This document shows positions 1-38,615 of a stretch of 38,615 nt of DNA, piece by piece. Both the position numbers and the translations under genes were made by a program. The notes under the pieces were generated by a model. It was not told where the DNA came from, ran no database searches, and saw only the letters and a program-made list of their open reading frames with translations. Each line of letters begins with the position of its first letter. The first letter of the stretch is position 1. Source of the DNA: Candidatus Zixiibacteriota bacterium (GTDB lineage: Bacteria; Zixibacteria; MSB-5A5; GN15; PGXB01); assembly GCA_900498245.1 (NCBI GenBank), contig LS998015.1, positions 2,504,481-2,543,095 on the forward strand, in the 5' to 3' direction.

Positions 1-278
1 GCCGGCATCACGATATTTAAAACCTGCCCCGCAGAAAAGAGCGAAATGATACGAAAGACTTTGATTTTTTTGGTTTTCTCGACAATAGTCTGCCATCTCA
101 GGGCTTTGAAAATGATCATGGCGAATTCCATTGCCAAAGCCGGAAGGAGATAATAAAAATTCACCCGGCTCGCCAGATTTTCCATGTCGGTGAGGCGAAT
201 GTCCTTGAGGCAGTATGCGAGCAAAATTACGGCGATCAGCGATCCCCATAACTGTTTCTTCTTAAAAATAGATGGCAT
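1..278 (-). CDS. Lysylphosphatidylglycerol synthase TM-family (flippase-like) membrane protein, N-terminal part only
   Basis: This is the first 92 codons of a gene that runs off the left edge of the window. The start ATG at 278 is preceded by GAGGAG with a 2-nt gap. The visible protein begins with a hydrophobic segment (GSLIAVILLAYCL), followed by a second one around FYYLLPALAMEFAMI. It then shows the pattern FKALRWQTIV and, about 25 residues later, SLFSAGQVLNIVMP. That spacing of an arginine-tryptophan pair and an F..G...N..MP element is typical of the UPF0104/LPG_synthase_TM family, whose members include the MprF flippase domain and AglD-like proteins that act on membrane lipids or glycolipids. 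The substrate cannot be told from this fragment. It lies 99 bp downstream of batE on the same strand, with a hairpin between. Confidence 0.65.
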   Translation of the reverse strand, partial: MPSIFKKKQLWGSLIAVILLAYCLKDIRLTDMENLASRVNFYYLLPALAMEFAMIIFKALRWQTIVEKTKKIKVFRIISLFSAGQVLNIVMP

Positions 279-286
279 TGCTCCTC

Positions 287-312
287 AAAAACCAAACCGG
301 CTTTGAGCCGGT
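287..312 (-). terminator. Hairpin with interrupted U-tract after the bat operon
   Basis: On the minus strand ACCGGC and GCCGGT form a perfect 6-bp stem with a 5-nt loop (296-312). It is followed by TTTGGTTTTT. This suits a weak intrinsic terminator ending the bat operon. The U-tract is interrupted and lies right against the Shine-Dalgarno of the next gene, so it could instead be a leader hairpin of that gene. Confidence 0.4.
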
Positions 313-376
313 CACGAATTAAGAAAATTATCACTTATATCAGGCAGTGTCAATCAAAAAGAATTCCCTCGCGGGG

Positions 377-1138
377 TCAGATGACTTCGGCGCTCCCCTT
401 GCTTATCCATCCCCGTCTCTGATTTTCAAAGATGGCCAGATAATATTTATCGGTCGATTTCTCAATTTGGAAGGTCAACCCGTATGCCCCGACAAATTCA
501 AGGTCGTTGTCTTCTCCCGGCCCGCTATAAATTTGCGCCTGATCGGTGACAATCACGCCTTTTTTTACCATATAATCGGTACGATATTTGTAAGTGGTCA
601 AACCCGAGAAAATCAACAAAATGATAAGGAGAAGGTACCCGGCTAATTTCACCCAGAACCCGTGCCAGGCCAGAAAGACTGCCGCACACAGAAACAGAAT
701 GAACAATATAAACAGGGCCGATGATACCCAGGCAATGCCGTTTATCGTAAATGGCGCCACCATCGAGTCCAGGAAAGTAGTCACCGGATTGATCCTGACT
801 CCCTCCAGCCGGGTCGGCATAAATTGACGGGCAAAGGCCAGGTTGGCGTTGATATCATTGTCATTCGGTTTAAGTCGTTTGGCCCGAAGATAGTAAAGAA
901 TAGCGTATCCCAGTTTGTTCTGCTTGAAATAGCAGTTCCCGATATTATAGTAAAGAGCCGCCGAAATCATGTCATTCTTTTCCAACCGAAGATAGCTATC
1001 CAGGGCCTTCCCGTAATCTTTATTGTCATACTGCCTGTTGGCGACAGCGAAGAGCGAGTCGGCGGTTATAGCGGATGCGCGCGACGCCAGACCCGTGACC
1101 AGCAGTACAGCAGATGCAATTAAAAATATCTTACGCAA
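377..1138 (-). CDS. batE: BatE-like TPR / SH3 membrane protein
   Basis: This is the last gene of the Bat operon. The 253-residue protein has an N-terminal signal sequence (cleavage near ASRASA). TPR helices at about residues 25-105 follow, including ALYYNIGNCYFKQNKLGYA and the ALYYLRAKRLKPNDND-type pattern. Two hydrophobic membrane segments (about 125-195) come next, and a C-terminal SH3-like domain with the motif QAQIYSGPGEDNDLEF ends in RRGWISKGSAEVI. TPR plus two membrane helices plus SH3 is the usual BatE layout. The start is TTG at 1138: GGAGG stands 6 nt upstream, and the frame overlaps the end of batD by 8 nt, implying coupled translation. The likely role is a periplasmic-side scaffold for the BatA/BatB VWA proteins. 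The exact function of Bat proteins is unsettled even in model species. Confidence 0.85.
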   Translation of the reverse strand: MRKIFLIASAVLLVTGLASRASAITADSLFAVANRQYDNKDYGKALDSYLRLEKNDMISAALYYNIGNCYFKQNKLGYAILYYLRAKRLKPNDNDINANLAFARQFMPTRLEGVRINPVTTFLDSMVAPFTINGIAWVSSALFILFILFLCAAVFLAWHGFWVKLAGYLLLIILLIFSGLTTYKYRTDYMVKKGVIVTDQAQIYSGPGEDNDLEFVGAYGLTFQIEKSTDKYYLAIFENQRRGWISKGSAEVI

Positions 1139-2939
1139 ACCGAACCTCCTCCAGTTTCACCAGAAGTTCCTCGGCGGCGCGAAGCGATTCATCTATTTTC
1201 CCCTGATCAATTGTTCCGGGGGCGTACTGGGCAAAGTCGGCTCTTCGGAACAGGTCTTTTGCCATTGCCAGAAATTTCTCGTCAATTCCGGCCTCTTTCA
1301 AAATATCCAGCAATTGATCCCCCGTCAGCCCGTGAACAGAAATATTTTTCTTGTCGGCCACATACGAAAAGAGGGCGCGCCGCAATTCCGCATAAAACGC
1401 CGCCGCCTGATTGACACGGGCCCGTTTGCGCGCCGATGACAGATGCCGCCGGGCGATTTTCTTGGCGGCCCGGGAGCGGGCATAGCCGATATCCGTCGTC
1501 AATCTTTCGCGCCGCTTCCGATTTATGTATAAAGCCGCCAGAAGCACCACCGGCAGACCGTTGACCAGAAGATAAATTGGTGTCAGAAGGACCAGTGGCC
1601 GGGGCGTCCCCAAATTTCCCGGATCGGTCTTGATATACCTGATATCTTTGGCATTTTGCTCTATTACCAAACCCGGGACCGCCACCATCGGCGCCTCGGT
1701 TCCCCCTTCGGCAATCGGCCTAACCTCGATAGTAATCGGATTGGAGGCTATCGACTTATATTTCTTCGCCCGGGGGTTAAAAAAGTCCAGTTTAACCGGG
1801 GGAATCTCCAATTTTCCGGCGCGCTTGGGAATATAAGTTTCCTCGAAGATTTTCGTTCCGCCCACTACACCCCCGATATTGGTTATTTTCTCATTGGAGG
1901 AGGCGCGATAGATCCGAAAATCCATAGTTTCCGCAATATCCGGCTCTGCCACCGTCTTGATGTTGCCGGTTCCGCTAATCTTGTACTGCACCGTCACCGG
2001 TTGATTGACATCGACATTCAATTTGTCCGGCTGTGATTCGATGGTGTAATCCCCGACCGTACCGGTATAGGTTGACGGTTTTCCCTCCAACGGAAGTGGC
2101 ACTACTTTCACTGTCAGAGGACTGGAACGAACCGACCGTTGCTCCCCCTGCGTGAACATGTCATCAAACATGGCGAACGGATCGTTGGCGCGCGGCTGAC
2201 GTTTCACCGCCACCATTGCCGTTACCATCGCCGACCCGATTTGAAGCGATCCCGGACGGGTTGGGAAAAGCGCCGTGCTGATTTCTATTACATTATACCG
2301 CCGGCCATTGATCAGCTGGTAATATGACTTCTGGCCCTCCAAAGCATTGGCCCAGAAATCGGTCGTCTGCGGGGCATTATATTCCGGCTGAGAATATAGT
2401 TGCACGGCTGTATAAAATTTTATTGTCAGGGTAATCTGCTCGTTAACAAAAGCCGTCCTTTTATCAACTTCCGCCGTCAAAAAAATATCGCGGTTATCGC
2501 TCGCGGTCGGAGTCGCCTGCTGTTGAAGATTCTTTGGCGTGGATACCCCCGATGATCCGACCACCGTGAGCGTCAATTCGTTGGAGACAAATCTCTGATT
2601 GTTATAGACCAGTGTCACCGGCTTGATGGGAAAACTGCCCGGTTTTATCGGTTGCAGGACATATTGATACGACTGAGAGCTGGTCATTTTGCCGTTTATG
2701 ATCGAGATATTAGTTGATGTTCCCTGGGAATAAACGTTGAAGGCCGTCAAATTGGGCAAATCGGGCTTGGGCAAATTCTGAACCGTGCCGGTTATCGTTG
2801 CCGTCAAAACCGCCTGCTCGCCGATGCCGATCGTATCCCGGTTAAGACTGATCTGAATTGAAATATCAGCCTGGCCGTAGGCCGCCAACGGTATAGCCGT
2901 CAAAATAACGATTATCAGTCTTCTTAACATCCTCACCAA
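1131..2939 (-). CDS. batD: BatD, oxygen-tolerance family membrane protein
   Basis: The 602-residue protein has a signal peptide (IIVILTAIPLAAYGQA). A long beta-rich extracytoplasmic region follows, with the BatD hallmarks SIQISLNRDTIGIGEQA at its start, LTAEVDKRTAFVNEQITL near residue 155, and a third repeat-like segment near 290-400 (NVDVNQPVTVQYKISGTGN). One membrane helix lies around residues 450-470 (LVLLTPIYLLVNGLPVVLL), before a basic, helical cytoplasmic tail. This matches the BatD family (PF13584) in length and order. The start could be TTG at 2939 (GAGGGG 5 nt upstream), GTG at 2936 or ATG at 2930. The gene overlaps batC upstream and batE downstream by a few bases. BatD is thought to present extracytoplasmic Ig-like modules in complex with BatA and BatB; the ligand is unknown. 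Confidence 0.88.
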   Translation of the reverse strand: MVRMLRRLIIVILTAIPLAAYGQADISIQISLNRDTIGIGEQAVLTATITGTVQNLPKPDLPNLTAFNVYSQGTSTNISIINGKMTSSQSYQYVLQPIKPGSFPIKPVTLVYNNQRFVSNELTLTVVGSSGVSTPKNLQQQATPTASDNRDIFLTAEVDKRTAFVNEQITLTIKFYTAVQLYSQPEYNAPQTTDFWANALEGQKSYYQLINGRRYNVIEISTALFPTRPGSLQIGSAMVTAMVAVKRQPRANDPFAMFDDMFTQGEQRSVRSSPLTVKVVPLPLEGKPSTYTGTVGDYTIESQPDKLNVDVNQPVTVQYKISGTGNIKTVAEPDIAETMDFRIYRASSNEKITNIGGVVGGTKIFEETYIPKRAGKLEIPPVKLDFFNPRAKKYKSIASNPITIEVRPIAEGGTEAPMVAVPGLVIEQNAKDIRYIKTDPGNLGTPRPLVLLTPIYLLVNGLPVVLLAALYINRKRRERLTTDIGYARSRAAKKIARRHLSSARKRARVNQAAAFYAELRRALFSYVADKKNISVHGLTGDQLLDILKEAGIDEKFLAMAKDLFRRADFAQYAPGTIDQGKIDESLRAAEELLVKLEEVRFA

Positions 2940-3667
2940 TCGTTCCCCTCATATGTGCTCGGCCCCTGAAGCCGGCGAACGTCTTTCTGAACCTCTTCTT
3001 CGTCGTCTTTAAGGGCATTCAAGATTCGCTCCGCGTCTTCCTTGGACATCTCATTCTGGCTGACCTGTTGTTGCTGTTTTTGTTCGTTCTTCTTTTGCTG
3101 GTCCTGTTTGTTCTGCTGTTCCTGCTTCTGGTCCTGCTTATTCTTATCTTGTTGATCCTGATCCTGTTTCTGCTGATCCTGCTGATTCTGTTTCTGCTGA
3201 TTGTTTTTATTTTGTTCCGGTTTCAATTGCTCTTTAAGCCGCTTTCGCGCCAGTTCCAGATTATATTTGGCGTCGATATCATCGGGATTCAACTCCAGCG
3301 ACTTCTGAAATGATTTTATTGCATTCTGATAATCGCCCGCCTTAAAATAAACATCGCCGAGATTGTAATGAGCCATCGCTTCATACTTTATGTCCTGGGT
3401 CACGAATGACTTCTGCAATCTGTCGGTCGCTTCTTCATATTTCCCTTCCTTGTACAGGGCGCTTCCGATATTGTAATACAATTCCGGATTTTCCGGCTGA
3501 TCGGCTTCCGCCTGATGATACAAATCCAGGGCCTTCTTATAATCACCCTTTTTGAATAACTCGTTCCCCTGGTTCACGAGCGATTTGAATCCCTGAGGCG
3601 CCGCCGGCGAGGCCGCAAAGGCGAAACCGAGGACAAAAAAGAGAAACATCGTTTTTCGCATGCTCAT
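2933..3667 (-). CDS. batC: BatC-like TPR protein with Gln/Lys/Asp-rich tail
   Basis: The 244-residue protein has a signal peptide (residues 1-24, ending near ASPAAPQ). At least three TPR units follow at about residues 25-140, for example GNELFKKGDYKKALDLYHQ, ELYYNIGSALYKEGKYEEA and AHYNLGDVYFKAGDYQNAI. The segment from about 147 to 200 is a low-complexity run of Q, K, N and D. A short acidic C-terminus follows (DAERILNALKDDEEE) that ends in RRLQGPSTYEGNDW. TPR plus charged low-complexity tail plus a short conserved end is the BatC layout. It sits between batB (2 bp gap) and batD (overlap). The repetitive Q/K codons also create long spurious hydrophobic frames on the opposite strand. The protein probably bridges VWA proteins and BatD/E. 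Confidence 0.85.
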   Translation of the reverse strand: MSMRKTMFLFFVLGFAFAASPAAPQGFKSLVNQGNELFKKGDYKKALDLYHQAEADQPENPELYYNIGSALYKEGKYEEATDRLQKSFVTQDIKYEAMAHYNLGDVYFKAGDYQNAIKSFQKSLELNPDDIDAKYNLELARKRLKEQLKPEQNKNNQQKQNQQDQQKQDQDQQDKNKQDQKQEQQNKQDQQKKNEQKQQQQVSQNEMSKEDAERILNALKDDEEEVQKDVRRLQGPSTYEGNDW

Positions 3668-3669
3668 AT

Positions 3670-4683
3670 CTATTTCGAACCCTTAATCTTCCGTCTTTCG
3701 GATATAAAAAATTCCAATACGATAACGAATATACCGAATAGAAGCGGATATTGGAAGCGGTCTTCGTATTGCACCATCAATTTCCCTTCCAATTCCTTCT
3801 TCTCCATTTTGCTGATATCATCATAGACTTTATCCAGTTCCATCTCGCCCGGCGTAGCGTGGTAATATTTGCCGCCGGTCGCCAGGGCAATTTTCTGGAG
3901 CGTCATTTCATCCAGTTTGGTGACCACCACCTCGCCGTTGCGGTCCTTTTTATACCCTATCACATCTCCATTACGATTGGTAATCGGAATTGGTTCCCCC
4001 GTAACCGAGCCGATGCCGATTGTATATATCTTGACCCCTTCCTTTCGCGCTTCTTCGGCCGCCCCCAGAGGGTCGGTATTCTGGTCCTCCCCGTCAGTCA
4101 GGAGTATCAGAACCTTGTGTTTCTTCTCCATCTTACTGAACGCTTCCGTCGCCTTGCGGATGGCATCGCCGATGGCCGTCCCTTGTCGCGGCACCAGCCC
4201 AACATCGATTATATCCAGAAATATTTTGGCCGCGGAGTAGTCGAGTGTCAGCGGGCACTCTATGAAGGCGTCACCGGCAAAGACCACCAGCCCGATCCGG
4301 TCTCCCTTGAGCCGGTCGATGATCCCCCGCACCTCCTGGCGGGCCTTTTCTATCCGGCTTGGCTTGATATCCTGAGCCAGCATCGAATTGGACACATCAA
4401 CCGCGATCACCAGGTCGATCCCCTCCCGTTTCATCATTTCCATATGCGTACCGCACTGTATCTGCGACAGGGTAATAACCATAAAAAGCACTCCGGCCAG
4501 AAGCAGCGCCGCCTTCCCGCCTTGGCGGGCGAAAGATATATAGGGCGCATTCTTCATTATTAGAAATAGATCGCCGAACCGGGAAAGTAATTTCTTCTTG
4601 CGGCTTATGGACCAGATATAAAATATCCCCAGGACCGCTATCAGGCCCAGAAGAATCAAATTTGACGGAACTGCAAAACGCAT
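3670..4683 (-). CDS. batB: BatB, membrane-anchored VWA-domain protein
   Basis: The 337-residue protein has two N-terminal membrane helices (about 7-25 and 57-76), a VWA domain (about 88-290) and a C-terminal membrane helix (YPLLFGIFVIVLEFFIS). The metal-ion-dependent adhesion site is complete: DVSNSM at residues 96-101, Thr169 in GTAIG, and Asp197 in LTDGED. The order helix-helix-VWA-helix is typical of BatA/BatB. The second N-terminal helix is followed by CGTHMEMMKREGID, so the VWA domain is predicted to face the periplasm. AAGGT stands upstream of the ATG. The gene follows batA by 18 bp and precedes batC by 2 bp. It is homologous to the neighbouring BatA, and the two probably form a heteromeric complex that works with the MoxR ATPase. 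Confidence 0.9.
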   Translation of the reverse strand: MRFAVPSNLILLGLIAVLGIFYIWSISRKKKLLSRFGDLFLIMKNAPYISFARQGGKAALLLAGVLFMVITLSQIQCGTHMEMMKREGIDLVIAVDVSNSMLAQDIKPSRIEKARQEVRGIIDRLKGDRIGLVVFAGDAFIECPLTLDYSAAKIFLDIIDVGLVPRQGTAIGDAIRKATEAFSKMEKKHKVLILLTDGEDQNTDPLGAAEEARKEGVKIYTIGIGSVTGEPIPITNRNGDVIGYKKDRNGEVVVTKLDEMTLQKIALATGGKYYHATPGEMELDKVYDDISKMEKKELEGKLMVQYEDRFQYPLLFGIFVIVLEFFISERRKIKGSK

Positions 4684-4701
4684 CTTATACCTTCATCACC
4701 G

Positions 4702-5739
4702 CTACGGAATCTTCCTGAAAATGGTCTGGCCCAGAACCATTTCGAGAACCAAAAATATCAAACCGAAATAGACCAACGGAGGAAACAGCTCTTTATATTG
4801 GGTGTATTCATTGACCTTAATTTTGGTCTTTTCCAGTTTGTCGATATCACTGTAAATATCTTCCAGTTCCTTTTCGGAACGGGCCCGGAAATATTTGCCG
4901 CCCGTTTTTTCGGCTATCTTGCGAAGCATATCTTCGTCGATTTCGTTCGGCTGATAGACATATCTTTTCCCGAAAATCGGATCATCGATCGGATACATAG
5001 CCATCCCCGGCTTCCCGATACCGATAGTATATATTTTTACGCCCATCGTCTTGGCAATCGTGGCCGCCGTCAAGGGATCTATTTCCCCGGCATTATTGAC
5101 GCCATCGGTGAGTAGAATTATCACTTTGGTCTTCGACGGCGATTCTCTGAGACGGTTGATGCAATTGGCCAGGGCCATGCCGATCGCGGTGCCGTCCTTT
5201 ATCATCCCGAATTTCACCTGATCCAGAAAGTTCAGAAGGACCCCGTAATCGAGCGTCAGGGGACACTGCGTAAATGAGGTCTGCGAGAATACCACCAGCC
5301 CGATCCGGTCGCTGACCCGCTTGGAAACAAATTTCTTTATTTCTTCCTTGGCCACATAGAGACGGTTCTCCGGTTTGAAATCCTCGGCCCGCATGGAGCC
5401 GGAAATATCCAGCGCCAGCATGATATCGATTCCCTCGGACGTCACTTCCCGATTCTCCGTTCCGGCCTGGGGACGCGCAAAGGCCACGATTAGGAGAACC
5501 AGTGCCAGGACACGCAGAACACTTAAAAGAAAGCGGAACTTCTGGCGCCCTGTTCTGGCCGCTTTCCTGATTATTTTCAAATCGCTGTATCTGATCGAGG
5601 CCGATTGCGCTTTGCGCTTGCGAAATTCAAAAAATATCATCAGGGCCAGGATCACGGCTCCGGCCACAAAAATCGCGAGCGCCGACAGCGCAATGTCATG
5701 ATTAAAAAGCGTAATATGAAAACCGGCGAATCTAAACAT
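4702..5739 (-). CDS. batA: BatA, membrane-anchored VWA-domain protein
   Basis: The 345-residue protein has the same plan as BatB: a first membrane helix at about 16-37, a second at about 72-88 (LLSVLRVLALVLLIVAF), the family signature ARPQ directly after it, a VWA domain at about 100-310, and a final helix (LVYFGLIFLVLEMVL). The MIDAS residues are present: DISGSM at 111-116, Thr184 in GTAIG and Asp212 in LTDG. The start ATG overlaps the preceding gene by 8 nt, which indicates translational coupling. BatA proteins were first linked to aerotolerance in Bacteroides. They are usually encoded with moxR and a DUF58 gene, as here. Naming it BatA rather than BatB rests on gene order and the ARPQ signature. 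Confidence 0.9.
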   Translation of the reverse strand: MFRFAGFHITLFNHDIALSALAIFVAGAVILALMIFFEFRKRKAQSASIRYSDLKIIRKAARTGRQKFRFLLSVLRVLALVLLIVAFARPQAGTENREVTSEGIDIMLALDISGSMRAEDFKPENRLYVAKEEIKKFVSKRVSDRIGLVVFSQTSFTQCPLTLDYGVLLNFLDQVKFGMIKDGTAIGMALANCINRLRESPSKTKVIILLTDGVNNAGEIDPLTAATIAKTMGVKIYTIGIGKPGMAMYPIDDPIFGKRYVYQPNEIDEDMLRKIAEKTGGKYFRARSEKELEDIYSDIDKLEKTKIKVNEYTQYKELFPPLVYFGLIFLVLEMVLGQTIFRKIP

Positions 5740-6736
5740 CGCTTTTCCCCGCGCTTTCGTTCATCCCTGCTATAACCGGTGGTTTTGCCATCTCGGCCTG
5801 ACGAACCGTTTCCACTATCGCCGAGACTTCGTCGAAATCGGCCACCGCCTTTTCCGCTTCAGGTATCAATTTCGCAAATTTCACCATGTCGCCGTGGTTA
5901 AGAAATTTCTTGAGACGATTGAACAGCTCGGCATCGACCTCTTTTTCAACGATTTGTCCCAGGAATTCATCAGTGGTCATATCAAGAACCGGCATCCGGT
6001 ACACCCGGCCGAAATAGGCCCTGATGATTTCGGTCAACTCGATATAAAACTGTTTGAATTTCCCCTCTTCGACATATTTCTTCTGCTGCAACACCGCCAG
6101 ACTTTCAAACGCAATCTCCCATGGCTTGCGAGTATCGATAAATTCTGCCGGGCCCAGTTTCTTTCGCCGGCGCCACCACCAGTAATACCCGGCGGCAGCC
6201 AGGATTACGACAATCCCCGCCATATAATATGGCCAAGTAGCTTTCATCTTAAAATAAATCGGCCCCTTGATATCGCGAATGTCGGCCGAGTCGTTCCCTT
6301 CGGCCAAAAGCGATTTGACTCTTATCGGGGTCGGTTCCGAAATCAGATATTTAACCGTTCCATCAGGCAGTTTGAATTCCACCGGAATCGGCGGGATAAT
6401 ATAATCCCCGGTTGTGAAGGTGGTCAGGACAAAGCGGCTCTCGCTCTTGATCCGGCCGTCTTTTAGTTTGGTCTCGACATCGGTCTGATAATCTTTGACA
6501 TCGAACGCCCCCAGATTGGCCCCAATCGGCGGGGGTGTCAAAACGATATTCGAATCGTGAATTATCGACAGCGTATACTTGATCAAATCGCCGATGTAAA
6601 TCTCGGAACGGTCCACGGAGGTCTCGATCGATATTCCCGGCGCCGATTTTACCGTGTCAACCGGCGTCTTTTCGGCCGCCATGACGCTGGTTCCGGCAAT
6701 CAATAACACCCCAATTATGTAATTAAATCCCCTCAT
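5732..6736 (-). CDS. BatD-like single-pass membrane protein of the Bat operon
   Basis: The 334-residue protein has a signal peptide (GVLLIAGTSVMAAEK), a beta-rich extracytoplasmic domain at about residues 25-150 with the BatD-like opening ISIETSVDRSEIYIGDLI, and one membrane helix around 168-188 (YYMAGIVVILAAAGYYWWW). A helical cytoplasmic part carries FYIELTEIIRAYFGRVY, a pattern shared with DUF4381/BatD-associated proteins. It overlaps the upstream gene by 4 nt (ATGA) and batA by 8 nt, so it belongs to the same transcript. The architecture resembles a short BatD, and a third protein of this plan is encoded at 11059-11922. A role as accessory subunit linking the membrane VWA proteins to extracytoplasmic partners is inferred from context only. 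Confidence 0.7.
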   Translation of the reverse strand: MRGFNYIIGVLLIAGTSVMAAEKTPVDTVKSAPGISIETSVDRSEIYIGDLIKYTLSIIHDSNIVLTPPPIGANLGAFDVKDYQTDVETKLKDGRIKSESRFVLTTFTTGDYIIPPIPVEFKLPDGTVKYLISEPTPIRVKSLLAEGNDSADIRDIKGPIYFKMKATWPYYMAGIVVILAAAGYYWWWRRRKKLGPAEFIDTRKPWEIAFESLAVLQQKKYVEEGKFKQFYIELTEIIRAYFGRVYRMPVLDMTTDEFLGQIVEKEVDAELFNRLKKFLNHGDMVKFAKLIPEAEKAVADFDEVSAIVETVRQAEMAKPPVIAGMNESAGKSDV

Positions 6737-8211
6737 TTGCTCCTGTAAAGACTCACTTCATTGGCTTGATACAATTTGTCGTAACCCGCGTTCAGCTGCT
6801 GTTTGTAATACGACGGGGTTTCATAAACCGCGACCACCAGCCTTGGGGTCCTTCTCTCAATCGCTTCCCTCAGATAAGTACTGTCACATAATTTATAATA
6901 CATAAAACCCTGATGATCGAGCGGCATGGCCCATTGCGATGTAATTATTTCGGTGTAGGGAAGCACCGGCTGGCCGGTCAAAAACGGATAAAGCGGCCAC
7001 TCCGAAAACACGGTGTCGGCCGGACCCGCCAATTCCAGCATCTTCGCTGTGACTCTCTTGACCTCCGGCAAATACCGCCGTTGATCGCGGTCCCGCACCG
7101 CAAAAATGTCAATTGCCAGGTAGAGTATCATCGAAAGCAGATACGCCGCCGAAAGAATGATTAGCCCGATCTTTCTCCATAAAATACCCCACATATCCGC
7201 CGTCCGGCGCCAGATATTTTCCAGATTGAGCGCGATGACAATTATGGCAAATGCCATATACTGCTCAAAGTAGTGCCGCAGCGTCGGATAAGGAACCAGA
7301 TATACCAGTGCCAGAAGAATCAAATTGGCCACTGCCATCCCTTCCGGCATCCTGACAATATTGGCGAATGTTCCAATTCTCCCGGAGCGGACCATCAAGA
7401 AAATTGATATAAGAGTCAACGCAATGATTATAAGAAGGTGCGGATCGGATACGGTGCGGAGAAATATCGCCGCTTTGTTAAGTATGAAGTACGCCGCACT
7501 TCGGTCGGTCTCGCGGTACAATTGAAAGATAAAATTATCGAACCAGAAATGAGTCGGCGAGGAGGCGATTATCCGCAAAGTCGGGAGCGTCGGCACGGCC
7601 AGGGCCAGAATGAACCAGACAGCGCGTTTGATTCGATTTTTCTGAGATAACGTTAGAAGCGACCAGGCATAAAGCGGCAAAAGGACGATATATGTGGCAC
7701 GCAAATTTATCAAGGTCCCTAGAAACAGGCCCATAAATATCAGATCGCGGATCTTTTCCCTCTCTCTGAATCGGATCCAGAAATAAAAAGTGGTAAGGCA
7801 CAGGAAATGGGCAAAGACCGGCGATTCATAAATGGTATGCATTGAAATAATCAGGCCCGAAAGCGTATACATCGCCAGCGCCACTATTGAGACCGTAATA
7901 TTTCGCGTTAATTTAAGAACAATAGCAAAGAGGATTATGGCCGATAAAATGCCCGCCGTCACCGCCAAGCCTCGTAGAATCCAGAGCGATTTCCAGCCCC
8001 ATAGTGCCAGCGACGAAAACACTGTCGGCAAAAGCGGCATCTGCGTAAAGAAGAAATCGGAATAGAGGGCCTTATGAAGTCCCACGGCGCGGGTAGCCGC
8101 CAGATAGACCCCTTCATCTCCGCCGATTATTCGAAAGAGGGCATAGACAATCAGGACTGCCAGGTGCAGCCCCAAAAGAAAAAGGATAATATTTCTTAAT
8201 TTACGAGACAT
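6733..8211 (-). CDS. GT-C fold (family 39/ArnT-like) membrane glycosyltransferase
   Basis: The 492-residue protein has about ten to eleven predicted membrane helices and a soluble C-terminal part (about 400-492). After the first helix comes GGDEGVYLA, with Asp32-Glu33 at the place of the catalytic acid in GT39/ArnT-type enzymes, which transfer sugars from polyprenyl-phosphate donors on the outer face of the membrane. Further on are TQMPLLPTVFSS and NLRATYIVLLP, arranged as in the PMT_2 family. The C-terminal FSEWPLYPFLTGQPVLPYTE is a common element of such enzymes. It stands 4 bp after the TPR/SurA-like gene and overlaps the next gene by 4 nt, so it is embedded in the Bat operon. A glycosyltransferase is not a standard Bat operon member. 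The acceptor is unknown. Confidence 0.7.
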   Translation of the reverse strand: MSRKLRNIILFLLGLHLAVLIVYALFRIIGGDEGVYLAATRAVGLHKALYSDFFFTQMPLLPTVFSSLALWGWKSLWILRGLAVTAGILSAIILFAIVLKLTRNITVSIVALAMYTLSGLIISMHTIYESPVFAHFLCLTTFYFWIRFREREKIRDLIFMGLFLGTLINLRATYIVLLPLYAWSLLTLSQKNRIKRAVWFILALAVPTLPTLRIIASSPTHFWFDNFIFQLYRETDRSAAYFILNKAAIFLRTVSDPHLLIIIALTLISIFLMVRSGRIGTFANIVRMPEGMAVANLILLALVYLVPYPTLRHYFEQYMAFAIIVIALNLENIWRRTADMWGILWRKIGLIILSAAYLLSMILYLAIDIFAVRDRDQRRYLPEVKRVTAKMLELAGPADTVFSEWPLYPFLTGQPVLPYTEIITSQWAMPLDHQGFMYYKLCDSTYLREAIERRTPRLVVAVYETPSYYKQQLNAGYDKLYQANEVSLYRSK

Positions 8212-8215
8212 CTCT

Positions 8216-9142
8216 TTATTTCAAATTCTCATCAAATATCTGCACCTTTTCCATCGCCGCCAGTTTGGCGATATAATCGGAAAAGGCCCGCTGCGATTTC
8301 GCCTGCTGATAATCCATTATCACCTGCGTTTTGACGTCGTCATATGACTTATCACCGTATTTGTCTTTCTTGTTGGCCAGGTAATAATTGTGCACGTCGG
8401 CGGTATCGATATTTATCTGCGGGAGAATTTTGCCGGTGGCGTACTTTTCGACCACCAGTTGTTTTTCCAGTTGTTCCTTTTGTTTTACTATTGCGGGGTC
8501 TCGATCCAGCCCCTCCCGGACCGCCGCTTTGTACATCAGTTCCACCGCGATATACTGCTGAAGCATTTCCTTTTTCCCCTCCGGCCCGAGAAATTTTTTC
8601 TGCATCTCCGTCGGAAGGCTTTGAATCGCGTTATCGATATCCGCCAAGTAAACCGGCTCCGAACCTATTTTGGCCACCAGCGTTCCTCCCTTTTTCGGTT
8701 GCGATGGATTCAGATCGGCTTCCTGATCCAATTCCCGCTTGGCGTCGACCATCCGCCCCATCTTTTCCAGTGAGGTGATCAGATTTTTGCCCGCTTCATC
8801 GTAAAAACTCCCTTTGGGATTCAAGGAACGGGCCATCACATATTCGGCCGCCGCCTTGGCGTAATCCTGCAGATTCTCGAAGTAAATTTTGCCGATGAGG
8901 TAATGGATATTGGCGGAAGTCTCAGCATCCAGTTTGGGATCTTCAAGAATCCTTTCATACTGGTCAATCGATGCCTGATACAAATTATTGTCGGCCAATT
9001 CCCCGGCCAGATTCTTTTGAACCGAATAATCCCTAACGGCTTTTGACCTCTGCAAATCTGCGGCCAGATAGATGATCGCAATCAGAGTCAGTCCCGATAA
9101 TATTACGCTGATAATGCCTAATGTTGATCTGCTCTTTTCCAT
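8216..9142 (-). CDS. Membrane-anchored TPR protein with SurA/PpiC-like helical domain lacking the rotamase core
   Basis: The 308-residue protein has an N-terminal membrane anchor (about 9-28, IISVILSGLTLIAIIYLAA). TPR-type helices occupy about 45-145, with the pattern NLYQASIDQYERIL and a YAKAAAEYVMARSLNP-like unit. From about residue 155 it resembles the N-terminal chaperone segment of SurA/PpiC proteins: KIGSEPVYLADIDNAI, a long run of helices (MLQQYIAVELMYKAAVREG) and the final helix typical after the rotamase (YDDVKTQVIMDYQQ). The parvulin domain that normally separates these helices is missing; only about 25 residues connect them. It is therefore probably a periplasmic chaperone rather than a prolyl isomerase. 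It lies between the DUF58 gene and the glycosyltransferase, with gaps of 11 and 4 bp. Confidence 0.68.
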   Translation of the reverse strand: MEKSRSTLGIISVILSGLTLIAIIYLAADLQRSKAVRDYSVQKNLAGELADNNLYQASIDQYERILEDPKLDAETSANIHYLIGKIYFENLQDYAKAAAEYVMARSLNPKGSFYDEAGKNLITSLEKMGRMVDAKRELDQEADLNPSQPKKGGTLVAKIGSEPVYLADIDNAIQSLPTEMQKKFLGPEGKKEMLQQYIAVELMYKAAVREGLDRDPAIVKQKEQLEKQLVVEKYATGKILPQINIDTADVHNYYLANKKDKYGDKSYDDVKTQVIMDYQQAKSQRAFSDYIAKLAAMEKVQIFDENLK

Positions 9143-9153
9143 ATGGCGCCGCC

Positions 9154-10029
9154 CTAATGCCTTTTCTCGCGCATTCTGAAGAAATTAATCAACGGTACTA
9201 TATATGATTGATCCGTGATGATATTGATGAAATCCATATTTATCAGTTTGAAAGATCTTTTCAGAGCGAAATTATCAGCCTCGGCTTTCTGGGCGAAATC
9301 GAGCCTGAATTCCGAAGATGCCGTATCGATAATCATAACTTCCCCCGTCTCTGCATCCTCCAATTCAATCATCCCGACATTGTCAAACTTCATTTCCCGC
9401 GGGTCGGAGATTTTCATCGCAATCATATCATGCTTGTTGTTGGCGATCTGAAGCGGCTTCAAGTATCCCTCGGAAAGAAAGTCCGAAATCAAAAATACGA
9501 CCGATTTCTTCTTGATGACCCGGCTGAAATATTCCAATGCCATCCCGATATCGGTCGCGGTCCCGGTCGGCTTGAAATAGAGTATCTCCCGAATCAGGCG
9601 GAGAACATGCCCTTTCCCTTTCTTGGGCGGGATAAACTTCTCGATCCTGTCGGTAAAGATTATCATGCCGACCTTATCATTGTTCTTGATGGCCGAGAAA
9701 GCGAGAAGGGCGCAAAGTTCGGCCGCCGTTTCTTCCTTAAATCTCTCCTTGGTACCGAAAAAACCCGAGGACGACATATCGACCAGAAAGATAACCGACA
9801 ATTCTCTCTCTTCACGGAATTTCTTGATATAAGGATAGCCGACCCGGGCCGTCACGTTCCAATCGATCAAACGGATGTCATCGCCCGGCTGGTATTGCCT
9901 GACTTCCTCGAATTCAATCCCCCGCCCCTTGAATGTCGAATGGTATTCACCGGAAAACAGGTCGTTGACCAGGCGTTTGGTCCGAATTTCAATCCGCCTT
10001 ATTTTTTTAAATATCTCTTTCTGGTCCAT
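9154..10029 (-). CDS. DUF58 family protein with VWA-like domain
   Basis: The 291-residue cytoplasmic protein has the DUF58 signature at residues 35-62 (GRGIEFEEVRQYQPGDD, then IDWNVTAR). A VWA-like part follows with DMSSSG at 84-89 in place of the first MIDAS motif, and a later aspartate in FLISDFLSEG. DUF58 proteins are nearly always encoded next to a MoxR ATPase, and the MoxR gene ends 15 bp upstream here. The pair is thought to act as chaperone or activator of partner complexes. No clear Shine-Dalgarno precedes the ATG at 10029, so translation may depend on coupling to moxR. Length and motif order are normal for the family. Confidence 0.88.
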   Translation of the reverse strand: MDQKEIFKKIRRIEIRTKRLVNDLFSGEYHSTFKGRGIEFEEVRQYQPGDDIRLIDWNVTARVGYPYIKKFREERELSVIFLVDMSSSGFFGTKERFKEETAAELCALLAFSAIKNNDKVGMIIFTDRIEKFIPPKKGKGHVLRLIREILYFKPTGTATDIGMALEYFSRVIKKKSVVFLISDFLSEGYLKPLQIANNKHDMIAMKISDPREMKFDNVGMIELEDAETGEVMIIDTASSEFRLDFAQKAEADNFALKRSFKLINMDFINIITDQSYIVPLINFFRMREKRH

Positions 10030-10044
10030 AGGTGAGATATCGAA

Positions 10045-11034
10045 TCATGGAACTTCAATGGTATCAAAAATCTGTTTCACGATATCATCCGAGGTTTTCT
10101 CTTCGGCTTCGGCTTCATATGTAACTATAATTCGGTGGCGCAGGACATCGAGCCCGATCGCTTTCACATCTTCCGGTGTTATATATCCCCGACCGCGCAA
10201 GAAAGCATGAGCCTTGGCGGCAACATTCAGATAAATCGTGGCCCGCGGCGATGCCCCGTATCCGATCAAATCTTTTATGGCCGACAGCCCGTACTTTTCC
10301 GGCTCCCGGCTCGCGAAGACGATGTTTATGATATACTCCTTTACTTTATCATCCACATATATCTCCGAAACGACTTTCCTCGCCTTGATTATTTCTTCGG
10401 GCGAAATAACTTTCTCGACTTTGTACACCTCGCCCACCGTCATCCGGTCCATAATGACCCGCTCTTCGGACGGCGACGGATAGGTTATTCTCAGTTTCAG
10501 CATGAACCGGTCCACCTGCGCCTCCGGGAGAGGATAGGTCCCTTCCTGCTCGATCGGATTCTGGGTCGCCAGCACCAGGAACGGCTCGTCTAATTTATAG
10601 GTGCTGTCGCTTATCGTGACCTGGCGTTCCTGCATCGCCTCGAGAAGGGCCGATTGGACTTTCGCCGGGGCACGATTGATTTCATCGGCCAGAATAATAT
10701 TGGCGAATATCGGTCCTTTCTTGACCGAAAATTCCCCCTTTTGCGGATTATAAATCATCGTCCCGATAAGATCGGCCGGGAGCAGATCGGGCGTGAACTG
10801 AATGCGTTGGAATTTAGCGTTGACGGTATCCGAAAGGGTCTTGACCGCCAGCGTTTTGGCCAGTCCGGGCACCCCTTCCAGAAGAACGTGACCATCACCC
10901 AGAAGACCGATAAGAAGTCTCTCAATCATGTACTTCTGGCCGACAATTATGGAACTTATTTGGGTTGTGAGTTTCTCGACAAAAACCGATTCCTTTTCAA
11001 CAATTGCCTGAATCTGTTCGATGTCTTTATTCAT
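10045..11034 (-). CDS. moxR: MoxR-family AAA+ ATPase
   Basis: The 329-residue protein is a typical MoxR ATPase. It has the Walker A motif GVPGLAKT at residues 54-61, Walker B LADEINR at 115-121, sensor 1 in ATQNP (Asn159), the EAQVDRF arginine region near 171-177, and sensor 2 in YGASPRA further on. MoxR ATPases act in the cytoplasm as remodelling chaperones with VWA-domain partners. Here the partners would be the DUF58 protein encoded next and the BatA/BatB proteins downstream. GGAGG stands 4 nt before the ATG, one of the best ribosome-binding sites in the operon. The gene follows a BatD-like gene by 24 bp. Confidence 0.93.
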   Translation of the reverse strand: MNKDIEQIQAIVEKESVFVEKLTTQISSIIVGQKYMIERLLIGLLGDGHVLLEGVPGLAKTLAVKTLSDTVNAKFQRIQFTPDLLPADLIGTMIYNPQKGEFSVKKGPIFANIILADEINRAPAKVQSALLEAMQERQVTISDSTYKLDEPFLVLATQNPIEQEGTYPLPEAQVDRFMLKLRITYPSPSEERVIMDRMTVGEVYKVEKVISPEEIIKARKVVSEIYVDDKVKEYIINIVFASREPEKYGLSAIKDLIGYGASPRATIYLNVAAKAHAFLRGRGYITPEDVKAIGLDVLRHRIIVTYEAEAEEKTSDDIVKQIFDTIEVP

Positions 11035-11058
11035 TTCGCCTCCGTTATATGGCAGGTA

Positions 11059-11922
11059 CTATTTTCCAAAAAAATCTTCCAATTCCGATATCATCCGAAT
11101 CGTGTCGCCCGGCACCCCGCTGATCGGTGCATACTTCTCTCTTTCCGCGACCGTTATCCATTCTATCAATTTTTCTTTTTTCCCGGTCTCGATTTCCATG
11201 CCGTTCAATTGTTCCACAACTGCCGGCGCCGATTTCCCGGCCTGGGACACCGAGTACTTGTTTTCAATATATTCCACAAGAATTTTATACAAGCGAGTGA
11301 AAAAAACTTTCCTATCCGACGCCGCTTCCTTCTTCAAAATGATAAGTTGCTCCGCGAATTTCGCTTCCGGCGTCAGGGCCGGCTCTTCCGGCAATGATTT
11401 CTTCTTTCGTTCTTTCCACCAAAACGTCAGGGCCGCCAGCAATATGACGACCGCTCCTGCAATAGCGGCATTTCTTCCAATATTCGACTTTTCAGGTTTG
11501 GGAAGCGGCTGGGCGATAGAAACCTGGAACTGCTGAGTCGTCAATTCGCCCGGAACTGAATCCGGCATCGAGACATATTTCAACACGATCGGCTCGATGG
11601 TTCCGATTCCGGCCCGAGTCGGTTTGAAGTCATAATGAAATTTGCGGGTCGTAACTTCCTTCCCCGATTCCATATCACTTGAAATCGCCGAGGTTGTCCC
11701 CATTACCTGAAGTCCCTGCGCCGAGGGCAATGGTAAAAGTCCGAAGGCATACCTATCCAGCCCTCCCTGCCACTTGATTTCGATAGCGAGCCCGACTTTC
11801 CCCTCAAATGGGATATCATTCCGATCCATTTGCGCCGACAAAGACAATTCACCGGCTTTTGTCGAAAAGACGAAAACTGAAAAAATGACCGGCAAAAACG
11901 CGCCCGAGAGATTCTTTAACAT
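11059..11922 (-). CDS. Short BatD-like membrane protein, first gene of the Bat operon
   Basis: The 287-residue protein has a signal peptide (FLPVIFSVFVFSTKAGE), an Ig-like extracytoplasmic domain at about 22-145 that opens with LSLSAQMDRNDIPFEGKV, and a membrane helix near 155-174 (AAIAGAVVILLAALTFWW). A basic, helical cytoplasmic tail carries FFTRLYKILVEYIENKY, similar in plan to the protein at 5732-6736 and to the end of BatD. I do not recognise a named family beyond this likeness. As first gene of the transcript it has a 5' region of about 120 bp that separates it from the UbiA-family gene. Placement ahead of moxR suggests it is a membrane partner of the ATPase; this is inference. Confidence 0.65.
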   Translation of the reverse strand: MLKNLSGAFLPVIFSVFVFSTKAGELSLSAQMDRNDIPFEGKVGLAIEIKWQGGLDRYAFGLLPLPSAQGLQVMGTTSAISSDMESGKEVTTRKFHYDFKPTRAGIGTIEPIVLKYVSMPDSVPGELTTQQFQVSIAQPLPKPEKSNIGRNAAIAGAVVILLAALTFWWKERKKKSLPEEPALTPEAKFAEQLIILKKEAASDRKVFFTRLYKILVEYIENKYSVSQAGKSAPAVVEQLNGMEIETGKKEKLIEWITVAEREKYAPISGVPGDTIRMISELEDFFGK

Positions 11923-11951
11923 ACTTAATATTTATATTCAGTAAAGGCCTG

Positions 11952-11979
11952 AAAATATGAAAAAATATCCTCAATTCAA
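11952..11979 (-). promoter_or_regulatory. Possible promoter of the Bat operon
   Basis: On the minus strand TTGAAT (11979-11974) and TATTTT (11957-11952) are 16 nt apart and about 30 bp upstream of the first Bat-operon start codon. The match to a housekeeping promoter is moderate, in an AT-rich stretch where chance matches are common. Confidence 0.3.
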
Positions 11980-12043
11980 ATAGTTAACTTCTTGCCTTTT
12001 AGTTAGGTTTATACTAATTCTGGAGATGGTGGTTGCAAAAAAT

Positions 12044-12892
12044 TTATCTGCGCCCGAAGAGAAAGGCGGCCATGCCGAGGATCATCATGACCTTCATCAG
12101 CACTGACGTAAGCGCAAATCTGTCAACGCGTTGCGAAAACCAAATAAAAATCAGCGTCGCCGCGAGAGGAATGTCAACCAGTAAAATGACTATAAAACCA
12201 TAGGCCGGCCGATACCAACCCGGAATCAAGGGATATAATGTCAAGACTATTAAAATCGTGGCCAGACCGCTGACCAGAACCAACGAGCCCAGGGGAGAAA
12301 TGACGGCCGGCAGACTGCGGATCAGGTGCATTTTATCCCCTTCGTAATCGGCAATATCCTTTATTATTTCTCTCCCCATATGAAAGAGAAAGGCAAACAG
12401 AGCCGGAACCAGCACGCCGGGCAAACCCAAAATTGAATGTGGACTGAACAGACCGCCAAATATAAAAGTCGCGCCACCCAGTACCGCCACCGCGACATTT
12501 CCCCATAGAACGGTTTTTTTAATATAAATATCGTACCAAACCAAAAGAATGATTGCCAAAAGCCCGACAATAATCTGATAGACATTCAGGAATATGAGAA
12601 ATATTACCGCCGCCAGATTGGAAACCATCCAGACTACGATGGCGATATAAATCGGGATGGTCCCTTTAACCAGAGGCCGGTTGGGGTGATTGGTCCGGTC
12701 CGATTCCAGATCGAAAAAATCGTTAAGGGCATTGCCGCCGGCGCAGATCAAGGCGGCCGCGATGGAGGCCGCCAGAAGGCGCCAATTATTTTCGCCAACA
12801 TGCGTCAGGTATCCGCCGAGCCAGACGCCGACTCCGGCAATCAGGCAATTATGAACGCGGACCAGCTGTAAAATGGGAAAAATCAGACGCAT
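12044..12892 (-). CDS. UbiA-family prenyltransferase
   Basis: The 282-residue integral membrane protein has about eight to nine helices. Both aspartate-rich motifs of the UbiA superfamily are present: NDFFDLESD at residues 57-65 followed by NHPNRPLVKG, and DIADYEGD at 179-186. These bind magnesium and the prenyl diphosphate. The likeness is closest to the (S)-2,3-di-O-geranylgeranylglyceryl phosphate synthase and UbiA-like group. The acceptor (glycerol phosphate, quinone precursor or other) cannot be decided by eye. ATG at 12892 is preferred over an upstream TTG because family members begin only a few residues before the LVRVHN-type motif, and because a promoter lies immediately upstream of it. 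No Shine-Dalgarno is visible, consistent with a leaderless message. Confidence 0.82.
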   Translation of the reverse strand: MRLIFPILQLVRVHNCLIAGVGVWLGGYLTHVGENNWRLLAASIAAALICAGGNALNDFFDLESDRTNHPNRPLVKGTIPIYIAIVVWMVSNLAAVIFLIFLNVYQIIVGLLAIILLVWYDIYIKKTVLWGNVAVAVLGGATFIFGGLFSPHSILGLPGVLVPALFAFLFHMGREIIKDIADYEGDKMHLIRSLPAVISPLGSLVLVSGLATILIVLTLYPLIPGWYRPAYGFIVILLVDIPLAATLIFIWFSQRVDRFALTSVLMKVMMILGMAAFLFGRR

Positions 12893-12898
12893 GCTTGA

Positions 12899-12927
12899 AC
12901 AATAAAAAGATGCGCTTTTCAAGTCAA
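12899..12927 (-). promoter_or_regulatory. Promoter giving a leaderless transcript of the UbiA-family gene
   Basis: On the minus strand TTGACT (12927-12922), a 17-nt spacer and TATTGT (12904-12899) form a good housekeeping-type promoter. Only 6 nt separate the -10 box from the ATG, so the expected start of transcription falls on the start codon itself. This agrees with the absence of a Shine-Dalgarno. Confidence 0.5.
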
Positions 12928-12977
12928 TAATTTAAGTAGTCAAAAATGCAATAATTAGGTCGCCGTTGAATTAAGCC

Positions 12978-13793
12978 CTAAAAATTGCGCGAGACACCGA
13001 TTCCTATCCGTGGATTGCTTCCGAACGGATGACAATTAAACTTGAATTTCACTTTATTATCCGCTTGGGAATATCCCGGAGCCTCTTCATGGCCCTGCCC
13101 CGCAATATTCTTGACCGTCCGCAAAGCATCGATACTCGACACGATTCTATTGAAAACGGCCACGCCGATCATGAAGGTCGCCTTGCGGAAAGCCGATTTA
13201 CTGGCATTGCGCATCGAATGGAAAGTGTCCTGAGAACTCTGGCCGTCCCATTGCCAGTAATAGGATTGATCCGGCGGATAATACGGCGCCGTCGGCTCGA
13301 TAATTCTTCCTGCGGAATTATAGTCCTCGCGATTTTCGTAAAAAGTGAGATTTTTGTAAAAATTATCGTCTTTGCCGGCCGGATCGATACTCGCATGCAA
13401 TTGAGCATACCGGATATAATCATCTTTTTTCCATCCGCCATAAGTATGAAAGGCATAGACGCCCGCCCAGGTGACCAGTTCCCAACCGAAAAAGACCTCG
13501 GCCCGCCCCTTCGCCCCCGCATAATATTGACCGGCTCCCGGAAGCACCAGCGAAAGGAGCATCGCCTTGGTTTTGGACAAATGGCTCTCGGGCTGTGCAA
13601 CCGCTTTCTTTGGCTCGGTTTTTTTGGTATTATCGGCCGGCCCGCCGAAATCATCGGATGGGTTGCGGTCGGATACTGTCACCGGCATATGAATCGGCGA
13701 TGACTCAAATTGCAGTTGACAGAGGACTTCCGCAGGACCCATTAGGATAATCAATAGGACTCCCATGATTAGTGCCGGCCGTGCTGAATTCAT
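12978..13793 (-). CDS. DUF5683-like envelope protein, paralogue of the upstream gene
   Basis: The 271-residue protein has an N-terminal signal or anchor helix (ALIMGVLLIILMGPAEVL). A Lys/Pro-rich linker follows, then a conserved hydrophobic core (AMLLSLVLPGAGQYYAGAK, next FFGWELVTWAGVYAFHTY). This SxLxPGxGQxYxG element is typical of DUF5683 and related proteins of FCB-group bacteria. The middle is hydrophilic and aromatic. The chain ends in GIGVSRNF; a final phenylalanine is common in outer-membrane strands. ATG at 13793 is chosen because AGGTGAGG stands 3 nt upstream; an in-frame GTG at 13814 overlaps the previous stop codon. It is the last gene of the Por-like cluster. Function unknown. Confidence 0.65.
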   Translation of the reverse strand: MNSARPALIMGVLLIILMGPAEVLCQLQFESSPIHMPVTVSDRNPSDDFGGPADNTKKTEPKKAVAQPESHLSKTKAMLLSLVLPGAGQYYAGAKGRAEVFFGWELVTWAGVYAFHTYGGWKKDDYIRYAQLHASIDPAGKDDNFYKNLTFYENREDYNSAGRIIEPTAPYYPPDQSYYWQWDGQSSQDTFHSMRNASKSAFRKATFMIGVAVFNRIVSSIDALRTVKNIAGQGHEEAPGYSQADNKVKFKFNCHPFGSNPRIGIGVSRNF

Positions 13794-13813
13794 ATTCCTC
13801 ACCTTTGCCCTCA

Positions 13814-14671
13814 CTAGAATTTATATGAAAATCTCACTACCGGAATTTCCTCGGTGGCCGAATAATATTTCATTACAGTATCCAGCGACCAGTTGTCCCC
13901 GGATTGATTCCGGTTGTGCCGTCGGGCCGATATGGCCGCATCGATGGCCGACACAAGATGATTGATGACGGCATAGACGATAAAATTATCGGCCTTGTCC
14001 AAAAGATCATTGGCCTTCTTGCGCATATCGAGATATTGGGCGCGATGGGGCGACGGCACGCTGTCATACAGAAGACTGTCGGGACCCCAATAATCGTCCC
14101 AACCGCCGCGGAATTGGTCATATTTTCCAATCATTTCATAATATTGCTGTGTCTTGGTGCCGGGCAGAATATGATCGTAACCTACTGTGACCCCCTCGGT
14201 GTCGCCGTGAAGGTACATCCATCCTCGATATGACTCCGTAATTGTACTGTCTCCCTCGAGCCAGTATTTATCGGCCCAGGCCTGAAACTCGTCGGTTTTT
14301 TTATTGCCGTCACTGCGATACTTGAAATGAAATCCCCAAATAGCTCCCTCGATCCCCAAAAAACCGACCTGCTTGATTATGCCTGAGCCGGCATAGCGCT
14401 GCCCCAGACCGGGGAGCAGAAGCGAATAAAGAAAGGCCTTTTTGGGCGATTTATATTCATAATTATATATTCCCTTGTCCTTGGCATTGGCCTCATCGAA
14501 TTCGTCACCCTGCGGGTCGCTTTGGGTTATGGTTTTGATATACTCGTTGCCGCTGTTTTTAAGCGCCTGAATTTTCAAATCGAGATTGCTGTTTTCCAGA
14601 GTGATGGCGCCGGACGGCAAATAGAAAATTATGGCCAGAAGGGCGGCTGCTAACAAGGTTTTTTTCATCAT
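13814..14671 (-). CDS. DUF5683-like envelope protein
   Basis: The 285-residue protein has a signal peptide (LLAAALLAIIFYLPSGA), a hydrophilic stretch, then the core KKAFLYSLLLPGLGQRYAGS followed by a second hydrophobic element (VGFLGIEGAIWGFHFKY). The remainder is rich in Tyr, Trp and Asp and includes DNFIVYAVINHLVSAIDAA, closely matched in the next gene by a similar IGVAVFNRIVSSIDAL segment. The C-terminus is VRFSYKF, resembling an outer-membrane beta-strand end. The ATG at 14671 follows AAAGGA by 4 nt. It lies 11 bp after the M6 protease gene and directly abuts its paralogue. No function is assigned to the family; the position suggests a role in envelope export or surface display. Confidence 0.65.
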   Translation of the reverse strand: MMKKTLLAAALLAIIFYLPSGAITLENSNLDLKIQALKNSGNEYIKTITQSDPQGDEFDEANAKDKGIYNYEYKSPKKAFLYSLLLPGLGQRYAGSGIIKQVGFLGIEGAIWGFHFKYRSDGNKKTDEFQAWADKYWLEGDSTITESYRGWMYLHGDTEGVTVGYDHILPGTKTQQYYEMIGKYDQFRGGWDDYWGPDSLLYDSVPSPHRAQYLDMRKKANDLLDKADNFIVYAVINHLVSAIDAAISARRHNRNQSGDNWSLDTVMKYYSATEEIPVVRFSYKF

Positions 14672-14682
14672 CTATTCCTTTC

Positions 14683-17600
14683 TTATTTAATTACCGCTAT
14701 ATCGGTGAAGGCGGTTCTGGTGTCACCGCCGAAATCGGCTTTCAATACGCATCGATAAACTCCCGTCGGAAGCGCCGCTCCGCTCCACGTCCTCTCCGTC
14801 GTTCCCTCGGAGGAATGGGCCTTGACCTGATCCACCTGTTTCCCCGAGAGATCATACATCGTCAGTGTCACCTCGGCGTCCCGGCCGAGGAAATAGCGAA
14901 TCGTGGTTCGGCCGTCTATGGCTGGATTGGGATAACAGAAGAATTTCTCCCTTGGGAGAATATCGGCGACATTGGCAGGAGGTGAAAATTTACTCAAGGG
15001 AAGATTGAAACTGCCCTGAGCGTCGGCCCCGCCCATGCGCCAGTTGGCACGGGTCGAATCATAGGATATGTCATATGAATAGAACCAGCCATCCACTCCC
15101 AGAAATCCTAATCCGCCTCCGTTGGCTTTTTTATAAACCACCGGTGACCCGATGCCGACTCCGCCCGACGCCACCGGGAAGCCGTACTTCAAATCCGGCC
15201 CGAAAGCGTAGCAATTGCCGCTGCTCATGCCGACAATTATGTCTTGCTGTCTATCGCCGTCGATATCAGCCACAATCGGAGCCGAAAGCACATCGTCATT
15301 GGGATATTTCCGGTCAATCATAATCGGGAAATCGGTGAGACTGATAAAATTCCGATCCAACCCGTAGATCTTCTCCTTGCCTCCGACAATTATATCCGCG
15401 AAACCGTCATTATCAAAATCAGCCGCTACCGGATTGGCCGTCAGGGCGGTCCGCAGGTCTATTTGCCCATAATTTGCGAAACTACCTGTCGCTGTATCTA
15501 TAGTAACGGCTTTTATTCTTCCCGTCGGCGAGGCCACTATTTCTTCCGGAAGGCCATTTCTATCCAGATCGGTGCAAACCGGCCCCAGAGTATAATTGCC
15601 TTCGAGATCGAATGACAGGGTATCGCCGTCCGACTTGAAATAATACAGTCTGATATTATCCGGCTCGCCGGCAATCATCGCCACACTATTACCAATCTGA
15701 TTGATACCATACAGAGCCGGCTGCGGAACATGGACTATTCGTCCGCCGAAAGGCAAAGCGATGCCGTTCTCCAGTTCGAAAAGTTGGATATATGAGGTAT
15801 CTTTCATACCCGCGACTATCAATTTCTTCCCCGACGTTATCGCCATGGCCATGGTCGGTTGTATCGATGATGTGAACAGCGGGTCCGCCAATCCGTCATG
15901 ATTATTATCTTGAGCACTGTAGACGTATACATTTGATGATGCCCCGACGGCGACAAAAGTGGTATCATTATTTGTTCCCATATACCCCACTACCGGCCCC
16001 GCCGTAATCGTAAATGGGACTTTGGCAAATAAAGGCACCGGATAGTAACCCTTGCCGGTCAGCGAATAGGAGCTATCGTATTGCACTACCCCCTCGGGGA
16101 GAAAATCAGAGCCGTCCTGCTTCATTACGACCAGATTCTGATTGGAACCGTCGATAATTTCATCATTGCCGTCATTATCAAGATCGGCCGCAATCGAATT
16201 CAAACTGTATGCCGGATAGCCCGCCCTCCGGGGAAAACCGTCCGAAACATTGTCATATTCGACACTGAAACTCATGGTCGTATCCTGCGGCGATATCCCG
16301 GTGATTCTGATATGGCTGTTGATTCCATAGTACCCTATGGACGGAGGATTGGTGTTGGGTGTAAAAGACGAATTGTTGCCGGCGTAATACATATCTTCCT
16401 GGGAGCCGAAACCGGCGTAATAGTAGCCGCCGAAATTGATCAGCCCATCTGCCTCCATCAGTTCCACAAAGCGGTGGGACGGATCCAATTGCAGTTGATT
16501 TTCATTGAAATTATTGATTCCGTCGCCGTCATAATCCATCAGCGCCACTCTCTCATCGACATGCCAGATAAGTATGCCCGAACCCGGCAAGAGAAAATCA
16601 TATTCATGCGTGTAATTGCGGTTTAAATCAATCGGGCCGAGTATCACCGATGTCACGGAATCGGCCAGAAGCGCCGTCGGTTTTCCATCAATATCCTCCC
16701 GCCTGTTTTCCAGCAGGTAATATTCATATTCGGAAATAGGAATCTTGGCTATTTTTATACCGTCTTTTATCATTTCATCCGCCACCAGGGGGATGTCCGT
16801 GCCGCTCCGAAAAACAACCGGTTCCACGAAACCGAAGAAAGCGCGGTGCCAGGCATCGGGATAGACCGCCATCGTTCCGAAAACCCTGCCCACGACAAAC
16901 CCAAAATCGATACCGGTCCCAAAACCATTGTTATCCCAGGTTGAGAAGTCCCCGACTTGCGTCAGAAAAGTCTGCGTGTTGTACAAATCGACCGCTCCCA
17001 ACTGGTGTCCGAATTCATGCACCATCACGGCATTAAGAGCCGTGGCCCGGTTATCCTGACAGGCCGTCTCCGGCATGACCACCGCATCCGTTATTATGGT
17101 TGAATCCGTGCCGGTTTTATCAACATAGACCGGATCTCCCAAAAACACATTGCCGGTATAGAGATCCGATGTCGTCGGCGGGAAACCGATATCATTCTGA
17201 CGATCCGAGCCGGCATGAAACAGAATATAGGAATCATAATCTGCGAAATTAATCGCCGGTTCCGATGTATCCGCCAGTTTGATGGCGTCGGTTACATATT
17301 CGCTCAGACCGGAATCGGGCCGCTGGGCGCCGTAATAACCCATGGAGTGCGGCAAGTGATAAACGGAATCGCTCTGAGACGGATAAACGTCATATATCAG
17401 AGCCACCTTACCTTCGGAAACAAAATGATAATAAAGGGCCAGCGCTTCCAGATGCTTTTCGAAATATCTCTTGATATGCGGTGAGGGATCGATCATGTGA
17501 CCTTCCTCATTCTTGAAGGTGGTCGTGTCCCGCATATCAAAATGACCCCGCCCCGTGGTATTCGGGTCATCGGGGCTTTCATACTGAAAATCAAAGCGCA

Positions 17601-17868
17601 TTGCCAGAATTCTGATGGTGTCCTTGACTCCCGGTTTGAGACCGGCTTTGGGAAGCATCCACGGTTCCTCCCGGCTCAGTTTCAGGATATTCCTTTTTGA
17701 TACCGCCGAATGAAAACCGCGCTCCACCACTTTCCCCTGTAAACTGTCCGCCCGGATTCTGTCCATTTCTCGCGGAACCAGAATCTTCCCGTCGGCAGAA
17801 AACGATTTTACCACCGACAGGAGGACGATTAAACAGAAGGATATTCCTATTGTTGCGCGCACTCGCAT
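14683..17868 (-). CDS. Secreted M6-type (immune inhibitor A-like) metalloprotease with FG-GAP-like repeats and a C-terminal sorting domain
   Basis: The 1061-residue precursor has a signal peptide (ATIGISFCLIVLLSVVKSFSA). A peptidase domain follows with the zinc motif HEFGHQLGAVD (His284, Glu285, His288). The M6-like continuation reads DLYNTQTFLTQVGDFSTWD, and later GSGILIWHVDE. From about residue 550 there are FG-GAP/VCBS-like repeats with calcium-loop signatures such as DLDNDGNDEIIDG, DFDNDGFADIIVGG and DIDGDRQQDIIVG. The last 85 residues form a FlgD/Por-secretion-like module (FFCYPNPAIDGRTTIRYF, then MYDLSGKQV and GVYRCVLKAD). ATG at 17868 has GGAGG 8 nt upstream. It stands directly after the PorU and PorV-like genes and is a likely cargo of that sorting system. 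Confidence 0.87.
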   Translation of the reverse strand: MRVRATIGISFCLIVLLSVVKSFSADGKILVPREMDRIRADSLQGKVVERGFHSAVSKRNILKLSREEPWMLPKAGLKPGVKDTIRILAMRFDFQYESPDDPNTTGRGHFDMRDTTTFKNEEGHMIDPSPHIKRYFEKHLEALALYYHFVSEGKVALIYDVYPSQSDSVYHLPHSMGYYGAQRPDSGLSEYVTDAIKLADTSEPAINFADYDSYILFHAGSDRQNDIGFPPTTSDLYTGNVFLGDPVYVDKTGTDSTIITDAVVMPETACQDNRATALNAVMVHEFGHQLGAVDLYNTQTFLTQVGDFSTWDNNGFGTGIDFGFVVGRVFGTMAVYPDAWHRAFFGFVEPVVFRSGTDIPLVADEMIKDGIKIAKIPISEYEYYLLENRREDIDGKPTALLADSVTSVILGPIDLNRNYTHEYDFLLPGSGILIWHVDERVALMDYDGDGINNFNENQLQLDPSHRFVELMEADGLINFGGYYYAGFGSQEDMYYAGNNSSFTPNTNPPSIGYYGINSHIRITGISPQDTTMSFSVEYDNVSDGFPRRAGYPAYSLNSIAADLDNDGNDEIIDGSNQNLVVMKQDGSDFLPEGVVQYDSSYSLTGKGYYPVPLFAKVPFTITAGPVVGYMGTNNDTTFVAVGASSNVYVYSAQDNNHDGLADPLFTSSIQPTMAMAITSGKKLIVAGMKDTSYIQLFELENGIALPFGGRIVHVPQPALYGINQIGNSVAMIAGEPDNIRLYYFKSDGDTLSFDLEGNYTLGPVCTDLDRNGLPEEIVASPTGRIKAVTIDTATGSFANYGQIDLRTALTANPVAADFDNDGFADIIVGGKEKIYGLDRNFISLTDFPIMIDRKYPNDDVLSAPIVADIDGDRQQDIIVGMSSGNCYAFGPDLKYGFPVASGGVGIGSPVVYKKANGGGLGFLGVDGWFYSYDISYDSTRANWRMGGADAQGSFNLPLSKFSPPANVADILPREKFFCYPNPAIDGRTTIRYFLGRDAEVTLTMYDLSGKQVDQVKAHSSEGTTERTWSGAALPTGVYRCVLKADFGGDTRTAFTDIAVIK

Positions 17869-17893
17869 ATTCCCAACCTCCATCCTCACGCGG

Positions 17894-20584
17894 TTACATC
17901 GCTATCGATAACGAAAACCGCATGGTGTTGGCCAGCGGAACCTGATCGTTCGACGGAATATAGGCAAAGTCAAATCGGAACAACCGATACTGCAGGCCAA
18001 ATCCCAATGTCGGGGTTTTGATCTCGCCTTCCTGATCATAAATGTATCCGGCCCGGAACGCAATGAAAGAACCATACCAGTACTCGGCCCCGCCGTTAAG
18101 CACCACTTCCTTCATTTCCTGAGATAGACTGCCGTTCAGTCCTACCAGGGATTTGTTCGCTTCGACAGTAATTAAGAATTTATTATATGCCGATTCAAGC
18201 AATTTCCACCCCAGCCCGATTGCCAGGTTGCGCGGGAGAGGATCCGCCTGCGCCACGTCGATATAGGCGATATCCGGACCCAGGTTGGTCACCGCCGCCC
18301 CGAAAGTCACCCGGTGCGTCAACTTGTATAAAATTCCCGCATCAAGGGCGATACCCGTCGAGGTCCCGCTCCCTTTTTCTTTTCCCGCTCCCACTGAAGA
18401 CAGATGGGAATAAATAATCTTGGCCGAAATTCCGCCGGAAAGCGACGGCGACAGGGCCGTGCCGTACGAGAGTGTCGCGGCGACATCAAAGGCCGAAAAA
18501 TCGCCCAGATCGTTCCCGTATGGATCGGTCCGCTTGATATTGCCGTAAGATAGGAACGTGACATTGCCTCCGATCGTCCCCAGCGCTTCGACATTTTTAA
18601 CATAGGAGAAAAATTCATAATAGAGATCGCTGGCCAGTTCCGGGAGCCAGTTGACATGCATCATCGTCAATTCGCCGTGCGCCCCGCCCCGCACCAGAAT
18701 GCGGTCAGAGGAAGCGAACCAGGCGTTGTTGGCGCGATGATCGATTGTCGCCGTCGAGGTCGTCCCCAGATTTTCCTGATTGTACCGCGACCAGCGGCCG
18801 TCATAAACGATCGTGCCGCTGCTGGTGGCGAAAAACAGCCGACCTTCATACGGCGTTATTTCATTTATCCGCGACCCGGCCGGATTGGCGTACATCTTGA
18901 TTACTTGCCCGGCCTTCAGACTATCGTCGGTGAGTTCATTGACAGTCCGGATATTTCGCGCCAATCTTTCAGCGCGCGCGGAATCGCCATTGACTCTCTG
19001 TAGGGCCAGCTGCATGACCGTTTGATCGGCGTCAACACTGTAGTTCCGGTATCCGTAACGAACCCAGCGATGACCGTCAAAACGAAGCAATCCGTAATCG
19101 GTGCCAATCCAGACATCGCCGCGGTTATCGACCGCCATGTCGGTCGTCGCCAGTCTCAATCCGGCCGTAAAGGGGACTTTGATTGCCCGGCCCGGGCCGG
19201 AATTGCGGGGATCAATATAGATTTTATTATTGGCCGTATCCTGCGAAGCCAGATAGGCCCGCATGACGCCGACCGAATCTATCAAGCGCGTCATGCTGAT
19301 TCCGCCGTCCGGTACCGTTACCGGCGCCGCCTTGGGATTCATCTGATCGAACTTGGCCATGTATTCCGTTCTTTCGGCGGGCGTGCCGTACAATTTCATC
19401 GTCTCATAAATGGCCGAATCCGATTGCTGCAGAACGTCATTATACGTAAAATAATTCTTCCAGGAATTGCCGTCATAATGATAAAGATCGCCGTCTATAA
19501 CCGTCCAGGCTTCGTTATCTTTGGCGACCGCTATGCCGGACACTTCTTTTTCCGGCAGGCCGGTATTGCTGCCGAAAAAGATGAACGCTCCGTTGTCATA
19601 GACGACCATGCCGTTGTCGGTGCCGAGATACGCCTTCTTGTTGTACAACCGTATCATTTCCACCTTACCGACCGCCAGCCCCTGATCGGCGCCGAATTTC
19701 TGCCAGTTGCTTCCGTTGTAACGGTACAGATTGGAGCCGGAGGCGATCCAGAGATAATCGTTGTCGGCGGCGATATCATTTATTTCCCCGGCAAAATTGA
19801 CATCGAACGGTATGGTCAATTGGGGCGGAAGGGCTCTCGTTTTGGCTTTTTCCACCGCGAATTGGATTTTGTCCGCTTCGCCCTCACTTATCACGGAATC
19901 TTTCACGGCGTCATGATAGGCATCGAAGGCCTTTTTCAGAACGGTCCAGTCAAGCAGGCATTGATTATATGCCTCAATAGCGCTGTTGAAAGCATTTTCA
20001 AGTTCCGTTTTCGACTTCAGATCTTCGGGAAGGCGCTGCATGACATTATTTTTCAGGCTATCCAGGCGTTCCAAAGGGTAAGGATTATTGGCCCGGCCCA
20101 GCTTGACCATCAGCGGCTGGACCTTGTCCTCCGCCGAATCACCGACCAGTCCCACGTACTGGCGAAGTATTCCTTCCGCCGTCTGCTCGCTGCTCGGCTC
20201 GATTATATCCCCCTGGATCCATTGACCGCGGCTGTACTTCACCAGCCCTTTGGGAGAAATCCCCCAGATATCATAATGCCGATAATCGGATTCACCGGCA
20301 TCGTTCCTGAAAATGGCGATATGCCGCAACGGCTGGAATTCTTCCGGGACGCCGATATCGAACCACTTGCTCGATAGAGGATAGTTCCCCAATCCGGCCG
20401 GGTTCCAGTGCGTGGCTGTGGCATCGTCGGCCACCGCCACAAAGGCTTCTCCCATCCCCGCCGCCCGGGCCCCGGCCGCAATCCTTAAAAAGAGAACCGC
20501 GGCGCTCGATACATTCGCATAACTCTCAACGGCGCCCAGCATGATCATGACGGCGACTATTAAGAGGACGACTAATTTCCGCAT
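17894..20584 (-). CDS. PorV/PorQ-like outer-membrane barrel with an inserted seven-bladed propeller
   Basis: The 896-residue protein has a signal peptide (VVLLIVAVMIMLGAVESYA). The PorV/UPF0164 signature follows (FLRIAAGARAAGMGEAFV, then DDATATHWNPAGLG, ending near residue 66). The usual barrel continuation does not come next. About 570 residues intervene, holding seven two-component-regulator-type propeller blades. Their cores are DIWGISPKGLVKY, LWIASGSNLYRYNGSNW, AYLGTDNGMVVYDNG, AWTVIDGDLYHYDGNSW, DVWIGTDYGLLRFDGHRW, LFFATSSGTIVYDGRW and AWFASSDRILVRGG. Helical inserts lie near 130-265 and 385-475. Barrel sequence resumes at MMHVNWLPEL (about 641) and runs to the end. ATG at 20584 has GGAGG 6 nt upstream. 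PorV shuttles type IX cargo to the PorU sortase, encoded 19 bp upstream. Confidence 0.78.
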   Translation of the reverse strand: MRKLVVLLIVAVMIMLGAVESYANVSSAAVLFLRIAAGARAAGMGEAFVAVADDATATHWNPAGLGNYPLSSKWFDIGVPEEFQPLRHIAIFRNDAGESDYRHYDIWGISPKGLVKYSRGQWIQGDIIEPSSEQTAEGILRQYVGLVGDSAEDKVQPLMVKLGRANNPYPLERLDSLKNNVMQRLPEDLKSKTELENAFNSAIEAYNQCLLDWTVLKKAFDAYHDAVKDSVISEGEADKIQFAVEKAKTRALPPQLTIPFDVNFAGEINDIAADNDYLWIASGSNLYRYNGSNWQKFGADQGLAVGKVEMIRLYNKKAYLGTDNGMVVYDNGAFIFFGSNTGLPEKEVSGIAVAKDNEAWTVIDGDLYHYDGNSWKNYFTYNDVLQQSDSAIYETMKLYGTPAERTEYMAKFDQMNPKAAPVTVPDGGISMTRLIDSVGVMRAYLASQDTANNKIYIDPRNSGPGRAIKVPFTAGLRLATTDMAVDNRGDVWIGTDYGLLRFDGHRWVRYGYRNYSVDADQTVMQLALQRVNGDSARAERLARNIRTVNELTDDSLKAGQVIKMYANPAGSRINEITPYEGRLFFATSSGTIVYDGRWSRYNQENLGTTSTATIDHRANNAWFASSDRILVRGGAHGELTMMHVNWLPELASDLYYEFFSYVKNVEALGTIGGNVTFLSYGNIKRTDPYGNDLGDFSAFDVAATLSYGTALSPSLSGGISAKIIYSHLSSVGAGKEKGSGTSTGIALDAGILYKLTHRVTFGAAVTNLGPDIAYIDVAQADPLPRNLAIGLGWKLLESAYNKFLITVEANKSLVGLNGSLSQEMKEVVLNGGAEYWYGSFIAFRAGYIYDQEGEIKTPTLGFGLQYRLFRFDFAYIPSNDQVPLANTMRFSLSIAM

Positions 20585-20603
20585 CAAAAACCTCCAGAAG
20601 GTA

Positions 20604-23600
20604 TTAATTGACAACAACTACTTTTCCATATGATTCAACCACATTGCCGGATTCCGCCGACAGCGCGGTCAGTTTATATATATAGACTCCCGAGGCCACG
20701 CGATCCCCGTCGGCATCGCGCCCGTTCCAGGTGCAAAATTCATGATAATCTTCCGAGATCATATCTTTCTCAAAGGCCATAATTTTCCTGCCCGATAACG
20801 TGAAAATCTCCAAACTTACCCGCTTCGCCGGTGAAGTCAATTCAAACGAGAAGGTCGTCTGGCTGCGCATCGGATTCGGATAATTTAAAAGATTGGAAAC
20901 GACGAATTGCCCTTCCGGAACAACTTCAGCGCCGAATTCCGCCACCGATGAATTATTGGCGTTGTCCCACACTTTCACTTTAAATCGGTGTTCTCCCGGC
21001 GTCACATTTCCCAGAGCATAATTTATTCGACCCGACGTATAACTGCCTTCGTCATATTCAAACAAGTCGGTCAGGTTGACCATACTGCCGATTTCCCCGT
21101 CATAAACAAGAGAAATCCCGTGTCCCGAGCCGCCGGTTAGATTAATTCCCGACGGGTCGCTCAGCCTGAGAGTCAGTTCCTCTCCCGACGCAATCTTGTC
21201 ACCGGAAACAAAGTTCTTTCTGGTCCCGAATGTATAGACAATGCTCGGCCCGGCGGAATCGTCGTTTTCGGCGATCAAAGGTGATACCGGCAACGAATCC
21301 ACCAGCCCGAAACCGTCCGATGATGCTCCGATGGCATATCCGGAGATTTTCGCCCCCTGGCCGCCGTAGCCGATATCGAGCGGGGCGATAAATGAAAATT
21401 GAAAATTGTCATCGGTTATGTCGGCTTTCCCCCTGAAGATAACCGGCCCGGCCAGGGCGTAATTGACAACTTCCACGGTTTGACCGGACTGATTCAACAC
21501 CCGGTGTGACTTTTGAATATCCGAGTCATAAACATAAATATCAAGGACCCCATTAAGGCCGGCCGGATCGCCATTACCGGACTTGATTGTCCCTTCCACC
21601 TGATGCCGGGACATGGCCAGAAGTGAATCCGGATGATGCTCGAATTGGACGGTATTTTTTGGAATCCCCAGTTTCATAAAAGGATCCCCGAAATATTCAT
21701 AACTGCGGTCATTACGAATCGGCCGCGGCTGACCCGATTCATACTGCCGAAGCAGCTTGGCGGTATATATCGACTGGCAGATCGAGAGCGAATCGCCTCC
21801 GAACAGGATATCGTAAACCTGCTGATTAAAGTCTGCATTCTCGCCTGCGTACACCAGACGGGTCGCCGCCACCGTGCCGACAGCGCCGCCGCCGGAAAGC
21901 CGCAGGAGGTCCTCGGCCATTCCTTCGCGCGTCGGATCGTCAAAAAATCCGATCGAACATGAGGCCGTAAATATCAAAGTCAATTTATCGGCATTATGCA
22001 ATTGCGGTAGATCCGTGTTGCGGTTGAAAACGTGCTCGTGCGCCCAGGTATCCGGGTTGCCGTGCCCGACATAATTGACCACCAGCGTTCCGTCATTTAT
22101 ACTCCGGATTATGGCCTGATTTACCAGCGGCTTCTGCCGGTTAGAATCGAAAGGATAATCCCAGAGATAAATTTTGTTACGGCGGAAAGCCGTCGGCAGA
22201 TGATACTTCTGCAATTCCTCGGTCTGAGTGGTATGAAACGCCTCACCGTCGAAATTCCCGAATTCATCGTCGGCCACCAGGGTCACCGTGGCGCGCCACG
22301 GTCCGAAATTGGTCGATGACTCATACGATTCGATTTTGTCGATGACCGTATTCAGTTCCGCCGCATTTCGTACCGGCCAGCGGGATATCATCATATCATA
22401 CCCGCGGTCGCTGACGGCGTACGAGGTATCGCCGTCAAGCAATCCGTAACTTCCGAAATAAACATAATTGTCGTCTGACGCCGTGGAATCATTCGCCATT
22501 ATATAGGGCGGGATTAGATTTCGTGTCGGCGTCTGAAGGTTGTTTTCGAAATCATAGTTGCCGTCACCGACCAGCAAAACCGCCGACGGGCGGGGCGACG
22601 GATAATTGTCATAGGCAAATTTCAAATAATCGCGGATAGCGGTCGGATCATACAAACCGTAGGAAAATTGGTTGATAATCTCTTCGAGGGATACCAATTT
22701 AACCGTGACCCCGGATTGATCGGCCCGGTAGGCCCTGTAATTCTCCAGCGAAGGAATAAATTCGTTGGGTGCGATAATAAATAAATCGGTCTGCGCCGGA
22801 CTATCCATCAGGGTCGGCCGGGCCGTTTTGGTAATTGACATCGCCGTAACGGTTCGTGATTGCGGGCAGAAAAAGAAACGGGCCCTTTTGGTCGCCTGAA
22901 GCGGATATTGAAATCTTATATCATTGGTGCCGACGACCGCGCCCGTTATCTGAACCGGACGCGATGGATCGGATATATCGTAGATACTCGGCACGGCACT
23001 GAATTGATTGGCAACAGCCATCTCGGCGCGCCCTCCCGATGAATCTACAACCGAAAAATCGATCTGATCTCCGGCCGGGACCAGATTGCTCCTGTATCCT
23101 ATTTCGCAGAAATCAAGATATGGGGGTGAATCATAATTGCTGGTCATGGATAACGTTATTTTATTGAGACCATCATAACCGCGGTCACTGCTAAACCAAT
23201 AATCACCGTTTCCCGCCTGCCCCGCTATGGCGCTGTAATCATTAACAAGAACCCCGGCCCCGCCGGCTTTGGCGTGAATACGGACATCGGCCATGGCCGA
23301 ACCGACGGCGTGCGAAAGCGATACAAAGAACGTGAACTGGTTCTGATCGGTCCAATACCAGTTGTAATAATCATTAATACTTCCGTCATTGGTGTGCAGG
23401 AGAAGCCGATTGGTTTCGCTATGAATATAAATTTTCGTCTGCGTGATGGTGGTATCGGGGGAACCGGCGAGCGATCCGTCCTGCGTGCCTATTCTCAACC
23501 CGCCTTGATCGAAATTTCCGGAAACCGCCAACCAATAATAATTGGTGCCGGTATAGGGATTATGTATGAACTGCGGGGTGGAGTCGCTCGGGTAGGTCCA

Positions 23601-24443
23601 GCGGTCGGCCGGCTCGCCGTAAAAAGAAAAATAATCGCCGGAATTGAGTATCCCGTCGCCGCCATCCTGAACAATGAGCGGAATTTCACGAAAATCAGGC
23701 CGGGGAACATCGTTCGACACCGGTAACGGCCTTCCCCCTCCATAAAAGAGATGAATATTGTCGCTCGTGATATTCGACGGCGCTCCTGCGGAAATCAAAT
23801 TTTGTCCCGTAATCTTGACCATTCCCTGTCCATTAATACCAATCTTGTACCATGTGTCCGCCGGGGCAAATGGATTCGCCATCACTTTGGCCGCCGTCTG
23901 GGCCGGTTGATCCACCCATTCCCGCGCCTGAGCATAATTCAAAACGGCATAATCAAGGATTCTATCAAAGGGGGCTGTTCCCTCCTTGAGCGACGCCCAC
24001 CGACTATCCGCAATGTTTCCTTGAAAGGATATTGATACATCAATCTGCTTATAGAGCATCTCTTGAAAATAGGGATGAATCTCCACTACTGCCACCTTAT
24101 GACCCCGAATGACTTTCACCGCTGCAATATTTGCCAGTCCCCGACTGTCCGACAAACATTTTCCCGGCGCCTCATCCGGCAACATTATCACCCCGGACCC
24201 GCTCGCCGCCGAGATAAAAGGTTCTGTTCCCGGCGGCATCCCAATCATAACCGTTCGGCGAAAAATCGTCCCGGAATCGCCCGGAAGCGTCACTGCGTAC
24301 TTCATCGGCTGTTCCATAGTGATGCGGAATGAAATGCCGGAAATGTCGGATGAAATTATCTCAACGTCCGAATAGAGAGATGAAGCGATAGTCGATGTTG
24401 TGAGGAGAAGAAAAGATGTGATTACAAATCGAATTCGGGGCAT
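20604..24443 (-). CDS. porU: PorU-like C25 (gingipain-family) sortase
   Basis: The 1279-residue precursor has a signal peptide (FVITSFLLLTTSTIASS). A large N-terminal beta-rich region of about 530 residues follows, typical of PorU. The C25 peptidase domain starts near 550 (DLFIIAPNEFIPSLENYR, then VLLVGDGNYDFENN). The catalytic His794 lies in NYVGHGNPDTW and Cys829 in FTASCSIGFFDDP. The family residues after it, MAEDLLRLSGGGAVGTVAAT, are also present. The C-terminus has an Ig-like domain and a FlgD/sorting module (LLNYPNPMRSQTTFSFEL, then GVYIYKLTAL). In Bacteroidota, PorU cleaves C-terminal signals of type IX cargo and attaches the protein to the surface. ATG at 24443 is preferred because it begins a canonical signal peptide, though no Shine-Dalgarno is visible. 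It leads the cluster with the PorV-like gene. Confidence 0.85.
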   Translation of the reverse strand: MPRIRFVITSFLLLTTSTIASSLYSDVEIISSDISGISFRITMEQPMKYAVTLPGDSGTIFRRTVMIGMPPGTEPFISAASGSGVIMLPDEAPGKCLSDSRGLANIAAVKVIRGHKVAVVEIHPYFQEMLYKQIDVSISFQGNIADSRWASLKEGTAPFDRILDYAVLNYAQAREWVDQPAQTAAKVMANPFAPADTWYKIGINGQGMVKITGQNLISAGAPSNITSDNIHLFYGGGRPLPVSNDVPRPDFREIPLIVQDGGDGILNSGDYFSFYGEPADRWTYPSDSTPQFIHNPYTGTNYYWLAVSGNFDQGGLRIGTQDGSLAGSPDTTITQTKIYIHSETNRLLLHTNDGSINDYYNWYWTDQNQFTFFVSLSHAVGSAMADVRIHAKAGGAGVLVNDYSAIAGQAGNGDYWFSSDRGYDGLNKITLSMTSNYDSPPYLDFCEIGYRSNLVPAGDQIDFSVVDSSGGRAEMAVANQFSAVPSIYDISDPSRPVQITGAVVGTNDIRFQYPLQATKRARFFFCPQSRTVTAMSITKTARPTLMDSPAQTDLFIIAPNEFIPSLENYRAYRADQSGVTVKLVSLEEIINQFSYGLYDPTAIRDYLKFAYDNYPSPRPSAVLLVGDGNYDFENNLQTPTRNLIPPYIMANDSTASDDNYVYFGSYGLLDGDTSYAVSDRGYDMMISRWPVRNAAELNTVIDKIESYESSTNFGPWRATVTLVADDEFGNFDGEAFHTTQTEELQKYHLPTAFRRNKIYLWDYPFDSNRQKPLVNQAIIRSINDGTLVVNYVGHGNPDTWAHEHVFNRNTDLPQLHNADKLTLIFTASCSIGFFDDPTREGMAEDLLRLSGGGAVGTVAATRLVYAGENADFNQQVYDILFGGDSLSICQSIYTAKLLRQYESGQPRPIRNDRSYEYFGDPFMKLGIPKNTVQFEHHPDSLLAMSRHQVEGTIKSGNGDPAGLNGVLDIYVYDSDIQKSHRVLNQSGQTVEVVNYALAGPVIFRGKADITDDNFQFSFIAPLDIGYGGQGAKISGYAIGASSDGFGLVDSLPVSPLIAENDDSAGPSIVYTFGTRKNFVSGDKIASGEELTLRLSDPSGINLTGGSGHGISLVYDGEIGSMVNLTDLFEYDEGSYTSGRINYALGNVTPGEHRFKVKVWDNANNSSVAEFGAEVVPEGQFVVSNLLNYPNPMRSQTTFSFELTSPAKRVSLEIFTLSGRKIMAFEKDMISEDYHEFCTWNGRDADGDRVASGVYIYKLTALSAESGNVVESYGKVVVVN

Positions 24444-24450
24444 AAAGAAA

Positions 24451-24471
24451 CCGGGTTTGTCGTTAACCCGG
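24451..24471 (-). promoter_or_regulatory. Hairpin immediately upstream of the porU start codon
   Basis: CCGGGTT (24451-24457) and AACCCGG (24465-24471) form a perfect 7-bp stem with a 7-nt loop, ending 7 nt before the ATG. It occupies the place where a Shine-Dalgarno would normally be. It could control access of the ribosome or simply be a structured leader. Confidence 0.4.
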
Positions 24472-24509
24472 CCCAGTAACCCGGCAATAAATAAAGACAA
24501 GCCGACTTA

Positions 24510-24575
24510 CGGTTAAAGGGCCGAAAAATTACTACACGTTCCTCATTTTCAAAAACAACTCAGTTCCTTTAACCG
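24510..24575 (-). promoter_or_regulatory. Long-range inverted repeat in the porU leader
   Basis: The 10-bp arms at 24510-24519 (CGGTTAAAGG on the plus strand) and 24566-24575 (CCTTTAACCG) are perfectly complementary, with 46 nt between. In the transcript they could form a long stem. The loop contains a four-codon ATG frame (M-R-N-V-stop). No known riboswitch consensus was recognised. Confidence 0.4.
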
Positions 24576-24619
24576 ATTATTCGATAAGTAATCCTCCTTA
24601 AACTGTTATTACCAGCGCA

Positions 24620-24648
24620 AATATATGATAGAACCCTTCAAAAGTCAA
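24620..24648 (-). promoter_or_regulatory. Promoter of the porU cluster
   Basis: On the minus strand TTGACT (24648-24643), a 17-nt spacer and TATATT (24625-24620) match housekeeping promoters closely. Transcription from here would give a leader of about 170 nt before the porU ATG. Confidence 0.6.
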
Positions 24649-24843
24649 GTTATAGGGAACCCAAAAAAATCCCATATTACCGGCCTTTTATCCCGCAAAT
24701 TTGCGGCCAATTTTGACCCGGTTCCGTGAGCTTTGCGCCAAGTCCTGCGGCGGCAACCAATTATAAATCAACTCCTAAATATAAAAACGCCTGAAGTTCA
24801 AATATATAGGAAACATATTTCACATTTTTATTGTCGGCCGATC
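24649..24843 (-). other. Region between the tnaA stop codon and the porU promoter, with a perfect palindrome
   Basis: No gene is seen here. The stretch holds the 14-bp perfect palindrome CCGCAAATTTGCGG at 24693-24706, centred about 50 bp upstream of the porU -35 box, where an activator or repressor could bind. No clear terminator for tnaA is visible; the T-run near 24664-24670 on the minus strand is not preceded by a strong stem. Confidence 0.4.
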
Positions 24844-26247
24844 TTATTTGACCTTTATCCCACTGCCAGCGACTTCTTCCAATTCGGCAGTGAAATGCCT
24901 TAAATATGTCGCCTGACGAGTCAGCCGATACCCTTTCAATGACTCTTTCTTCCGGGCAATCCGCCCGATGACATCCGCCACATAGTCAAGATGACTGGCG
25001 GTAAAGACTCTCCGCGGTACGGCTAGACGAACCAATTCCCGCGGGGCCTTCATTTCCTCACCGGTTACCGGGTCGATTCCGCCGAACATCATCGAACCGA
25101 TTTCCACCGCCCGGATTCCCCCTTCGCGATACAACTCCACCGTAAGTGACTGCGCCGGGAATTGGTGATACGGAATATGCGGCAGGAATCGGCCGGCATC
25201 GATAAATATTGCATGTCCTCCGGTCGGCTTTATGATCGGCGCTCCCGCCTGTTCTATCATCCTTCCAAAGTATTCAATCTGCCCTACCCGATACGCCAAA
25301 TAATCCTCGTTTAAGGCTTCCATCAGTCCGGTCGCCATGGCATCGATATCCCGCCCCGACATTCCGCCGTATGTGAAAAACCCTTCAATGACGATTAATA
25401 GTTCCGTCATCTTCCGGGCCAGTTCATCATCATTGACAGCAATAAACCCGCCCATATTCGCGAGACCGTCCTTTTTGGCCGACATTAAAGCCCCGTCCGC
25501 ATACGAAAACATTTCCTGCGCAATTTCCTTGATGCTCTTATTTTCAAAACCCGGTTCGAATTTCTTGATAAAATAGCAGTTCTCCGCATAGCGGGCGCAA
25601 TCGAAGAAAAAGAGAATGCCGTGCTTATGACAGATCCGCGATGCTTCCTTAATGTTGGCCATCGAAACCGGCTGACCACCCGATGAATTATTGGTCACGG
25701 TCATGAAAACCACTGGGACCTTCTCGGCTCCTTTTTCCTCGATAAACCGCTCCAGTTGATGTGTGTCCATGTTCCCTTTGAACGGGATTTCGTCATCCGA
25801 GGCCGCCTCGGGGCAGGGAAAGTCGACCGGGATACCATTCTTGTGCGAGGCATTGGCCCGGGTCGTGTCAAAATGAGTATTATTGGGGACATAATCCCCT
25901 TTTTTCAGCAGCGTCGAGAAAAATATATTTTCTGCCACCCGTCCCTGATGCACCGGTATGATATGCATCTTCCCGGTAATTTCTTTCACGACCTTTTCGA
26001 AATGGATGAACGAGCGCGCCCCGGCGTATGATTCGTCGCCGAGCATCAGCGCCGCCCACTGTTGCACCGACATCGCTCCCGTTCCGGAGTCGGTCAATAA
26101 ATCGATATAAATATCCTCGGCCCTGATTTTGAATACGTTGTACCTGGCATCTCGAATCACCCTCTCCCGTTCTTCGCGCGGCAGAAGGGCAATCGGTTCG
26201 ACTGATTTTATCCGAAATGGCTCGGCCGGATGTCTTTTATTATCCAC
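24844..26247 (-). CDS. tnaA: Tryptophanase (beta-eliminating lyase family)
   Basis: The 467-residue protein is a PLP-dependent beta-eliminating lyase. The PLP lysine is expected at Lys259 in MSAKKDG. Other family elements are PVHQGRVAEN near 98-107, FFDCAR with Asp216, and PTGGHAIFIDAG near 341-352. Tryptophanase and tyrosine phenol-lyase are told apart at the position of tyrosine phenol-lyase Arg381; here it is Ile383 in AVEIGSMM, as in tryptophanases. The expected reaction is tryptophan to indole, pyruvate and ammonia in the cytoplasm. The start is GTG at 26247 with GGGAGG 4 nt upstream. It lies 117 bp downstream of the asparaginase gene on the same strand. No TnaC-type leader peptide with tryptophan was found ahead of it. 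Confidence 0.87.
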   Translation of the reverse strand: MDNKRHPAEPFRIKSVEPIALLPREERERVIRDARYNVFKIRAEDIYIDLLTDSGTGAMSVQQWAALMLGDESYAGARSFIHFEKVVKEITGKMHIIPVHQGRVAENIFFSTLLKKGDYVPNNTHFDTTRANASHKNGIPVDFPCPEAASDDEIPFKGNMDTHQLERFIEEKGAEKVPVVFMTVTNNSSGGQPVSMANIKEASRICHKHGILFFFDCARYAENCYFIKKFEPGFENKSIKEIAQEMFSYADGALMSAKKDGLANMGGFIAVNDDELARKMTELLIVIEGFFTYGGMSGRDIDAMATGLMEALNEDYLAYRVGQIEYFGRMIEQAGAPIIKPTGGHAIFIDAGRFLPHIPYHQFPAQSLTVELYREGGIRAVEIGSMMFGGIDPVTGEEMKAPRELVRLAVPRRVFTASHLDYVADVIGRIARKKESLKGYRLTRQATYLRHFTAELEEVAGSGIKVK

Positions 26248-26295
26248 GAAACCTCCCGGTGGTCACAATTTTACTGCTATCATCATACTTTGTAG

Positions 26296-26339
26296 GTCGG
26301 GTCTCGAACTCCGGCCTTCGCCGGGGTGAGAAACCCGAC
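26296..26339. repeat. Two-part intergenic hairpin between the asparaginase and tryptophanase genes
   Basis: The outer arms GTCGGGT (26296-26302) and ACCCGAC (26333-26339) pair perfectly. The pairing continues with CTC/GAG, and an inner stem CCGGC-CTTC-GCCGG lies at 26311-26324. No U-tract follows directly. It resembles the REP-type hairpins scattered between genes in many bacteria, and might attenuate tnaA or protect the asparaginase message. Confidence 0.5.
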
Positions 26340-26364
26340 AATTCTTTTCAATTCTAATACAATA

Positions 26365-27372
26365 TCACGCTTTTTTCAAGGTGAATTCGGCCTTAATCCG
26401 GCCCGTGGCGATTTTCCGCCAGTTGTATATTTGAGGATTATAAAACGGTTTAAAATACTCCGCTTTCTCGACATCAATTAGGCCTAGTTGCCGCAAAACC
26501 TCGATTGTCACCGTCGGTATCGCCCGTTCATTGCCGTCGTTGATCTTAACGGCGATCCCGATCGGCGGGTCGGCAAAACCGATGCCCTGAATCGCTTCGG
26601 CGCCCCCTTTGCTCACAACATTTCCGGGGAAACTCCTCATAATCGCCAAGTCGAATCTTCCCTCACCGGAAAACATCTCCGGAAATTCCGTCATCGCCTG
26701 TTTGATACGATTTAAAATTCGGGATATCTCCGGGTCGCCTCCCTCGCCATTGGCCAGTTTCTTGAACGCCACCGCGGTGTTCAAAAGGGGTAACCCGAAA
26801 TTCGGCGCCGAACAGCCGTCGACCCCCAGTTTAATCTCTACCTTGGGGATTTCATACATCTTCGAGGCCGCTTCCAGAACCAGCGTTTGAGTCCGGGAGT
26901 CAAAATCAAGATATTTCTCGATATCCTCGCCCAGATATCTGGCCAGAGCCAGAAATCCGGAATGCTTGCCTGAGCAGTTGTGACGAAGCGGGTCCTTGTG
27001 TTCCTCATGATACGGTATCGCTCCTGCCGCCTGCATATATATCGGAACGTGGGTGCCGCATTTGAGATTTTCCGCCGAATTCCCGGCCGCCGCAAGATTG
27101 GCCGCCACCACCGCTTTATGATGATCGGTCCCCGAATGCGACCCGCACATAATCGCAAGTTGTTTGTTGGTGAATTTAAAATGATCCGCCGCTCCGGTCT
27201 GAAGAAGCGGAATCAACTGGAATGGTTTGGCCGAGGATCGGACAAACGTGAAAAACTCCGGATCCCCGACATAGTGGGTCAACCGGCCGTTTTTATCCAC
27301 CACCGCGACCGACCCGTAATGAACCGATTCTTCCCTCTCCCCCCGATATACCTTGGCAACTATTTCAACCAT
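26365..27372 (-). CDS. Class 3 (Rhizobium etli ReAV-type) L-asparaginase
   Basis: The 335-residue protein belongs to the asparaginase II family PF06089. Known ReAV active-site residues all fall at a constant offset of two: Ser46 and Lys49 in RSSAKPFQ (ReAV Ser48, Lys51), Ser78 in CGSHSG (Ser80), Cys133 and Lys136 in NCSGKH (Cys135, Lys138), and Asp185 and Cys187 in GVDGCSAP (Asp187, Cys189). The cysteines and lysine form the zinc site. The expected reaction is asparagine to aspartate plus ammonia in the cytoplasm; there is no signal peptide. AAAGGAG stands upstream of the ATG but 12 nt away, next to a small hairpin. A 6-bp inverted repeat (GTCTGA/TCAGAC, 27450-27471) lies farther upstream. 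The nearest downstream gene is tryptophanase. Confidence 0.9.
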   Translation of the reverse strand: MVEIVAKVYRGEREESVHYGSVAVVDKNGRLTHYVGDPEFFTFVRSSAKPFQLIPLLQTGAADHFKFTNKQLAIMCGSHSGTDHHKAVVAANLAAAGNSAENLKCGTHVPIYMQAAGAIPYHEEHKDPLRHNCSGKHSGFLALARYLGEDIEKYLDFDSRTQTLVLEAASKMYEIPKVEIKLGVDGCSAPNFGLPLLNTAVAFKKLANGEGGDPEISRILNRIKQAMTEFPEMFSGEGRFDLAIMRSFPGNVVSKGGAEAIQGIGFADPPIGIAVKINDGNERAIPTVTIEVLRQLGLIDVEKAEYFKPFYNPQIYNWRKIATGRIKAEFTLKKA

Positions 27373-27388
27373 TTATCAATGTCACTCC

Positions 27389-27406
27389 TTTGGCAAGCGT
27401 GCCAAA
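27389..27406 (-). promoter_or_regulatory. Hairpin overlapping the asparaginase ribosome-binding region
   Basis: TTTGGCA (27389-27395) and TGCCAAA (27400-27406) form a perfect 7-bp stem with a 4-nt loop. Its edge runs into the AAAGGAG that precedes the asparaginase start. It could hinder translation or serve as an operator; nothing further is known. Confidence 0.35.
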
Positions 27407-27528
27407 ATATGCATAATTTCTGCCTTTGTCTATCAGAAAAATGAAAATTGTCTGATAATAAAATGTCAGACGAAGAAATCAGGGACGCGGGCATTTCACA
27501 ATGAAAGAGCCGCGCTTATTGGGCTATA

Positions 27529-29139
27529 TTACCAGGCATACATGATTATAACTTTGGGAGCATACGTTTTATCGGAGCATTCCGAAGAGATGATATAAAA
27601 CCGGCTATCAGTATATAAATAAGCCTCCGACGACGGTGTATTTAATACAATTCCATGGGTAAAGGCGCTATGGGTTCTATAAAACGAAGAGACATCGATT
27701 TGTAATTCGTCTTCCGCGGTGAAGTTGTATATATCAAATAGATGACTGAATCCCGGTCTATTGTCAAATGTGATTTCGTCTTCCGACCAATCCGTTAATG
27801 GCTCGCTGACTTTCATGATACTCGGATATGTCCCATAATATATAACGGAGAAATTTAGGACCAAAAAGGCACCAACATAATCGGCCGTATCAATTGAATA
27901 TGAAAATTGCGGCAGTTTGAAAAGAGAGTTTTCATCAAAATAGTGCCGCACGTACATTTCATCATATTGCCCATCAACCCAATAATACTCCTTTGTGAGC
28001 CATTCATTGCTATAAGTCCCCAAATCGACATCCTGACCGTAATTGGTCTGCCTGTATGAATCATAATCGGAAGAATATCTGATCATGGCGTCTTCCGTAA
28101 CATAAACAGTATCGGCCATTATTTTCCTCAACACAATGTTTTTTGCCTGCGGGACCCCGGTTATATCCAGAGTATCTATAAAATTAAAATAATTGAATTT
28201 TTTGCATTTCAGGACCTGCCTCCCTCTGGGCACCAGCGCCAATTGATAATAGCCGTTTTCGCCCGTCGTATCTGATATATTCCCCACTGACACCACTGCG
28301 TCTTTAATCGGCCCCTCGATAGCATGGGATACATACCCCACCAGATTATATTTGCTTCCCATGAGAATTATAAATGTCTTCTGCTGGGCCGTCAGGGCAA
28401 TCGTATCTTGAAAGGGATAATATTCCGGTTGATTGCACGTAATCGTTTGATTCCCTGTCGGGATTAGTGCAAATTCATAATACCCCGTCTCATTGGTGGT
28501 GTCCGCCATCCCGTTTATTGACACTATCGCCCCCGATATCGGCAAACCCGAACGATTCCTCACATACCCCACCAGATTAAACTCTGATTGCAGCGTCAAA
28601 TCTCTTCTCCTATAATTGGATGTGACCGTCACCGTATCCTCAACAGGATAATATCCGGGAAAATAACAGTAGATCGAACTCTTTCCCGATAGGGCCGATT
28701 TAAATCGATATATCCCGTCAATATCGGTCGTGTCAACTCCATCCCCAATCGAAACAACCGCCCCAGGAACATTCGCCCCGGCAAGGTTCCTAACCTGCCC
28801 CACCAGATTGGCACTATCCTGTAAGGTGATAATATAGGCGGTATTCTGGGCTACCGAAAGACTATCGCTATATAATTTAAAATCGTCGGTCTTCACCATT
28901 ACCTGATATTTCCCCGGTGTAATATTGCTAAAACTAAACACTCCGGCCGTATCCGTCAGGCAGGAATCATCCCCCAACGTCACCATCACGTCTCGTACCG
29001 GAGTCCCGAATGAAAACCGCTCCGCCTTTCCCATGACTCTCCATTCGGTTGATCCCTGCGGTTCAATGCTCTTCTTCTGACAGCCGAATATAAACAGGGC
29101 AGCGATAAAAGCCATCAATCCAAAATTCTTAACTTTCAT
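27529..29139 (-). CDS. Lipoprotein with four carboxypeptidase-regulatory-like repeats and a DNRLRE-like C-terminal domain
   Basis: The 536-residue lipoprotein precursor has a lipobox ending in FIFGC (Cys20), then QKKSIEPQGSTEWRVMGK. Four repeats of about 75 residues follow, each with a turn like GAVVSIGDGVDTTDIDGIY and a Y(F/Y)P..DT ending, as in CarboxypepD-regulatory/PEGA-type domains. From about residue 345 comes a beta-rich domain starting DTVYVTEDAMIRYSSDYD, resembling DNRLRE/CBM-type modules often found on extracellular proteins. It is a paralogue of the gene directly upstream, which has five repeats. ATG at 29139 is chosen because it starts a standard lipoprotein signal; ATG at 29148 is also in frame. 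The gap to the upstream stop codon is 14-23 bp, so both are probably on one transcript. It is probably displayed on a membrane; its binding partner is unknown. Confidence 0.75.
   Translation of the reverse strand: MKVKNFGLMAFIAALFIFGCQKKSIEPQGSTEWRVMGKAERFSFGTPVRDVMVTLGDDSCLTDTAGVFSFSNITPGKYQVMVKTDDFKLYSDSLSVAQNTAYIITLQDSANLVGQVRNLAGANVPGAVVSIGDGVDTTDIDGIYRFKSALSGKSSIYCYFPGYYPVEDTVTVTSNYRRRDLTLQSEFNLVGYVRNRSGLPISGAIVSINGMADTTNETGYYEFALIPTGNQTITCNQPEYYPFQDTIALTAQQKTFIILMGSKYNLVGYVSHAIEGPIKDAVVSVGNISDTTGENGYYQLALVPRGRQVLKCKKFNYFNFIDTLDITGVPQAKNIVLRKIMADTVYVTEDAMIRYSSDYDSYRQTNYGQDVDLGTYSNEWLTKEYYWVDGQYDEMYVRHYFDENSLFKLPQFSYSIDTADYVGAFLVLNFSVIYYGTYPSIMKVSEPLTDWSEDEITFDNRPGFSHLFDIYNFTAEDELQIDVSSFYRTHSAFTHGIVLNTPSSEAYLYTDSRFYIISSECSDKTYAPKVIIMYAW
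28231..29087 (-). repeat. Copy 1 of the duplicated lipoprotein coding segment
   Basis: This stretch aligns without gaps to 30105-30961 at a constant offset of 1874 bp. Identity rises toward the 5' end of the genes: 28947-29087 differs from 30821-30961 at only one position seen (CCCATGACTC versus CCCATGACCC). Confidence 0.8.
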
Positions 29140-29162
29140 GATAATCATTTTTAATTACCATT

Positions 29163-31022
29163 TCAATATCTATGACAAACAACCACTTTTGGTCGCTTAG
29201 TAACGTCTGAATATTCACTGGAATAAAAGGCACAATCCATTTCCTCCGGGCAGCACCCGTTGCAGCAGGAGACAGTAGTAGATAGCATTATCCCATATTG
29301 CGCGCTCATGGGATTTGAATATAAGGTGCGAATATCTAATGCCATCGTCGGACCATTGGAACCCTGCAATTCAACATACTTCCATAAGGAGGCGGATGGC
29401 CTGGTATTATTAGTTACCGTCTGCTCACTCCAATCACCCTGCAATTTGGAAATTGCGAGATATACTTCCGACATGAATCCCCCGCAAGATACATAATATG
29501 GACCTTTGGATAAAGTCAAGACAAGCGTTACCGAGTCTGCCTCAGCGATTTCAGCCGCTGTGCCTGCATCTGGCAATTTCATTAAGGATAGAGCACCCCA
29601 ATAATCATTAATGAAAACAAAAGTGTCCCCATCAAAATATAAGTCCATAAAACAGTATCCTTGCACCGCCAATGACCCGGTATTAATGTTGCTGTCTTCC
29701 AATGACTTCCTGGAGTCATAAGCGACTGTAGCATCCTCGGTCACAAAAAAGGTATCGGCGACAATTCGAAAGAGCGATATATCCAGTTGTTGTTGTATTG
29801 CCGTCACCTCCAGAGTATCCGTAAAGTCGAAATAGGACCCTTTACTGCAATTAATTAATTGATTTCCTATCGGCACCAGGGGCAGTTCATAATTGCCCAA
29901 TATGTCTGTCGTATCTTTTATCGCCCCCACCGACACTATCGCCCCTTCGATCGGCCCCTCAATATGATGATATACCTGCCCCACCAAATTGTATTTGGAA
30001 TTCATTGTAATATCATGTGTCTGTTGCCAGTCTGTCACCTGGATTGTATCCTGAAGAGGATAATATTCCCACTGATTGCAGGAAATTATTTGATTTCCCA
30101 GTGGCACCAGCGCCAATTGATAATAGCCGTTGTCATCTGTTGTATCCGCTATTTCCCCCACCGACACCACCGCCCCATGGATTGGCCCCTCGATAGTATG
30201 AGACACGTATCCCACCAGATTGTACTTGCTTCCCATTAGGATGATAAATGTCTGCTGCTGGGCCGTTATGGCAATCGTATCTTGAAACGGATAAAATTCC
30301 GATTGATTGCAGGTAATTGTCTGATTCCCCATCGGAACCAGCGCAAACTCATAATACCCCATTTCATCAGTGGTGTCGGCCATTCCATAAATTGATACTA
30401 TCGCCCCCGATATCGGCAAACCCGCACGATTCCGTACATACCCCACCAGATTAAACTCTGATTGCAGCGTCAAATCTCTTCTCCTATAATTGGATGTGAC
30501 CGTCACCGTATCCTGAAAAGGATAATATCCGGGAAAATAGCAGTAGATCGAACTCTTTCCTCCTGGGGCCGATTTAAATCGATATATGCCGTCAATATCG
30601 GTCGTATCGACCTGATTTCCGACGACTACTGCGATACCCGGAAGTTTCACCCCGGAAAGATTCTTTACCTGCCCCACCAGATTGGCGCTGTCCTGCAAGG
30701 TGATATCATAAGCGATATTCTGGGTCACCGAAAGACTATCGCTATATAATTTGAATTCGTCGCTTTTCACTGCAACCTGATATTTCCCTGATGCAATATC
30801 GTCAAATCGAAACGCCCCGACCGTATCCGTCAGGCAGGAATCATCCCCCAACGTCACCATCACGTCTCGTACCGGAGTCCCGAATGAAAACCGCTCCGCC
30901 TTTCCCATGACCCTCCATTCGGTTGATCCCTGCGGTTCAATGCTCTTCTTCTGACAGCCGATTACTATGATAGAGATAATCGATAGAATAACGAAAATTC
31001 GCCGGATAATCCGTCCCGCCAT
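29163..31022 (-). CDS. Lipoprotein with five carboxypeptidase-regulatory-like repeats and a DNRLRE-like C-terminal domain
   Basis: The 619-residue lipoprotein precursor has a lipobox IIVIGC (Cys23) followed by the same QKKSIEPQGSTEWRVMGK sequence as its neighbour. Five repeats of about 75 residues follow, for example NLVGYVRNRAGLPISGAIV and NLVGQVYHHIEGPIEGAIV, one more than in the neighbour. The C-terminal domain begins near 435 with DTFFVTEDATVAYDSRKS and ends with a cysteine-rich stretch (TVSCCNGCCPEEMDC). The start ATG has GGTGAGGAG 2 nt upstream. A promoter with an overlapping inverted repeat lies about 40 bp upstream. The sucD gene ends 95 bp before it. The C-terminal part is much less alike between the two paralogues than the repeats are, suggesting specialised ligands. 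Confidence 0.75.
   Translation of the reverse strand: MAGRIIRRIFVILSIISIIVIGCQKKSIEPQGSTEWRVMGKAERFSFGTPVRDVMVTLGDDSCLTDTVGAFRFDDIASGKYQVAVKSDEFKLYSDSLSVTQNIAYDITLQDSANLVGQVKNLSGVKLPGIAVVVGNQVDTTDIDGIYRFKSAPGGKSSIYCYFPGYYPFQDTVTVTSNYRRRDLTLQSEFNLVGYVRNRAGLPISGAIVSIYGMADTTDEMGYYEFALVPMGNQTITCNQSEFYPFQDTIAITAQQQTFIILMGSKYNLVGYVSHTIEGPIHGAVVSVGEIADTTDDNGYYQLALVPLGNQIISCNQWEYYPLQDTIQVTDWQQTHDITMNSKYNLVGQVYHHIEGPIEGAIVSVGAIKDTTDILGNYELPLVPIGNQLINCSKGSYFDFTDTLEVTAIQQQLDISLFRIVADTFFVTEDATVAYDSRKSLEDSNINTGSLAVQGYCFMDLYFDGDTFVFINDYWGALSLMKLPDAGTAAEIAEADSVTLVLTLSKGPYYVSCGGFMSEVYLAISKLQGDWSEQTVTNNTRPSASLWKYVELQGSNGPTMALDIRTLYSNPMSAQYGIMLSTTVSCCNGCCPEEMDCAFYSSEYSDVTKRPKVVVCHRY
30105..30961 (-). repeat. 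Copy 2 of the duplicated lipoprotein coding segment
   Basis: This is the partner of 28231-29087. It covers the lipobox-proximal region and the first four repeat units of the five-repeat lipoprotein. The additional fifth unit lies at about 29820-30100 and has no counterpart in the other gene. Confidence 0.8.
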
Positions 31023-31035
31023 ATCTCCTCACCAG

Positions 31036-31064
31036 TATTACATGGTCCTATTATCAATGTAATA
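31036..31064. promoter_or_regulatory. Inverted repeat overlapping the lipoprotein promoter
   Basis: TATTACAT (31036-31043) and ATGTAATA (31057-31064) are perfect 8-bp inverted arms, 13 bp apart. The right arm covers the proposed -10 box of the lipoprotein promoter and the left arm lies in the early leader, a usual arrangement for a repressor operator. Confidence 0.45.
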
Positions 31065-31083
31065 GACGAGACAATTATGTCAA
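31056..31083 (-). promoter_or_regulatory. Promoter of the lipoprotein pair
   Basis: On the minus strand a perfect TTGACA (31083-31078) is followed after 16 nt by TACATT (31061-31056). It lies between sucD and the first lipoprotein gene, about 35 bp from the ATG. Confidence 0.45.
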
Positions 31084-31117
31084 TATAAATAATAAAATTG
31101 ATAGCGTTGAAATTGCT

Positions 31118-32017
31118 CTATGTACGGACGACGATATTATCGAGATATGCCTTTATTCCCAGTTTCTTCAATATCTCCGGGATATCCATGAATGTCCGTG
31201 CCAGATTGATACCGGTGGCACTTAACGCGTCAAGTTTCGCACCGGCTCCGCCCGTCTTCCCCTCTACCATTGCCCCGGCGTGTCCCATCACTCGTCCCGG
31301 CGGTGCATATACCCCGGCAATCATTGCCACCACCGGTTTCTTCATCTTTTTAATTGTCTTGACCGCCTGCTCTTCATATTTTCCGCCGATTTCGCCGATC
31401 ATAAGCACCGCCTGAGTCTTGTGATCCTTCTCGAACATCCAGAGAATTTCATCGAAAGTCGCTCCCAGGATAGCGTCGGCCCCCAGCCCGATACAACTAC
31501 TTTCCCCGTAACCGGCCCGGGTCAGCATATCGGCGGCATAGTACATAATCGATACCGACCGGCTCACTATCCCGATATTGCCGGGCCTAAACGGGATATC
31601 CGATATGACTCCGGCCAGGGCTTCACCCGGAGTAATAATTCCCGGGCTGTTTCCACCCAGTACAGTCACCTTGGCGGCCGCCGCCTCCTTCCTTACAAAC
31701 ATCATATCCCGCTTGGGAATATTCCCCGTCGCTATAATAATCGACTTCAAACCGGCCTGAATTCCCTCGACCGCCGCCATCTTGACATCCTGCGCCGGGT
31801 AAAAAATTACACCGGTCTCGGCTTTGGTCTCCCTGACGGCTTCGGCCGCCGAGTCAAACACCGGTCTCTCTTCGATTACCGTTCCCCCCTGACCCGAGGT
31901 GACTCCGCCCGCGATATTTGTCCCATATCCGATCATCCTCTTCGTATGAAATCGTCCGGCGTCGGTCTCTAACCCCTGCACTATAACTTTCGAATATTTA
32001 TTCAGGAGAATCGCCAT
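31118..32017 (-). CDS. Succinyl-CoA ligase alpha subunit-like protein (divergent)
   Basis: The 299-residue protein aligns along its whole length with SucD. The phosphorylated histidine is kept at His246 in GRVMGHAGA, the same number as in E. coli. The MIGEIGGKYEEQA motif near 206-218 is also kept. Several core motifs differ from true SucD. The N-terminal CoA loop reads GLETDAGRFH rather than the usual GxTGxQGxFH. GPNCPG is GGNSPG, without the cysteine. SRSGT is SRSVS, and GGDP is GADA. This suggests a paralogue with another acyl substrate, so no gene symbol is given. ATG at 32017 is chosen because it is homologous to the MSILID-type start and has GGGAGG 5 nt upstream; only one base separates it from the sucC-like stop codon. 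Confidence 0.75.
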   Translation of the reverse strand: MAILLNKYSKVIVQGLETDAGRFHTKRMIGYGTNIAGGVTSGQGGTVIEERPVFDSAAEAVRETKAETGVIFYPAQDVKMAAVEGIQAGLKSIIIATGNIPKRDMMFVRKEAAAAKVTVLGGNSPGIITPGEALAGVISDIPFRPGNIGIVSRSVSIMYYAADMLTRAGYGESSCIGLGADAILGATFDEILWMFEKDHKTQAVLMIGEIGGKYEEQAVKTIKKMKKPVVAMIAGVYAPPGRVMGHAGAMVEGKTGGAGAKLDALSATGINLARTFMDIPEILKKLGIKAYLDNIVVRT

Positions 32018-32018
32018 T

Positions 32019-33215
32019 TCAGCCTCCCTCTCCCCGCTTCGATAACTCCACCGCTCTGCGGGCCGCTTCCTCAATCGCCGTATCGCCGCCGTAGAATTCA
32101 ATCAATTGGAACAATTGCGGATCTTCCCGGCGGGCTTCCTCGAAAATTTGCATCCCCTCCGGGCACATATTTCCCGTTATGCAGATAACCATCGGTTTCT
32201 TTATGCCGTGCTCTTTTAAGTACGCGACCACTCCCCGGGCGAAATCATCGCATCTTGAAATACCCCCATAACGAGCCGCAAATACCCCTTTTACATTGGG
32301 ATTGTCGTGCAGTAGCCCCAGCATCAGACCGATTCGCTCCAGATTAGAGCCGCTGCTGCTGTCCATGAAATTGGCCGGCCGTCCCCCGAAATAATGAATC
32401 AAGTCGCCAGCCATTATGCCGAATCCCGCCCCCCCCGGCATTATTCCGACATCACCATCCAAATCGAGATATGGAATTCCCCATTGCCGGGCCTGAATTT
32501 CCCGAGGCGTCATGGCGCCGTCTTCGTGACGGTCCTCTATTCCCAGCACCGCCAGTTCCGGGTGACGGAACACGGCGCTGGCATCTACTGAAATTCTGCA
32601 GTCGGCCGCGATTAATTGACCGCTTTTGGTCAACACGAGGGGATTAATCTCGGCCATCTGGACATCATATTGACGGAACAACCGAAAAAGGCCGATAATT
32701 ATGTTCGACATCTCGTTTATCTGGGTCGATTTGATTCCAGCTCTCTTGGCAATTTCGGCCGCCCGAAATGGGAATAGATCCTCGTCAATATCAAAAAATT
32801 TTCGATGAATTTTCCTCGGATTCTTTTCGGCAACTTCGTCAATTTCGATCCCGCCCGTAGCCGACACCAGAATAACCACTTTGTTCAAAATCGGATCGAT
32901 TGTCATCCCCAGATACAATTCCTTGCGTATTTCGAGCCTCTGCTCCACCAGAATTTTTTCGACCGGGCAACCGCCGATTTTGAGAGAGAATAATTCCGCC
33001 GCGATAGTTTTCGCCTCCGACGGGGAATCGGCATCGCGGATCCCCCCGGCCTTGCCCCTACTTCCGGTCAGAACCTGCGCTTTGAGCATCACCGGCCCGT
33101 TTATGGCCGCCGCCGACGCCTCAACTTCCTCGGGATTTGACGCCAGTTTGCCGCGCGGAACTGGAATGCCGAATCCGGCCAGAAGTTCCTTTCCTTCACA
33201 TTCATACAGCCGCAT
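32019..33215 (-). CDS. Succinyl-CoA ligase beta subunit-like protein (divergent)
   Basis: The 398-residue protein is homologous to SucC, with an ATP-grasp domain (about 1-240) and a CoA-ligase domain after it. Conserved elements are RGKAGG near 53-58, KELYLGMTIDP near 98-108, MAEINPLVLTKSGQ near 194-207 and the GGISRCD element. As in the partner subunit, key spots deviate: the usual HAGGRGKAGG reads LTGSRGKAGG, NGAGLAM reads PGGAGFGIM, and DVGGGA reads DSSSGS. The overall reaction class (acyl-CoA plus phosphate plus NDP, or the reverse) is likely, but the acid used is uncertain. GGAG stands 6 nt upstream of the ATG. It is transcribed first, with the alpha-like gene one base downstream. Confidence 0.77.
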   Translation of the reverse strand: MRLYECEGKELLAGFGIPVPRGKLASNPEEVEASAAAINGPVMLKAQVLTGSRGKAGGIRDADSPSEAKTIAAELFSLKIGGCPVEKILVEQRLEIRKELYLGMTIDPILNKVVILVSATGGIEIDEVAEKNPRKIHRKFFDIDEDLFPFRAAEIAKRAGIKSTQINEMSNIIIGLFRLFRQYDVQMAEINPLVLTKSGQLIAADCRISVDASAVFRHPELAVLGIEDRHEDGAMTPREIQARQWGIPYLDLDGDVGIMPGGAGFGIMAGDLIHYFGGRPANFMDSSSGSNLERIGLMLGLLHDNPNVKGVFAARYGGISRCDDFARGVVAYLKEHGIKKPMVICITGNMCPEGMQIFEEARREDPQLFQLIEFYGGDTAIEEAARRAVELSKRGEGG

Positions 33216-33283
33216 TTAATGCTCCGCCATCTTCAATTTAGTCTACCTCTCGGAATATCGCTTCTCTCAATCATAGTGGCTGA

Positions 33284-33313
33284 AATATTTGGCATTAACA
33301 GCCCCAAAGTCAA
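33284..33313 (-). promoter_or_regulatory. Possible promoter of the sucC/sucD-like pair
   Basis: On the minus strand TTGACT (33313-33308) is followed after 18 nt by AATATT (33289-33284), about 70 bp ahead of the sucC-like start codon. The -10 match is modest. Confidence 0.3.
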
Positions 33314-33560
33314 CCATTTTTAAACCATTATCATTTCCCCCCGGGAAGAATCCGGCATTACCTCCGATAATCTCTATACCCGGATACAAATTCCTGAAGA
33401 TTTCGATGGCGGTTGGTAGGCATCGCAACTTCCTGTTCCTACTGAAAATGCAGCCGAAATTTTTTTGGCGCTTGCCCGCCTTCCGGCGTAATATCATTTA
33501 CTACATTAGTCCATATTAGAATTGGGTAGGTTAATATCAAATCGGCCCGTGTCGCCACTT

Positions 33561-33575
33561 GGCAGAGGGTCTGCC
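33561..33575 (+). promoter_or_regulatory. Small hairpin upstream of the SBBP gene
   Basis: GGCAGA and TCTGCC form a perfect 6-bp stem with a 3-nt loop, 34 bp upstream of the SBBP start codon. It is probably in the leader of that message; no U-tract follows. Confidence 0.3.
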
Positions 33576-33609
33576 TCCGACCGGGCTCTCGATCAGAAGG
33601 ATTGATTCA

Positions 33610-36033
33610 ATGTTGTTAAGTGACATTCTGGTATCAGCCTGGGCCGGGAACTACGCAAAGAGGCTTTTAATATTCATGGTCATCGTCATGCCGATCGCTT
33701 TCTCCGGCGCTTCTGGTGCGGCCATCTCCGGCCGCGCCCAAATGGAGAAGTTACGACTCCAGCCGCTTGCGTTCACCGCCAACCGCGGACAATGGAGCAA
33801 CCAGGCGCGTTTTCGGGCCGGCATCTATGGCGGCGCCATTTGGTTTGCCGATAACGCCGTTTATTATCAGTTCATCCGCCCTATCGGGCCCGCCAGATCA
33901 AATTCTCAATCCGTATTATTGCACAACCGTAGTGAAATCCCCCGACAGGAGTCACTGCTTTTCAAGACTTCACTCGAAGGTGCCTGTCCTGACCCGCTTG
34001 TCATTGGCGAGGATGAAATGGACTATAAATGCAATTATTTCCACGGCAATGATTCAAACCTCTGGCGGACCGATGTTCCCAATTATGAATCGATTCTCTA
34101 TAATAATATTTATGATGGCATCGATATGCGCTTTCACGGCAATGGCGAGAAATTGGAATATGATTTCTTGATTAGACCAGGCGCCGACCCGTCGCTAATT
34201 AAGATCCGTTTCGACGGTGCCTCGTCGCTAAGAACCGACTCCTCCGGCGAATTAATCGTGGCAACCGGATAGGGCAAGGTTATCGAACAGGCCCCCGTCG
34301 TCTATCAGGATGATGCCGGCGGACACCACCTCCTCCACGGGAAATATCAATTAGAAAGTAAAAACCGGATAGGGTTCCAACTGGCTGAAAAATATGACCC
34401 GTCGATACCGCTCATAATTGATCCTACCATATCGTTCAGCACCTATTTGGGCGGATCCTCCGATGAGTCTCCGGCGGCCGTCGCCGTCAACAGTTCCGGC
34501 GAAATATTTGTCTGCGGAACCACTTCTTCATCGAATTTCCCCCTGATGACTCCATACGATAATACCTATCAGGGAACCGGCGAATGCTTCCTCACCAAAT
34601 TCAATGTTTCCGGGACCAGCCTGGCCTTCAGCACCTATTTTGGCGGGTCCGGGTATGACGCCTGTAATGATCTCTCTATCACCAATAGTTTTGGCATATT
34701 CCTAACGGGCACTACTCTTTCGGCCGATTTCCCCACCTACTACGCCGTCGATCCCACCCTGGGCGGGTCAGACGCTTTTATTACGTCGATAAGCTATAAC
34801 GGCAACGCCATTAATTTCAGCACCTTTTTGGGGGGGGCCGGTAGCGAAGCCGGAACTTCGATCGCAATCGGCTGCGTCCCCCCTTGCATTACCACATCCT
34901 TCCGTGTTTGGGTCACAGGTAATACATCCTCATCCGATTTCCCTGTCCTTAATGCCTACAGCACCAATAACAACGGTATGGAAGACGCATTTCTTACCGA
35001 ATACGCCATTACCCCCTTTTTCCCGCCCACCATATCTATGCTTGCAAGCACCTATTTCGGAGGAAGCAATTACGATTATCCAAATTCGATATTTCTTCAG
35101 GGGGGCGTGAAACCATACATTGCCGGATACACCGAATCCAGTAACTTCCCTACGGTCAATGCCTACGATAATACTTTGAAGGGAACTACTGACGCCTTTA
35201 TGGCCGGCTTCGCTTTTTCCGGCAACGGCGCCCTCTATCCGACTTTCAGCACCTATTTCGGCGGCAACGAAGATCCGTCCGTCTTCGAAGAGGCGAATGC
35301 CATTCTTATCAATGGCGCCGGTAATATTATCATGGCCGGAACGGCCGGATCCTATAATTTGGCGACCCATGGCGTGATTGACAGCAATTATCTCGGCCCC
35401 GGCGACGCCTTTATTGCGGAATTCAACAATACGGGGACTAATCTGCTGTTTTGTACCTATCTGGGGAGCGCCGGGCAGGATTATTTGCAGGGACCAAAAT
35501 CGCTGGCACTCGACGCCACCGGTAACCTGTACGTCGCCGGCGCGACCGGGTCACCCGGTTTTCCGATGGTTGACCCGATCGATTCCACTCAGAACATCAA
35601 TACCGATGGCTTCCTCGCCAAACTTAATCCGACTGCCACCCAATTGCTGTTCAGTACTTTTTTGGGCGGCAACAATACCGATATTGCCAATGCCGTTGCC
35701 GTGGATCAAAGTGCTTGTGCTTATGTCGTCGGCGCAACATCCGCCACCGATTTTCCGATGGTGAGTCCTTACGATGGAAGTCCCAATGGCGGCAAAGATG
35801 CTTTCCTGGTTAAGATTTGTCTGCCTAATATTCTGTGCGGCGATGTCAATGCCAGCGGTACGGTCAATATCCTTGACGTAAGTTATATCATAAATTATTT
35901 GTACAAGAGCGGTCCGGCGCCCAATCCCCTTCAGACGGCCGATGTCAATAATTCCGGGGGCGTCAATATCCTTGATGTATCATACTTGATAAATTATCTG
36001 TATAAAAGCGGTCCCGCGCCACACTGCCCATGA
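33610..36033 (+). pseudogene. SBBP-repeat propeller protein with C-terminal dockerin pair, interrupted by in-frame TAG at codon 221
   Basis: One reading frame of 807 codons is broken by a single TAG at 34270-34272. Both sides are clearly parts of the same protein, with no frame change. ATG at 33610 has AGAAGGA 8 nt upstream and starts a signal peptide (LLIFMVIVMPIAFSGASGA). The N-terminal module (LAFTANRGQWSNQARFRA, then YDFLIRPGADPSLIKIRFDG) is the usual partner of SBBP repeats. Immediately after the TAG it continues GKVIEQAPVVYQDDAG and then LIIDPTISFSTYLGG. Seven repeats with STYxGG-like cores follow (about 34430-35800). The end carries two dockerin-like calcium loops (DVNASGTVNILD and DVNNSGGVNILD) and ends in GPAPHCP. 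Sequencing error, a recent nonsense mutation or readthrough are all possible. Confidence 0.75.
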
Positions 36034-36080
36034 AATCTAATTCTGTTCAGGGATAGACTGATTATGCTGCTGCAATGTCA

Positions 36081-37454
36081 TCACACCCGGGCAGTCAGCC
36101 ATCTGCCGCGCTGATAATAGGCATAGAAAAGAACCGAACTCACGGCCGCCGCTCCCATCATAATCCACCAGACTGTCAGTTCTCCGCCGCCGAAGAATTT
36201 CCTCATCACGAATATCGGCAGTACCTGCAAAAACCAGGCGCTGATAATATTGACCACCATCGCCGGCGTATTTAATCCGACCCCGGTATGGACATATTCT
36301 ATCATCATAAGCGCTCCCATGAATGGCAGACTGAGCGCCAGCACGCGAATCAGGCTGACACCATGCTCTATCGTCTCCGGATGCGAAAAGAAAATTCCCA
36401 GAACCTGGCGGGCCAACACAAAAATTATCATGGCAAAAATGGTCATCGCGCCGACTGCCATACCTATCGATTTGTCACCGGTACTCTTAGCCCGTTCGAT
36501 CTTCCCCGCCCCCACCGTGTGCCCGATAAGCGCCGAAAGCCCCAATCCTATACCCACCAACAGGGTGAACCCCAGACCCATAATCTGCAGGGCGACTCCG
36601 TAAGCCGCGACAACCGCCGTCCCGAACCCGGCAATCAGCGGCGTTATAACCAGCCGCGATGATGAAAAGGACATTTCCGCGAACCACGACGGTATCCCAA
36701 TTTTAATCAGTATCCACATCGTGTTGAGTCCCATTTTTTCTTTGCTCTTCCAGTGCACCCGGACATTGGCCCGCCCTGAGAAGAATAGCCATATTCCGAT
36801 CGAGAATATGGTCGTGAATGTTATCACCGACGCATAAGCCGCTCCAACCATCCCAAACGCCGGTAGTCCGAACATCCCGAATATTAATATCGGATCCAGG
36901 ATTATATTGAGAACACTGAATCCCAGCATCAGCATCATTGCTTTATGCGGATTGGCCGTCCCTCGCAATGCCGTGAAAATGGTCCAGATGGCATAATTGA
37001 TTGGGAGACCGATAAAGATAATGCGCCCGTACTGGAGACCCAGTGACAGCGCTTCGTCTCGCGCCCCGATTAGGTACATCATCTGCGGAAGAAATATGAA
37101 TCCGACAATGCCGAATATCGCCCCGAAAATCAGTTTCAATACCAGCGTCTCTTTGATTGCCTTCTCCGCCCGGTCATATTCCTTCTCGCCGTACCTCTGC
37201 GAGATAACCGCCACCGAACCCGGCCCGATTAAATGGTTGAACGTCCCCAGAAACCAGGCCAAATTGTTGAAAAAAGTGATGCCGGCCACCGCCGATTCCG
37301 ATTCGGGCAAATGCGACACCCAGAACATATTCACCAGACCGTAAATATTCTGGGACATAAAACCGAACATTGACGGCAATCCCATTTTAAGAATGGCGTT
37401 GGTAACAGATCCTTCGGTGTAGTCGGTCTTTTTCGTGTCAATTATCTGGGTCAT
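36081..37454 (-). CDS. MATE family efflux transporter
   Basis: The 457-residue membrane protein has twelve predicted helices in two homologous halves. The N-terminal half opens with ILKMGLPSMFGFMSQNIYG and has the MATE-type NLAWFLGTFNHLIGPGSVAV segment. The second half opens with ILIKIGIPSWFAEMSFSSS, and the typical QIMGLGFTLLVGIGLGLSALIG follows. Such proteins export drugs or metabolites using proton or sodium gradients; the substrate cannot be predicted. It converges on the SBBP gene with a 47-bp gap and no visible terminator. The gene is monocistronic in this window; the next gene upstream is on the other strand. Confidence 0.9.
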   Translation of the reverse strand: MTQIIDTKKTDYTEGSVTNAILKMGLPSMFGFMSQNIYGLVNMFWVSHLPESESAVAGITFFNNLAWFLGTFNHLIGPGSVAVISQRYGEKEYDRAEKAIKETLVLKLIFGAIFGIVGFIFLPQMMYLIGARDEALSLGLQYGRIIFIGLPINYAIWTIFTALRGTANPHKAMMLMLGFSVLNIILDPILIFGMFGLPAFGMVGAAYASVITFTTIFSIGIWLFFSGRANVRVHWKSKEKMGLNTMWILIKIGIPSWFAEMSFSSSRLVITPLIAGFGTAVVAAYGVALQIMGLGFTLLVGIGLGLSALIGHTVGAGKIERAKSTGDKSIGMAVGAMTIFAMIIFVLARQVLGIFFSHPETIEHGVSLIRVLALSLPFMGALMMIEYVHTGVGLNTPAMVVNIISAWFLQVLPIFVMRKFFGGGELTVWWIMMGAAAVSSVLFYAYYQRGRWLTARV

Positions 37455-37634
37455 TATATGTTTCCGGCCGCCAAGATACTATTTGACCCATTAAACCGCA
37501 ATACCCGCTGCTTTATTGGTATAAATAATCATTTTTTGCGCCCTTGAGCGACCCTTTATTCGCCCTTCCACCCTTTTTCCTATACAGAGAATGCCATGAC
37601 CGATCAAGAACTTCCCATTATGGACTATATCGTC

Positions 37635-37663
37635 TTGACATAAATTTGAGTTTGCAGTATATT
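37635..37663 (+). promoter_or_regulatory. Near-consensus promoter of the small lipoprotein
   Basis: TTGACA (37635-37640), a 17-nt spacer and TATATT (37658-37663) give one of the best promoter matches in the window. The start codon lies about 39 nt downstream of the -10 box. Confidence 0.7.
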
Positions 37664-37701
37664 AAAATCAACTTCAACATCCATAATCATGGAGGCCTAT
37701 G

Positions 37702-38175
37702 ATGAGGTTCTCGATAATGTTTCTGGCTATTACCATTCTGCTCTTGATTGCCATCGGATTAGGGTGCGGCAGTGATGACAAAAAGGTCACCAATCCCGCA
37801 AATACTGTTCCTGCGAGTCTGGTCGGCACCTGGTGGTTTGCTTCCGCTACTCACAACGGCATCCCGTACGGGTCATTTGCCGAGATAAGTTTTACCGACA
37901 CCTCCGAAACCGGCGCCGTCACTATCAACGCCAACGATACCTGGAGCACCAAGGAAACCTATAATGACCAGATCGTGTATACTCGAAGCGGAACCATAAA
38001 GGTCCACGGCGATACTGTTAAAATCACGGTGACTGTTGAGAACGGCGACCCGGCCGATGCGGATGATACTTCGTCATCCGCCTGGAATGTCAACGGAACC
38101 GTGCTTACGCTGAGCGCTAGAGCGATTGCGCTTAATGACACCATCAATATTGTAAGCGTGTACAATAAAGAATAA
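37702..38175 (+). CDS. Small lipocalin-like lipoprotein
   Basis: The 157-residue lipoprotein precursor has a signal peptide with lipobox IGLGC (Cys22), then a GSDDKKVTNPANT linker. The remainder is beta-rich: LVGTWWFASATHNGIPYG, INANDTWSTKETYNDQ, then a strand pattern and SAWNVNGTVLTLSA. The GTWW opening and the alternation resemble lipocalin-like (DUF4923/DUF5004-type) lipoproteins that are common in FCB bacteria. Two ATG codons stand in tandem at 37699 and 37702; the second is preferred because GGAGG is then 6 nt away. It has a strong promoter of its own and appears monocistronic. The ligand is unknown. Confidence 0.72.
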   Translation: MRFSIMFLAITILLLIAIGLGCGSDDKKVTNPANTVPASLVGTWWFASATHNGIPYGSFAEISFTDTSETGAVTINANDTWSTKETYNDQIVYTRSGTIKVHGDTVKITVTVENGDPADADDTSSSAWNVNGTVLTLSARAIALNDTINIVSVYNKE

Positions 38176-38211
38176 GCGGCATTTTTCGGAGCAGTATCAT
38201 TTATCAGATGT

Positions 38212-38254
38212 CGAAATCCCCTGAGTTCGGCGCCCGCCGGACCCCGGGGTTTCG
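38212..38254. repeat. Imperfect hairpin after the small lipoprotein gene
   Basis: CGAAATCCCC (38212-38221) pairs with GGGGTTTCG (38246-38254) with one bulged base, and the loop contains a GC-rich inner stem (CGGC/GCCG). It may stop transcription of the lipoprotein gene, though no U-tract follows. Confidence 0.45.
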
Positions 38255-38265
38255 ATAAGTGGGCG

Positions 38266-38283
38266 GCAGATGTCCACATCTGC
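38266..38283. repeat. Perfect palindrome GCAGATGT-CC-ACATCTGC
   Basis: Two 8-bp arms flank a 2-bp centre. A half-like copy (CACATCTGCCG) occurs at 38417-38427. The element resembles dispersed intergenic repeats rather than a gene-specific operator. Confidence 0.5.
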
Positions 38284-38505
38284 GGTCTTTGGCCGATGCC
38301 CGACTCATGCACGCCCCGGCCTCTGTCGGAACTATATCTCATGTAAAGTGATCGCCGGGTCAAAAGATCCGTCGCTGGCAGTCGCGTTTTTCACACGCTG
38401 TCCGGCAACTGCCGCATCCACATCTGCCGTCACATTGATTAGTAATATTCCCGGCGCAATTGAGCCCCATTTACTCATCTAATTCCTGACCCCGAAATTT
38501 CATCC

Positions 38506-38534
38506 TTGACATAACCCGGCAAAAGTGCTATGGT
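38506..38534 (+). promoter_or_regulatory. Promoter of the gene cut by the right edge
   Basis: TTGACA (38506-38511), a 17-nt spacer and TATGGT (38529-38534) lie 23 nt upstream of an ATG with AAGGG before it. Confidence 0.5.
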
Positions 38535-38556
38535 ATCATGGATATTAAGGGACACT

Positions 38557-38615
38557 ATGAAATTAGGCGTCGATCCCGCTGTTCAAGCGGTCGAAAGGCA
38601 AATCAGTTTGATTTA
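38557..38615 (+). CDS. Start of an unidentified gene
   Basis: Only 19 codons are in the window (MKLGVDPAVQAVERQISLI). ATG is preceded by AAGGG at 7 nt and by a good promoter, so this is probably a real gene. The fragment is too short to assign a family. Confidence 0.5.
   Translation, partial: MKLGVDPAVQAVERQISLI

Follow-up and report, generated by a model that had tools for sequence, protein, structure and literature searches.

We find that a single amber codon interrupts an otherwise open gene for a predicted secreted protein in the genome of a Zixiibacteriota bacterium, and that this break is most simply read as an ordinary young nonsense allele, with an error in the consensus sequence as its main rival. 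A recent and spontaneous change of a tryptophan codon to amber, which leaves a 220-residue fragment and is known here from one genome, is the likely explanation. The window, meaning the whole stretch of 38,615 nt that was analysed, lies in a genome of one contig (3.51 Mb, 98.9% complete). Translation from the ATG at 33610 to the TGA at 36031–36033 meets one in-frame stop, the TAG of codon 221 (Table 1). The sequence-only reading had described this TAG as the only break, and the rest of the frame is indeed open; it had also stated that conserved sequence continues past the stop, and DUF7948 profile positions 165–214, the SBBP repeats and Dockerin_1 are all found there in the same frame.

Table 1. 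Features of the interrupted gene, in window positions
Feature	Positions	Strand	Evidence or remark
Shine-Dalgarno-like AGAAGGA	33595–33601	+	8 nt 5′ of the ATG; motif seen in the sequence, function putative
Interrupted gene	33610–36033	+	Signal peptide-like N-terminus (by eye), DUF7948, SBBP beta-propeller repeats, type I dockerin
DUF7948 (PF25778), profile positions 1–162, 5′ of the stop	33772–34266	+	E = 9.6e-43
In-frame TAG, codon 221	34270–34272	+	TGG (Trp) in 26/29 related loci; TTC, CTC and CAG in the rest
DUF7948, profile positions 165–214, 3′ of the stop, frame unchanged	34273–34428	+	E = 1.1e-10
Second copy of AACCGGATAGGG, in a different frame (Asn-Arg-Ile-Gly)	34363–34374	+	Read in the sequence
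SBBP beta-propeller repeat region, outer limits approximate	34435–35835	+	PF06739, E = 8.1e-17 over the sequence 3′ of the stop
Dockerin type I domain	35839–36000	+	PF00404, E = 3.9e-14

Gene layout and predicted product

When the stop is read as a residue, DUF7948, SBBP and Dockerin_1 follow one another in a single frame, and the DUF7948 profile is matched over positions 1–214 (E = 5e-61). No single SBBP repeat falls below E = 0.001 alone, the best being residues 276–311, and the dockerin domain matches solved dockerins weakly (best E = 0.00058). A search of the available literature found no paper on DUF7948. The closest known proteins are putative secreted DUF7948 (PF25778), SBBP (PF06739) and Dockerin_1 (PF00404) proteins of the Zixibacteria group; the homologues in genomes G013 and G092, which are nearly full length and the best among the matches listed (46% and 45% identity, respectively), contain no stop, whereas the copy in the window breaks off at residue 221. 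Under translation table 11, the gene's product contains only part of the first domain. Automatic annotation would probably split the gene in two or drop part of it, which calls for caution.

In the course of events that we propose, a G-to-A change would have turned a TGG codon for tryptophan into TAG in one gene of an environmental bacterium. Translation would begin at the ATG at 33610, behind AGAAGGA, and the protein would be directed to export, until release factor 1 would read the UAG and the 220-residue chain would be released. This fragment would retain the export signal along with some three quarters of DUF7948, would lack both propeller and dockerin, and would probably be unfolded or degraded, so that the allele would in effect be null. 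Beyond the stop, the first ATG, GTG or TTG lies 58 codons downstream and the first ATG 91 codons downstream. Because these starts come late and would leave out the export signal encoded upstream, the downstream part is unlikely to be translated on its own into a working protein. One fact counts against a simple loss of function: the gene is the sole match to the DUF7948 profile in its own genome, and its loss is therefore not obviously buffered by a paralogue with this domain.

Conservation of the gene and of codon 221

Some match to the protein is present in 93 of the 98 genomes searched (the bacterium's own genome, which is included, and its relatives), with the best candidates in each genome, up to ten, being scored. 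In a scan of genome contigs, 23 of the 24 loci come from Zixibacteria or Zixiibacteriota MAGs and one from a Sphingobacteriaceae MAG, which suggests Zixibacteria as the nearest named relatives; many of the 24 match the dockerin end only, and records close to the window's own may be missing from this set. The same-genus genome G001 holds a distant homologue only (L127), 37–38% identical in its main pieces. Around the neighbouring genes, we found no match to the interrupted gene near the MATE gene in G004 (L132) or near sucCD in G004 and G006 (L133, L134), and a match to its C-terminal part only near sucCD in G092 (L135).

After two own-genome loci were left out, 29 of 53 loci align over the stop column, and 26 of the 29 carry TGG there. 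Tryptophan also occupies the column in all four further loci, one of which comes from the same genus, and a stop occurs there in none of these 33 relatives. Since the family codon is TGG in 26 of 29 loci, TAG is a single G-to-A transition away. In the available part of PMC2936535, C/G-to-T/A transitions at a high rate are given as underlying the AT bias of bacterial mutation; outside codon 221, the gene offers 31 single transitions to a stop, 10 of which go through TGG. A young pseudogene had been one of several listed options and is the best supported of them, TGG to TAG being one step and the rest of the gene intact.

A consensus or sequencing error would leave the organism with a sense codon and an intact gene, and we regard this main rival as unlikely. 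It would fit with the sole break in 807 codons falling at a well conserved column of a gene that otherwise looks intact, and base modifications can produce systematic miscalls; however, the change preserves length, the family codon puts the site outside the CCWGG motif, and TGG-to-TAG is also expected as a natural mutation. According to the available part of a benchmark of Nanopore sequencing on Klebsiella (PMC6591954), CCWGG accounted for about 70% of the consensus errors made with the default basecalling models, and homopolymer lengths for most of the others.

The state of the rest of the gene is what a nonsense pseudogene would show, with one inactivating change, no other stop and nearly all conserved DUF7948 columns kept. 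Within the DUF7948 part outside the stop, and with L029 dropped for its short coverage, 3 of the 40 columns with conservation of 90% or more are altered, each to a similar residue (Leu to Met, Tyr to Phe, Leu to Ile), and a larger share is altered in five relatives that contain no stops; the tryptophan column itself stands at 25 of 28 in this alignment. Downstream of the stop, the coding signal is that of a typical gene (0.249 vs a sample median of 0.258). Upstream it drops to 0.134, under the lower quartile of the sample (0.188), where the sample scores omit the first 20 codons and the score of the upstream part includes them. Under an earlier and weaker codon model, since replaced, the upstream part scored as low as 0.03 and the window gene went unflagged. 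As the low score sits upstream of the break, it is no sign of decay behind the stop.

In a tree where most forks are poorly supported, the gene's end branch measures 1.14 against a median of 0.47, and six intact homologues have longer ones. Together, the low upstream coding score and the long end branch make some relaxed selection predating the stop possible. Under the nonsense reading, too little time has passed since the mutation for the remainder of the gene to have decayed; the break is probably recent, or does not exist if the base was called wrongly. Two points weigh against this reading: an intact remainder is also expected under selection for readthrough, and the nearest full-length homologue found, at 46% identity, is too distant for a dN/dS of the recent branch.

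Termination at UAG and the case for readthrough

Release factor 1 is present in the genome (521.6 bits, over the cut-off) with no stop inside. Among the 44 tRNAs found, none has a CUA anticodon, although an unusual tRNA could escape detection, and one is a tRNA-Trp with anticodon CCA. PylS has no match in the bacterium's own genome; across 21 genomes none exceeds the family cut-off, and two give weak sub-threshold matches. TAG terminates 8 of the 25 window genes checked, in agreement with the earlier claim of at least six, as well as 58 of 220 long ORFs whose ends fall in the 438,615 bases sampled. Consequently, with release factor 1 present, no CUA tRNA, no PylS match and TAG a common terminator, UAG should terminate translation here. 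The same evidence bears out the view, taken in the sequence-only reading, that genome-wide amber reassignment is unlikely, and on its basis we reject both reassignment and pyrrolysine as explanations of codon 221.

An in-frame TAG is also what pyrrolysine-coding amber genes have in common with the window gene. Unlike their case, neither a PylS match nor a CUA tRNA was found in the window genome, and the column is tryptophan in most relatives. Methylamine methyltransferases are the usual pyrrolysine proteins, and the window protein family is unrelated to them. A Zixibacteria MAG comes from the same samples as pyrrolysine-using Deltaproteobacteria (PMC8318568), and the available part of that paper makes no pyrrolysine claim for Zixibacteria. 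The in-frame amber codon here is no pointer to an altered genetic code in the lineage.

Under functional readthrough, a little full-length protein would be made, with the stop acting as a control of dose. We consider this quite improbable. The downstream frame is intact and coding, and bacterial in-frame stops with dN/dS < 1 are on record, if mostly short-lived; but the genome has release factor 1, no CUA tRNA among the 44 found and no PylS match, none of the 33 relatives shares the stop, and the residue lost is a conserved tryptophan, as a random nonsense mutation predicts. The RNA fold around the stop is ordinary as well. Four overlapping stretches, folded without pseudoknots, gave z-scores of −0.44, 0.36, 0.39 and −0.13, and show no sign of a stimulatory RNA structure. 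Programmed readthrough, one of the options raised from the sequence, thus gains no positive evidence. A variant in which selection holds the amber codon as a dose control, rare readthrough supplies small amounts of the full-length surface protein, and the bulk of translation yields a secreted DUF7948 fragment of 220 residues that serves its own function, is in our view very improbable. Were the stop maintained by selection, it would give a natural example of a surface protein dosed through readthrough.

In the available part of their study, Belinky et al. 2021 (PMC7918605) describe in-frame stops as widespread in bacterial genes, mostly short-lived and with dN/dS < 1, and suggest that readthrough is frequent. 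The window gene resembles such nonsense alleles and young pseudogenes: a lone in-frame stop interrupts a conserved ORF that is intact elsewhere, and this stop lies one transition from the family codon in a genome where no recoding machinery was found. It is unlike the cases in that part of the study in being known from a single genome. The window case fits the short-lived kind that they describe, and adds no evidence for readthrough.

The 12-mer repeat and other interrupted genes

The 12-mer over the stop (34263–34274) recurs exactly 100 bp downstream, as the sequence-only reading had noted. Exact 12-mer repeats within 100 bp account for 0.21% of the 438,615 sampled bases, and within 2,400 bp for 2.0%; the window holds four maximal repeats of at least 12 nt within 150 bp. 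The recurrence is a mild coincidence. The bases flanking the two copies differ on both sides, and the tract common to both is therefore 12 bp only. Because 100 bp is no multiple of three, a recombination event joining the two copies would remove 100 bp and cause a frameshift, and could not restore the frame. Phase-like variation, which had been proposed, is accordingly not supported; inspection by eye found no tract of short repeated units at the stop. Phase variation by way of the 12-mer is rejected, since the copies form a direct, out-of-frame repeat at a spacing of 100 bp and the break is a substitution.

In the downstream copy the encoded residues are Asn-Arg-Ile-Gly; most relatives read Asn-Ser/Thr-Phe-Gly at these positions, and the same-family locus L046 reads Asn-Val-Ile-Gly. 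Its Arg-Ile pair (residues 253–254, at 34366–34371) faces Ser or Thr at the first position in 26 of 28 relatives and Phe at the second in 25 of 28. Judged from these aligned residues, the downstream copy is more atypical for the family than the copy over the stop.

Local copying, in which a template switch between the two 12-mers would have created the stop, is extremely improbable. An exact 12-mer over the stop and 100 bp away is uncommon (such repeats take up about 0.2% of sampled bases), and with the family codon in place the two sites would still be identical at 11 of 12 bases; yet mismatches bound the tract at both ends, the downstream copy is less conserved (Arg vs Ser/Thr in 26 of 28), which does not point to it as the donor, and there is one base to explain, for which a plain transition is enough. 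Copying from the downstream 12-mer, as the sequence-only reading had suggested, is not needed, since a single G-to-A change from the usual family codon explains the stop.

Elsewhere in the genome, interrupted genes of this kind look rare. We scanned the window and twenty 20-kb stretches (400 kb outside the window) for stops flanked on both sides by coding signal in one frame, and the scan recovered 110 of 150 planted stops. It flagged 21 places. At 19 of them, the next ATG, GTG or TTG lies at most 11 codons from the stop, which makes them look like ordinary neighbouring genes; the other two are the window gene, at 58 codons, and a place in L110, at 41. With the L110 place ambiguous, the 400 kb outside the window hold no second clear interrupted gene. 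A frameshift scan, intended to gauge assembly quality, gave four flags; at a sensitivity of 23/153 it carries no information on that quality.

At the L110 place (L110:8336, + strand), two open frames, 149 and 159 codons long, each show a coding-like signal and are separated by one TGA, after which no start codon occurs for 41 codons; this may be a case of a shadow frame.

Among the matches listed for the family, about 150 by a visual count and some of them parts of a single gene, five, the window gene included, have stops inside the aligned span. In L124 and L126, the stops fall in the first dozen aligned residues only, upstream of the likely start. Two other copies with the DUF7948–SBBP layout, L044 (G025) and L125 (G071), are interrupted by TAA, the former at the column of residue 340 and the latter at that of residue 180. 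These two breaks indicate that copies in the family are broken now and then, each at its own site.

The neighbouring genes of the window, all on the minus strand, provide several minor observations. The sucC/sucD-like pair at 31118–33215, whose listed frames overlap at 32019–32101, stays under the NCBIfam cut-offs for succinate-CoA ligase in both members. The gene at 24844–26247 is tryptophanase- or tyrosine phenol-lyase-like, passing the NCBIfam PRK13238 cut-off (674 bits vs 285) and falling below the equivalog cut-offs for tryptophanase and tyrosine phenol-lyase. At 27529–31022, two adjacent genes of 539 and 619 aa share one layout of CarboxypepD_reg-like repeats and a sub-threshold DNRLRE domain, and they look like a tandem duplication of surface proteins.
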